NCBI GenBank assembly: GCA_038063375.1
Contig: JBBTVG010000014.1
Span: 1 to 44,638 of the forward strand
Length of the DNA stretch: 44,638 bases
Direction of reading: 5' to 3'
DNA from: Patescibacteria group bacterium
GTDB lineage: Bacteria > Patescibacteriota > Minisyncoccia > Phycocordibacterales > JANLHH01
Shown here: piece by piece, positions 1 through 44,638 of the stretch
Position numbering within the stretch: position 1 is the stretch's first letter
How the letters are laid out: each line of letters opens with the position of its first letter
The notes under the pieces: generated by a model
The model's database searches: none
Seen by the model: only the letters and a program-made list of their open reading frames with translations
What the model was told of the DNA's origin: nothing
Program-made: the position numbers and the translations under genes

Positions 1-85
1 CTAAATTTCCACGACCGCGGAGGGAGTTGGAAATTGGAAGTACTCTTGTGGTGCGATGAGTTGTTTGGAGCCGAAAATTCGTCAT
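1..85 (-). CDS. Possible partial CDS running off the left edge
   Basis: An ATG at 85-83 on the minus strand opens a frame with no stop to the window edge (28 codons, beginning MTNFRLQTTH). It lies 33 nt downstream of the mraY stop, where a next cell-wall gene would be expected. The fragment is too short to recognise a family and has no clear Shine-Dalgarno sequence. It may be the start of a murein or division gene, or chance. Confidence 0.2.
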   Translation of the reverse strand, partial: MTNFRLQTTHRTTRVLPISNSLRGRGNL

Positions 86-118
86 TGGAGTAGAAAAGGT
101 TATTGCGTAGGGGGTCTA

Positions 119-1174
119 TTACCCGAGCAATGCGAGTATGAGGCCCATGCCGGCAAAGACGACGCTTATGACCCAAAATCTCATGGTGACTTTGTACCCC
201 GGCCAGCCAAGCGCCTCAAAATGATGATGAACCGGCGCGACGAGAAAAACCTTTTTTCCATTCCGGTATTTCTTGGAAAGTTGCTGAATAATGACTGAAC
301 CGGAGGCGACAAAAAGAGGAAACGCAATGATGGGGAGCACGACAACCGCCTTGGTTAAAAACGCCACAACGGCTATGGTCGTCGTTAAACCCAATACGCC
401 GGTTTCTGTCATATAGAACCGCGCGGGCGGTATATTGAACCACAAAAAAGCTAAAATGCCACCGACAATGACCGCGCAAAAAGCCGCGAGATCTATTTGA
501 TTTTGGAAAAATGCAATACCTCCGTAAGCGGCAAAGATCGATGCCATCACACCTCCCGCGAGACCATCTATGCCGTCAATAACCCCGCCGGAAAATAGCG
601 CGAGCATGACGAGCATGAAGAACGGGATGAAATAGATGCCAAGATTCCACTCGCCATTGAAAGGAATGGCAATACTGGACATATCAAGCTTGAAATAAAA
701 CCACCATGCGCCGATCAACCCTATGAGGAGCACAGTGATAATGCGCACCGAGAGCGGAATACCTCCGGCAATATACCCTCCCCTCCCGTAAATGACCAGC
801 ACATCATCAATAAGACCGATCAAAGACGCAACAATCAGTGTGAAGAGTGGAAGCCATGTTTGATTTCTACTCAAAAAATCAAGCTTCTCCGTTACGTCAG
901 TAGGATATATCTGCGAGATGATCCAAATAGTCAGGATGGTGAGGAGAACGCTCACCCAAATGATGATACCTCCCATCCGCGGAGTTCCGACCTCTTTTTC
1001 CTTATGCAATTTATTAAAAATTGGCGTACTCCCACCGCCAAGTCCTTCGTTTCGAGCCTTTTTCTTCCACATTTTATGCTTATAGAGATAGTGCGTCAGC
1101 ATCGGCGTAATGGCAATACCAATGAAGAACGCGAGTGCCGATGGAGCAAGGACTTTTACAACGTCTATAATCAT
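119..1174 (-). CDS. mraY: Phospho-N-acetylmuramoyl-pentapeptide-transferase MraY
   Basis: MraY moves phospho-MurNAc-pentapeptide from UDP to undecaprenyl phosphate, making lipid I in the inner membrane. The protein is a polytopic membrane protein of about 351 residues, a normal length for the family. It shows the family's aspartate-rich cytoplasmic motifs (IGLIDDVLVI; FSGGVIDGIDGLAGG) and the APVHHHFE histidine cluster near the C-terminus. I chose the ATG at 1174 (MIIDVVKVLAPS). An upstream in-frame GTG at 1237 would run through a terminator hairpin and a -10 box and is unlikely. A TATAAT ends 10 nt before the ATG, so the transcript probably has almost no leader. The gene lies about 31 kb from the mraZ-murF cluster, although mraY usually sits beside murF. 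Confidence 0.95.
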   Translation of the reverse strand: MIIDVVKVLAPSALAFFIGIAITPMLTHYLYKHKMWKKKARNEGLGGGSTPIFNKLHKEKEVGTPRMGGIIIWVSVLLTILTIWIISQIYPTDVTEKLDFLSRNQTWLPLFTLIVASLIGLIDDVLVIYGRGGYIAGGIPLSVRIITVLLIGLIGAWWFYFKLDMSSIAIPFNGEWNLGIYFIPFFMLVMLALFSGGVIDGIDGLAGGVMASIFAAYGGIAFFQNQIDLAAFCAVIVGGILAFLWFNIPPARFYMTETGVLGLTTTIAVVAFLTKAVVVLPIIAFPLFVASGSVIIQQLSKKYRNGKKVFLVAPVHHHFEALGWPGYKVTMRFWVISVVFAGMGLILALLG

Positions 1175-1184
1175 AATTACAAGA

Positions 1185-1190
1185 ATTATA
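1185..1190 (-). promoter_or_regulatory. -10 box of mraY
   Basis: TATAAT on the minus strand, 10 nt upstream of the mraY ATG and just downstream of the terminator at 1212-1245. No convincing -35 is visible. It implies a start site within about 3 nt of the start codon. Confidence 0.5.
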
Positions 1191-1200
1191 CATGAAAGGA

Positions 1201-1245
1201 ACGCAAAAGAAAAAGGCGGGGGCTCTGTATAGAGCACCCGCCTTT
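1201..1245 (-). terminator. Intrinsic terminator after the 1250-1555 gene
   Basis: A 14-bp stem with one mismatch (AAAGGCGGGTGCTC against GAGCCCCCGCCTTT, minus-strand sense) with a 6-nt loop, followed by TTTTCTTTTG. It ends transcription of the hypothetical gene and separates it from mraY. Confidence 0.85.
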
Positions 1246-1249
1246 CAAC

Positions 1250-1555
1250 TCAACCATAGGCCCACAGAGTATCGATCAAATTCAGATAATAGTGAGGATG
1301 GCCGCCATTTTTCCAACTATGATCATTGGCAAAGCGCATGAACAGTCTCGGCTCGCACTCATCCTCAAAAAGAATAACCACCGCGTGTCCGTTCCTGGAC
1401 GTATTCGCCAATCTGAACAGGTACTCTTTTTTCAATACGGACAGATTGATCGAATCTTCGGGAACAATTATATAATAGCCGTATTCTTTGACAAAACTAT
1501 GGAATATACCTCTTGGGTCTTTCACACGCGCGACAAAGATCGTTTTTCCACTCAT
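1250..1555 (-). CDS. Hypothetical protein, 101 aa
   Basis: I do not recognise this soluble protein. It begins MSGKTIFVARVKDPRG and ends NLIDTLWAYG, with alternating hydrophobic strands and no signal peptide or membrane segment. I chose the ATG at 1555 because GGAGGA stands 8 nt before it; an in-frame TTG at 1570 lies inside that Shine-Dalgarno sequence. A palindrome, ACTGTACAGT, at 1597-1606 lies in the leader and could be an operator. The gene has its own terminator and appears monocistronic. Confidence 0.75.
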   Translation of the reverse strand: MSGKTIFVARVKDPRGIFHSFVKEYGYYIIVPEDSINLSVLKKEYLFRLANTSRNGHAVVILFEDECEPRLFMRFANDHSWKNGGHPHYYLNLIDTLWAYG

Positions 1556-1622
1556 GAGGGATTCCTCCAAAATATGCTCAAAACCTGTCTCTATTCACTG
1601 TACAGTAAATTCTTGTTGACCG

Positions 1623-2570
1623 CTAGAGGGGGTTTCTGATCGCTTTGAGTGAGGCCAAAATAAGCTTCTTCATGTCATCAAATCTGCCGTCCACGGTTGA
1701 CCCCAACACGGCGATCACAATAGGCCGCGTAGGCCCCGCTTCAAATGCCACCACGAGATTGCCTCCGGCCAATTCGGTAAATCCTGTCTTTGAAGCCATG
1801 ATCCCGGGAATACTGCCGGCGGAAACATTGGTGTTGCTTGCGACATGCTGGGCATCAAGCGAACTGGTACGCAATGCGCTCTCGGTCGTTGCTTCCAAAA
1901 GTTGCGGGTAGTGCTCCAAGACGTAAGCAAAAAGAAGTGCCATGTCTTCGGCAGATCCATACGCGCCCGGAGTGCTGCTGTTTACATCAAGTCCGCTCTC
2001 GTTAAGAAAATATGTTTGTTGTAGCCCGATGGAACGCGCTTTTCTATTCATGTGCCGCACAAAGTATTCTTCAGGCGGAGTGTTTTCGTCTTGCGATGCA
2101 AAATTCCCCACAGAGGCGATGGCACGCGCGCCATCATTTGAAGATGAGACGAGTGTAAGGTCTATGATGTCCTTAAGTAGCCATCTCTCCCCTATCACGA
2201 GTCCGCTATCGCCCTCAGTCTCAAGTGCGTTACTGTCAATAGTGATAAGCATTCCTTCCGGGGAAAGTTCCTCGGCAATGAGCGCCGTCATGACTTTGGT
2301 AAGCGATGCCAAAGGAAATTGTGTTTCTTCATTTTTCACATATAAAGCATTGTTTTCTTTTATATCATACACAAAGAACGCCTTGCCTTGCAGAGAAAGG
2401 TTTTGAAACGGGTCCTCTCTTTTCTTTTCCATTCCGATCATTCCGGCACCCGCCGCCTCCTCTTCCGAAACAGTGAAGACGCTCAAAAAATGAGGCAGGG
2501 TGAACAGCACGGTGAAAAGAAACAGGATGCCCACATAGGTTCTTCTATTTTTTATGTCAAAAATTTTCAT
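1623..2570 (-). CDS. dacA: D-alanyl-D-alanine carboxypeptidase (peptidase S11, DacA/PBP5-like)
   Basis: This serine DD-carboxypeptidase trims the terminal D-Ala from peptidoglycan stem peptides outside the membrane. All three penicillin-binding motifs are present: SLTK at residues 89-92 (nucleophile Ser89), SSN at 143-145 and KTG at 261-263. An N-terminal membrane segment at about residues 11-31 acts as a signal anchor. At 315 residues it is shorter than E. coli PBP5, and I see no C-terminal amphipathic anchor helix. I chose the ATG at 2570 (MKIFDIKNRR); a TTG at 2597 abuts the scpB stop and is less likely. It is the last gene of scpA-scpB-dacA, 27 nt after scpB. Confidence 0.9.
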   Translation of the reverse strand: MKIFDIKNRRTYVGILFLFTVLFTLPHFLSVFTVSEEEAAGAGMIGMEKKREDPFQNLSLQGKAFFVYDIKENNALYVKNEETQFPLASLTKVMTALIAEELSPEGMLITIDSNALETEGDSGLVIGERWLLKDIIDLTLVSSSNDGARAIASVGNFASQDENTPPEEYFVRHMNRKARSIGLQQTYFLNESGLDVNSSTPGAYGSAEDMALLFAYVLEHYPQLLEATTESALRTSSLDAQHVASNTNVSAGSIPGIMASKTGFTELAGGNLVVAFEAGPTRPIVIAVLGSTVDGRFDDMKKLILASLKAIRNPL

Positions 2571-2597
2571 CTCTGCCTTTATGTCTGAAACTCGCAA

Positions 2598-3200
2598 CTA
2601 ACTCTCATCCATTTCGTTTGTTTCAAAAATATCCTCTTCCTGCAAGCCCGCCTTTTCCGTATCCCCTTCTTCCTTTTGATGTTTTTCAAACCCCTCTATT
2701 TCCTGCCTGACGCTCTCGTATTCCGGCAGAGCTTTCGCCTCGGTGACCCCCAAGTAGGAAAGAAGTTCAAACGTTGGCTTATAGAGGAAGCTACGCTGAT
2801 CATTTGGATTTTGCTCTTTCTCAACAAGTCCGCGGATCATGAGGTTGCGTACGATAAAAGCGGAGTTTACCCCGCGGATGTAGTCTACCTTGCTTCGCGT
2901 AACCGGGCCAAGATAGAGAACGATGGCCAATGTTTCTATTCCCGCCTTCCCCAGATCTTTATGGAGGTCACTTTTGATCATTCCTTCAATACAACCTGAC
3001 ATTTCGGGCGCAGTCCCCAACATCACCTCTCCATCTTTCTTTAGGAGTCGCAAGCCGCCCACGACGATACGCTCTTCAAGCACCAAAAGCGCGGAAGCAA
3101 TTTCCTCTTCGCTTGCTTTAAGAAGAGCGCCAAGTTCCTTAAGAGAGATCGGCTCTCCTTTAAAAAATAATATTGCTTCTATGCGGGCGTCTAAATTCAT
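2598..3200 (-). CDS. scpB: Segregation and condensation protein ScpB
   Basis: ScpB is the winged-helix kite subunit of the Smc-ScpA-ScpB condensin. The 200-residue protein has the expected opening (ARIEAILFFKGEPISLKELG) and the conserved central segment ETLAIVLYLGPVTRSKVDYIRGVNS. The C-terminus is an acidic tail rich in Glu and Lys, as is common in the family. It starts 20 nt after the scpA stop, so the two are cotranscribed. smc is not in the window. Confidence 0.95.
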   Translation of the reverse strand: MNLDARIEAILFFKGEPISLKELGALLKASEEEIASALLVLEERIVVGGLRLLKKDGEVMLGTAPEMSGCIEGMIKSDLHKDLGKAGIETLAIVLYLGPVTRSKVDYIRGVNSAFIVRNLMIRGLVEKEQNPNDQRSFLYKPTFELLSYLGVTEAKALPEYESVRQEIEGFEKHQKEEGDTEKAGLQEEDIFETNEMDES

Positions 3201-3220
3201 GTCTATTTATTATTACTGCG

Positions 3221-3952
3221 TTAGTTATACATCGGTACGCCAATACTGCGCGACTCCATGTTAATATCGGTAAAATGTTTTTCTTGCCTCACACTTATGG
3301 CGCCCTGCTTCACCAGCTCAAGCATCGCCAGGAAACTGACGATAACGTGAGCCTTCTCTTTTCTCCCCGCTTCGGAAAATTCTCGGAAGCTCATACTCAT
3401 ACTTGCAGTGATACGCCGGGTCAATGTATCCATGACCTCCTCCAGGCTTATGATCTTTCTCACCACTGTCTCCGGGATAATCTCCTTTATGGGCAATGAC
3501 ACCAGCACTCTTTTTATCGCCGACAGAAGATTGGGCGCATCGGTATTCTCGTCGGGAGAAAAAACAGGGTCAATGTGCTTTAGAGGCATTCTGGCAAAGA
3601 TGATATTCTTGCCGAAGCGGCTCTTGATGTACATGCTAACCTCGCGCATTCGCCTATACGTCCGTAGGCGCTCTTCTAAATCTTCAATATTCCCTTTCTC
3701 CTCCTCTGTAAGCGTCAGCGCGGGCAAGAGCGACTTTGACTTGATAAGAACCAAAGTGGAAGCAACCAAAAGAAAATGTGCCGTATCTTTGATCGGCAGA
3801 TTATCAAACGTGCGGATATGCGCCATAAAATCATCCGCGACCGCCGCGAGCGAAATATCGTTAATAAAAAGCTTTCGTTTTTCTATCAACGAAAGAAGGA
3901 GATCAAGCGGGCCTTCAAACACTCCGGTTTTTATTCTATATACGGCTGCCAT
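3221..3952 (-). CDS. scpA: Segregation and condensation protein ScpA
   Basis: ScpA is the kleisin subunit that bridges the Smc heads. The start MAAVYRIKTGVFEGPLDLLLSLIEKRKL matches the family N-terminus. The middle holds a charged linker (LTEEEKGNIEDLEERLRTYRRMREV), and the C-terminal winged-helix region ends at PMYN. I chose the ATG at 3952 (243 residues) over an in-frame codon at 4018 because a TTGAAA-16-TATTAT promoter ends 7 nt before it. That spacing puts the start site on the ATG itself, so the scpA-scpB-dacA mRNA is probably leaderless. Confidence 0.95.
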   Translation of the reverse strand: MAAVYRIKTGVFEGPLDLLLSLIEKRKLFINDISLAAVADDFMAHIRTFDNLPIKDTAHFLLVASTLVLIKSKSLLPALTLTEEEKGNIEDLEERLRTYRRMREVSMYIKSRFGKNIIFARMPLKHIDPVFSPDENTDAPNLLSAIKRVLVSLPIKEIIPETVVRKIISLEEVMDTLTRRITASMSMSFREFSEAGRKEKAHVIVSFLAMLELVKQGAISVRQEKHFTDINMESRSIGVPMYN

Positions 3953-3959
3953 TAGTAGA

Positions 3960-3987
3960 ATAATACCCGTTTGGCGGCATTTTTCAA
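3960..3987 (-). promoter_or_regulatory. Leaderless promoter of scpA-scpB-dacA
   Basis: TTGAAA (3987-3982), a 16-bp spacer, TATTAT (3965-3960), then 7 nt to the ATG. The predicted start is at or one base before the A of the ATG. Confidence 0.65.
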
Positions 3988-4028
3988 GTACGGCAAAAAG
4001 CTCGCGCGAGGAAAACAAAAAGAAAAAT

Positions 4029-4057
4029 TTGACTGCGTTAGATTGATGCCGTATATT
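4029..4057 (+). promoter_or_regulatory. Promoter of the plus-strand small gene
   Basis: TTGACT (4029-4034), a 17-bp spacer and TATATT (4052-4057), divergent from the scpA promoter. The inferred leader is about 50 nt. Confidence 0.7.
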
Positions 4058-4114
4058 AATACCGACAATTTGTTCTTTGTTTGAAAAACACTATCTTGTA
4101 TAAAAGGAGGATAC

Positions 4115-4333
4115 ATGACCAACCAAGCAGACGAGAAGGAAAAGGATGAGAAAAAGACGTGCAAGAGATGGACGGCAAGTGAGACAATGCTGGACTGCCA
4201 TGATAAAGGAAAACTGTCCCTGCATCGGTGGTGCGTGTCAGACTCTTGGAGCAAAAAGAAAGGCGCGCTTCGGGGTTTTCTACCCCGGAACACAGTTCAA
4301 ACTGCTCGGCCAAAAAAATTTCCTCACGAATAA
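4115..4333 (+). CDS. Hypothetical small basic protein, 72 aa
   Basis: This is one of the few plus-strand genes. It is called from its signals rather than from homology: a TTGACT-17-TATATT promoter, AAAGGAGG six nt before the ATG, and an intrinsic terminator 32 nt after the stop. The product is hydrophilic and lysine-rich at the N-terminus (MTNQADEKEKDEKKTCKRW) with three cysteines (residues 16, 28 and 40) and nearby histidines, perhaps metal binding. It has no membrane segment. I recognise no family. A second frame (ATG at 4146) overlaps but lacks a Shine-Dalgarno sequence. Confidence 0.6.
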   Translation: MTNQADEKEKDEKKTCKRWTASETMLDCHDKGKLSLHRWCVSDSWSKKKGALRGFLPRNTVQTARPKKFPHE

Positions 4334-4364
4334 ATAGTGTCAGACATCACCTATCAGACCATTA

Positions 4365-4400
4365 AAAAGGGCTAGAAAATATCTAGCCCTTTTGTTTTTT
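4365..4400. terminator. Terminator between convergent genes
   Basis: A perfect 12-bp stem, AAAAGGGCTAGA / TCTAGCCCTTTT, with a 5-nt loop, then GTTTTTT on the plus strand. It serves the plus-strand small gene and, because the stem ends are A/T, probably also aspS from the other side. Confidence 0.85.
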
Positions 4401-4418
4401 ATGGACTGAATATTCCAT

Positions 4419-5750
4419 TTATTTGGAAAGCAGAGTGTCGATTCTGTTCATGTCTCGCGGGAAAAGTGTTGCCTCTTTTATATTTTCAATACCCAAAAGA
4501 CGCGCGGTGAGCCGTTCAAGCCCGATCGCGAGTCCGCCCTCCGGCGGCATACCATATTTGAATGCCTGCAAATAAAACGCGAAGTGTTCCGGATCCAATT
4601 TCCATTTTTTTATATTTGAAACCAGTTGTTCGTAATTATTGATGCGTTGCCCGCCGGTCGTTACTTCAAGACCGCGGAAAAGCAGATCAAAGCTCTTTGT
4701 GTATCCCGGGTCTTCTTCATCTTCGTATGTGTAAAACGGCCGTTTTGAAACGGGATAATGGGACACGAAAATAAAATCGGAATCGTATTTCTTTTTTGCA
4801 TATTCGCAAAGCATTCGTTCGTGCTGGGGCTCCAAGTCGGACTCTCCTTTGCATTTCTGCCCATACTCCGTATCCAGTATTTCCTGCGCCTCGCGAAGCT
4901 TCAGGCGCGGTATCTTTTCAGGGATCGTCGGTATTTCCGCAGAGAAAAGTTTGAAGGCGTCGGCACAATGCTCCCGCAGATCATTCATCATAAAGCGAAG
5001 CATCCTCTCTTCAAGGTCCATAATATCCGTATGATCTTTGATGAAAGCATATTCAAGATCCATACTTGTGTATTCATTAAGGTGGCGGGTCGTGCTGTGT
5101 TTTTCCGCGCGATACACGCTCGTGGTAGTGAACACGCGCTCCAGGACACCCACCATTATTTGCTTGTAGAGCTGCGGACTCGTCGCCAAACACGCCTTAT
5201 GGTCAAAATACTGCACTTCAAACACGGCCGCACCGCCTTCTGCGTCGCCGCCGGTAAGTTTTGGCACCTGTATTTCCGCGAACTCTTCACCTGAAAGAAA
5301 CGCGCGAAATGCCTGTATAAGTCGTGTCTGCACGCGAAGCATCGCTCTGCTTTTTTCACGACGCAGAGTAAACGGCAGGTTGTCTAAATAGGTATCAATA
5401 TTAAGGTCGGCAACATCTTTTTCAAAAGGGATCTCCGCCGCCTCCGAAAGGACTTTAATGTCCGTGATCTCTATCTCTATATCCCCCGTCGGCAGACCCG
5501 AATTCACCATTTTCTCCGGGCGCTTATTCACAATACCGTTCACTTCAAGCGCCCACTCGCTGCGCGCGGTGCCCGCAAGTTTATGCGCATCCGCGTGATT
5601 CGGTAACGCCACCATCTGTACGGTGCCGCTTCGGTCTCGCAGATCTATGAAAATAAGTTTTCCGTGATCGCGGCGCACATCAACCCATCCGGCGATGGTT
5701 ACTTCTTTCCCGATATGGTCGTGCAATTTGTTGATGAGTATTCGTTGCAT
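4419..5750 (-). CDS. aspS: Aspartyl-tRNA synthetase, archaeal (probably non-discriminating) type
   Basis: This class IIb synthetase charges tRNA-Asp and, in the non-discriminating form, tRNA-Asn, which then needs GatCAB amidation. At 443 residues it lacks the roughly 130-residue GAD insert of the usual bacterial AspRS. Order: an N-terminal OB-fold (GKEVTIAGWVDVRRDHGK), then motif 2 (TSVYRAEKHSTTRHLNEYTSMD) and motif 3 (GGLAIGLERLTARLLG). The segments VSKRPFYTYEDE and FRGLEVTTGGQRI are typical of archaeal enzymes. I chose the ATG at 5750. TAAAAT ends 10 nt upstream. An inverted-repeat element (5785-5884) lies directly upstream. Confidence 0.9.
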   Translation of the reverse strand: MQRILINKLHDHIGKEVTIAGWVDVRRDHGKLIFIDLRDRSGTVQMVALPNHADAHKLAGTARSEWALEVNGIVNKRPEKMVNSGLPTGDIEIEITDIKVLSEAAEIPFEKDVADLNIDTYLDNLPFTLRREKSRAMLRVQTRLIQAFRAFLSGEEFAEIQVPKLTGGDAEGGAAVFEVQYFDHKACLATSPQLYKQIMVGVLERVFTTTSVYRAEKHSTTRHLNEYTSMDLEYAFIKDHTDIMDLEERMLRFMMNDLREHCADAFKLFSAEIPTIPEKIPRLKLREAQEILDTEYGQKCKGESDLEPQHERMLCEYAKKKYDSDFIFVSHYPVSKRPFYTYEDEEDPGYTKSFDLLFRGLEVTTGGQRINNYEQLVSNIKKWKLDPEHFAFYLQAFKYGMPPEGGLAIGLERLTARLLGIENIKEATLFPRDMNRIDTLLSK

Positions 5751-5784
5751 ATTAGAATCTATTTTAAAAATAATCGCGTAACGA

Positions 5785-5884
5785 GCCACTCAAAATTTGT
5801 CACGAGAATCCGAGAAACGGAAAGAGGCGTGTCGGTGACACGACGACTGACGATTCGACGGTTCGGAGTAGGATTTTGAGTGGC
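5785..5884. repeat. Inverted-repeat element upstream of aspS
   Basis: Perfect 12-bp arms, GCCACTCAAAAT (5785-5796) and ATTTTGAGTGGC (5873-5884), enclose 76 bp. Inside is a hairpin CGTGTC-GGT-GACACG (5828-5842). It fills the gap between aspS and the 64-aa gene. It could be a structured leader of aspS, an operator region or an inserted repeat. Confidence 0.6.
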
Positions 5885-5926
5885 GCAGTAGCGAAAATTC
5901 ATAATGGTTATTTTTAAGATAGGTTC

Positions 5927-6121
5927 TTAGTGGTAAAATTCTTGTTCAATCTTTTTAATTGTTTCCTCGGGGTCGGTTTCAAATTCGGCGATTATTTCGG
6001 GATGCTCCGGAAGAAATTCCTCCCTAAAGTCTCTCGCGTGCGCCTCTATCCAATCCGGATGCCGTTTCAAAAGTTCCGCTTGCATGGGAATGGCGGGGTC
6101 ATAATGTTCAAGGTGTTCCAT
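5927..6121 (-). CDS. Hypothetical acidic protein, 64 aa
   Basis: An unrecognised small soluble protein (MEHLEHYDPAIPMQAELLKR...IEQEFYH), rich in Glu, His and Pro and apparently helical. It starts 20 nt after the trpS stop and is probably cotranscribed with it. The Shine-Dalgarno signal is weak. The in-frame composition and tight spacing support a real gene; the function is unknown. Confidence 0.55.
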   Translation of the reverse strand: MEHLEHYDPAIPMQAELLKRHPDWIEAHARDFREEFLPEHPEIIAEFETDPEETIKKIEQEFYH

Positions 6122-6141
6122 GGTGATAAATAAAAAAAATA

Positions 6142-7116
6142 TTACTGAAGACCGACCTTTGTTTTTACTTCAAGCATTTTTGCTTTGGCGGCAGAGCGGG
6201 CGATCTCGCCGCCGTTCTTAAGAATCTGCAAAACTTGGTTCTTATCTTTCGCGAGTTCCTCTCGGCGCGCTCGCAAAGGAGCAATAAAACCAATGATACG
6301 CTCTATTAAGATTTCTTTTGACTCTTTGTAGCCCATCCCTCCCCCGCGATATCGCTTTTCCAGATCCGCAATCTGATCACCGCTAAAAAGTTTGTGGAGA
6401 GCAAAAATGTTGCATGTTTCGGGATCTTTCGGTTCTGCGGGCGTCTTGGAGTCGGTCACAATGGACATGACCGCCTTCTTGACCTCTTCGTCAGTCCCGA
6501 ACAGCGGAATCGTGTTGCCATAGCTTTTGCTCATCTTTCGTCCGTCGGTTCCCGGCACTGTTTTAACCTTCTCAAGAATAAGCGGTTCGGGTACTTTAAA
6601 TGTGTTGCCGAACATGTTATTGAATTTTTCGGCCGTGTCCCGCGCGATCTCAATGTGCTGTTTTTGGTCGGCTCCCGTCGGCACGACATCGGCATCCTGT
6701 ATCAAGATATCAGCCGCCATGAGCAGAGGATAATCAAAAGTACCCACATTCACTTCTTTGCTTTTCGCTTCTGCATCCTTGAACGCATGGGCGCGTGAGA
6801 GATACGGCATGGTTGTGATGCAGTTGAATATCCACGCAAGTTCGGTCACTTCCGGAACATCGGACTGGAGGAAAATGGTTGTTTTTTGCGGATCCAGGCC
6901 GATTGCGAGATAATCAAGCACAATATCCAAAGTATAGTTACGCAATTTTTCAGCGTCACGAACCGTCGTCAGAGCATGATAATTGGCAACAAAAATATAC
7001 GACTGGTAGGTATCCTGCAGGTCAACAAACTGCCTCAAAGCGCCAAAATAGTTCCCAATATGAGCCTTTCCTGTCGGTTTCACCCCCGAAAGAAGTACTT
7101 TCTTTTCACTTTCCAT
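6142..7116 (-). CDS. trpS: Tryptophanyl-tRNA synthetase
   Basis: A class I synthetase that charges tRNA-Trp. The signature HIGH motif appears as AHIGNY near residue 19, and the KMSKS loop as GRKMSKSYGN about two thirds along. The 324-residue length is normal for the compact bacterial enzyme. The ATG at 7116 is 7 nt after a TATTAT -10 box with TTGATA 16 bp further up, so the mRNA is probably leaderless. A 64-aa gene follows in the same direction. Confidence 0.96.
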   Translation of the reverse strand: MESEKKVLLSGVKPTGKAHIGNYFGALRQFVDLQDTYQSYIFVANYHALTTVRDAEKLRNYTLDIVLDYLAIGLDPQKTTIFLQSDVPEVTELAWIFNCITTMPYLSRAHAFKDAEAKSKEVNVGTFDYPLLMAADILIQDADVVPTGADQKQHIEIARDTAEKFNNMFGNTFKVPEPLILEKVKTVPGTDGRKMSKSYGNTIPLFGTDEEVKKAVMSIVTDSKTPAEPKDPETCNIFALHKLFSGDQIADLEKRYRGGGMGYKESKEILIERIIGFIAPLRARREELAKDKNQVLQILKNGGEIARSAAKAKMLEVKTKVGLQ

Positions 7117-7123
7117 ACCTCAT

Positions 7124-7151
7124 ATAATAGCAAAGAAACGGAGGTTATCAA
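7124..7151 (-). promoter_or_regulatory. Leaderless promoter of trpS
   Basis: TTGATA (7151-7146), a 16-bp spacer, TATTAT (7129-7124), then 7 nt to the ATG. The -35 overlaps a small hairpin, GAGGTT-ATCA-AACCTC (7141-7156), which may be a weak terminator for the gene before it. Confidence 0.65.
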
Positions 7152-7228
7152 ACCTCGTTCTTCCTTGTCACATAGTGAGCTCCAAGTTAAACATCGTATG
7201 CCCGAAAATTAAACTTTGCTGTGGATAG

Positions 7229-7714
7229 TTATATTACCTTCAATATCGCTTGTTTATAAGCTTTAGTAAATTTATGTCCTGTGTTTTTTATAATTTTTAC
7301 TTTTCCTAATTTAATCATTCTTTCGGTCATCTCCTTGTCACCACAGAATATAATATGTTTCTTTGCTTTGGGTTTTCCATATCTTAACTTCTTTAATTCA
7401 TTGGTAGTTTTTTTACCAAAATATTTGATCATATGTTTAAGAACCTCTTTTGTGTCACTTCCAAGTATTTCTGACATTGAGCAGTAAATTCCTTTTTTGA
7501 CCGGGGTTTTTAGTTTGTATGCAATTAAAGCACCTGTTGAAAATCCAAACACAACCGAGTTTGGTTCTATTTTAGTCTTTGAGAGTTTTAAAAGAGAATT
7601 ACCTTTTAGCTGTAAGTTTAAAAACTCTACATCATATTTCTTTTTTGCCTCAGATATGAGCCAGCGATAATTGTTTATCGATTCCTTATATCCTGGAATT
7701 ATATAAAATTTCAT
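7229..7714 (-). CDS. Small alpha/beta-hydrolase-like protein
   Basis: A 161-residue protein with a nucleophile elbow GFSTG (Ser59) after a hydrophobic strand (NSVVFGFSTGALIAYK), a possible acid at Asp126 (FCGDKEMTERM) and a late histidine (NTGHKF, His147). This Ser-Asp-His order fits a minimal alpha/beta hydrolase; the substrate is unknown. The gene is clearly richer in A/T than its neighbours and uses AAA/AAT/TTA codons heavily, suggesting acquisition from another source. A strong hairpin (7726-7755) lies 11 nt upstream of its ATG. Confidence 0.7.
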   Translation of the reverse strand: MKFYIIPGYKESINNYRWLISEAKKKYDVEFLNLQLKGNSLLKLSKTKIEPNSVVFGFSTGALIAYKLKTPVKKGIYCSMSEILGSDTKEVLKHMIKYFGKKTTNELKKLRYGKPKAKKHIIFCGDKEMTERMIKLGKVKIIKNTGHKFTKAYKQAILKVI

Positions 7715-7725
7715 TTTAAATGGTG

Positions 7726-7755
7726 AAGGGGGAACACTATCTGGTGTTCCCCCTT
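7726..7755. terminator. Strong hairpin between the DUF397 and hydrolase-like genes
   Basis: Perfect 12-bp stem AAGGGGGAACAC / GTGTTCCCCCTT with a 6-nt loop. On the plus strand TTAGTTTAG follows; on the minus strand the tail is CACCATTTAAA, so no strong U-tract in the direction of the genes. It may terminate the DUF397 transcript or form a leader structure of the hydrolase-like gene. Confidence 0.6.
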
Positions 7756-7759
7756 TAGT

Positions 7760-7975
7760 TTAGACATCAAACTCTCCTTTCTTCACGCCTTGGATAAAGG
7801 CGCTCCACTCATCCCGAGTGAACGAGAGAGTTGGGCTGGAAGAGTCTTTGGTATCCCTGATGTCAACCGCCGTGCCGCCAATACGAACAGCAACACAGGT
7901 CTTGATCGGGAGATACCTGGTGATGGACGAGGTCTTGAAGCCATCGACTTCATGCGGGTTGCGTGGTTCTTTCAT
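7760..7975 (-). CDS. DUF397-domain protein, 71 aa
   Basis: The protein matches the DUF397 pattern: FKTSSI, CVAVRIGGTAVDIRDTKD, then LSFTRDEWSAFIQGVKKGEFD at the C-terminus. DUF397 is known mainly from actinobacteria, where it usually sits next to an XRE-type regulator; none is seen here. I chose the ATG at 7975 because AAAGGGG lies 7 nt upstream. A TTGACC-17-TACATT promoter sits about 75 nt upstream, leaving a leader of about 65-70 nt. The function is unknown; its presence in this genomic background is unusual. Confidence 0.8.
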   Translation of the reverse strand: MKEPRNPHEVDGFKTSSITRYLPIKTCVAVRIGGTAVDIRDTKDSSSPTLSFTRDEWSAFIQGVKKGEFDV

Positions 7976-8048
7976 TTGAATCCCCTTTGTAAAGAACGCT
8001 GACGTTGCCAAGAGAATCTTGAACAAGAACCGCCAATGTCTATTTGTA

Positions 8049-8077
8049 AATGTAGCACAATTAATACAAAAGGTCAA
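8049..8077 (-). promoter_or_regulatory. Promoter of the DUF397 gene
   Basis: TTGACC (8077-8072), a 17-bp spacer and TACATT (8054-8049). The leader to the ATG at 7975 contains the Shine-Dalgarno sequence. Confidence 0.7.
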
Positions 8078-8182
8078 CATATTTTCGTAACTTACTGAAT
8101 ATCCTTTAGTCAAAAGTGATGGAGGGTAGTTTTTCGAAAAAAGAAAGCGGAGACGAACGAAAGTAAAGCTGTTCTTTGAATA

Positions 8183-9784
8183 CTACACCGCCGGCAGTTC
8201 AATGTAAAACGTCGTTCCCTTCCCTTCTCCTTCCGATTGTGCCCAGATGCGCCCCTGGTGCGCCTTCACGATCTCCCGGGCGAGATACAAACCGATACCC
8301 GAGCCGTTGGCGTGGACTTTGTTGCTATTATCGGCACGATTGAATTTTCCAAACAGCTCATCCTTGAATTCATCGGGGAGGCCGATACCAGTGTCGTGTA
8401 TCGCAAAGAGCACCGCATGACGCTCGTTGTTTCTTGAAATGGATATGGTAATATTCCCTTTCGGCGTAAATTTGATCGCGTTATCAATAACATTAAGAAT
8501 TACCTGACGTATTTTCCCCTCATCAGCTTGCACGTAATTTTCTTTTCCGGGGCCTGCTTTGAATACAAGCGCGAGCTTTTTTTCGTCCATATTCGGCTTC
8601 AATTCATCAATGATCTTTCGGGTCAAGACTTTGATGTCTACCGGCGTCAAATGATACTGCATCCGGCCTTGTTCTATACGCGCCACATTAAGAAAATCCT
8701 CCACAACGTTGACCAGGCTCTGACTTGAGGCAAGTATTTTGTGTATCGGGCCCGCCACCTTCGCGGACATCTTCCCGTACGACCCCTCCAAAAGCAAAGA
8801 CGCGTAACCCTTGATGGCCGTAAGAGGGCTACGCAACTGATGTGACGCAATCGAAACAAACTCCGACTTTTGCTCGTCGAGCAATTTAAGTCGTTCGTTC
8901 GCTTTTTTGAGGTCTTTCGCCAAAAGTTCTGTCCGTTCTCTTGCTGAAACCTCTCCATGAACGCTCCGGATAAGAAAAATTCCAAATACGACCGTTGCTG
9001 TGAAAGTAATACCGGTTATCATCCAATCCCGTAAAGTTTCCGATAAAAGAAATCGAGTGAAGATAAAGATCCACAGTATGAACGTGAAAAATTCGGTTGT
9101 GATGATTTTTGCGTTAAAAAGACTGTATCGCGCGGCGGCATATCCCCAAAACAATAATCCAACGCTCACCAAAAAATTGCCGTACGGATATATGGGGATG
9201 TTGTACCACAAGAAAAAGTTTGTTGCCCCTCCGCCAAAACCGATAATGGATCCCCATAATAAAAATAAGTATTGACTCTTCCTGGTCTTGTCGGCGATGG
9301 TGAAGTACTTATTGAAAAGAAAAATGGTGGACACAAGAACACTGGCCACATATGTTGCAATATAGGTGGCATATATTGCTCCTGCTTCCGGCCAATATAA
9401 AAAGAATGATTTAGCACCGACGGCGGTGATGACAGATTCAGGAAATAAGGCCAACGAGCCTAGTACGATGGCCGAAAAAAAATAGAAAAAATACGACAAA
9501 TACCGCCAGAGTTTCTCCAGTTCAAGCAAGCGCACGATCCAGTGAAAGTAGAGGGGTGGTATAAAAATAGATCCAACGGTAAAAAATTTTATCCAAAACA
9601 ATGCGTCGCTCAAGATATCGGCAGACAACCATCTCCAATAACTTAAAGACCAAACGGCAATTGACACGCTAAAAAGCGTAAAGAGTTGATTCTCAAATGA
9701 GTGCCTGTTCTTGAGAAACACGAACGCACCGATAATAAGTGCGACGATACCATTAATAAGTCCAAAAACAGCAAATATTTCCAT
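8183..9784 (-). CDS. Membrane sensor histidine kinase with 7TM-type N-terminus
   Basis: A 533-residue orphan kinase. Residues 1-250 form about seven membrane helices, like the N-terminal 7TM region of histidine kinases. A linker helix leads to the HisKA dimerisation domain, with phospho-accepting His315 in SIASHQLRSPLTAIKGY. The HATPase domain has the N box (NVIDNAIKFT, Asn435), G1 box (DTGIGL, Asp464) and G2 box (GSGIGLYLAREIV, about 494-507). It ends at PAV with no receiver domain, and no response-regulator gene is in the window. The ATG at 9784 is 4 nt after a terminator-like T-tract, so expression may depend on read-through or on conditional termination. Confidence 0.92.
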   Translation of the reverse strand: MEIFAVFGLINGIVALIIGAFVFLKNRHSFENQLFTLFSVSIAVWSLSYWRWLSADILSDALFWIKFFTVGSIFIPPLYFHWIVRLLELEKLWRYLSYFFYFFSAIVLGSLALFPESVITAVGAKSFFLYWPEAGAIYATYIATYVASVLVSTIFLFNKYFTIADKTRKSQYLFLLWGSIIGFGGGATNFFLWYNIPIYPYGNFLVSVGLLFWGYAAARYSLFNAKIITTEFFTFILWIFIFTRFLLSETLRDWMITGITFTATVVFGIFLIRSVHGEVSARERTELLAKDLKKANERLKLLDEQKSEFVSIASHQLRSPLTAIKGYASLLLEGSYGKMSAKVAGPIHKILASSQSLVNVVEDFLNVARIEQGRMQYHLTPVDIKVLTRKIIDELKPNMDEKKLALVFKAGPGKENYVQADEGKIRQVILNVIDNAIKFTPKGNITISISRNNERHAVLFAIHDTGIGLPDEFKDELFGKFNRADNSNKVHANGSGIGLYLAREIVKAHQGRIWAQSEGEGKGTTFYIELPAV

Positions 9785-9787
9785 ATT

Positions 9788-9827
9788 AAAAAAAGCCCTA
9801 TATGCATAGTATATAATGCATATAGGG
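9788..9827 (-). terminator. Hairpin and T-tract just before the kinase start codon
   Basis: Perfect 12-bp stem CCCTATATGCAT / ATGCATATAGGG with an 8-nt loop, followed on the minus strand by CTTTTTTTAAT and then the kinase ATG. It looks like the terminator of the methyltransferase gene, but its position in the kinase leader also allows attenuation. Confidence 0.75.
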
Positions 9828-9832
9828 ACTTC

Positions 9833-10750
9833 TCAAGTATTTTTGTTGGCAACCGCCAACCCGTGGATAAGAAAAGGTTCATAAAAGATCGTGCAATCCT
9901 TCGGATGAAACCCTCCCTCTAAAAGAACTTCCGCCATTTGGCATCTGCTTCTATACACCATCGCCCAGTTCACGACGTCCGTCACAAATTCCCTTTCCGG
10001 GTTGTCGTTCACATTACAGGTGATGAATGCTCCGTTTCTCGCGAGAGAATCATACAGAGCGCTCACCAACTGTATTGCTTCCGGCTGGTTAAAATAATCA
10101 AGAAGTCCTACCATTTCGATAATGTCAGGATTCCAACCGTTGCAATATTTGCTGACATCTCGTACATCCGCCCTGATAAGTTCTACTGAACTGCTTACTC
10201 CGAACTCCGAAGCAAGCCCCTTGCTGTAATCCAGAGCTGATCTGCTTATGTCAACAAGTCTTACTTCAACGGCGCTACCAACCAACTTAAGTTCAGCAAT
10301 GGCTTCTATAACCGCCCTGGCCGAACCGGAAGCGACAGAGAGTATTCGTATCTTCCGCGAAGAACCATTCATTCTTTCTTGGATCGCGTTCCTGAGTTCC
10401 TTTTTTGTTAACGCGAGCCTGTTCCTGAGCGCCCCCGCATTGATAACACTCAACTCCCAAAAAGAAGAGACCAGTCTTTCCTTGGCACCCATGATGGGTT
10501 GTTTGTAGTACTGATACATCAGCTCTAGAGACTTGTATGTCTTTGAAGTTTCTCGGATCGCCTTCGTATGATCGTTAGACGACACAAAGATCCACTTACA
10601 GAGATTTTTAGGAAGCAGGTTGATGAACGGAAGCCAAAAGAAATAAAAATAAATCTTCTTCAGGAATCCGTGTTTTTCGTAAGCCTTACCGTCTTCAATG
10701 ACAACTTTCACGTCTTCGCATTTACCGCACTGGCAGTAGACCGAATTCAT
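9833..10750 (-). CDS. Class I SAM-dependent methyltransferase
   Basis: A 305-residue protein. The N-terminus holds a cysteine cluster (CQCGKC, residues 6-11) and a hydrophobic stretch (FYFFWLPFINLLPKNL). A Rossmann-type SAM-binding domain follows, with motif I at about 136-148 (ILSVASGSARAV), an acidic strand end (VRLVDISRSALDYS) and ELIRADVRDV. The substrate is unknown. I chose the ATG at 10750 because GGGAGG precedes it by 9 nt; a further in-frame codon at 10822 is unnecessary. The TTGACT-16-TATTCT promoter and the terminator after the gene mark it as monocistronic. Confidence 0.82.
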   Translation of the reverse strand: MNSVYCQCGKCEDVKVVIEDGKAYEKHGFLKKIYFYFFWLPFINLLPKNLCKWIFVSSNDHTKAIRETSKTYKSLELMYQYYKQPIMGAKERLVSSFWELSVINAGALRNRLALTKKELRNAIQERMNGSSRKIRILSVASGSARAVIEAIAELKLVGSAVEVRLVDISRSALDYSKGLASEFGVSSSVELIRADVRDVSKYCNGWNPDIIEMVGLLDYFNQPEAIQLVSALYDSLARNGAFITCNVNDNPEREFVTDVVNWAMVYRSRCQMAEVLLEGGFHPKDCTIFYEPFLIHGLAVANKNT

Positions 10751-10810
10751 TGGTAATTCCTCCCAAGTAAAACTGTTTAAGAACGATGATAGTGATAAAT
10801 ATCTTCTTAT

Positions 10811-10838
10811 AGAATACCTCAAAATACGCGTAAGTCAA
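10811..10838 (-). promoter_or_regulatory. Promoter of the methyltransferase gene
   Basis: TTGACT (10838-10833), a 16-bp spacer and TATTCT (10816-10811). The inferred leader is about 55 nt and contains GGGAGG. Confidence 0.65.
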
Positions 10839-10862
10839 GTATCGGCACCACAACAGTACTGA

Positions 10863-11004
10863 TTATTTTGACAAGCGAGGATCGCGTGGAAAATTCTTAT
10901 TTTAATTTTACACAGCGTCCGAGCGACGTCAAAACAAAGGGTGTACTTTTCTTCCGCCCTTTATTTTGACAAGCGAGGAGTGGTATGAAGTCAAAACAAA
11001 GGGT
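10863..11004. repeat. Two related hairpin repeats after dnaJ
   Basis: A 19-bp direct repeat, TTATTTTGACAAGCGAGGA, occurs at 10863-10881 and 10961-10979. Each copy is followed by GTCAAAACAAAGGGT (10928-10942 and 10990-11004), which is nearly the inverse complement of its start. The second unit folds as CCCTTTATTTTGAC / GTCAAAACAAAGGG with a 19-nt loop; the first has a 46-bp interior. No gene is visible in the 273-bp gap between dnaJ and the methyltransferase. Confidence 0.7.
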
Positions 11005-11023
11005 ATTGATTTTCTTTTTCCCT

Positions 11024-12118
11024 TTATATCCCCTCTTTCTTCAATTCTTCAACGAGAGCTTTCGCTTTTTTCGATAATTTTTTAGGGAGTTCTATGTTCA
11101 GATGGACAAGAAGGTCGCCGCGTTTATTGTTCCCTGTCGGTATGCCCTTGCCCTTCACTCGAAGCACTTCTCCCAAAGTGGTACCCGGCGGAATCGTGAC
11201 GCTCATATTCCCCTCCAAGGTCACGATGTTTTGTTCTATTCCCAAAAGAGCGTCAGATAGTTTGACATAGAGATCCATATGCAAGTTTTCACCGTCGCGC
11301 CGAAAGACCTGATGCTCTGTCACGCGTACTTTAATATACAGATCGCCGGAAAGACCGCGCGCCACCGCCTCTCCTTTCCCGGACAAACGAATAACTTCTC
11401 CGTCTCTGATACCGGGCGGCATGTGGATAAGCGCTTCATACTCTCCTTTTGTCACACAATGACCTTTGCAGGTGAAGCACTTTTCTTCAGGAACTTGTCC
11501 GGAACCAAAACAGGTACTGCATTCGCGCACCGTATTGAATGTGCCAAAAAAAGATTTCTTAACCTCATTGAATCTTCCTTTCCCGTTGCAAAGATCGCAG
11601 GTCTTCATCTTTGAACCCTCCTTCGCTCCCGACCCTTTGCATGTTTTACATACCGAGGTTTTGGTAATCAATATTTTCCGCTGTGCTCCAAAGACAGACT
11701 CCTTGAAAGGAATTTCAATATCAATGGAAATGTCCCGACCGCGCTTTGTCTGCGTGCCGCCCCCTTGGTATGCACCGCCAAAGAATTCACTGAAGATGTC
11801 GCCAAGATCAAACTCAACTCCCCCAAAACCTTGGGCGGCGTTGCCAAATCCTGAAAATCCTTGGTTTCCTCCGCTGAATCCCGAGAATCCCTGCCCTCCG
11901 CCGGCGCTATTGAACGCATGCCCATGGGTATCATATTCCGCTCGTTTTTGTTTATTGGAAAGCACTTGGTACGCTTCATTCAATTCCTTAAACTTCAATT
12001 CATCGCCGCCGCTTTTGTCAGGGTGATATTTATGCGCAAGCTTCCGGAAGGCCTTTTTGATGTCCTCCGATGAAGCTTTCTCCTCAACGCCTAAAATTTT
12101 ATAGTAGTCTTTTCCCAT
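11024..12118 (-). CDS. dnaJ: Chaperone DnaJ (Hsp40)
   Basis: DnaJ delivers unfolded clients to DnaK and stimulates its ATPase. The protein has 364 residues. Domains: J domain with HPD at residues 32-34; a Gly/Phe-rich region at about 73-125; and a zinc domain with [24 protein letters not shown] and a fourth repeat, CFTCKGHC, that lacks the usual final glycine. The substrate-binding C-terminal domains follow. I chose the ATG at 12118 ([11 protein letters not shown]). TATAAT ends 6 nt upstream, so dnaJ has its own likely leaderless transcript in addition to any read-through from dnaK. Confidence 0.96.
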
Positions 12119-12124
12119 ATATTC

Positions 12125-12130
12125 ATTATA
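12125..12130 (-). promoter_or_regulatory. -10 box of dnaJ
   Basis: TATAAT 6 nt upstream of the ATG. No good -35 is visible at normal spacing, so this is weaker evidence than the two-box promoters. Confidence 0.45.
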
Positions 12131-12208
12131 TAACATATTCCCCGTAAAGAAGAAACCGCAAACCGTTTTAATTGAAAAAGGCGAGTACCATACCCACCCT
12201 TTTCACAA

Positions 12209-14146
12209 TTATTTATCGTTCCCCTTTTGGCCATCTTCCCCTTGTTTTTCTTCGTCTTTTCCATTTTGGTCCGGCTTCTCTTCAAACTTCGCGTCCCGCA
12301 CATTCCCTTCTGCCCCATCGCCTTGAGAACCTGTTCCCGTTCCCGCATTCTTAGCGAGATGTTCCCCGATCCTCTGCATTTCCGTAGAGAGTCCTTCGGT
12401 CGCGCTTTTTATCGTTTCAAAATTATCTTTCTCCTTTATTTCACGAAGTATTTTTATTTTTTCTTCAATGCTTGTTTTTATCTCCTCGGGGATTTTGCCG
12501 GCGCTGTCTTTGAGCGCTTTTTCTGCCGTATAGGTCATCTGCTCGGCAATATTCTTCGCTTCGATCAGCTCTTTTTTCTGCTTATCCTCTGCCGCGTGCA
12601 CTTGTGCCTCCGTCTTCATGCGTTCAATATCCTGCGCGGAGAGACCCGAGCTTGCTTCAATGCGAATGGATTGCTCCTTGTTTGTTGTCTTATCTTTTGC
12701 TTTCACATTCAAGATGCCGTTTGCATCCACATCAAACATCACTTCCACCTGCGGCATGCCGCGCGGTGAGGGTGGGATGCCGTCCAAGATAAACCGTCCA
12801 AGACTTTTGTTATCAGCCGCCAGCGGGCGTTCTCCTTGCACAATGTGAATCTCAACCGATGTCTGGTTATCGGCGGCCGTTGAGAAAATTTGCGATTTGG
12901 ACGCGGGAATCGTTGTATTTCTTTCTATCAGCTTTGTCGCGACACCACCCATGGTCTCAATGCCCAAAGAAAGCGGGATGACATCGAGCAAAAGGATATC
13001 TTTTACGTCTCCCTGCAAAATGCCTGCTTGGATTGCCGCGCCGAGCGCCACCACCTCATCGGGGTTGATGGATTTGTTCGGCTCCTTGCCAAACAGCTCC
13101 TTCACGGCATTTTGAATAGCGGGCATGCGCGTCTGGCCTCCCACCAAGAGGATCTCATTGATATCCGAAATACCGAAAGGCGATGCTCCAAGCGCGCGTT
13201 TAGTGATCGCGATGGATTTATCAATAAATTCCCGCGCGAGTTCTTCAAGTTTTGCGCGACTTAGTTTCAACATGAGGTGTCGCGGCCCGGATGCATCCGA
13301 AGTGACAAACGGAATATTAATTTCTGTTTCCGGCGTGGTGGAAAGCTCGTGTTTCGCCTTTTCTGCCGCTTCTTTGAGGCGCTGGAGCGCGAGCACGTCT
13401 TTGGTAATATCAATACCCGATTCTTTTTTAAATTCATCGGCAATCCACGTGATAACTTTCTGGTCAATGTCCTCACCGCCCATGTGCACATCGCCATCCG
13501 TTGATTTCACTTCTATCACATCATCCCCCACCTCAAGTACGGATACGTCAAACGTACCGCCGCCAAAGTCGTATACGACGATTTTCTCATCCTTTTTCTT
13601 GTTGAACCCATAGGCGAGCGCCGCCGCCGTGGGTTCATTGATGATCCTCTTTACGTCAAATCCCGCTATTTTCCCGGCATCTTTTGTCGCTTTTCGTTGG
13701 TCGTCATTAAAATATGCCGGCACGGTGATAACCACTTCGGTGATCGTTTCACCGAGCTTCGCTTCGGCATCGTGCTTAAATTTCTGCAGCACCATGGCGG
13801 AGATCTCTTCCGGGCGATAGAACTTGTCCCCCATTTTTACCTTTACGCCGCCATTATCGCCTTCTTCAATAGTGAATGGGGATGTCTTGGTATCTCGTTG
13901 GACGCCCGCATCGCTCCATTTGTGCCCGATAAGACGCTTGATACCGAACAAAGTATTAATAGGGTTGGTTACCGCCTGTCTTTTCGCAATGAGTCCCACA
14001 AGGCGCTCATTGGATTTGGAAAGAGCGATCACGGACGGCGTCGTGCGCGCGCCTTCCGTGTTTTCTATGATGGTCGGTTCTCCTCCTGAGACAACCGCCA
14101 TTGCCGAATTTGTTGTTCCTAGATCAATTCCTAATATTTTACTCAT
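12209..14146 (-). CDS. dnaK: Chaperone DnaK (Hsp70)
   Basis: DnaK is the ATP-driven Hsp70. At 645 residues it is full length. The N-terminal ATPase has [13 protein letters not shown] (phosphate 1), [16 protein letters not shown] (phosphate 2) and [14 protein letters not shown] (adenosine loop). The interdomain linker is [20 protein letters not shown] beta-sandwich substrate domain, a helical lid and a Gly/Gln/Lys-rich disordered tail ([14 protein letters not shown]) follow. A TTTACA-17-TATAAA promoter lies about 45 nt upstream. No CIRCE element is visible. Confidence 0.98.
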
Positions 14147-14188
14147 ATATTTGATGTGCTATGTTAAAAAATACTCATAGACGGATAT

Positions 14189-14217
14189 TTTATAACATAT
14201 ATTATTTCTTTTGTAAA
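14189..14217 (-). promoter_or_regulatory. Promoter of dnaK
   Basis: TTTACA (14217-14212), a 17-bp spacer and TATAAA (14194-14189). The leader has a small inverted repeat, CTATG...CATAG. This promoter lies in the grpE-dnaK gap. Confidence 0.6.
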
Positions 14218-14241
14218 GTTCTGTGGCGCTTGTAGGTAGCA

Positions 14242-14829
14242 TCACTCTGTATATTGTTTGATTTTTACCTGTGCGGCTCTGATCACTTTGTCCCGCAAGC
14301 GATATCCTTTTTGTACAACCTCCGCCACAGTGTTGTCTTCCTCTTTTTTATCTGTTTTTATGACCTCAAGGGAGGCATGCTCGTGTGGATTAAAATGTTC
14401 CCCTTTTGGATCAATGACTTGCACGCCATTTTGTTCTAAAACCCCCATAAATTGCGCGTAAATATGCTCCACACCGGTCCTCCAATTCTTATCAACTTTT
14501 TCCCATGCGAGAGTGTTGCCAAAGGCCATACCGAAACTGTCCAATACTACCAGAAGCTCGTGAATGATATCCTCGGTTGCAAATTTCGCAAAGCGTTCTT
14601 TTTCCGCCACCGTCTCTTTCTTTAGATTCAGAAAATCAGCTTTTGCTCTCTGCCAGCCGTCTAAATATTCCTGTTTTTCCTGCACGCACGTTTTAAGACG
14701 CTCTCGTAATTTTTTAAGCGCATCGGCACCACTATCCTCTTCGGATTCAAACACCACGTCGTCCAATGCCACGTGAGGCTCTTTGGCAACATTGTCGTTT
14801 TCTTGTTTGTGCGGTGTTTTCTTTACCAT
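14242..14829 (-). CDS. grpE: Nucleotide exchange factor GrpE
   Basis: GrpE exchanges ADP for ATP on DnaK. The 195-residue protein has a charged disordered N-terminus, a long coiled coil (about residues 35-85, KKLRERLKTCVQEKQEYLDGW) and the C-terminal beta domain with the conserved HFNPHEHASL and VVQKGYRLRDKVIRAAQVKI. It precedes dnaK in the usual order. The start codon is 9 nt from a 164-bp near-palindrome (14839-15002), which may contain its regulatory region. Confidence 0.96.
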   Translation of the reverse strand: MVKKTPHKQENDNVAKEPHVALDDVVFESEEDSGADALKKLRERLKTCVQEKQEYLDGWQRAKADFLNLKKETVAEKERFAKFATEDIIHELLVVLDSFGMAFGNTLAWEKVDKNWRTGVEHIYAQFMGVLEQNGVQVIDPKGEHFNPHEHASLEVIKTDKKEEDNTVAEVVQKGYRLRDKVIRAAQVKIKQYTE

Positions 14830-14838
14830 ACCTTGAAT

Positions 14839-15002
14839 ACTTTGAGTTACGAAACTCGCTTTCGCAGGATTTTTCTTTAATTTCGAGCGAGACGCCGGGG
14901 AGAATTATTCAACATATACGGCGTATATATTGAATAATTCTCCCCAAGTCGTAGCCGAAATTTAAGGAAAAGACGCGGAATTGGAGTTTCGTAATTCAAA
15001 GT
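14839..15002. repeat. 164-bp near-palindrome upstream of grpE
   Basis: The outer arms ACTTTGAGTTACGAAACTC (14839-14857) and GAGTTTCGTAATTCAAAGT (14984-15002) differ at one base. The core is a 49-bp palindrome centred at about 14920: GGGGAGAATTATTCAA...TTGAATAATTCTCCCC with an ATATACG-G-CGTATAT centre and a single mismatch. Regions between core and outer arms also pair partly (for example TTAATTTCG with CGAAATTTAA). No coding signal is seen in it. It could form a cruciform in DNA or a very long hairpin in RNA. Confidence 0.85.
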
Positions 15003-15059
15003 GAATAACAAAACTACTGTCAAAGTTTCATGACCCTGAAATCTCTCTTACTCGCGGAG

Positions 15060-15091
15060 AAACTAGCGTTTGCTCCATTGTGGAGCTTTGC
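15060..15091 (-). repeat. Duplicated tail of rpsI
   Basis: A 32-bp copy, with one mismatch, of 15182-15213, which encodes the last codons and stop of rpsI (...PQWSKR-stop). The copy lies 122 bp downstream of the real gene end and is not part of an open gene. Confidence 0.85.
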
Positions 15092-15159
15092 TCCTTTGAG
15101 AACCCTCGGTTCTCAACGTGCTTCGCACTGCTCTCCGATACGGGGAACTCCCGTTCCCC
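15082..15159. repeat. Chain of small perfect hairpins between the rpsI tail copies
   Basis: Four consecutive hairpins: GGAGC-TTT-GCTCC (15082-15094), TTGAGAACC-CTC-GGTTCTCAA (15096-15116), GTGC-TTC-GCAC (15118-15128) and GGGGAAC-TCCC-GTTCCCC (15142-15159). This non-coding stretch resembles a REP-like cluster. It may also terminate the ribosomal operon, although there is no U-tract. Confidence 0.7.
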
Positions 15160-15184
15160 GACCCCCTCCCACAATGATCGCAAA

Positions 15185-15601
15185 CTAGCGTTTGCTCCAT
15201 TGTGGCGCTTTGCGAGCTTTTTTCAAACCGAACTTTCTTCGCTCTTTCACGCGCGGATCGCGCTTAAGAAACCCGGCTTTTTTGAGTTTTTTTCTGAGCT
15301 CCTCGTCAAACAAAACAAGCGCGCGCGAGATCCCGTGCCGCATTGCTTCAGCTTGAGCGTGAATGCCTCCTCCCGTTATCTTGGCGGAAACCTTGAATTT
15401 TGCGGGAACTTTTGATTTGGAAAAAGACTCGGTTACTACCTCCTGCATCTCCCCTGTCGGGAAATACACGTTGAGCTCGCGATCGTTCACTACAAATTGG
15501 TTCTTGGCTGCCTCCGTCAGGCGCACGCGCGCCACGGCGGTCTTCCTTCGTCCCACCGCTTCAATGTATCTGCTTTTTGTTTTGTTTGTTTCTGTTGTCA
15601 T
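15185..15601 (-). CDS. rpsI: Ribosomal protein S9
   Basis: S9 of the small subunit, 138 residues. The start region YIEAVGRRKTAVARVRL and the C-terminus (FLKRDPRVKERRKFGLKKARKAPQWSKR) are diagnostic; the final KR tail reaches the P site. It follows rplM by 6 nt. The last 30 or so bases, including the stop, are repeated at 15060-15091. Confidence 0.98.
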   Translation of the reverse strand: MTTETNKTKSRYIEAVGRRKTAVARVRLTEAAKNQFVVNDRELNVYFPTGEMQEVVTESFSKSKVPAKFKVSAKITGGGIHAQAEAMRHGISRALVLFDEELRKKLKKAGFLKRDPRVKERRKFGLKKARKAPQWSKR

Positions 15602-15607
15602 GAAATT

Positions 15608-15952
15608 TTACTCGGTGACTTCTAGATTTTTCAACATAATGCTCCGGAGCTTGTTTGTCGGAAGCATGCCTTTGACCGCCAATCTAAAAATTTCAGCATA
15701 TCCTTTGTTTGCGACCACCTCCTTCATCGGCTTCTCTTTCTGTCCTCCCGGATATCCGGAAAAAGTTTTATATATTTTACCGTCCAACTTTTTAGGGGTC
15801 ATCTTTATCTTGGAAGCGTTGATGATGTGTACTCTCACCGCCGGTGCCAAATGCCGTTTATAGGTGGTCGTGTTCTTACCCATCAGAAAAACCGCTGCTT
15901 GGCTTGCAACTCGTCCGAGACTTTTTTGATTTGCGTCAATAGTGTATTCCAT
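15608..15952 (-). CDS. rplM: Ribosomal protein L13
   Basis: L13 of the large subunit. I chose the ATG at 15952 (MEYTIDANQKSLGRVASQAA) with AGAAG before it, giving 114 residues; the longer reading frame from 16009 overlaps rplQ. It has the conserved NASKIKMTPKKLDGKIYKTFSGYPGG segment. This is slightly short compared with about 142 residues in E. coli: the C-terminal part after LRSIMLKNLEVTE is trimmed. Confidence 0.95.
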   Translation of the reverse strand: MEYTIDANQKSLGRVASQAAVFLMGKNTTTYKRHLAPAVRVHIINASKIKMTPKKLDGKIYKTFSGYPGGQKEKPMKEVVANKGYAEIFRLAVKGMLPTNKLRSIMLKNLEVTE

Positions 15953-15971
15953 AATTCTTCTGTTCGTAACT

Positions 15972-16322
15972 TTATACAAATTCAATGATTGCCATATTGC
16001 TTGCGTCACTTGCCCGCGCCGGGAGCTTCACAATACGCGTATACCCACCATTTCGCTCTTTATACCGAGGCGCGATCTCGTCGATCAGCTTCTTCACGCC
16101 GGAGGGAGAGCCCAGACGAGCGACCAAGAGCCGCTGTGAGGCTTGGTCTCCTCGCCTCGCTCTCGTGACCATTTTTTCAATGAATGGCCGCAGCTCCTTC
16201 GCTTTAGCCTCCGTTGTCTTTATCTTTTCATGCTTCACCAAAGCAAGCGCCAAGGACTTCATCAAAGCCCTTCGCTCATCTCGTGTTCTGCCAAATTTTC
16301 TGTTTGCGTTATGGTGTCTCAT
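15972..16322 (-). CDS. rplQ: Ribosomal protein L17
   Basis: L17 of the large subunit, 116 residues. It opens MRHHNANRKFGRTRDERRALMKSLALAL and carries the TTEAKAKELRPFIEKMVTRAR segment typical of the family. It starts 5 nt after the rpoA stop, as in the usual rpoA-rplQ pair. Confidence 0.97.
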   Translation of the reverse strand: MRHHNANRKFGRTRDERRALMKSLALALVKHEKIKTTEAKAKELRPFIEKMVTRARRGDQASQRLLVARLGSPSGVKKLIDEIAPRYKERNGGYTRIVKLPARASDASNMAIIEFV

Positions 16323-16327
16323 GGATC

Positions 16328-17296
16328 TTATTTTAACGTAACGCCAAGGTTGCCGAGCGCACGCTTGATCTCTTGAATACCTTTATTACCCAGCCCTTCA
16401 ATATCGAGCAGATCCTCCTCTTTCTTTCTCGCAAGCCCGCCAACCGTTCTAATATTTGCGTTCGTTAATGCGTTCAAGATCCTCGGCGAAAATCCAATAG
16501 TCTCAATGCGAGTTTTCAAAATGTCAGCATCGAGCTTTTTTTCCTCTTTTCCGCCTCCTTCTTCGGAAGAAGTTTCTCCCATTTCTTCTTTCACCTGCTC
16601 TTCTTTAAATCCGACAATGGCCTTCAGTTGTTTGATCATGATATCAATGGAATTCTCCAACGCCTCTCGCGGTGTCAAACTGCCGTCCGTTTCAACGGTC
16701 ATGCGCAATCTATTGTAGTCTGTTCTTTCGCCAACACGCATATTCTCCACTTCATAGTTCACCCTTCTGATAGGAGTAAAGATCGCGTCAAGAGCGATGG
16801 TGCCGATATCAACTTTTTTTCCTTTTTGAAGCACTTCTTTTGCTACATAACCAAGACCTTTTTCAACGGTCATTTCAATATCAAGAGTGACCCCCTTCTT
16901 GGTTATTTCCGCGATATGCTGATCCTTATTCAAAATCTCAACCTGACCCGGTGCTATGAGATCTCCCGCCGTAACCACTTTCGGACCCTTAATGGAGCAG
17001 GAAACCGTCTGGGGTTCGTTGGTAGTCAGATTAAATCTTACTCTCTTCAGATTGAGCAAGATCGTAATAACGTCCTCTTTCACGCCTTCAATAGTAGAAA
17101 ATTCATGGGGTACTCCCCCAATCTTTACAGAAGTGATCGCAAAACCGGGAAGCGAAGAAAGGATGATTCTTCGCAATGAGTTTCCCAAAGTATGTCCATA
17201 TCCGGCATAGAGACCATCGATCTCGTAGATACCTTTGAACCCTTCTTCGGAAACGATCCTTGGCTTTGATGGCAAGAGAACATTTACGTCAAGCAT
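16328..17296 (-). CDS. rpoA: RNA polymerase alpha subunit
   Basis: Alpha nucleates RNA polymerase assembly. The 322-residue protein has the N-terminal dimerisation domain (GYGHTLGNSLRRIILSSLPG; VETDGSLTPREALENS), a Glu/Lys-rich linker (GETSSEEGGGKEEKK) and the C-terminal helix-hairpin-helix domain (NALTNANIRTVGGLARKKEEDLLDIEGLGNKGIQEIKRAL). It has its own tandem promoters in the 93-bp gap after rpsD. The nearest -10 box ends 9 nt before the ATG, giving a near-leaderless transcript. Confidence 0.98.
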   Translation of the reverse strand: MLDVNVLLPSKPRIVSEEGFKGIYEIDGLYAGYGHTLGNSLRRIILSSLPGFAITSVKIGGVPHEFSTIEGVKEDVITILLNLKRVRFNLTTNEPQTVSCSIKGPKVVTAGDLIAPGQVEILNKDQHIAEITKKGVTLDIEMTVEKGLGYVAKEVLQKGKKVDIGTIALDAIFTPIRRVNYEVENMRVGERTDYNRLRMTVETDGSLTPREALENSIDIMIKQLKAIVGFKEEQVKEEMGETSSEEGGGKEEKKLDADILKTRIETIGFSPRILNALTNANIRTVGGLARKKEEDLLDIEGLGNKGIQEIKRALGNLGVTLK

Positions 17297-17305
17297 AAAG
17301 ATGTG

Positions 17306-17335
17306 ATTATACGGTTAAAATAAAATAATTGTTAA
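17306..17335 (-). promoter_or_regulatory. Proximal rpoA promoter
   Basis: TTAACA (17335-17330), an 18-bp spacer, TATAAT (17311-17306), then 9 nt to the ATG. Confidence 0.6.
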
Positions 17336-17364
17336 AATATACACTGTTTTTCGAGAAATGGCAA
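17336..17364 (-). promoter_or_regulatory. Distal rpoA promoter
   Basis: TTGCCA (17364-17359), a 17-bp spacer and TATATT (17341-17336), directly upstream of the proximal promoter. An inverted repeat, CGAGAAA (17352-17358) / TTTCTCG (17377-17383), overlaps it and could be a regulatory or terminator stem. Confidence 0.55.
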
Positions 17365-17389
17365 TCCCTAGAGTACTTTCTCGCGAAAT

Positions 17390-18025
17390 TTATCGGCTAT
17401 AGAACTCAACAATCGATGCAAGATCAAACAGGTTATCTGACTTCTCCATTCTGGGAGCTCCTTTCATCTCGCCCTTCAATACGTCGGGACTAAACGAAAG
17501 CCATGTGGGATAGGTTTGTTTGAGGGTCTTGGAACCAAGCTCCATAAACAACTTATTCTGCTTGCTATTGTCCCGTACCCCCAGCACATCGCCTGTTTTC
17601 AACCGATATGAAGGAATGGTGACTCTCCTTCCATTTACGGTGATATGACCATGTGACACCATTTGCCGAGCAAGAGGACGCGACACCGCAATACCAAGTC
17701 TAAAGACAACATTGTCCAGCCGTGATTCAAGACGTTCGTAGAGTACTTCGGCCGGATTGGTTCCCGCATGGGATGACGCTTCCTTCACGTAACGAGAAAA
17801 TTGTTCTTCCCGGAGACCATACATGTTGCGAACTTTTTGTTTCTCGCGAAGCTGACGTCCGTATTCCGTTAATTGTGACCGGTGCTTGCGCTCTGAGTCG
17901 AGTTTTCCGGGAGCGTAGGGCTTTTTGTTGAAAACACACTTAGGAGTAAAACACTTTTCCCCTTTGAGGAAAAGCTTCTCGCCTGTTCTTCTGCATATTT
18001 TACATTTGCTGTGTCCTGTTGACAT
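17390..18025 (-). CDS. rpsD: Ribosomal protein S4
   Basis: S4 starts 30S assembly at the 5' domain of 16S rRNA. I chose the ATG at 18025 (MSTGHSKCKICRR); an extension to 18055 would run up to the rpsK stop. The N-terminus has a four-cysteine zinc site, C8-x2-C11 and C25-x4-C30, the zinc-binding form of S4. The S4 RNA-binding domain follows (RLDNVVFRLGIAVSRPLARQMVSHGHITVNGRRV). 211 residues is normal. Confidence 0.97.
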   Translation of the reverse strand: MSTGHSKCKICRRTGEKLFLKGEKCFTPKCVFNKKPYAPGKLDSERKHRSQLTEYGRQLREKQKVRNMYGLREEQFSRYVKEASSHAGTNPAEVLYERLESRLDNVVFRLGIAVSRPLARQMVSHGHITVNGRRVTIPSYRLKTGDVLGVRDNSKQNKLFMELGSKTLKQTYPTWLSFSPDVLKGEMKGAPRMEKSDNLFDLASIVEFYSR

Positions 18026-18055
18026 ACATTTTATCTCAATTATTTTTTCTCTCAA

Positions 18056-18490
18056 TTAGACGCGTCGCGGTTTCTTTGGTTTGGGGCCATTGTGCGGCAC
18101 CGGTGTCTTATCCACGATTGCGGAAATATCAATACCTTTGCTGGAAAATGCTCTTACTGCCGATTCTCTTCCTGACCCTACGCCACGCACGATGACGTTA
18201 ACCTCTTGTACTCCCATCATCGCCGCTTTTTCTCCGATCAATTCACCTATTTTTGCGGCCGCAAAAGGCGTTCCCTTCTTTGCGCCCTTGAATCCGAGGG
18301 CTCCGCTGGAAGACCACGCGAGCGCGTTGCCTTCTTTATCAGAGAGAAGCACCTTGGTGTTGTTGTATGTTGCTTGTACGTGAAGAGTGCCGGCAACAAC
18401 TCTCCTTTTAGAAACACGAGAAAGCGCCCTGGATTTTAATCCGGCATCAACGCTACCCGCTCCTTTTTTTACAATTCGTTTCTTTCCCAT
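18056..18490 (-). CDS. rpsK: Ribosomal protein S11
   Basis: S11 of the 30S platform, 144 residues. Typical segments are HVQATYNNTKVLLSD, ALGFKGAKKGTPFAA and the C-terminal DKTPVPHNGPKPKKPRRV. The first 25 residues are a basic extension. The gene begins 4 nt after the rpsM stop. Confidence 0.98.
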   Translation of the reverse strand: MGKKRIVKKGAGSVDAGLKSRALSRVSKRRVVAGTLHVQATYNNTKVLLSDKEGNALAWSSSGALGFKGAKKGTPFAAAKIGELIGEKAAMMGVQEVNVIVRGVGSGRESAVRAFSSKGIDISAIVDKTPVPHNGPKPKKPRRV

Positions 18491-18494
18491 GATT

Positions 18495-18875
18495 TTATTT
18501 CTTCTCTACTTTCTTTCTGCCGGAACCCATGGTCTTTCTCACGTTACCACGCATTGTTCTTGAATTTGTTTTTGTGCGCTGTCCGCGTGAAGGAAGTCGT
18601 TTGGCGTGCCGCGAACCGCGATAACTGCCGATATCTTTCAGCCGCTTGATATTCCCCGCAACCTCGCGCTTGAGATCACCCTCAATGCGGAGCTCTTCAA
18701 CCGCCTTGCGCACGCGATTTTCCTCGTCTTCTGAAAGATCCTTCGGTTTCTTTCCGTGGGAAACTTTCACCTTGTCTAATATCCGGTGCGCCAAAGGACG
18801 CCCCACGCCATAAATAGCCGTCAAGCCGATCTCTAGTCTTTTTTCCTCTGGAATTGTAATACCTGCGATACGCAT
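18495..18875 (-). CDS. rpsM: Ribosomal protein S13
   Basis: S13 of the 30S head, which contacts tRNA and the 50S subunit. The 126-residue protein opens MRIAGITIPEEKRLEIGLTAIYGVGRPLAHRIL (helix-hairpin-helix region) and has the basic tail GSYRGSRHAKRLPSRGQRTKTNSRT. It lies 19 nt after rpmJ. Confidence 0.98.
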   Translation of the reverse strand: MRIAGITIPEEKRLEIGLTAIYGVGRPLAHRILDKVKVSHGKKPKDLSEDEENRVRKAVEELRIEGDLKREVAGNIKRLKDIGSYRGSRHAKRLPSRGQRTKTNSRTMRGNVRKTMGSGRKKVEKK

Positions 18876-18894
18876 ATATAAAAAATAATTTCAA

Positions 18895-19008
18895 TTATCC
18901 TTGACGCTGCTTATGTCTCGGATTTTCGCACACAATGGCAATACGACCCTTTCTGCGGACCATTTTACACTTTGCGCACATTTTTTTTACGGAAGTTTTT
19001 ACTTTCAT
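18895..19008 (-). CDS. rpmJ: Ribosomal protein L36
   Basis: A 37-residue ribosomal protein. It starts [20 protein letters not shown] and ends NPRHKQRQG. The zinc-ribbon pattern C-x2-C, a later cysteine (IVCENPRH) and histidine match the zinc-type L36. Its position between infA and rpsM is the classical one. The ATG is at 19008 and the TAA at 18897-18895. Confidence 0.96.
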
Positions 19009-19035
19009 ATCAAAACCTATTTGTTGGCTCGCTCT

Positions 19036-19254
19036 CTACACTCGCTTAATGATCCTCCCCTTCCCGCCATACGGATCTAAAACGACTTCTACCTTGTCAC
19101 CGACAAGCACTTTGATCCTATGCATTCTCATTTTGCCTGAAAGATATGCTAACATCTCACTCCCCGTAGGAAGTGAGACACGAAACAACGTATTAGGCAA
19201 TGCTTCCGTTACCACCCCTAGCGCAACTTCTTCTTTTCCTTTTTTTTCGTTCAT
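19036..19254 (-). CDS. infA: Translation initiation factor IF-1
   Basis: IF-1 is a small OB-fold protein that binds the 30S A site during initiation. The 72 residues include [45 protein letters not shown], closely matching the family. It is the first gene of a nine-gene translation/transcription operon and has a TTGACT-18-TAATAT promoter 14 nt upstream, giving a very short leader. Confidence 0.97.
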
Positions 19255-19268
19255 CTAGAGTGGTCTGT

Positions 19269-19298
19269 ATATTAACAGATAAGTGTATAAATAGTCAA
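19269..19298 (-). promoter_or_regulatory. Promoter of the infA operon
   Basis: TTGACT (19298-19293), an 18-bp spacer and TAATAT (19274-19269), 14 nt before the infA ATG. Its -35 box touches the arm of the inverted repeat at 19298-19403. Confidence 0.7.
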
Positions 19299-19403
19299 CC
19301 GAGCACCACTTTTACTCTTAAAGCAGAAGAGGTTTTTGGTGCATAATGTAATCATTGTTTCCGTAGATACTCAATGGAGAAGTTAGTAAAAGTGGTGCTC
19401 GGT
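19298..19403. repeat. 106-bp inverted-repeat element upstream of infA
   Basis: Perfect 19-bp arms, ACCGAGCACCACTTTTACT (19298-19316) and its reverse complement (19385-19403), enclose 68 bp with no coding signal. The element fills the gap between the baseplate-J-like gene and the infA promoter. It may be an operator, a long terminator stem without a U-tract, or an inserted repeat. Confidence 0.75.
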
Positions 19404-19414
19404 CAGCCCCTCTT

Positions 19415-20761
19415 CTATTTTGTAATTTGATTGATATGTATTTTGTCCACACTATCCGGAAATGTTCTCTTCCAGAAGGGTTTAATGGAGGCTTCGGCTC
19501 GTTGTATATAGGGAAACGCGGCGAGTACTTCTTGGAATTGCAATCCCTTTTTAGGTTTGCCGACAAGCGCCGCCTTTAACCCCTCTTCGTCAACGGTCCA
19601 TATGACATTAACCGTACCGGAAAGGCTAAACGATATACTTTTATCAAACGGCGAAGCAGATTGCTTATCCACCACATTGAATGTGATCTGGTCCACATTG
19701 GGAATAGTCACAGCGCTCCCGTCATATCGGTTTTGAAGCGCCTGCTTCGCGATGAATTTTGCCAGTTCGTCTTTATTGAAGATTACGCCATTCAGTGTCG
19801 CCCGTTCGGTAATGCGCGCGGTGTCATCCGATGTCTCCTCAATTTTGTCTTCCCCTTCGTAAGAAATGAATATGCCGTCTTCGTAGAGAATAAAGTTATC
19901 CGGCTTTTGCACATTCGCTTCAGCCAGCAACTGCTCTTTGAGCGTGTTCTGGAGTTCTTCGCGGGCAACTTTGATATCTTCTTCCGACGGGTATTTCACG
20001 ACGCCGGAAAATCCTCCGGTCATTTCGGTTTTGGAGCGAGCGTAAAAATTCTCATATTGGGGGCTCCCTTTAAATCCGGGGATGGTAAAATCAGACAATC
20101 CGATATTATATGATTCTCCCGGTTCATCGGCATATACCGTTACCTCAAGAGACCCCGGGATCATCTTCCCTGCCTCCACTTTTGTTCCCGGTATACTGAC
20201 TGATTCCTTGATGCGGTAAATCTTGCCTTCTGGCGCTTCAAACCGAGTGTTTTTTATCAAGGGTTGCGCCGCGGTGCTGTGTTTGTTGTAAACAATAATA
20301 TTACCTGATGCTTTCCGTTCAACCTGGCGTTCTTTTGTCGCGGGAATATCCTTCCCTTCATCCTTCGCGAGAATCATCACGTCAAAAGCGAGTTCTCCCG
20401 GAGCAGGTTCCTTGTAAGCCGAGAATTCCCCTTCAATGACGCCGGTGTCTTGTTTCGGGGTGATCGTTACGTTTGCGCCCGTAAACAGGCTGAGGAATGA
20501 AAACACAAGCACGAGTGCCGCAAAAAGAGCCGCACTCCAAAGAAGTATGCGCCGACCACCGCGTCTCTCCTCTATTATGAGGCGTTCACGGACACGGGGC
20601 TTCAAGAACGACATGCGCGTGGCAAGATTCTTTTCGGGCATCTCTTCCCTCTCTTCCCTTTCTTGCGTCACCACGTGAACAGGAATATGCTCTGCGTCTT
20701 TTTTCGATTCCTTTCGGCTGTGTTTTTTGGGAATCTTTATGTCGTCAAATGAATGTTTCAT
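19415..20761 (-). CDS. Baseplate-J-like single-pass membrane protein
   Basis: A 448-residue protein: a charged N-terminal cytoplasmic segment (about 1-70), one membrane helix (about 71-94, RILLWSAALFAALVLVFSFLSLF) and a large extracytoplasmic part. The latter contains a stretch with the pattern seen in proteins annotated as baseplate-J-like in candidate-phyla bacteria: SGNIIVYNKHSTAAQPLIKN, VSIPGTKVEAGKMIPGSLEVTVYADEPGESYNIG and FTIPGFKGSPQYENFYARS. The function is unknown. It lies 22 nt after a PilM/FtsA-like ATPase gene, so it may act with it at the membrane, as PilN/PilO act with PilM. I chose the ATG at 20761. Confidence 0.75.
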   Translation of the reverse strand: MKHSFDDIKIPKKHSRKESKKDAEHIPVHVVTQEREEREEMPEKNLATRMSFLKPRVRERLIIEERRGGRRILLWSAALFAALVLVFSFLSLFTGANVTITPKQDTGVIEGEFSAYKEPAPGELAFDVMILAKDEGKDIPATKERQVERKASGNIIVYNKHSTAAQPLIKNTRFEAPEGKIYRIKESVSIPGTKVEAGKMIPGSLEVTVYADEPGESYNIGLSDFTIPGFKGSPQYENFYARSKTEMTGGFSGVVKYPSEEDIKVAREELQNTLKEQLLAEANVQKPDNFILYEDGIFISYEGEDKIEETSDDTARITERATLNGVIFNKDELAKFIAKQALQNRYDGSAVTIPNVDQITFNVVDKQSASPFDKSISFSLSGTVNVIWTVDEEGLKAALVGKPKKGLQFQEVLAAFPYIQRAEASIKPFWKRTFPDSVDKIHINQITK

Positions 20762-20783
20762 ACGGATGATTATTACGTTAATA

Positions 20784-21995
20784 CTACAAGCCCCGCACTT
20801 TGTTTGCAAACACTGTTTCAATCATAATGAACGGGTCTCTCGCGGCAGAAGAATTGAAACGACAAAAATCATTGAGAAGCGCCGCATTCACGGGGGTAAC
20901 GTCAAATTTTTCATCCGTCATGGTGAATTGCGCAAATTGCTCTTTAGTGATCAACGAAGCGAACCATTCTTCAAGGTCTTTATCGGAAGTGAAAAAAACT
21001 TTGCTCGGAATTGCGAAAGATTCCGACAACGTACTAAGTGCGTTTTGAAAACTGCTCGTCCATTCACCCGCCGCGGAGAAGAGTGCCACTTTAATGCTGT
21101 CTTCATGGTGAGTGCTGATGTTCTGCTCGTGATACAAGTGCAAGATTGAAAGCGCGTCAGCCGGATTGGTTTTCAATATCTTCGCAAGCTTGCGGATGAT
21201 ATCTCTTTTCCCGATGGGGAATGTAACCGTTTCAAGGAGTATGCCGGATCTCACGAGCGTGAGATCAGTGACCTCCCCGGAAATATCAAGAAACAAAAAA
21301 TTATCCGCATGGTGAGCAATATTTCTTAACACGTCAAAAGCCACAAGTGAAAAAGAACTAAACTCTACCTCCGAGACGACATATGTCCTCCGTATCTCTC
21401 CCGCAATATCTTTAAGCAATTCTTTCGGAGACACAGAGACGAAAAGAGCCGCCTCAATAGAGCGCGCTTTCTTCCCGTGCGGTTCGGATGTTTCATAGCC
21501 GTTTAATTTGACCTGTATCAGCCGTTTTTCCATGACACTGGCTCTATCATCTCCTATGTACCCCCTGACCTCCTCCGAACTTTTGAACGCTTCTATTTCC
21601 GCTCCCATAAGATCGTCAATGAATTGTTTCGTCACGTCAAACGGTTTATCTTTTTTTACCCGTATCATCCGTGTTTGCGTCGCGTACCACGGAGAAGCAA
21701 GCGTACAGTATGCCACCTCCGGAACACGGCTTCCCATCTGTGTGAATTTTAAATGAGAAACACCATTTTTTTGCACATCCATGGCCACTTCGTTAAGTGT
21801 TTTAAGCATAATGCCGCGCAGTCGTATAGCATCCAATTCTTCCTGAAAAATCATGTCTCTTTGAACAGCGTAGATGATCTTCGGCGTTTCCCCTGTTTTA
21901 AACAGTACGAGGGCACCGGCAACGCTTGCTGAACCAATATCAAATACGAGCGCAATTTTACCACTCTTCTTTCGCGTAAAAACAGAAAATACCAT
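20784..21995 (-). CDS. Actin-like ATPase, PilM/FtsA type
   Basis: A 403-residue actin-fold protein. Phosphate-1 is ALVFDIGSASVAGALV near the N-terminus and phosphate-2 is FLFLDISGEVTDLTLVRSG in the second half. The insert between them fits the 1C (SHS2) arrangement of PilM/FtsA rather than MreB, which is also present in the window. It is known that PilM is the cytoplasmic partner of pilus inner-membrane proteins; here the partner would be the downstream membrane protein. No pilin or pilus ATPase gene is in the window. An extended -10, TGATATAAT, ends 6 nt before the ATG. Confidence 0.75.
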   Translation of the reverse strand: MVFSVFTRKKSGKIALVFDIGSASVAGALVLFKTGETPKIIYAVQRDMIFQEELDAIRLRGIMLKTLNEVAMDVQKNGVSHLKFTQMGSRVPEVAYCTLASPWYATQTRMIRVKKDKPFDVTKQFIDDLMGAEIEAFKSSEEVRGYIGDDRASVMEKRLIQVKLNGYETSEPHGKKARSIEAALFVSVSPKELLKDIAGEIRRTYVVSEVEFSSFSLVAFDVLRNIAHHADNFLFLDISGEVTDLTLVRSGILLETVTFPIGKRDIIRKLAKILKTNPADALSILHLYHEQNISTHHEDSIKVALFSAAGEWTSSFQNALSTLSESFAIPSKVFFTSDKDLEEWFASLITKEQFAQFTMTDEKFDVTPVNAALLNDFCRFNSSAARDPFIMIETVFANKVRGL

Positions 21996-22001
21996 AAAGA
22001 T

Positions 22002-22010
22002 ATTATATCA
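22002..22010 (-). promoter_or_regulatory. Extended -10 promoter of the PilM-like gene
   Basis: TGATATAAT with the -10 hexamer 6 nt upstream of the ATG and no clear -35, as expected of an extended -10 promoter. It suggests a leaderless mRNA. Confidence 0.55.
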
Positions 22011-22072
22011 TGTCTGGAGAAAAGAGTGGTTCGTTTCTCTGTGGAAATTAAAAAGGTTTGGTCTTTCTTTTT

Positions 22073-23872
22073 TTATTCAAGCACTGCTTTAACTCTGCGT
22101 ACACCTGCCGACGACGCTTCTTCTTTTATGATCTTGAATGTGCCTTTTATGGTTCTGGTATTCTCAACGTGAGGTCCGCCGCAAAGTTCTTGCGAATATA
22201 CCGTGCCGTCTTCGCTCTTCACCGCGTACACATTCACCATATCGGGATATTTTTCCCAGAAACTTCCTTCTACGCCCGTCTTCTTTGCTTTTTCCTTCGG
22301 CATTTGTTCAACGACAACCGCGCAACCTTTGCCAATCGCTTCGTTCACGTACGCTTCCACCTTATCCAAAATCTCACGCGGCACTTTCTCCGGGTGTGTG
22401 AAATCAAAGCGCGTACGTTCTGTCGTGATGTTTGATCCCGCTTGATGCACGTGCTCACCCAAGAATTTGCGCAGTCCCGCAAGCATAAGGTGCGTAGAGG
22501 TATGCAACATGGTCGTTTTTTCGCCCGTGTCGGACAGACCCCCTTTAAATTTTTGTTCCGCCCCCGCGCGCGAAAGTTCCTGATGTTTTTTAAACTCCGT
22601 TTCAAATCCCGTTTTATCAACCATGATTCCTCGCTCTTTCGCGAGTTCTTCCGTCATTTCTATCGGAAAACCATAGGTGGAAAAAAGAATGAATGCGTCT
22701 ACCGGCGAGATTACGCCAGTCTTTGCTAGTTTCTCGAATTCTTTCATTCCCTTTGCGACCGAGCCGCTGAATTTCTCAATCTCCCTATTTATTTCCTCCG
22801 CAATTCGTTCTTTGTTTTCCAGAACGTTGACGTACACACCCTTATAGGTTTCCACTATCGCACAGATGGTTGCGCTCACATGTTCGGGCATTAATGTTCC
22901 GCCCGCTTTCACCACCGCACGACGAATAAGCCGGCGCAGGATGTATCCGCGATCAGTATTTGAGGGCGTCACACCGTCTGCGATCATCATGGTCGCGGTA
23001 CGCATGTGGTCTGCAATAACACGCTCTGCGCGCATGTCTTCCGTGATCTTCTTCGTCTCTACCATTAATTGAGAAAAAAGGTCAGTATCAAACACATTAC
23101 GCTTCCCCTGCAACACCATCGCGAGCCGTTCCAATCCTGCGCCCGTGTCCACGTTCTTATTCGCAAGTTTGCCGATCACTTTGCCGTCTTTTTTCTCATA
23201 CTCCATGAACACATCGTTCCAAATTTCCACGACATCTTGCCTGTCGTCAGCCGCGAGGTATTCTTCATGTGTCATATCGCCTAGGCCTTTTTCGGTGAGA
23301 TCATAAAACATTTCGGAGTCGGGGCCACAGGGGCCATTGTCTCCCGGACTCCACCAGTTTTTGCTTGCGGGCAGATAATAGATGCGATGCGCGGGTATGC
23401 CTAAACTTTTCCAGATCTCCGCTGATTCGGTGTCACGCGGAGCATTTTCATCGCCTTCAAACACAGTCACATACAATCGTTTCGGATCAAGACCCAACCC
23501 CTCTTCCTTTGACGTCAAAAATTCATAACTCCACGTAATAGCTTCTTCTTTGAAATACCCGCCTTCTCCGATGCCGTCAGGCGAGGCAGGATCGCCAAGC
23601 GACCAGTTGCCGAGCATTTCAAAAAACGTGTCGTGCGTGTTATCGCCCACTTCTTCTATGTCCTGTGTGCGGACACATTTTTGCACATTCACCAGACGTT
23701 TTCCCTTAGGGTGCGGTGTGCCTAAGAGATACGGCACCAAGGGCTGCATGCCGGCGGTCGTAAAGAGCACCGAGGGATCATTCTCCGGCACCAAAGAAGC
23801 GCTCGGGATGACTGCGTGCCCACGGCGTTCAAAAAAAGAAAGAAATCGGTTTCTGATCTCGCGCGATGTCAT
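22073..23872 (-). CDS. alaS: Alanyl-tRNA synthetase, short form without C-Ala
   Basis: A class II synthetase for tRNA-Ala. The catalytic domain (FLSFFERRGHAVIPSASLVP; GDNTHDTFFEMLGNWSLGD) is followed by the tRNA-recognition helices and the editing domain, with zinc ligands HTSTH and CGGPHVENT. The protein ends soon after (SSAGVRRVKAVLE) at 599 residues, while the usual bacterial enzyme is about 870 residues with an additional C-Ala domain. The stop is clean and the family's editing residues are intact, so this is a natural short form rather than a broken gene. Confidence 0.96.
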   Translation of the reverse strand: MTSREIRNRFLSFFERRGHAVIPSASLVPENDPSVLFTTAGMQPLVPYLLGTPHPKGKRLVNVQKCVRTQDIEEVGDNTHDTFFEMLGNWSLGDPASPDGIGEGGYFKEEAITWSYEFLTSKEEGLGLDPKRLYVTVFEGDENAPRDTESAEIWKSLGIPAHRIYYLPASKNWWSPGDNGPCGPDSEMFYDLTEKGLGDMTHEEYLAADDRQDVVEIWNDVFMEYEKKDGKVIGKLANKNVDTGAGLERLAMVLQGKRNVFDTDLFSQLMVETKKITEDMRAERVIADHMRTATMMIADGVTPSNTDRGYILRRLIRRAVVKAGGTLMPEHVSATICAIVETYKGVYVNVLENKERIAEEINREIEKFSGSVAKGMKEFEKLAKTGVISPVDAFILFSTYGFPIEMTEELAKERGIMVDKTGFETEFKKHQELSRAGAEQKFKGGLSDTGEKTTMLHTSTHLMLAGLRKFLGEHVHQAGSNITTERTRFDFTHPEKVPREILDKVEAYVNEAIGKGCAVVVEQMPKEKAKKTGVEGSFWEKYPDMVNVYAVKSEDGTVYSQELCGGPHVENTRTIKGTFKIIKEEASSAGVRRVKAVLE

Positions 23873-23885
23873 GTTCTGTTATTCG

Positions 23886-24107
23886 TTACGCGAAAAATCC
23901 CATGAAATATGTCGTCTCCAAAAGATATCCGGCAATCATGAGAAAAATAGCGCTCGCAGTAACATATTTCTCGCGTTCAATCGCGCGTATGACGTCGCCG
24001 TCAACCTTGCGCTCTTCGGCAAGATGCATGTGAACTCGGATGACCGCAACACCGAGCGTTACCTTGCCGATGAGACCGATGGTCATGCCGATGATAAGTA
24101 TATTCAT
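23886..24107 (-). CDS. Small membrane protein, 73 aa
   Basis: Two membrane helices (about residues 2-23 and 49-70) separated by a charged loop (HMHLAEERKVDGDVIRAIEREKY). I recognise no family. A TTGTCT-17-TATAAT promoter lies 32 nt upstream, overlapping the tail of the preceding terminator. It ends 13 nt before alaS, so alaS is probably transcribed from the same promoter. Confidence 0.7.
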   Translation of the reverse strand: MNILIIGMTIGLIGKVTLGVAVIRVHMHLAEERKVDGDVIRAIEREKYVTASAIFLMIAGYLLETTYFMGFFA

Positions 24108-24139
24108 TGCAAAGGATTTAATGACAATTAATGCCTTTC

Positions 24140-24168
24140 ATTATACACAGAAGTGAAAACAAAGACAA
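24140..24168 (-). promoter_or_regulatory. Promoter of the small membrane gene and alaS
   Basis: TTGTCT (24168-24163), a 17-bp spacer and TATAAT (24145-24140). Confidence 0.65.
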
Positions 24169-24196
24169 AAAAAACGGAACCGTGGGTACGGTTCCG
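24165..24196 (-). terminator. Terminator of the LysM gene
   Basis: Perfect 9-bp stem CGGAACCGT / ACGGTTCCG with a 4-nt loop, followed by TTTTTTTTG on the minus strand. Confidence 0.9.
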
Positions 24197-24220
24197 TGTA
24201 CAAAGAACATAGGTGGTGTA

Positions 24221-24643
24221 TCAGCTCTTCGGAATAGTGATCAGCTGGCCGGGGCGCAGTTTGGTGTCGCGGGTCATGTTGTTTGCGACGAGGAGTTCCT
24301 TCGGCGGAACATTATGCTTTCGCGCAATGCTCCACAGTGTGTCTCCGTCTTTCACCACGTATTCGCCCTTGATCTTCCCGACGTGTTCCCAGAGCGCATC
24401 TTTCTCTGGTATCTCTGCCTGTGCCTGTTTTTTCGGGGCAACCTTATCGGCGATTTTCGCAGGCGACGCTTTGTGAACGACCGTCTTCTTCACCTCCGTC
24501 TGATTCAGATAGCCCATGGTCAGTTCCAGATAGGTGAACGGTTGGAACTTGTCACCGATAAGCATGCTCAGGGCGACAATCACCGAAACGAGCACGACAC
24601 GAAGGGCATTCCGCAGATACTGCTTCACGATCATCATGTTCAT
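24221..24643 (-). CDS. Membrane-anchored LysM-domain protein
   Basis: A 140-residue protein with an N-terminal membrane helix (about residues 12-30, ALRVVLVSVIVALSMLIG), an Ala/Lys/Pro linker and one C-terminal LysM domain (about 93-139: YVVKDGDTLWSIARKHNVPPKELLVANNM...LRPGQLITIP). LysM binds the glycan of peptidoglycan, so it probably tethers the membrane to the wall. It has AAAAGGAG 9 nt before the ATG, a strong TTGACA-16-TATAGT promoter and its own terminator. Confidence 0.88.
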   Translation of the reverse strand: MNMMIVKQYLRNALRVVLVSVIVALSMLIGDKFQPFTYLELTMGYLNQTEVKKTVVHKASPAKIADKVAPKKQAQAEIPEKDALWEHVGKIKGEYVVKDGDTLWSIARKHNVPPKELLVANNMTRDTKLRPGQLITIPKS

Positions 24644-24681
24644 GAAAAGAGCTCCTTTTTGATGGTTGAAATACTGAGTTA

Positions 24682-24709
24682 ACTATACACTATTTCAAGT
24701 TTTTGTCAA
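24682..24709 (-). promoter_or_regulatory. Promoter of the LysM gene
   Basis: TTGACA (24709-24704), a 16-bp spacer and TATAGT (24687-24682). The -35 lies one base from the CCCGTTAGAG arm at 24711. Confidence 0.75.
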
Positions 24710-24710
24710 C

Positions 24711-24826
24711 CCCGTTAGAGATAGGACACGGTCGCAGGAGGTATAATACCTATACACGTATTCGAGACCCACACAAACAAGATTTAAAAGATTTTTCGAG
24801 AAAAGTGCTCCGTGATCTCTAACGGG
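24711..24826. repeat. 116-bp element bounded by CCCGTTAGAG / CTCTAACGGG (copy A)
   Basis: Arms CCCGTTAGAG (24711-24720) and CTCTAACGGG (24817-24826); the pairing extends to 13 bp (CCCCGTTAGAGAT). A second element with the same terminal 10-mers and nearly the same length (115 bp) lies at 44421-44535. No coding signal is inside. A small stem ACGGGGT-CAAT-ACCCCGT follows at 24822-24839. Confidence 0.75.
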
Positions 24827-24857
24827 GTCAATACCCCGTAATGGTTCAATAACTTGA

Positions 24858-24890
24858 CTAAACCCTGCCTTGTCGGCAGGCAGGCTTTAG
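24858..24890. repeat. Hairpin in the LysM-yqeY gap
   Basis: Arms CTAAACCCTGCC (24858-24869) and GGCAGGCTTTAG (24879-24890) with one mismatch. It is a GC-rich stem in the 404-bp gap between the LysM gene and yqeY, where no gene is visible. It may be a REP-like unit. Confidence 0.5.
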
Positions 24891-24927
24891 GAGTAAATTC
24901 CAAGTATATGCCATACACCATAACCCC

Positions 24928-24955
24928 CCACTACTCCAGTATACTGGAGTAGTGG
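24928..24955. repeat. Perfect 28-bp palindrome, copy 1
   Basis: The half-site CCACTACTCCAGTA is followed directly by its reverse complement, with no loop. The same 28 bases recur at 37213-37240. It lies in the divergent gap between the LysM gene and yqeY. Confidence 0.9.
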
Positions 24956-25012
24956 TGGTTAGTGGAAAATACACAGGATGATCATACGTACCCATGGCGA
25001 AAAATCTATTCA

Positions 25013-25040
25013 TTGAATAATCTGTCCGGAACCTTATAAT
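25013..25040 (+). promoter_or_regulatory. Leaderless promoter of yqeY
   Basis: TTGAAT (25013-25018), a 16-bp spacer, TATAAT (25035-25040), then 7 nt to the ATG at 25048. Confidence 0.7.
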
Positions 25041-25047
25041 GGAAGCT

Positions 25048-25503
25048 ATGACAATACATGAACAAATCAAAGAAGAACTGAAGGATGCCATGCGAGCGCG
25101 GGACGCGGTGCGCCTCACCACTCTGCGAGGACTTTTGACCGGTTTTACCAACGAGTTGGTAGCCAGCAAAAAAAAGCCCGACGAGATACTTTCCGATGAA
25201 GAGGCGATCGCCGTTATCAAGCGCGCCGTCAAACAGCGCAAAGACTCTATTCTACAATTTGAAAAAGGAGGGCGTCCGGAACTTGCCGAATCGGAAAAGA
25301 AAGAGCTCGCGATATTGGAAACCTATCTTCCGGCGACCATGAGCAAGGAAGACATTCGTCGCGCGGCGGAAGCGAAAAAAGCCGAACTCGGCATGAGCGA
25401 TCCGACAAAGAAGGGCATATTCATGGGAACCCTGATGAAGGAACTCAAAGACAAAGCGGATGGAGCCGACGTTAAAGAAGTGGTTGACGAGCTATTCGCA
25501 TAA
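25048..25503 (+). CDS. yqeY: GatB/YqeY-domain protein
   Basis: A 151-residue helical protein related to the tRNA-binding tail domain of GatB. It matches the YqeY family: QIKEELKDAMRARDAVRLTTLRGLLT, DEEAIAVIKRAVKQRKDSI, LAILETYLPATMSKEDI and the glycine-rich GIFMGTLMKELKDKADGADVKEVVDELFA. The role is unproven; tRNA-dependent amidation is suspected, which would fit the non-discriminating AspRS in this window. I chose the ATG at 25048 because the earlier ATG at 25039 overlaps the -10 box. It is one of the few plus-strand genes. Confidence 0.93.
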   Translation: MTIHEQIKEELKDAMRARDAVRLTTLRGLLTGFTNELVASKKKPDEILSDEEAIAVIKRAVKQRKDSILQFEKGGRPELAESEKKELAILETYLPATMSKEDIRRAAEAKKAELGMSDPTKKGIFMGTLMKELKDKADGADVKEVVDELFA

Positions 25504-25504
25504 T

Positions 25505-25690
25505 ATGGAAACATACCCTCATCCCCAAGAAGAACTGGACAAAGAAGAGGCCGTCAAGAAAACGGCTGATGAAGAGTTGCTGAAGATACGAAAGAAAATT
25601 GAAGAAGAAAACTTGAAAGAGGCCTCTGCCAAGGCGGACCGCCAAAACCCTTCCGAGGTTTCGGTTCACCCCTTAAAAAGAAATCGATAA
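25505..25690 (+). CDS. Hypothetical charged protein, 61 aa
   Basis: An unrecognised, highly charged and probably coiled-coil protein (METYPHPQEELDKEEAVKKT...HPLKRNR). It begins one base after the yqeY stop, so the two form an operon. Its 3' end overlaps the 3' end of the convergent mpg gene by 25 bp. No membrane segment. Confidence 0.6.
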   Translation: METYPHPQEELDKEEAVKKTADEELLKIRKKIEEENLKEASAKADRQNPSEVSVHPLKRNR

Positions 25691-26187
25691 GGTTTTTTGC
25701 TCCATACCGGCCCCGCGTAACGCACACCGACGCGTGGGCCTTTTTTGATATCTTTCTTTTGTATCATCACTCCCCTGTCTTCAACCCAGAGTCCCGTTTT
25801 TTTATCCGCTTTTTTATTATTCAACGTTCTATCAACTCGCAATGCTTTTGTTAATGTACCGGGCCCGCGGAGCCCCTCCACGCCACGAATGAGCACCGCC
25901 GCGGGGTAATCTTTCGGTCCTGTTACGATATTAAGCATGTTATGCATGCCATAGACGAGATACACATAAAAGCGTCCTGGCGACCCCCACATGGGCTTGT
26001 TGCGCTCTGTTTTCCCCCTACTTGCATGACTTGCTCTGTCTAAGTGTCCGTCATACGCTTCCACTTCGGTGATCATGTGCGCTTCTTCCCTCTCCCCATA
26101 CTTCCGCACCAAGAATTTTCCGAGAAGCTCTTCGGCCACGAGAAGCGCATCCCGCGCAAAGAATTTTTCACTCAATACTTTTCTCAT
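25666..26187 (-). CDS. mpg: 3-methyladenine DNA glycosylase (AAG/MPG family)
   Basis: This base-excision enzyme removes alkylated purines. The 173-residue protein has ITEVEAYDGHLDRASHASRGKTERN, containing the catalytic glutamate region, then MWGSPGRFYVYLVYGMHNMLNIVTGP and AAVLIRGVEGL...GPGTLTKAL, all typical of the family. Its ATG overlaps the truB stop in an ATGA junction, so the two are translationally coupled. Confidence 0.94.
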   Translation of the reverse strand: MRKVLSEKFFARDALLVAEELLGKFLVRKYGEREEAHMITEVEAYDGHLDRASHASRGKTERNKPMWGSPGRFYVYLVYGMHNMLNIVTGPKDYPAAVLIRGVEGLRGPGTLTKALRVDRTLNNKKADKKTGLWVEDRGVMIQKKDIKKGPRVGVRYAGPVWSKKPYRFLFKG

Positions 26188-26828
26188 ATTTTCTCCGCGT
26201 CTTCCACGCAATATTTTCCGATCTTCGTGCGGCGCAGTTCTTTGATCGTCGCGGGTACTCCGAGCCGTCTTCCGATCTCTTCGGCAATTGACCGTACATA
26301 GACTCCGCTGCCTACCTCAAGTTCTATGCCAAGCACATATTTATTATCAAACGGCGCGTGCGTAAGGAGTTTCAAAGAATAAACTGCCATCTCTTTGATG
26401 GGAACTTCCACATGCTCGCCTCTCCGCGCTTTTTTGTAGAGCGGCTCACCGCCGCGCTTCACGGCAGAATATTTCGGTACGGGAAGCAAGAGAGTCCCCA
26501 CCATTCCCGCAAGTACTTTTTTCACCTCTCCTTCGTTTATCTCCGAAACGGCAGTTTCTTCCATCGTTGCCCCTTCCAAATCGCCCGTTTCGGTCTTCAC
26601 GCCAAGGAGCACCTCTGCTTCATAGGTCTTCGGCAAGCCGAGGAGACCTCCAAGTTCTTTGGTCCCCTCGCCCACGCCCACGAGCATGAGCCCCGTTGCC
26701 AAAGGATCTAACGTGCCGGCATGACCCATCTTGATCATTCCTAATTTCTTGCGCAAAGCGCGTATGACGTCAAACGAGGTGATACCCTTCGGCTTATCGA
26801 TCAATAAAATGTTTCTTTGCTGGCTGTT
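26184..26828 (-). CDS. truB: tRNA pseudouridine-55 synthase TruB
   Basis: TruB makes pseudouridine 55 in the T-loop of tRNA. The protein starts MNSQQRNILLIDKPKGITSFDVIRALR, with the catalytic aspartate in GHAGTLDPLATGLMLVGVGEGTK, and continues with KTYEAEVLLGVKTETGDLEG and GSGVYVRSIAEEIG. 214 residues is short: the C-terminal PUA-like extension of E. coli TruB is absent. I chose the ATG at 26828. A TATTTT lies 7 nt upstream, but no convincing -35. Confidence 0.95.
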   Translation of the reverse strand, partial: NSQQRNILLIDKPKGITSFDVIRALRKKLGMIKMGHAGTLDPLATGLMLVGVGEGTKELGGLLGLPKTYEAEVLLGVKTETGDLEGATMEETAVSEINEGEVKKVLAGMVGTLLLPVPKYSAVKRGGEPLYKKARRGEHVEVPIKEMAVYSLKLLTHAPFDNKYVLGIELEVGSGVYVRSIAEEIGRRLGVPATIKELRRTKIGKYCVEDAEKI

Positions 26829-26913
26829 CATATTTGAGAAAATATTTTGAGGTATAGACACCTTCCCATGATACCAGGCAATCGCGAGCGCCGAAAGTCC
26901 GCCGCATTACGAT

Positions 26914-26940
26914 AAAAAAGCCGGCCTATGAAAGGCCGGC
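26914..26940 (-). terminator. Terminator of glgC
   Basis: GCCGGCC / GGCCGGC stem with a 7-nt loop, followed on the minus strand by TTTTTTATCG. Confidence 0.9.
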
Positions 26941-26954
26941 GTGAACAAAAAGAT

Positions 26955-28181
26955 CTATTTTTTCGTGAAAGAAAAATTGTACGGAACTATCGTGATGCCG
27001 TCTTTTACCTTGAGACCGTTCGCTTTGTCTTCCTCCTCCGAAAAACCAATGCGCGTGCCGTTCGGAATATGATTGCTTTCATCAATGATCACCTTCCTCA
27101 TGCGCACGTCCTCTCCGATAGTTACTCCCGAAAAAAGAATGGATTCCTCGATCTCAGCGTTGTGAAAAACACGAACTTTTCTTCCAAGCACAGACTTGCT
27201 TATGCTTGCGCCATCAATGATGCATCCTCCCCCTACGAGCATATGTTCATAGTTCCCCCCGCTCGCATACTTTGCAGGCGGCAGACTATCGGGGTGCGGC
27301 AAGATAGGCCATTCCTCCGAATACAGATTGAGTAACGGCCATGGTCCCACAAGGTCCATGTTTGCTCCCCAGTAAGATTTGACGGTTCCTACATCAACCC
27401 AGTACGGCCCTTCTTGTCCCGGCACGGTGTTGTGTGCGAAATTATACGCAAACATCGCCACGCCACCACGGATCAATTCGGGGATCACATCGTTCCCGAA
27501 ATCATGACTTGAAGATTCATCACGGGCATCTTTTTCCAGTGCCTCCTTAAGAAGGAGCGAGTCTGCCAGATAATTGCCCATGGACGCATAGCAGTAGCCC
27601 GGCTTCCCTGATATCTCTTTTGGCTTTTCCGGCTTTTCCTCAAAACCGATGACGCGGTCCTCCTCATCAACGATAAGAACACCGAATTTACCGGAGGCAT
27701 CCTCTGTCGGCATCTCCTTGACGCACACCGTGAACTGAGAGCGTTTTTTATCATGGAACTCACGCATTTGCCCCACATCGATCTTAAAGATATGGTCAGC
27801 CGCAAAGATAGCGGTAAGCGGAAAGCATCCGCTGTTTCTGCAAATGAGGTCCAGATTTTGATACACCGCATCCGCGGTCCCGCGATACCAGTCGTCATGT
27901 ACGCGCATTTGAGCGGGAACAACCTCTACGTGCGGTTCGCCATGCGGACGAAGCGGCCAACTCCTTTGCACATGCTGGATCAACGGTTGCGAAATATATT
28001 GCGCGAGAACCTTAATGGTCCTGATCCCGGAATTATAGAGACTCCATAACGCGAGGTCCGCGATGATCCACTTCCCGCCAAACGGCACGGAAGGCTTTGC
28101 ACGCACCGCGGTGAGTGGCAATAACCGATTCCCCCGTCCGCCGGCAAGTACAATGCCGATAACATCATTCTGCAGGTACAT
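26955..28181 (-). CDS. glgC: Glucose-1-phosphate adenylyltransferase (GlgC-like)
   Basis: GlgC forms ADP-glucose from ATP and glucose-1-phosphate, the activated precursor of glycogen. The 408-residue protein has the nucleotidyltransferase signature GIVLAGGRGNRLLPLTAVRAKPSVPFGGKW (residues 9 on), WYRGTADAVYQNLDLI, FAADHIFKIDV, GFEEKPEKP and YWVDVGTVKSYWGANMDLV, then a left-handed beta-helix tail. No glycogen synthase is nearby. AAAAGGAGAC lies 7 nt before the ATG, with a TTGACA-17-CATAAT promoter and its own terminator; it is monocistronic. Other sugar-nucleotide activities are possible. Confidence 0.9.
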   Translation of the reverse strand: MYLQNDVIGIVLAGGRGNRLLPLTAVRAKPSVPFGGKWIIADLALWSLYNSGIRTIKVLAQYISQPLIQHVQRSWPLRPHGEPHVEVVPAQMRVHDDWYRGTADAVYQNLDLICRNSGCFPLTAIFAADHIFKIDVGQMREFHDKKRSQFTVCVKEMPTEDASGKFGVLIVDEEDRVIGFEEKPEKPKEISGKPGYCYASMGNYLADSLLLKEALEKDARDESSSHDFGNDVIPELIRGGVAMFAYNFAHNTVPGQEGPYWVDVGTVKSYWGANMDLVGPWPLLNLYSEEWPILPHPDSLPPAKYASGGNYEHMLVGGGCIIDGASISKSVLGRKVRVFHNAEIEESILFSGVTIGEDVRMRKVIIDESNHIPNGTRIGFSEEEDKANGLKVKDGITIVPYNFSFTKK

Positions 28182-28232
28182 GATCTGTCTCCTTTTGAAT
28201 ACTCAATGTTCAAAGATAAAAAATCCTGCTGG

Positions 28233-28261
28233 ATTATGCCAAAATATTTCGCTCATGTCAA
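28233..28261 (-). promoter_or_regulatory. Promoter of glgC
   Basis: TTGACA (28261-28256), a 17-bp spacer and CATAAT (28238-28233). Confidence 0.75.
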
Positions 28262-28315
28262 ACCTTTTGAATGGCGCAACAAAAAACCGGAATCATACTG
28301 ATCCCGGGAAAATGG

Positions 28316-28660
28316 CTACTCTTTCTTGAAAAGTGCAATGACTTTTGCGTTGTGCCCTTTAGACTTCTCTGCTGGTTTAGGTAAAGAACCGTTGAGCGCG
28401 CTTTGAAGTTCAATAGCCTTGTTCCAGAACAATTCCACCATGCGGTTCATCCGCGCGACGGGATGTTTGTAGTGGGAAAGTTCAGCGAAGAGTAGGGACT
28501 GCAGAGCGCGCAACTTTAATTGCAGATGGGGAGACGCTCCCTGTATCTGTGCTTCTATCATTGCCCGGGTATGCCGTTCAAACTCCTTCGGATCAGCTTT
28601 GTAGAGTTTGAACAAGTAGTCATAACGCGAACTGACAGTGATCTTGTAGAGAGCTTTCAT
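28316..28660 (-). CDS. Small helical protein, DUF3135-like
   Basis: A 114-residue basic, helical protein. The segment FKLYKADPKEFERHTRAMIEAQIQ...LQLKLRALQSLLFAE...HPVARMNRMVELFW resembles the DUF3135 pattern, recognised from memory only. AAAGGAGGTG precedes the ATG by 5-6 nt, and a TTGACA-16-TAATAA promoter lies about 35 nt upstream. The function is unknown. Confidence 0.65.
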   Translation of the reverse strand: MKALYKITVSSRYDYLFKLYKADPKEFERHTRAMIEAQIQGASPHLQLKLRALQSLLFAELSHYKHPVARMNRMVELFWNKAIELQSALNGSLPKPAEKSKGHNAKVIALFKKE

Positions 28661-28695
28661 GACACACCTCCTTTGGCGTGCTTTATCTGCATATA

Positions 28696-28723
28696 TTATT
28701 AAACTCTTTTCCTGTTATGTCAA
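28696..28723 (-). promoter_or_regulatory. Promoter of the DUF3135-like gene
   Basis: TTGACA (28723-28718), a 16-bp spacer and TAATAA (28701-28696); AATAAT at a 17-bp spacing is an alternative. Confidence 0.65.
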
Positions 28724-28730
28724 GCACCTG

Positions 28731-28765
28731 CAAATAAAAAACCCCGAAGCGGTGATGCTTCGGGG
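28731..28765 (-). terminator. Terminator of the 30-codon peptide unit
   Basis: Perfect 9-bp stem CCCCGAAGC / GCTTCGGGG with a 6-nt loop, then TTTTTTATTTG on the minus strand. Confidence 0.9.
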
Positions 28766-28825
28766 GACAACGCTGTTTATGTAAGCGCTGCGTGTCAGTT
28801 GCGCTGTTGCGCTGCCCTTCGGCTG

Positions 28826-28918
28826 TTAGCCGAACTGGCCGGCGCCGATGCAGAGAGAGATAATCAAACGAGCTCTGTTTGCCGGCATGGGGCCGGCACG
28901 AATGGATGCTTTTTTCAT
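28826..28918 (-). CDS. Small peptide, 30 aa, in its own transcription unit
   Basis: The peptide begins MKKASIRAGPMPANRARL and ends IISLCIGAGQFG: a basic N-terminal half and a short hydrophobic C-terminal half with one cysteine. AGGAGGAG stands 6-7 nt before the ATG. The unit has a TTGACA-16-TATAAA promoter, a leader of about 105 nt with a perfect 10-bp hairpin (AGCTTCGGTC / GACCGAAGCT), and a strong terminator 60 nt after the stop. A hairpin TTCGGCT / AGCCGAA spans the stop codon, and GCCGGC / GCCGGC lies inside the coding part. It could be a secreted or toxic peptide, a leader peptide or a structured RNA with a chance frame. Confidence 0.6.
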   Translation of the reverse strand: MKKASIRAGPMPANRARLIISLCIGAGQFG

Positions 28919-29028
28919 CGCGTACTCCTCCTGTTGGATCGGCAGTTGGATTGGCGCACCGTAGCTTCGGTCGAATGACCGAAGCTCCCCCTCAAAGCCA
29001 TTAAAATGTCAGCTTTAAAGGTATATTT

Positions 29029-29056
29029 TTTATAACAGATACAAAAAATTTGTCAA
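29029..29056 (-). promoter_or_regulatory. Promoter of the 30-codon peptide unit
   Basis: TTGACA (29056-29051), a 16-bp spacer and TATAAA (29034-29029), immediately after the Gam terminator. Confidence 0.75.
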
Positions 29057-29062
29057 GAATAT

Positions 29063-29094
29063 CAAATAAAAAGGCCGATCACGTGATCGGCCTT
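29063..29094 (-). terminator. Terminator of the Gam-like gene
   Basis: The 24-bp palindrome AAGGCCGATCAC / GTGATCGGCCTT, followed by TTTATTTG on the minus strand. Confidence 0.9.
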
Positions 29095-29110
29095 AAAATA
29101 TTTTACGTAT

Positions 29111-29659
29111 CTACACTTTCTCTGACATTTTATCCAGAGAACGGGTCAACACGACCCCTTTGACGGGTTTGACTGTGATGGTGCGGGAGCGCTCCATTGA
29201 GATCCACTTAATGCCTTTCGCGGCACCAGGCTTTTTCTGTATCATCTCTTTATCAACTTCTTTGATGACACGCACGCAGTCACGAAATCCTTTTCGTTCA
29301 AGTGCTCTGACCGCCTTCTCCTCATCAAGCACTGTCACTTTAGGAAGCGCCGCCAATCGGCTCTGGATTACTCCGGTGGAAAGCTCGATCGTTTCCTTTC
29401 CTTTGTTCACGAGTCCTTTCCAGTTGGGAAGCGCGAGACGAAGCAGATCATTAAACAATTTTTCCCGCCTTTTTTCATGCGGACTGATCTTCCCCTGCCC
29501 TTCTTTGTGCAACTGTGTGATTTGTTTGTCGTACTCTTTTTTGATGGAACGGATTACTTCTCCTTCTTTTCCGATCTCCTCCACATATTTTGCCAACCGC
29601 TTAAGCATGCCGGCCATCCGAGAAAACGCTTTCTCTACCTTCTGCCTTGTTGTTCCCAT
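29111..29659 (-). CDS. Mu-Gam-like DNA-end-binding protein
   Basis: A 182-residue protein with a helical N-terminus (KRLAKYVEEIGKEGEVIRSIKKEYDKQI) and a C-terminal part (IELSTGVIQSRLAALPKVTVLDEEKAVRALERKGFRDCVRVIKEVDKEMI) that fits the Gam host-nuclease-inhibitor family, whose Mu member binds double-strand ends and is Ku-like. This assignment is by pattern only. I chose the ATG at 29659, with AAAAGAGGTG 6 nt upstream. TTGACT-16-TAGTAT promoter and own terminator. No other phage genes are nearby. Confidence 0.7.
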   Translation of the reverse strand: MGTTRQKVEKAFSRMAGMLKRLAKYVEEIGKEGEVIRSIKKEYDKQITQLHKEGQGKISPHEKRREKLFNDLLRLALPNWKGLVNKGKETIELSTGVIQSRLAALPKVTVLDEEKAVRALERKGFRDCVRVIKEVDKEMIQKKPGAAKGIKWISMERSRTITVKPVKGVVLTRSLDKMSEKV

Positions 29660-29702
29660 ATGAAACACCTCTTTTGAAAGATCATGTATGAATACTAGCG
29701 CC

Positions 29703-29730
29703 ATACTACTCCCCCCAAAAAGGAAGTCAA
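29703..29730 (-). promoter_or_regulatory. Promoter of the Gam-like gene
   Basis: TTGACT (29730-29725), a 16-bp spacer and TAGTAT (29708-29703). Confidence 0.6.
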
Positions 29731-29775
29731 ACGCCTGGATAGGGAGAAAATATATACCCGCGGGCCGTGGCTTTT

Positions 29776-30036
29776 CTACTGTTCTTTAACGGAAGCGAGT
29801 GCTTCGCTGAGGGAACCAAATGTCTCAATAAAAACATTCTCATGTTCTTTGCTTGAGATCGCGTACACTACTTCCGTGACTGGATCAATACCCGCATACA
29901 GAGCTTCGCTTTCGGTCTTTTTAAGCAACTGCCAATTCAATGGCCGGCCGATCTTCTTGTCTATCGCCTTTTTAAGCTCTTGGTCCGTTTCATACCTTTG
30001 CATAAAAGGATTTTCTTTCTCAAATTTTTCCATCAT
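29776..30036 (-). CDS. Hypothetical protein, 86 aa
   Basis: An unrecognised soluble protein. Its second half (NWQLLKKTESEALYAGIDPVTEVVYAISSKEHENVFIETFGSLSEAL) looks like a small alpha/beta domain. Two adjacent ATGs (30036 and 30033) are possible starts. It lies 62 nt after the PD-(D/E)XK-like gene and may belong to the same operon. Confidence 0.6.
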   Translation of the reverse strand: MMEKFEKENPFMQRYETDQELKKAIDKKIGRPLNWQLLKKTESEALYAGIDPVTEVVYAISSKEHENVFIETFGSLSEALASVKEQ

Positions 30037-30098
30037 GTTGTATTGCTTGGTTTGTTAAAGTTTTAATTTATGAAGAAATAGCGGCTTCCATAAGAATA

Positions 30099-30437
30099 CT
30101 ACGCTATCTCGCCGTTTGATATCTCCTCGTGGCGGATCGAGACTGTCTTAGCTATAGCATCCACAACCTTTTTAAAATGTGTTGTCACGATTTCGTTAGG
30201 GATGTGCATAGTTCGTTGCCCATCATCATCCGAATAATGTGCACGCTCAAGATCCCGAAGTATTTGATCTGCGTTAGTGTAGTGTTGTGCCCCGTCTACC
30301 TCAATGCATAGCCCGGCGCTTGGTATGAAAATGTCCACGTGTTTGTGTCCATCCCAATGTTCAAGCTCAAGCTTAATACCTTTTTCACGTAGGGCTGTGC
30401 CAAGTTCGTATGCTATTTTTGTGATGTGAGATTGCAT
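30099..30437 (-). CDS. PD-(D/E)XK-like nuclease, DUF559/Vsr type
   Basis: A 112-residue protein with the strand pair HVDIFIPSAGLCIEVDGAQHYTN. The Asp35...Glu46-x-Asp48 arrangement followed by G-x-Q-H-Y is typical of DUF559-like, very-short-patch-type endonucleases. The upstream helix and late helix (RDLERAHYSDDDGQRT) fit this fold. It probably nicks or cuts DNA; the partner and target are unknown. The ATG at 30437 lies inside the 3' end of the membrane micro-ORF (25-bp overlap). AGGAAG precedes it. Confidence 0.75.
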   Translation of the reverse strand: MQSHITKIAYELGTALREKGIKLELEHWDGHKHVDIFIPSAGLCIEVDGAQHYTNADQILRDLERAHYSDDDGQRTMHIPNEIVTTHFKKVVDAIAKTVSIRHEEISNGEIA

Positions 30438-30547
30438 ATTATTTCTTCCTGTCCTCGATCAGCCAGCCAGCCGTTCCTCTGCCTGGCAAAATACGACCCC
30501 AGCGCGATCCCCGCAACAGCGACAACAATTAAGACGAAATAATTCAT
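30413..30547 (-). CDS. Membrane micro-ORF, 44 aa, possibly truncated
   Basis: The frame MNYFVLIVVAVAGIALGSYF... gives one N-terminal membrane helix, then a charged stretch (ARQRNGWLADRGQEEI) and a stop 25 bp inside the nuclease gene. It starts 15 nt after the GIY-YIG stop. It resembles the first part of longer membrane-anchored proteins that continue past this point, so it may be a truncated gene whose 3' part was replaced by the nuclease gene, or a genuine small membrane partner. Confidence 0.5.
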   Translation of the reverse strand: MNYFVLIVVAVAGIALGSYFARQRNGWLADRGQEEIICNLTSQK

Positions 30548-30562
30548 GATCAAATAGATAAT

Positions 30563-31396
30563 TTACTTTCTTATATTTTCATCTAATGTTTTTCCGCTTT
30601 CATCTTTCCATGCCGTCCAGCCGTTTATCGGTCGGCCAGTTACTGTTGCGGCTGCGGCAGTGGGACTATTGAACACAGCATCTTTTGTGAACTTATAAGA
30701 AATTCCATCCTCATTATCTACAAGTGTGCCATCTTCAAGAAATTTCTTTCGAGCTGCTTTTGACCAACCGAAAAATGCTTCCGTTTCTCTAATTCGCGCA
30801 AGAGAGCCTTTAAGTACATTGAGGCTCCCATCATCCAAAAGCTGGGCTTTTGCGTCAGCGCCATCCGCTTTTAAATGATAGGTAACCTTATCAGAAGATA
30901 ATTCTCTAACAGATTGAAATAATTGAAATCCAAAAAACGTAACTAGAAATTTTATTTTCTTAAAAAACTCATCTGCAGTAATTTTTTGCGCTTCTGTTAA
31001 TTGATTCTCCGTTGGGGCTGTGCGGTTAATCACTTCATATCTATTTGCATTTGTTGCGGTCTTAACAGCAATGCTTTCTAAATATTTAATATATGTGCCA
31101 TGCAAGCCGCCCGTGAACACTATAGCTGTATTCCATTGTTCGTCTTCTCGATCTCTGTCATGGTAAGTGAGTCTTGAAGCACAGTTTTCAGATTGACCAA
31201 TATATACAAGGGGGCGGTCCTCTCCATCTCCAAAGAGAAAATATATTCCCGCCTGATTCATCTCTGCTCTGTCTCGGACGGAATTGAGATGATTCCTCGG
31301 AATGATAAATATCTGACCTTTCCAATTAGAAAGTTCTGCTATTTTTACACCATTCGGATTGTCATCTAACAGTATTGTTGTTATTACTTGTGGCAT
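30563..31396 (-). CDS. GIY-YIG nuclease with C-terminal DUF4357
   Basis: A 277-residue protein. The GIY-YIG domain has GIY at 50-52, YIG at 65-67, Arg75, His79 and the catalytic glutamate in KYLESIA (Glu107). The C-terminal 60 residues match DUF4357: RIRETEAFFGWSKAARKKFLEDGTLV then FNSPTAAAATVTGRPINGWTAWKDESGKTL. Such proteins are known as accessory nucleases of unclear target. The promoter TTGCAC-17-TTTAAT ends 6 nt before the ATG, so the mRNA is probably leaderless. It heads an operon with the membrane micro-ORF and the PD-(D/E)XK-like gene. Confidence 0.88.
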   Translation of the reverse strand: MPQVITTILLDDNPNGVKIAELSNWKGQIFIIPRNHLNSVRDRAEMNQAGIYFLFGDGEDRPLVYIGQSENCASRLTYHDRDREDEQWNTAIVFTGGLHGTYIKYLESIAVKTATNANRYEVINRTAPTENQLTEAQKITADEFFKKIKFLVTFFGFQLFQSVRELSSDKVTYHLKADGADAKAQLLDDGSLNVLKGSLARIRETEAFFGWSKAARKKFLEDGTLVDNEDGISYKFTKDAVFNSPTAAAATVTGRPINGWTAWKDESGKTLDENIRK

Positions 31397-31402
31397 AAAG
31401 GA

Positions 31403-31431
31403 ATTAAATCATTTTTGGATCTTGAGTGCAA
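31403..31431 (-). promoter_or_regulatory. Leaderless promoter of the GIY-YIG gene
   Basis: TTGCAC (31431-31426), a 17-bp spacer, TTTAAT (31408-31403), then 6 nt to the ATG. Confidence 0.6.
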
Positions 31432-31539
31432 ATATAAAAAATTCTTATGGCGGAAAGGGTGCAGCTGTTTCGATCGCTTTTCCATATCCATAATATTTTA
31501 GATATAAAATAATAATATGAGTGCCAATCCGCCCCGCGA

Positions 31540-31664
31540 TACTCGTTGCGCGGGGTCGCTTCGCTCCTCGCCAATTCGTATAACGCTCCGGCGGTTCGAT
31601 TCCCGCGAAAGACAAGCAGTTGTCTTTCTCTCCGGGTCACAGCTTTTCACTGCGTTCAAATCTG
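31540..31664. repeat. Inverted repeats downstream of tRNA-Glu
   Basis: A gene-free stretch with several stems: CCCCGCG...CGCGGGG (about 31542-31565), AAAGACAA-GCAG-TTGTCTTT (31608-31627), and GGGTCACAG (31634-31642) whose inverse complement CTGTGACCC (31662-31670) reaches into the tRNA 3' end. They may form the tRNA terminator or processing structure. Confidence 0.5.
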
Positions 31665-31736
31665 TGACCCTACGGGGAATCGAACCCCGATTGCCGCCTT
31701 GAGAAGGCGATGTCCTAACCGTTAGACGATAGGGCC
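31665..31736 (-). tRNA. tRNA-Glu (CTC anticodon)
   Basis: A complete cloverleaf: acceptor GGCCCTA / TAGGGTC, D arm with CTAACGGTTAGG, anticodon stem TCGCC / GGCGG with loop TTCTCAA (anticodon CTC), and T arm CGGGG-TTCGATT-CCCCG. The discriminator is A, and CCA is not encoded. The identity follows from the anticodon and the close match to bacterial tRNA-Glu. Confidence 0.93.
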
Positions 31737-31831
31737 AAGTGATAAGATTGTATATCAATCGGTAATTAAAAGTCCATTCATGTACCACGTAAGACATCGT
31801 CTTTGCAAGGCTTACCCTGACGACAGGCTCT

Positions 31832-31861
31832 TTTTAAAAAATAGCTCGTAACGAGCTATTT
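31832..31861 (-). terminator. Terminator of the small membrane gene after murF
   Basis: Perfect 10-bp stem AAATAGCTCG / CGAGCTATTT with a 3-nt loop, then a T run (TTTTTAAAAAG) on the minus strand. Confidence 0.85.
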
Positions 31862-31897
31862 AATATGGGCGTATTGTAACACGTTTTTATGAAAAAT

Positions 31898-32179
31898 CTA
31901 CGGTTTAATTTTTTGCGCTGATGCCGTAAGCAACTTCGTTTTACTCTCTGTGCGATATTTTTGGAATCCGATAAAAAACCACGTTCCACCCACAAGAAGT
32001 GTGCTTGTCACACTGCCCCAGAGATGCAATGTGGAAAAAATAATCGCAAGAAAAAGAAGAAGGATCCCGTTAAGGAGACTCGTGAAAAAAGGCGGCTTGT
32101 CTTTACTCAACACCGTTGGTATGAGCGCGAAGAAAAAAGCCCATTGAATGATCATGATCCCGATGTCTTGCCAAATCAT
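31898..32179 (-). CDS. Small membrane protein, 93 aa
   Basis: Three hydrophobic segments (IGIMIIQWAFFFALIPTVL; LLNGILLLFLAIIFSTLHLWG; STLLVGGTWFFIGFQKY) and a basic C-terminus. I recognise no named family; proteins of this size and pattern are common hypotheticals in candidate-phyla genomes. I chose the ATG at 32179 because TTGACA-18-TACGCT ends 8 nt before it; a longer frame to 32257 would overlap murF. Confidence 0.7.
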   Translation of the reverse strand: MIWQDIGIMIIQWAFFFALIPTVLSKDKPPFFTSLLNGILLLFLAIIFSTLHLWGSVTSTLLVGGTWFFIGFQKYRTESKTKLLTASAQKIKP

Positions 32180-32187
32180 ACTCTCTA

Positions 32188-32217
32188 AGCGTACCCTCTC
32201 AATACTCTTTCTGTCAA
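32188..32217 (-). promoter_or_regulatory. Promoter of the small membrane gene
   Basis: TTGACA (32217-32212), an 18-bp spacer, TACGCT (32193-32188), then 8 nt to the ATG. Confidence 0.5.
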
Positions 32218-32241
32218 ACAAAATATATACCCGCGAAAGTT

Positions 32242-33537
32242 TTATCGCTCCAGCCACTCTGTCTCCTGGCGAACGAGCAGTCGGCGTTTGTCTTCCGGGT
32301 GCGCCATCAATTCCTCCACGACACGCTCCATGCGCATTGACTGCGATCCTTTTACCAAGATAACATCCCCTTCTGCAACGATGCCTCTCAAGGCAACCCC
32401 TGCTTCCCTCGCATCATCAAACAAGAAGATGTCACGCTTCCCCATTTTCTTCGCGTGCGCTTCCTCGGCTATCGTTTGAGCGCGCATGCCGACCGTTACA
32501 AGTATGTCGCAAATACCCGCCGCAAGCGCGCCTACTTTTTTGTGTTCATCGGTGGAATGTTTTCCCAGTTCCATCATATCCCCGAGCACGGCGATCTTTC
32601 TTCCTTTCGTCTCTACGGCCGCGAGCGTGCTTAAAGCCGCGTCCATCGCCGCGGGAGAAGCGTTGTAGCTGTCATCTAAGATGCTCGTGCGATTGATACC
32701 CCCTATGATCTTCAAACGTCCCGGCGGCGTTTCATATTCTTGTATCCACTCCACTGCCGAAAGCAGATTGAAACCCTCCGACACGCCGATCAAGAGCGCC
32801 GCAGAAACCGCGTAGGCATAGCTAAAACCCGCTGTCCCCTGCAGACGTACCGGCACACTGCTCTCTCCATAGTTGATCTTGAATGTCACGCCTGCGGGTT
32901 TGCCGTCTTGGTCATAGAGAATTTGCTCATTAGTTGCCCGCATCGTCGCCTTCTCGCTCGTGCCGAACGTGAAGACCTTTCCGCGCGAGTGCTCTTTCAT
33001 GGAAAGCACCTGCTCGTCATCGGCGTTTAGGAAGAGAAGTCCGCCTTCTTTAAGGGCGCGAACGAGATGGCTTTTTTCCGCCACCACCTCCTTGACGGAC
33101 TTGAAGAACTCAACATGCACCGGCACTTCGCCAATATGCGTGACCACCACCATGTCGGGAGAGAGCCACTTGGTAATGCGCAAAATATCGCCCGGCCGGT
33201 CCGCCCCGACTTCAAGTATGAGCCATTTGGGATAGTGGTTCTTGAGGAAGATGAGCGCGAGCCCTTCAAGAATGTTTGACATCCATAGGCGAGGACTGTT
33301 CCATCCGCTTTCGCATCCTAAGATAGTAAGCGGTACTCCTAATTCGCTATTGAAGCTCTTTTCGCTTTTGCGAACATGGTAAGCCCTGCTTAGCATCACG
33401 TAGATAGCATCCTTCGTGGACGTCTTGCCCACATTGCCGGTTGCCGCAATTATTTTGGGTTTATATTTCTTAAGCACAAGCCGCGCTTCAAGCTCCAGTA
33501 TCCGCACGATGATATTTTTTAATATGCGTTTGATCAT
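32242..33537 (-). CDS. murF: UDP-MurNAc-tripeptide:D-Ala-D-Ala ligase MurF
   Basis: MurF adds D-Ala-D-Ala to the UDP-MurNAc-tripeptide in the cytoplasm. The 431-residue protein has the ATP loop ATGNVGKTSTKD (about 32-43), the substrate strand LILEVGADRPGDI, THIGEVPVHVEFF, LDDSYNASPAAMDAAL and VLGDMMELG, all family hallmarks. The N-terminal UDP-binding domain of the usual MurF is nearly absent, leaving a short helix before the ATPase domain. It follows ftsI by 4 nt. Confidence 0.93.
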   Translation of the reverse strand: MIKRILKNIIVRILELEARLVLKKYKPKIIAATGNVGKTSTKDAIYVMLSRAYHVRKSEKSFNSELGVPLTILGCESGWNSPRLWMSNILEGLALIFLKNHYPKWLILEVGADRPGDILRITKWLSPDMVVVTHIGEVPVHVEFFKSVKEVVAEKSHLVRALKEGGLLFLNADDEQVLSMKEHSRGKVFTFGTSEKATMRATNEQILYDQDGKPAGVTFKINYGESSVPVRLQGTAGFSYAYAVSAALLIGVSEGFNLLSAVEWIQEYETPPGRLKIIGGINRTSILDDSYNASPAAMDAALSTLAAVETKGRKIAVLGDMMELGKHSTDEHKKVGALAAGICDILVTVGMRAQTIAEEAHAKKMGKRDIFLFDDAREAGVALRGIVAEGDVILVKGSQSMRMERVVEELMAHPEDKRRLLVRQETEWLER

Positions 33538-33541
33538 GTGT

Positions 33542-35254
33542 TTATCGGTCCGGCGGGACCTCGTAATAATTGATGAGAAATTTCGTGATGTCTATGAATG
33601 GACTCGTAAGCGTTTGCGAAGCGTATCGCACCTCCTTCGGGTTTACATTATATAAAAAGATGAGGAACTGCGGATTATACGCGGGGAAATAGCCGAAAAA
33701 TGAGTGGAGATATCTATCATCATAGTAACCTCCTTGTTTTGGATCCGCAATCTGCGCAGTGCCCGTCTTTGCGGCAACACTATAGTGCGGCAGTGCCACC
33801 GTGCCTCCCAAAAGCGCCTCGTCCACGACCTTCACGAGCATCCGCGTGATCTCCTCGGACGTCTCTTTCTTAAGTACGCGTGTCCCTTCATCGGGATAGG
33901 TTTTTTTGCTTCCCCCGTTCTTATAATCAATGCGGTCCACGAGATACGGTTCAATAAGTAATCCGCCGTTTGCAAGCGTGGAAAGCGCGCGTGCGGTTGC
34001 GATCGGCGACATGGCGATACCTTGCCCGAAAGAGGCAGTCGCGTATTCAACTTCGCGTCCGCTCTTCAAGTTGTCGGTGAGTCCTTTTGTTTCATTCGGC
34101 ACTTCAATGCCGGTTTCTTTGCCGATGCCATACGCCTCCATATATGAGCGGAAGGCCTCCCCTCCCATTTTCTGTTCCGCGAACACAACACCCGTATTGA
34201 GCGACTGATTTAATACTTCCTGCATAGACACTACGCCGCGCGCTTCACCGTCGTAATTGGCTATCCGATACCCGTCTAAATTGATATACCCTTTGTCGTT
34301 GTATGTGGTGCGCGCGGTCACGGCGCCGGTATCCAGAGCAGCCGCCATGGTGAGTGGTTTGATGATGGACCCCATTTCGTACACATTTTCCGCAATAGGA
34401 TTCCCGAATACGGCCAAGGATTCCTCTTTTTGAAATAGATTGGGGTCAAAATTAGGCAGTGATGCCATGGCATACACCCTTCCGTCGGTTGGGTTGATGA
34501 TAATGCCTCCCACGGATTCCGAAGACCAGTCTTTCATCACTTGCGCAAGCGTCGCCTCAAGCGCTAACTGCACATTGTACTCAATGGTTAAGACCAGATC
34601 TCCTTCCTTGGAATTATCACTTTTGAGAATTGAATCCGTGATGTTGGAGAAAACTTCGGCAAAAAAGTTTACGTAGAGATTTTCGTTCGCGCGCGAGAGT
34701 ATGTCGTTATAATAGCGTTCAAGGCCATAGCGCCCGCTCAGCGTGTCGCCGCTGTACCCGACAAACCCCAAAATATGCGCGGCGGTTTTCCCCGCGGGAT
34801 AAAAACGCCACTTTTCTTTCTGGATTGAAACGCCCGGAATCTCAAGGTCGCGCACCGCAAAAGCTGACTCCTCTGCGACACGGCGAGCAAGCTCTTCGTA
34901 GGGATCTTCTTTCTTTGCCGCTTTGACGAAGAAAGACTCTTTATCAAGAGGAATGATCTTTTGTATTTTTTCGTACGCCTCCTCGGAGTTTTCTATTATG
35001 CTGGGGTTGATGGAAATAATATATCCCGATTTCAACGTTGCCGCAGACACGAGCTGTCCTCTTCGATCTTGAAAAAAAATGGACCCACGCTCATAGATGT
35101 TGGAGACGGACGTCACATATTGACTGTCCGCCATTTCTTGATATGCTTGCCCATGCACGATTTGAAGAAAAAAAAGCCTCCCTACGAGGACTATCGCAAA
35201 GAGTAGCATTAAAAAAAATAGTATATGAATGCGCGGTGTAGTTTCAGCTTTCAT
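33542..35254 (-). CDS. ftsI: Class B penicillin-binding protein FtsI (PBP3)
   Basis: The septal transpeptidase, 570 residues. An N-terminal membrane anchor (about 9-31) is followed by the dimerisation domain and the transpeptidase domain with SIIK at 296-299 (Ser296), SLN at 351-353 and KTG at 496-498. Its place after rsmH and the ftsL-like gene in a dcw cluster supports FtsI over PBP2; a second class B PBP in this window sits in the mre operon. Confidence 0.93.
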   Translation of the reverse strand: MKAETTPRIHILFFLMLLFAIVLVGRLFFLQIVHGQAYQEMADSQYVTSVSNIYERGSIFFQDRRGQLVSAATLKSGYIISINPSIIENSEEAYEKIQKIIPLDKESFFVKAAKKEDPYEELARRVAEESAFAVRDLEIPGVSIQKEKWRFYPAGKTAAHILGFVGYSGDTLSGRYGLERYYNDILSRANENLYVNFFAEVFSNITDSILKSDNSKEGDLVLTIEYNVQLALEATLAQVMKDWSSESVGGIIINPTDGRVYAMASLPNFDPNLFQKEESLAVFGNPIAENVYEMGSIIKPLTMAAALDTGAVTARTTYNDKGYINLDGYRIANYDGEARGVVSMQEVLNQSLNTGVVFAEQKMGGEAFRSYMEAYGIGKETGIEVPNETKGLTDNLKSGREVEYATASFGQGIAMSPIATARALSTLANGGLLIEPYLVDRIDYKNGGSKKTYPDEGTRVLKKETSEEITRMLVKVVDEALLGGTVALPHYSVAAKTGTAQIADPKQGGYYDDRYLHSFFGYFPAYNPQFLIFLYNVNPKEVRYASQTLTSPFIDITKFLINYYEVPPDR

Positions 35255-35331
35255 ACAAGTAGACGCTGCGTGTTAATTGAGGCGAAGGAAAAATGTGAAA
35301 GCTATGCAAGATATGTATTGCAATAAAAAGA

Positions 35332-35670
35332 TTATTGCGCAAGAGATCTATTATTGAACGTAAGGGTCTTCTTGGCCAGTGTTTTACGAGATACGAATGT
35401 TGTTTCCCCGGCCTCCTCTAGTCCATATGATACCGCGAGATCCAGATTCATGCCATTCATACGCGCAAAATAAGTTGTTTCAAGTTCAGAAATGTGCGCA
35501 CGCACTTCGGATGCCTTTTGTTCCGTGTTTTGGCGCCCTACCACGTGAAGGACGGTCGCATTTACAAAATATGAATAGCCAAAGACGAACGAGAGCACCA
35601 AAAGGGATACTGCCCAAAATGCCGCTTGTTCGTAGTTGATATCTCGTTGTGGTAGGCTCATTGTTCTCAT
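35332..35670 (-). CDS. ftsL: FtsL-like division protein
   Basis: A 112-residue protein with one membrane helix (about 16-38, AAFWAVSLLVLSFVFGYSYFV) and then a short coiled coil (HVVGRQNTEQKASEVRAHISELETTYFARM). It is called by position and topology, between rsmH and ftsI; FtsL sequences diverge strongly. Its ATG overlaps the rsmH stop (ATGA), so translation is coupled. Confidence 0.7.
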   Translation of the reverse strand: MRTMSLPQRDINYEQAAFWAVSLLVLSFVFGYSYFVNATVLHVVGRQNTEQKASEVRAHISELETTYFARMNGMNLDLAVSYGLEEAGETTFVSRKTLAKKTLTFNNRSLAQ

Positions 35671-36557
35671 AATTTTTCTATGACCCGCAATTTAGCGCTC
35701 CGCGCGCGCTTGTTCTCTCCGATCTCTTCTCTGCTTGGGGTGAGAGGCTTCTTGGTAAGTATGGAAACGATTCCCTCTTTCTGTTTTTGCCTGAACGTGT
35801 TTTTGACGATCCGGTCTTCAAGACTATGAAATGAAATGACGGCCATCCTTCCTCCGGGAGAAAGCGCTCGTATCCCCTTCTCGAGCCCTTCTGTGAGCGC
35901 TCCCAGTTCATCGTTCACCGTGATGCGCAGTGCCTGAAATGTCTTGGTGGCGGGATGTATTTTCCCACTCCGTAGTCTTTCGGGAACGCTCTCAATGATG
36001 ATCCGTGCGAGCTCCCCTGTCGTGGTAATGCGCTTTTTTTCCCGAGCCGATACAATCCCTTTGGCGATCCTTCGTGAAAAACGCTCTTCACCAAATCCGT
36101 AGATGATATCCGCAATGTGCTCCTCCTCCCATGTGTTCACGATCTCCTCCGCGGTGAGGTCCTCCGGTTGTGGGGATGCCTTCAAGGTCATGAGAAGTGG
36201 CTCGTCTTTCTGAAAAGAAAACCCTCTTCCGGACGTTTCTATCTGAAAACTGCTGAAACCCAGGTCAAGCAATATCTTGTCTACCGTCTTCATACCAGTG
36301 CTTAAAAGTACCCGATCAAGGTTCCTGAAATTTTCCTGAATAAGAGAGTGCGGCGTAGCGCATTCGCTAAGCGCTTTCGTTGCCCGCTCTAAAGCGTCCT
36401 TGTCCTGATCGATCCCGATCAACTTCCCTTTGCTGCCAATGAGCTCGCACATGGCCTTGCTGTGACCGCCGCCATTTATGGTTCCATCTAAAACCGCATC
36501 TCCTTTCTTAATATCCAGATACGTGATGACTTCGTGTAAAAGAACTGACTGGTGCAT
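35667..36557 (-). CDS. rsmH: 16S rRNA (cytosine1402-N4)-methyltransferase RsmH
   Basis: RsmH (MraW) methylates C1402 in the decoding centre. The 296-residue protein starts MHQSVLLHEVITYLDIKKGDAVLDGTINGGGHS, with SAM-binding LIGIDQDKDAL, then KILLDLGFSSFQIE...GRGFSF, TFQALRITVNDELGAL and ISFHSLEDRIVKN. It follows mraZ by 1 nt. Confidence 0.97.
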   Translation of the reverse strand: MHQSVLLHEVITYLDIKKGDAVLDGTINGGGHSKAMCELIGSKGKLIGIDQDKDALERATKALSECATPHSLIQENFRNLDRVLLSTGMKTVDKILLDLGFSSFQIETSGRGFSFQKDEPLLMTLKASPQPEDLTAEEIVNTWEEEHIADIIYGFGEERFSRRIAKGIVSAREKKRITTTGELARIIIESVPERLRSGKIHPATKTFQALRITVNDELGALTEGLEKGIRALSPGGRMAVISFHSLEDRIVKNTFRQKQKEGIVSILTKKPLTPSREEIGENKRARSAKLRVIEKL

Positions 36558-36558
36558 G

Positions 36559-36993
36559 TTACAGAACTCCGATCTCCCCTAACTTTTCAGCCAACTCGTC
36601 AGCCTGTTTTTCAACCCGCACAGTGTAGGTGTTCCAAGACTTCTCATCCCATACTTCAATGCGATTATGCACACCCGCCACAACGACCTTATTGTGCAAA
36701 TGCGCAAACGCCTTTAGAAAATCCGGAATGAGCACTCGTCCAGCAACATCCACTTCTGTTTCAACGGCACCTGCAAGAATAAAGCGATTGAATCCCCTGC
36801 TGTCCGCCTTTCCCATGGAAAGCTCCGCGAGCTTTGCTGAGATCTTTTCCCATTGCTTCAAGGGGTAGATAAACAGACACTTGTCCAAACCGCGCGTAAT
36901 AACGACTTTTTTCCCTACCTCTTTGCGAAATTTAGCGGGAAGCGAAAGCCTTTTTTTTGGATCAAGCGTGTGTATGTATTCGCCTATGAGCAT
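36559..36993 (-). CDS. mraZ: Transcriptional regulator MraZ
   Basis: MraZ is a SpoVT/AbrB-like DNA-binding protein that regulates its own dcw operon. The 144-residue protein has two repeats: GEYIHTLDPKKRLSLPAKFRKEV (residues 4-26) and VDVAGRVLIPDFLKAFAHL. Its ATG is at 36993. Upstream are four TGGGA-type boxes at 10-bp spacing, in and downstream of the promoter, which fits direct autoregulation. Confidence 0.96.
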   Translation of the reverse strand: MLIGEYIHTLDPKKRLSLPAKFRKEVGKKVVITRGLDKCLFIYPLKQWEKISAKLAELSMGKADSRGFNRFILAGAVETEVDVAGRVLIPDFLKAFAHLHNKVVVAGVHNRIEVWDEKSWNTYTVRVEKQADELAEKLGEIGVL

Positions 36994-37012
36994 GGTTGGT
37001 GTTTGGGAAACA

Positions 37013-37066
37013 TCCCACCTTATCCCACTTGCCTTTCATTCTATACCACTTCATCCCACTACACAA
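37013..37066 (-). promoter_or_regulatory. mraZ promoter with four MraZ boxes
   Basis: Promoter: TTGTGT (37066-37061), a 17-bp spacer and TAGAAT (37043-37038). Boxes on the minus strand: TGGGA at 37058-37054, TGGTA at 37048-37044, TGGGA at 37027-37023 and TGGGA at 37017-37013. They form two pairs with 10-bp phasing, 21 bp apart. The first pair fills the promoter spacer. Confidence 0.8.
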
Positions 37067-37148
37067 AAAAGTTATCCACAAGAGCCACCCTCCCGTACTC
37101 CATAAAACATTATCGCGCATGGTAAAAACGCCCGTGAGGCACGCATTA

Positions 37149-37176
37149 AAAAACCGCCCATCGGGGGTCGGTTTTT
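37149..37176 (-). terminator. Terminator of greA-lysS
   Basis: AAAAACCG...CGGTTTTT stem with partial pairing (CCC/GGG) inside, followed on the minus strand by TTAATGCG. It is placed between the lysS end and the mraZ promoter, and the T-rich ends allow use in both directions. Confidence 0.75.
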
Positions 37177-37210
37177 GTATATCTCACGATTTGTGCGGAA
37201 TCTCTCCCCT

Positions 37211-37242
37211 CCCCACTACTCCAGTATACTGGAGTAGTGGGG
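37211..37242. repeat. Perfect 32-bp palindrome, copy 2
   Basis: The half-site CCCCACTACTCCAGTA is followed by its exact reverse complement. The inner 28 bp are identical to 24928-24955. It lies in the lysS-mraZ gap next to a terminator. Confidence 0.9.
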
Positions 37243-37304
37243 AAACAATACCCGGATCTATGATTTGATCAGTGCTGATCGAGAAACTTAAAAAATCTTC
37301 CGTG

Positions 37305-38774
37305 CTACCCTTTTGGACGCAATGTCGGAAACAAAATGACCTCGCGAACATTGTGCGTATTGGTAAACAAAAGCACTAGGCGTTCAATGCCGATCCCTAC
37401 GCCTCCCGCGGGCGGCATACCGTATTCCATTGCCTCCAAAAATGCATCGTCGCGAGTCTGTGCTTCTTTGTCGCCAGCTTTTCTTTGCTCTTCCTGATTT
37501 TTGAAACGCTCCGCCTGATCAAGCGGATCATTGAGCTCGGAGAACGCTTTCCCCACTTCAATGCCGGCGATGACCAATTGAAACGCGTCAACGAGATTTC
37601 CTCCTTCTTCTTTCCGTTTCGCAAGCGGTAGGTAATCGGTAGGATAATCAATAACGAAGGTCGGCTGTATCAGTTTTGGCCGGCATGATTTTTTGTAGAT
37701 ATTATCAAGTATTTTCTGCACTCCATCCCCCTTGTCCACCGGCACGCCCAGCTGATGCGCCTTGGTCGTCGCTTCTTCTTTGGTGATAGATTCCGGGTGT
37801 GTGATGAGCGCGTAGCGCTTGAGCAGATCAAGGTACGAAACGACCTGGAATTTTTTAGAGAAATCTATGGTGTTGTCGCCGTAGGGAATATTCTGTTTCT
37901 TGAAAAGCGTTTTTACCGTTGCTTTTATCATGCGCTCCATGAACACCATGAGTTTCCTCGTGTCGCTGTATGCTTCGTAAAACTCAAGCATGGTAAATTC
38001 CGGATTGTGTGTCGCGTCAATGCCCTCATTTCTGAAATTTCTTCCCATCTCATACACTTTCGGAAATCCGCCGATCAAAAGTTCCTTCAAATACAGTTCC
38101 GGGGCAATGCGCAGATGGAGTGGAACATCAAGCGCATTGTGATGCGTCGTAAACGGCGTTGCCGTAGCCCCACCGGCGTGGTGTTGTAATATCGGTGTTT
38201 CCACTTCAAGAAACCCTTCTTTGTCCAAGAGGGAGCGCAATGTCGTGATCATGCGCGAGCGCATGACGAAACGCTCTTTCACTTCGGCAGACATAAGCGT
38301 GTCCAGATATCGCTTTCGGAATCGCTCCTCCACGTCCGAGAGTCCCGCCCATTGGTCAGGAAGCGGTCGCAAGCTTTTCGCGAGCATGCGCCAACCCTTC
38401 ACCAGAATACTTTTTTCTTTTCGCTTGGTGATAAAGAGCGACCCCGTGAATTCAACGAAATCGCCAATGTCTATGTTGTCGGCAAACAACTGAAAACTTC
38501 CATTCTTAAGATCATCTTTCTTCATCATCGCTTGCAGTGTTTCCGTGCCGTCACTAAAATTGAGGAATATGAGGCCGCCTTGTTTGCGAAGTGCGAGCAC
38601 GCGCCCGACAAGAACGATCGGTTTTTTTCTTTTTGAGAGTTTTGGAAATGCGAGAAGCGCCTCGGCAAGTGAATATTCCCTATGCGAAACAATAGGATAT
38701 GGATTTATCCCTTCTGTCTTGAGATTCTGGAGCTTTTTAATGCGTTCACTGCGAAGTTCTTCTAGAGATGCCAC
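37305..38774 (-). CDS. lysS: Lysyl-tRNA synthetase, class II
   Basis: Charges tRNA-Lys. The 489-residue protein has the N-terminal OB domain (VGRVLALRKQGGLIFLNFSDG), motif 1 region (GFLEVETPILQHHAGGATATPF), motif 2 (YEMGRNFRNEGIDATHNPEFTMLEFY) and motif 3 (GGVGIGIERLVLLFTN). The start appears to be GTG at 38774 (MASLEELR); no Shine-Dalgarno sequence is seen. It lies 55 nt after greA, the common greA-lysS pair. Confidence 0.96.
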   Translation of the reverse strand: MASLEELRSERIKKLQNLKTEGINPYPIVSHREYSLAEALLAFPKLSKRKKPIVLVGRVLALRKQGGLIFLNFSDGTETLQAMMKKDDLKNGSFQLFADNIDIGDFVEFTGSLFITKRKEKSILVKGWRMLAKSLRPLPDQWAGLSDVEERFRKRYLDTLMSAEVKERFVMRSRMITTLRSLLDKEGFLEVETPILQHHAGGATATPFTTHHNALDVPLHLRIAPELYLKELLIGGFPKVYEMGRNFRNEGIDATHNPEFTMLEFYEAYSDTRKLMVFMERMIKATVKTLFKKQNIPYGDNTIDFSKKFQVVSYLDLLKRYALITHPESITKEEATTKAHQLGVPVDKGDGVQKILDNIYKKSCRPKLIQPTFVIDYPTDYLPLAKRKEEGGNLVDAFQLVIAGIEVGKAFSELNDPLDQAERFKNQEEQRKAGDKEAQTRDDAFLEAMEYGMPPAGGVGIGIERLVLLFTNTHNVREVILFPTLRPKG

Positions 38775-38829
38775 GGGGGGAGAGCTTCTCGCGTTTAAGT
38801 TCTTGGGAACTTCTGGCTAAAGAAGCTGA

Positions 38830-39300
38830 TTATTCAATGTCTATAATTTTATATTTTACCTCACCGGCGGGGATTTGGAAAGAAGCAGTCTCCCCTTTTT
38901 TCTTGCCCATGAGTGCCTCGCCGAGCGGAGACACGTTTGAGATCTTTCCTTGAGCGGAGTCCGCCTCCGCAGAACCAACGATCTGATAGGTTCTTTTTTC
39001 TTTCTCGCCCTCTTTTTGCACAACCACAACAGACCCGATCTCCACTTCTTCACTATGGTGTTTCTTCACCACTTCTACGTCTTTGAGTAATGCTTCCAGA
39101 TCAATGATACGCCGTTCAGTGTTTGCTTGATCTTCTCGCGCCTCATGATACTCGGCATTTTCAGAGAGATCGCCAAGCGACTTGGCGTACTCAAGCTTCT
39201 CGGCAATTTCTTTGCGTCGCTTCGTCTTAAGAAAATCGAGCTCTTCGGTAAGCTCTTTGTGTTTTTCTTTGCTCAAGTATGTTTTTTGCTCATCGTTCAT
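38830..39300 (-). CDS. greA: Transcription elongation factor GreA
   Basis: GreA rescues backtracked RNA polymerase by stimulating transcript cleavage. The 156-residue protein has the N-terminal coiled coil with tip acidic residues (LGDLSENAEYHEARE) and the C-terminal domain ending SPLGEALMGKKKGETASFQIP. A strong TTGACT-17-TATAGT promoter lies 24 nt upstream. A second -10-like TATACA nearer the ATG is possible. Confidence 0.97.
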   Translation of the reverse strand: MNDEQKTYLSKEKHKELTEELDFLKTKRRKEIAEKLEYAKSLGDLSENAEYHEAREDQANTERRIIDLEALLKDVEVVKKHHSEEVEIGSVVVVQKEGEKEKRTYQIVGSAEADSAQGKISNVSPLGEALMGKKKGETASFQIPAGEVKYKIIDIE

Positions 39301-39324
39301 ATAGGTATGTATATATAAGTTCTA

Positions 39325-39353
39325 ACTATAGGGACAAGAAGGTCAAAAGTCAA
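39325..39353 (-). promoter_or_regulatory. Promoter of greA-lysS
   Basis: TTGACT (39353-39348), a 17-bp spacer and TATAGT (39330-39325). Confidence 0.75.
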
Positions 39354-39372
39354 TGAATGGTTGGTTTATTCG

Positions 39373-41061
39373 TCACTGCGTATATTCGGGTGTTTCCACC
39401 GCCATCCATTCCAGAAGCTGACGCATCACATACAATGCTCCGATCAAATTTGCGCGGGGACCCTCTTCCATGACAACCGTAAAAGCATATTTGGGATTTT
39501 CATAAGGGAAAAATCCCGTGATCCATGAATTGACGCGTTTCTTGGAGACCCCCACTTCCGCAGTACCTGATTTTGCCGCGACACTGACCCCGGAAATATT
39601 CAACCCGGTTGCTGATCCTTCAATAACCGCGCGCCTCATTCCCTCTTTGATGACATTGAAATATTTTCCTTCTATATCTATGGTGCCCACGATAAACTCT
39701 TCCTGATTGATCGGCTGCTCCGAAATCCCGATCAAAAGGTGCGGTTTTACCAACGTGCCGTCGTTTGCAATCGCCGCAACGGCGCGCACCATTTGCAGAG
39801 GCGTCACTTGAAAACCATACTGTCCGATTGACGTATGGTACGTATCGCCAACCTTCCACGGGTCGCCGGGGAAATTGCTCTCCTTCCACTGCGGGTTCGG
39901 GACCACTCCTTCCACGTCTCCCGGTATATCTATGCCGGTCAGTTCCCCCAAACCGAACATGCGGACGTATTTTTCTATTTTTGCGATACCGAGTCCTTTT
40001 TGGTCCTCGTAACCCCCGCCAATCTCGTAAAAATAAACGTTGGATGAAACAGCGATCGCCTTGCGCATATCCACCCATCCGTGCGCTTTCCAGTCGTTGA
40101 AAATAGAGGGTAGATCCGGAAAATACGGATTAGGAATTGATATGGAGCCGGTGGAGAGTATTGAAGTATCTGCCGTCACAATACCTTCATGTAGCGCGCC
40201 AAGCCCCACATACGGCTTGACCGTTGACCCTGGCGTGTAGAGCCCTGAAACAGCTCGGTTCAAGAATGGTTTACTCGGGTCGTTGATGTACGCGCTTATT
40301 TTTTCGCTGTCGCTACCGCGAGAGAGTACATCCGAACTGTATTCCGGGTAACTTGCCAGCGCGAGCAATTCCCCGTTTTCAATATTCATGATAATACCCG
40401 CCCCGCCGGTAAACGAAACATCGCGGGACAAATTTCCTATCAATTCATAGAACTTGCTCTGAACGCGCGCGTCAATGGAGAGCACGATATTTTCACCGTC
40501 CTCGGGCGGGAGTATGGTGCTCTCGGATTGCACGCCGCCAAACACGTCCACTTCGTTTATCTTGATCCCCTGTTTCCCTTCTAAGAGATCGTTGTACGTA
40601 CTTTCAATGCCGTTCTTGCCTTCAAAAGCGGTTTGATAATAAAAGCCCGAACTGTCTTTTTTCGGATAACTGATATATCCGAGAACGTGCGAAAATCCTT
40701 CTTGTTTGATATATTCCCGTTCTGAAAAATCATCCTCGCTCGGCACGTTGTATGCCATCTCTTGATTGTTCCTGTCATAGATCACTCCGCGCTCCGCAAA
40801 GATAGGAATATGTCGCAGACGATTATTTTCACTGCGCTCTCGATAAGATTCTCCGCGTGCCACCTGAAGGTCCATCAGGCGTCCGAGAAAAACTACTCCC
40901 ACTAGCATGAACACGATACCCATCAGCGCGACCGCCTGTTTGGAAATGGGACGTTCAATTCTTCCTTCAAACTGATGTATGTCAAACTCAGGAAGATTAT
41001 GGGAATCCAAGAAGATCTCATCGGGATCTATTTCGTGATTGTATGTTCGTTTCTTTGACAT
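39373..41061 (-). CDS. mrdA: Class B penicillin-binding protein PBP2 (MrdA)
   Basis: The elongation-specific transpeptidase, 562 residues. A cytoplasmic N-terminus of about 40 residues, a membrane anchor (about 43-62) and the PBP dimer domain (FAERGVIYDRNNQEMAYNVPS) precede the transpeptidase domain with STVK (Ser279-Lys282), SSN (339-341) and KSG in VSVAAKSGTAEVG. It directly follows mreD, which supports the PBP2 role in the elongasome. Confidence 0.94.
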   Translation of the reverse strand: MSKKRTYNHEIDPDEIFLDSHNLPEFDIHQFEGRIERPISKQAVALMGIVFMLVGVVFLGRLMDLQVARGESYRERSENNRLRHIPIFAERGVIYDRNNQEMAYNVPSEDDFSEREYIKQEGFSHVLGYISYPKKDSSGFYYQTAFEGKNGIESTYNDLLEGKQGIKINEVDVFGGVQSESTILPPEDGENIVLSIDARVQSKFYELIGNLSRDVSFTGGAGIIMNIENGELLALASYPEYSSDVLSRGSDSEKISAYINDPSKPFLNRAVSGLYTPGSTVKPYVGLGALHEGIVTADTSILSTGSISIPNPYFPDLPSIFNDWKAHGWVDMRKAIAVSSNVYFYEIGGGYEDQKGLGIAKIEKYVRMFGLGELTGIDIPGDVEGVVPNPQWKESNFPGDPWKVGDTYHTSIGQYGFQVTPLQMVRAVAAIANDGTLVKPHLLIGISEQPINQEEFIVGTIDIEGKYFNVIKEGMRRAVIEGSATGLNISGVSVAAKSGTAEVGVSKKRVNSWITGFFPYENPKYAFTVVMEEGPRANLIGALYVMRQLLEWMAVETPEYTQ

Positions 41062-41064
41062 AAT

Positions 41065-41352
41065 TTAGATATACATGCGCATTTTGGTCTTCAAGAATTG
41101 AACGAGAACGTAAAAAACAACTGAGTCGATACTGAAAATAAAAGGGATGTGGAATAAAGGGGTGCTATTGTTTCCGTAGAGTACATCAACAAGTACGCCT
41201 GCGGCTATCAGTTCGTAATAATTACTAAAATAAAACACAAAAAGAATACCGATGAACGCCGTCACCCACCACGGCGCGTATAAGACACTCAATAGTATAC
41301 ATACATCTGCGATAGCTCTTTTTATCATGGATACAACAGTTTTAGGGATCAC
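41065..41352 (-). CDS. mreD: Rod-shape protein MreD, very short
   Basis: A 95-residue membrane protein (three or four hydrophobic segments, including VCILLSVLYAPWWVTAFIGILFVFYF and IPFIFSIDSVVFYVLVQFL). It is named from its place between mreC and mrdA. The usual MreD is about 160 residues, so it is strongly shortened. The start is either GTG at 41352 or ATG at 41328. Confidence 0.7.
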   Translation of the reverse strand: MIPKTVVSMIKRAIADVCILLSVLYAPWWVTAFIGILFVFYFSNYYELIAAGVLVDVLYGNNSTPLFHIPFIFSIDSVVFYVLVQFLKTKMRMYI

Positions 41353-41355
41353 GTA

Positions 41356-42168
41356 TTAATTGGTATGCTCGGGAGAAGAGATAACGACTTCTACCCACTT
41401 TAACTCACTAAAATTGACCGGGCTTTTCACAAGAATCGTTTGAAACGGGCTGTTGGGGTCTTTCCCGATATACAGAACGCTGCCGAGCACCGTCAGGTCA
41501 ATATCAGGAATGGTGACCACATCGCCTAAAACGACCGAAACATCACGCGGCAGTATGATCTCAAAATTGCCAACGCCTTTCCCTTTAGCGGTCGCGGGAA
41601 TACCGCTTCCTCCCAGCACAACGTCTCTTGTGAGGCCCGGGGAAGAATACAGTTCCACTTTTGAAGAACGCGCGTACACCTCCCCTACCGTCCCCACCAC
41701 GATCTCTCCGGCAACCAAGACCTTGTCTCCTTTCTCTATTCCCTTATCTTTCCCGATATCAATGATCAATGTATCATACGGAGAATTGTTCGGCCGAGAG
41801 AGCACTGTGGCAAGTATGGCACGTTGATTGCTGACACGCCCGAGTATCGCCTTCAGTTCCTTATTCTCTTTCAGCAACAGATCTTTAGAGAGGAGTTTCA
41901 AGCGAAGCTCCTGAACCTCTTTCTCCAGTTCATCATTCCTCCCCTCCAAAGTTTCCTTTGAATCCAAAAAGGCACTGTATGAAGAAGCCGTATTGCTCAT
42001 GCGATTCCCCGCTTTCCAGAGCGGCTCCGAAACGTAGTGAGCCGCCGCAGAAATACCGTAATAGATCGTGCCGCCCCAAAAATAAAAAGTGGATACCGCC
42101 AACACAAGAACGACGCCAACCGCCAGTGTATTACGCTTTGTGTTATTTTGGCGGTAACTCATCTTCAT
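41356..42168 (-). CDS. mreC: Rod-shape protein MreC
   Basis: MreC is the periplasmic-side scaffold of the elongasome. A membrane helix (about 14-34), a coiled coil (about 65-105, RNDELEKEVQELRLKLLSKDLLLKENKELKAIL) and the beta-domain (SPYDTLIIDIGKDKGIEKGDKVLV, then SSPGLTRDVVLGGSG and GKDPNSPFQTILV) match the family. Its start overlaps the mreB end by about 26 bp, coupling translation. Confidence 0.92.
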   Translation of the reverse strand: MKMSYRQNNTKRNTLAVGVVLVLAVSTFYFWGGTIYYGISAAAHYVSEPLWKAGNRMSNTASSYSAFLDSKETLEGRNDELEKEVQELRLKLLSKDLLLKENKELKAILGRVSNQRAILATVLSRPNNSPYDTLIIDIGKDKGIEKGDKVLVAGEIVVGTVGEVYARSSKVELYSSPGLTRDVVLGGSGIPATAKGKGVGNFEIILPRDVSVVLGDVVTIPDIDLTVLGSVLYIGKDPNSPFQTILVKSPVNFSELKWVEVVISSPEHTN

Positions 42169-43189
42169 TTTCAATTAATACATCCTTGAAATATTCGAGA
42201 TCTTCCACGATGATTCCCGTTCCGCGCACGACTGACGTGAGCGGATCATCGGCGATATGAACGGGTATCTTCAGCTCCTTGTGTAAGAGTTCTGCGAGGC
42301 CCGGAATGAGCGCGCCGCCGCCAACCAGCATCACGCCGCGATTCATGACATCCGAGAGAATTTCCGGCGGCGTTCCCTCCAATACTTCCTTCGCCGCTTC
42401 CACCAAATGATTGATGGACGAAGCAATCGCTTCCCTGATATCTGATTCCGTAATAATAACCTCCCGGGGCAACCCGGTAATAAGATCTCTGCCTTTAATG
42501 GACGCCTCTGCCGACGTATCGCCAAGCGCCGATCCGATGGCGATCTTCACGCTTTCGGCGGTGCGATCGCCGATCAGGATCTTGAACTCATCGCGAATAT
42601 AAGAAATGATGTCCGTGTTCAGTTTGTCTCCGGCAATCCGCAGATTCTTGGAGTGCACAATGCCACCCAATGAGATGACCGCGATATCGGTCGTCCCGCC
42701 GCCCATGTCTATCACCATGGAACCGACCGGTTCTTTAACCGGCAAACGAATACCGATAGCCGCCGCCATGGGTTCTTCCACAATGTGAACCTCGCGTGCT
42801 CCGGCGGATTTCATCGCGTCGCGGACAGCGCGTATCTGTACGTTCGTCACCCCTGAAGGAACACCGATCACCACGCGCGGGCGGATCATTTTATTGGATA
42901 TTTTTTTGACCCTGTTCATCAGATACGCCAACATTTCCTCAGTGATCTCAAAATCGGAAATAACCCCGTCCACCAGCGGACGAATCGCGGTGATATGCCC
43001 CGGGGTGCGGCCCAGCATTTGTTTTGCGTCTGTTCCGATCGCAACCACACGCCCTGTTTTTTGATTGACCGCGACAACAGACGGTTCGGTGATCACAATG
43101 CCGTGGCCGCGCAGATACACGAGCGTATTCGCCGTTCCCAGATCAATGCCGATATCATTGGAAAATAAACTATAGAATTTCTCAAACAT
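42143..43189 (-). CDS. mreB: Cell-shape actin MreB
   Basis: Forms membrane-bound filaments that guide lateral wall synthesis. The 348-residue protein has phosphate-1 DIGIDLGTANTLVYLRGHGIV, EEPMAAAIGIRLPV, phosphate-2 VIDMGGGTTDIAVIS and the adenosine motif MLVGGGALIPGLAELL. It starts 1 nt after the proS stop, so the mre genes may depend on the proS promoter. Confidence 0.97.
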   Translation of the reverse strand: MFEKFYSLFSNDIGIDLGTANTLVYLRGHGIVITEPSVVAVNQKTGRVVAIGTDAKQMLGRTPGHITAIRPLVDGVISDFEITEEMLAYLMNRVKKISNKMIRPRVVIGVPSGVTNVQIRAVRDAMKSAGAREVHIVEEPMAAAIGIRLPVKEPVGSMVIDMGGGTTDIAVISLGGIVHSKNLRIAGDKLNTDIISYIRDEFKILIGDRTAESVKIAIGSALGDTSAEASIKGRDLITGLPREVIITESDIREAIASSINHLVEAAKEVLEGTPPEILSDVMNRGVMLVGGGALIPGLAELLHKELKIPVHIADDPLTSVVRGTGIIVEDLEYFKDVLIENEDELPPK

Positions 43190-43190
43190 A

Positions 43191-44465
43191 TTATTTTAAA
43201 AGCCGATTAAAGAGCTCTTCTTTCGTGAGGATCTCTGCCTCTTTCTCGAGACGCTTTTTTACTTCAATTCCTCCCGCTTCCAAACTTTTCTTGCTCACCA
43301 CCATCCGGAGAGGTATGCCGATCAGATCGGAATCGGCAAACTTTTCTCCCGCGGAAACGTCCCGATCATCATAGAGTACTTCAATTCCTTTTGCCCGAAG
43401 CGCTTCGTACAAAACTTCCGCTTCGGCGTCCTTCCCGAGAGAAAGCAGGTGCACCGAAAACGGCGCGATGGACTGGGGCCATAGAAGACCACGCTCATCC
43501 GAAAGCACTTCTGCAACCGCTCCCATAACACGCGAGAGTCCGATCCCATAGCATCCCATGAGCACTTTCTGCTCTGCCCCGGCGTTATCTTTGTACGTCA
43601 GTCCGAATGCATCGGAGAATTTGGTCTTAAGATTGAAAATATTACCCACCTCAATTGATCGTTCTTCTTTTAATTCCTTGTTACCGCATTCCGGACACAC
43701 GTTCTGTTCAGCAATAATTTCTTTATTCACGGCTACCATGCACGACTCACAGAGATATATCGTGTCTTCTCCCGCCGGAGTCACCGTCTGAAATTCGTGA
43801 GAATACTTGCTGAAACTGCCTCCCGAAGCAAACGTGAGGCGTGTCAGACCACCCAAACCAACCGTTTCAAAGATATTGTGGTACACTCCCTTCATTTTTT
43901 CATAATATGCTTCCAAGTCCTCTTCCGTAGCGTGAAATGAGTACAAGTCCTTCATCATAAATTCCCTCCCGCGCAAAAGCCCCGACTTTGCGCGCAATTC
44001 CATTCTGAACTTATTTTGTATCTGATAGAGATACAGCGGAAGATCTTTATATGAAGAAACGAGTTGCGTCGCAAGCGGCACCACCACTTCTTCGTGCGTA
44101 GGACCAAGCGCGTTTTCTCTGCCGGAGCTGTCTTTCACTTTATACAAATCATCCATCGTGTTCCATCGTCCTGTTTTTTCCCAATTCTCTTTTGGTTGAA
44201 GCGAAGGCATCAGTATCTCCTGCCCTCCCGCCGCGTTCATTGCTCTTCGGATAACATTCTCAATATTTTTAAGCACGCGCAATCCGAGAGGCAGATAGGT
44301 GTACACCCCCGCTCCCAGTTTATCTATAAAACCGGCGCGAATAAGAAGTTTTGCGTTGTTCGCAACTTCATCGGCTGGAGCCTCTTTTCGTGTTTTTGTT
44401 GCAAGGTGAGATTGGCGCATCCCGTTAGAGGCAGATCGCGTTCGTGTTGTATGTTTGGTATCCAT
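43191..44465 (-). CDS. proS: Prolyl-tRNA synthetase without the editing insert
   Basis: Charges tRNA-Pro. The class II core is bacterial type: TKTRKEAPADEVANNAKLLIRAGFI, GPTHEEVV, KFRMELRAKSGLLRGREFMMKDLYSFH and MGCYGIGLSRVMGAVAE. The usual 180-residue editing insert is replaced by a short segment with two CxxC pairs (CESC and CPEC), perhaps a zinc ribbon. At 424 residues it is shorter than the normal 570. TATATA-rich -10 sequence lies 5-7 nt before the ATG at 44465. An alternative start at 44420 (MRQSHLATKTRKE) fits the family N-terminus better, and that ATG is paired inside an inverted repeat. Confidence 0.92.
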   Translation of the reverse strand: MDTKHTTRTRSASNGMRQSHLATKTRKEAPADEVANNAKLLIRAGFIDKLGAGVYTYLPLGLRVLKNIENVIRRAMNAAGGQEILMPSLQPKENWEKTGRWNTMDDLYKVKDSSGRENALGPTHEEVVVPLATQLVSSYKDLPLYLYQIQNKFRMELRAKSGLLRGREFMMKDLYSFHATEEDLEAYYEKMKGVYHNIFETVGLGGLTRLTFASGGSFSKYSHEFQTVTPAGEDTIYLCESCMVAVNKEIIAEQNVCPECGNKELKEERSIEVGNIFNLKTKFSDAFGLTYKDNAGAEQKVLMGCYGIGLSRVMGAVAEVLSDERGLLWPQSIAPFSVHLLSLGKDAEAEVLYEALRAKGIEVLYDDRDVSAGEKFADSDLIGIPLRMVVSKKSLEAGGIEVKKRLEKEAEILTKEELFNRLLK

Positions 44466-44535
44466 GAGTATATATAATTACGCTATGTGCCGGAAATACG
44501 GATCACATACGGAGTCGATCGCGGCCTCTAACGGG
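44421..44535. repeat. 115-bp element bounded by CCCGTTAGAG / CTCTAACGGG (copy B)
   Basis: Arms CCCGTTAGAG (44421-44430) and CTCTAACGGG (44526-44535), extended outward with one wobble-type mismatch (GCATCCC / GGGACGC). It encloses the proS promoter and first codons. Compare copy A at 24711-24826. If both arms are in one RNA, the possible ATG at 44420 would be base-paired. Confidence 0.75.
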
Positions 44536-44581
44536 ACGCATTAGGGTTATCTTATCTTAAAGAAGAGAGAGAATCAAGAAT

Positions 44582-44606
44582 ACAAAATCCGCCCTAGTGG
44601 GCGGAT
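44582..44606 (-). terminator. Terminator of a gene beyond the right edge
   Basis: Perfect 8-bp stem ATCCGCCC / GGGCGGAT with a 4-nt loop, then TTTTG on the minus strand. It suggests a minus-strand gene just outside the window. Confidence 0.7.
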
Positions 44607-44638
44607 GTGGTCGTTTTTTGGAAATGGTGTTCCCTACC

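Follow-up and report, generated by a model that had tools for sequence, protein, structure and literature searches.

A self-contained transcription unit on the minus strand of the window, the 44,638-nucleotide stretch of DNA analyzed here, was found to hold a 30-codon frame. Sequence comparison identifies this frame as a real small-protein gene and not a chance frame, since the same gene is found in relatives of another family, where it lies at a different place in the genome. The gene has no existing name: no Rfam family matched the unit above the gathering threshold, and the peptide matched no profile in Pfam or PHROGs. With somewhat better than even confidence, we regard the unit as an autonomous small-protein gene whose RNA ends play a protective part. 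The host genome is 702 kb and 98.7% complete; its size and content suggest a member of the small-genome candidate phyla.

The unit and the two genes that flank it are composed as follows:

29111-29704, Mu Gam-like gene (Pfam PF07352), on the side of the unit opposite to the DUF3135 gene.
29029-29056, minus strand, promoter: TTGACA (29056-29051), 16-bp spacer, TATAAA (29034-29029), with TG ahead of the -10 box.
28989-29021, minus strand, leader hairpin 1: 11 bp with an 11-nt loop.
28963-28986, minus strand, leader hairpin 2: perfect 10-bp stem with a 4-nt loop.
28927-28932, minus strand, Shine-Dalgarno sequence AGGAGG, 8 nt 5' of the ATG at 28918.
28826-28918, minus strand, 30-codon frame encoding MKKASIRAGPMPANRARLIISLCIGAGQFG: codons 7-10 carry the conserved motif [RTH]A[GDSN]P, TAA ending at 28826.
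28880-28898, minus strand, in-frame hairpin TGCCGGC-CCCAT-GCCGGCA: by sequence comparison identical in the same-genus genome G001, in the other family weak or missing.
28818-28834, minus strand, 7-bp hairpin across the stop codon, not kept outside the genus.
28766-28804, minus strand, conserved 3' domain directly upstream of the terminator: GACACGC (28796-28790) pairs with GCGTTGTC (28773-28766).
28804-28801 with 28788-28785, minus strand, possible second stem of the 3' domain (GCGC with GCGC), which together with the first stem makes a candidate H-type pseudoknot.
28736-28765, minus strand, intrinsic terminator CCCCGAAGC-ATCACC-GCTTCGGGG-TTTTTT: 9 bp and six T.
28316-28660, DUF3135 gene (Pfam PF11333).

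A sequence-only reading of this region had described a self-contained unit with promoter, Shine-Dalgarno sequence, 30-codon frame, stop-codon hairpin and terminator, leaving the strand unstated; all of these parts were found, on the minus strand. The promoter, which it called consensus, does carry TTGACA, a 16-bp spacer and TATAAA and agrees with the consensus at 11 of 12 positions, but lacks the final T of the -10 box and was hence not listed by a consensus scan. The leader, given as about 105 nt with a perfect 10-bp hairpin, measures about 103 nt and contains that hairpin, but has two hairpins rather than one (11 bp and perfect 10 bp). Both the additional leader hairpin and the 3' domain (28804-28766) are new relative to the earlier description. 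Immediately 5' of the Shine-Dalgarno sequence lies a tandem, near-perfect 12-nt repeat (GCCAATCCAACT/GCCGATCCAACA, 28932-28955) that is kept in G001. The predicted fold of the RNA has an energy of -119 kcal/mol compared to -88.6 kcal/mol in shuffles (z -5.8), and none of 200 shuffles equaled it.

A bidirectional terminator (29071-29094) is located between the unit and the Gam-like gene, and on the downstream side a separate promoter (28723-28695), which fits the consensus at 11 of 12 positions, serves the DUF3135 gene. In agreement with the earlier reading, a leader of a downstream gene was ruled out by the terminator, by the new promoter that follows it and by a next gene that differs between the families, being DUF3135 in the window's and rpsA in that of G055. 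Relatives of the DUF3135 gene among named genomes are deltaproteobacterial (34-40% identity), which suggests horizontal transfer. The unit resembles tmRNA in being a structured RNA with a possible pseudoknot and a short frame, but differs in having its own Shine-Dalgarno sequence and ATG and in ending at a terminator. Identity with tmRNA was rejected, since the unit has no match to RF00023 and the tmRNA of the genome is located elsewhere (G000:C11:8645-9024).

A blastn search of 98 genomes found the unit in G001 with 79% identity over its length and unchanged gene order, and matched its 3' part in G055, which belongs to another family. When 394 genomes of the order were searched with a covariance model built on the 69-nt 3' domain, five genomes scored 86-101 bits and all others below 30 bits. 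This added G397, from the genus of G055, and the 3' domain is present in 4 of the 16 genomes of that genus. In a phylum sample of 380 genomes the model found nothing more except a single match of 30.9 bits, taken as noise; matches below 31 bits were counted as terminator noise without one-by-one inspection. A peptide-profile search of 158 relatives gave nothing believable beyond the two families. Viral contigs and phage and plasmid collections gave 0 matches, and a phage or plasmid origin was rejected. The window genome has one copy of the unit by DNA and 3'-model searches; a scan for further units in this genome accepted only -10 boxes with a final T and thereby missed the window unit itself.

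The order of parts was identical in all copies of the unit. Its location differs by family: in the window's genus it lies between the Gam-like and DUF3135 genes, whereas in the genus of G055 it is flanked by rpsA and a gene that by eye is metal-hydrolase-like. No neighboring gene is common to the loci of both families, which leaves no clue to a partner. The promoter element TTGACAAAT..TGTATCTGCTAT[AG]CT recurs in relatives and is 91% identical in G001, and the homologues of the other family have TATACT or TATGCT as the -10 box. A hairpin at the position of leader hairpin 1 was also found in G001, G055, G260, and G283. Leader hairpin 2 differs in sequence in the other family, yet a hairpin of 9-11 bp persists. 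The stop-codon hairpin (28834-28818) is smaller in the sister species and absent from the other family.

Six further genomes of the genus of G055 have short frames in the rpsA slot without the 3' domain. G391, G361, and G326 keep promoter, Shine-Dalgarno sequence, a frame of 25-38 codons, motif and terminator; the 5' hairpins and the 3' domain are missing, and the leaders fold no better than shuffles. The short frames of G305, G344, and G123 are more divergent. G376 has promoters without a clear frame, and G399 has neither.

Other elements were observed around these loci. In genus g55 the region about 100-300 nt upstream of rpsA (L072-L083, L085) contains a leader that is conserved and apparently structured (..TTAATAACAAGC..AACCCT..CCCGCTTG..), and four sources of it (L072, L074, L080, and L083) had no match in Rfam. 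Between the first unit and rpsA, L074/L075 and L077 carry another short-frame unit that ends in GWDG (MDGDASITFGEGWEEINNDGWKEEGWDG; MNNARDGPHFFSFNSKGWDG) and may represent a further family of small peptides. Upstream of rpsA in G376 (L081) are two promoter-led, G+C-rich stretches with terminators and no convincing frame, possible non-coding RNAs. In a third family, L128 (G249) has a very similar promoter followed by a 33-codon TTG-start frame (MKKRKNFVGFSQDANYVYVKTTFNHAAGAFTSE) without the motif.

By comparison of the units, the frame appears to be their common core, and it is probably translated. In all five distinct full-length copies a Shine-Dalgarno sequence and ATG are followed by an open frame of 30-39 codons, and the frames of the ten motif-bearing units span 25-39 codons. 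Shuffling gave a chance of about 0.2 per unit for a length of 24-40 codons, the product over six diverged units being 6e-5 if independence is assumed. The motif [RTH]A[GDSN]P, which was picked after inspecting the peptides, occurs within the first 18 residues in 10 of the 12 peptides compared to 0.07 expected, and in 20,000 rounds of shuffling the count never rose above 2. Within the motif, the Ala and Pro codons differ between copies in their third letter alone; since selecting the motif by itself fixes the first two letters, this means that the DNA is not frozen and nothing more.

Between the window and G001 the identity is 81% in the frame, 91% in the leader and 92% at the 3' end. The synonymous excess predicted by the sequence-only reading is absent: substitutions in the frame fall 7/7/4 on codon positions 1/2/3. 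A stretch of about 30 nt with the RAGP codons and the perfect hairpin is unchanged, and the G001 frame holds a 27-nt insertion that preserves the reading frame. A frame less conserved than the RNA ends is expected if the RNA mattered more, but fast diversification of the peptide would look alike. The comparison thus suggests either a peptide that is unconstrained or diversifying beyond the motif or a function borne largely by the RNA, and one close pair cannot decide between the two.

This pattern, together with the strong folding z-score, would fit a non-coding RNA in which the frame is incidental and the folded RNA alone matters. Such an RNA would not be expected to show a started, open frame in every full copy, an insertion kept in frame or a common peptide motif with third-position changes. 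Conserved RNA with broken frames, named beforehand as the mark of a non-coding RNA, was not seen: each copy with the 3' domain has an open frame, and three relatives show the reverse, with a motif-bearing frame and without the structures. We therefore consider a purely non-coding RNA quite improbable.

The sequence IRAGP of the window peptide equals the end of GIRAGP in SecM. RAGP, the SecM core, supports arrest in other contexts (PMC12992588) and is present in the window genome (G000), G001, and G391. A ribosome-arrest peptide would stall near codon 9-10, with the RNA sensing translation. Compared to the SecM/RAPP arrest peptides (PMC10951299, PMC12992588), however, the window motif is close to the N terminus, with just 6 residues ahead of it, and the motif alone is reported to be insufficient. 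The transcript also has no regulated gene downstream, its terminator being followed by the next gene's own promoter. The Arg of SecM-type motifs was reported irreplaceable by published mutagenesis (PMC12992588), yet it is replaced by T or H in five relatives (G055, G260, G283, G326, and G305), and Gly is replaced by D, S or N in other members. The arrest reading fails on the Arg not being conserved and is, in our judgment, very unlikely.

Outside the motif the peptide appears from the alignments to evolve fast and not to be membrane-like. GRAVY ranges from -1.11 to 0.77 across the peptides, the best 15-residue mean is at most 1.49 and no long hydrophobic segment is present; by eye, no signal peptide is apparent. 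The earlier suggestion of a membrane-active peptide did not hold up in the relatives, where the hydrophobic end, the charge and the cysteine are not conserved. The same data bear on a type I toxin mRNA, to which the basic start, the short frame and the structured, stable-looking mRNA would correspond. The relatives' peptides are not hydrophobic, no conserved membrane-spanning peptide was found, and a search for an antisense promoter over the unit found none, so that a toxin-antitoxin system is scarcely credible.

A secreted signaling or antagonistic peptide, pheromone- or bacteriocin-like and under diversifying selection, would account for rapid change outside the motif while the regulatory parts are conserved, and for hypervariable short frames at one locus of genus g55. 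The frequent Gly-rich peptide ends are by eye similar to double-glycine sites. The lack of a long hydrophobic signal segment speaks against secretion, as does the lack of an exporter, modification or immunity gene beside the unit common to both loci, and the substitution analysis is that of a single pair. We find this explanation improbable, and the small protein would rather act in the cytosol.

Between the families, conservation is highest in the 3' domain, with a mean identity of 91% over 69 columns. In the GACACGC/GCGTTGTC stem two pairs are changed on both sides, and the terminator has one compensatory pair across families (five distinct sequences). Pairing holds in 99% of the cells in the alignment of this stem and the terminator, none of 500 shuffles reached the covariation score, and shifting the partner destroyed the pairing. 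The comparison thus indicates that the transcript ends in a covarying structure. The GCGC/GCGC stem would form an H-type pseudoknot with loop AACU, a one-nt joint and the A-rich strand UUACAUAAACA; this stem is only proposed, since it never varies among the copies.

These properties raise the question of a dual-function RNA, encoding a peptide and acting in trans through its 3' domain by pairing with RNAs or binding a protein. The best cross-family conservation lies in this covarying domain, and the conserved positions include the unpaired AACT and ATAAACA, which a mere stabilizer would not obviously need. However, three relatives that share the promoter and the motif are without the domain, as is most of the order. 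We hold a dual function to be possible but rather unlikely. More tentative still is a dual-function family, limited so far to two families of one small-genome order, that combines a diversifying peptide around an [RTH]A[GDSN]P core with a trans-acting 3' pseudoknot-terminator module dispensable to relatives. Known RNAs of this kind with a short frame include SgrS/SgrT, RNAIII, and SR1/SR1P. VcdRP of Vibrio cholerae encodes the 29 aa peptide VcdP (PMC8672173). The window unit is like such RNAs in having a small monocistronic transcript, a promoter and a terminator of its own, a frame of about 30 codons and conserved RNA structure. It has no sequence relation to them and differs in a 3' domain made of a covarying stem and possible pseudoknot that some relatives lack.

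For an autonomous small-protein gene, we propose that the strong promoter would produce a monocistronic RNA of about 290 nt ending at the terminator, and that the strong Shine-Dalgarno sequence would load ribosomes for synthesis of a 30-residue peptide (25-39 in motif-bearing relatives). Near the N terminus of this peptide the core [RTH]-A-[GDSN]-P is conserved; its end is often Gly-rich, and the remainder changes fast. The two leader hairpins, the 3' stem or pseudoknot and the terminator most likely guard the RNA ends from nucleases and would thereby raise peptide output. The folded ends would be accessory, since they are missing in some relatives that share the promoter and the motif. Stand-alone bacterial small-protein genes of less than 50 codons share the promoter, Shine-Dalgarno sequence, short frame and terminator; the window unit differs from these in that its structured ends are conserved in two families of an order with small genomes and in that its peptide has no Pfam or PHROGs match.

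Genes this small often escape automatic annotation, and few small proteins or regulatory RNAs have been described in such small-genome bacteria. The unit supplies a search model that combines 3' domain, promoter and peptide motif. The occurrence of like frames with and without folded RNA ends is also a natural experiment in which the role of these ends can be asked.
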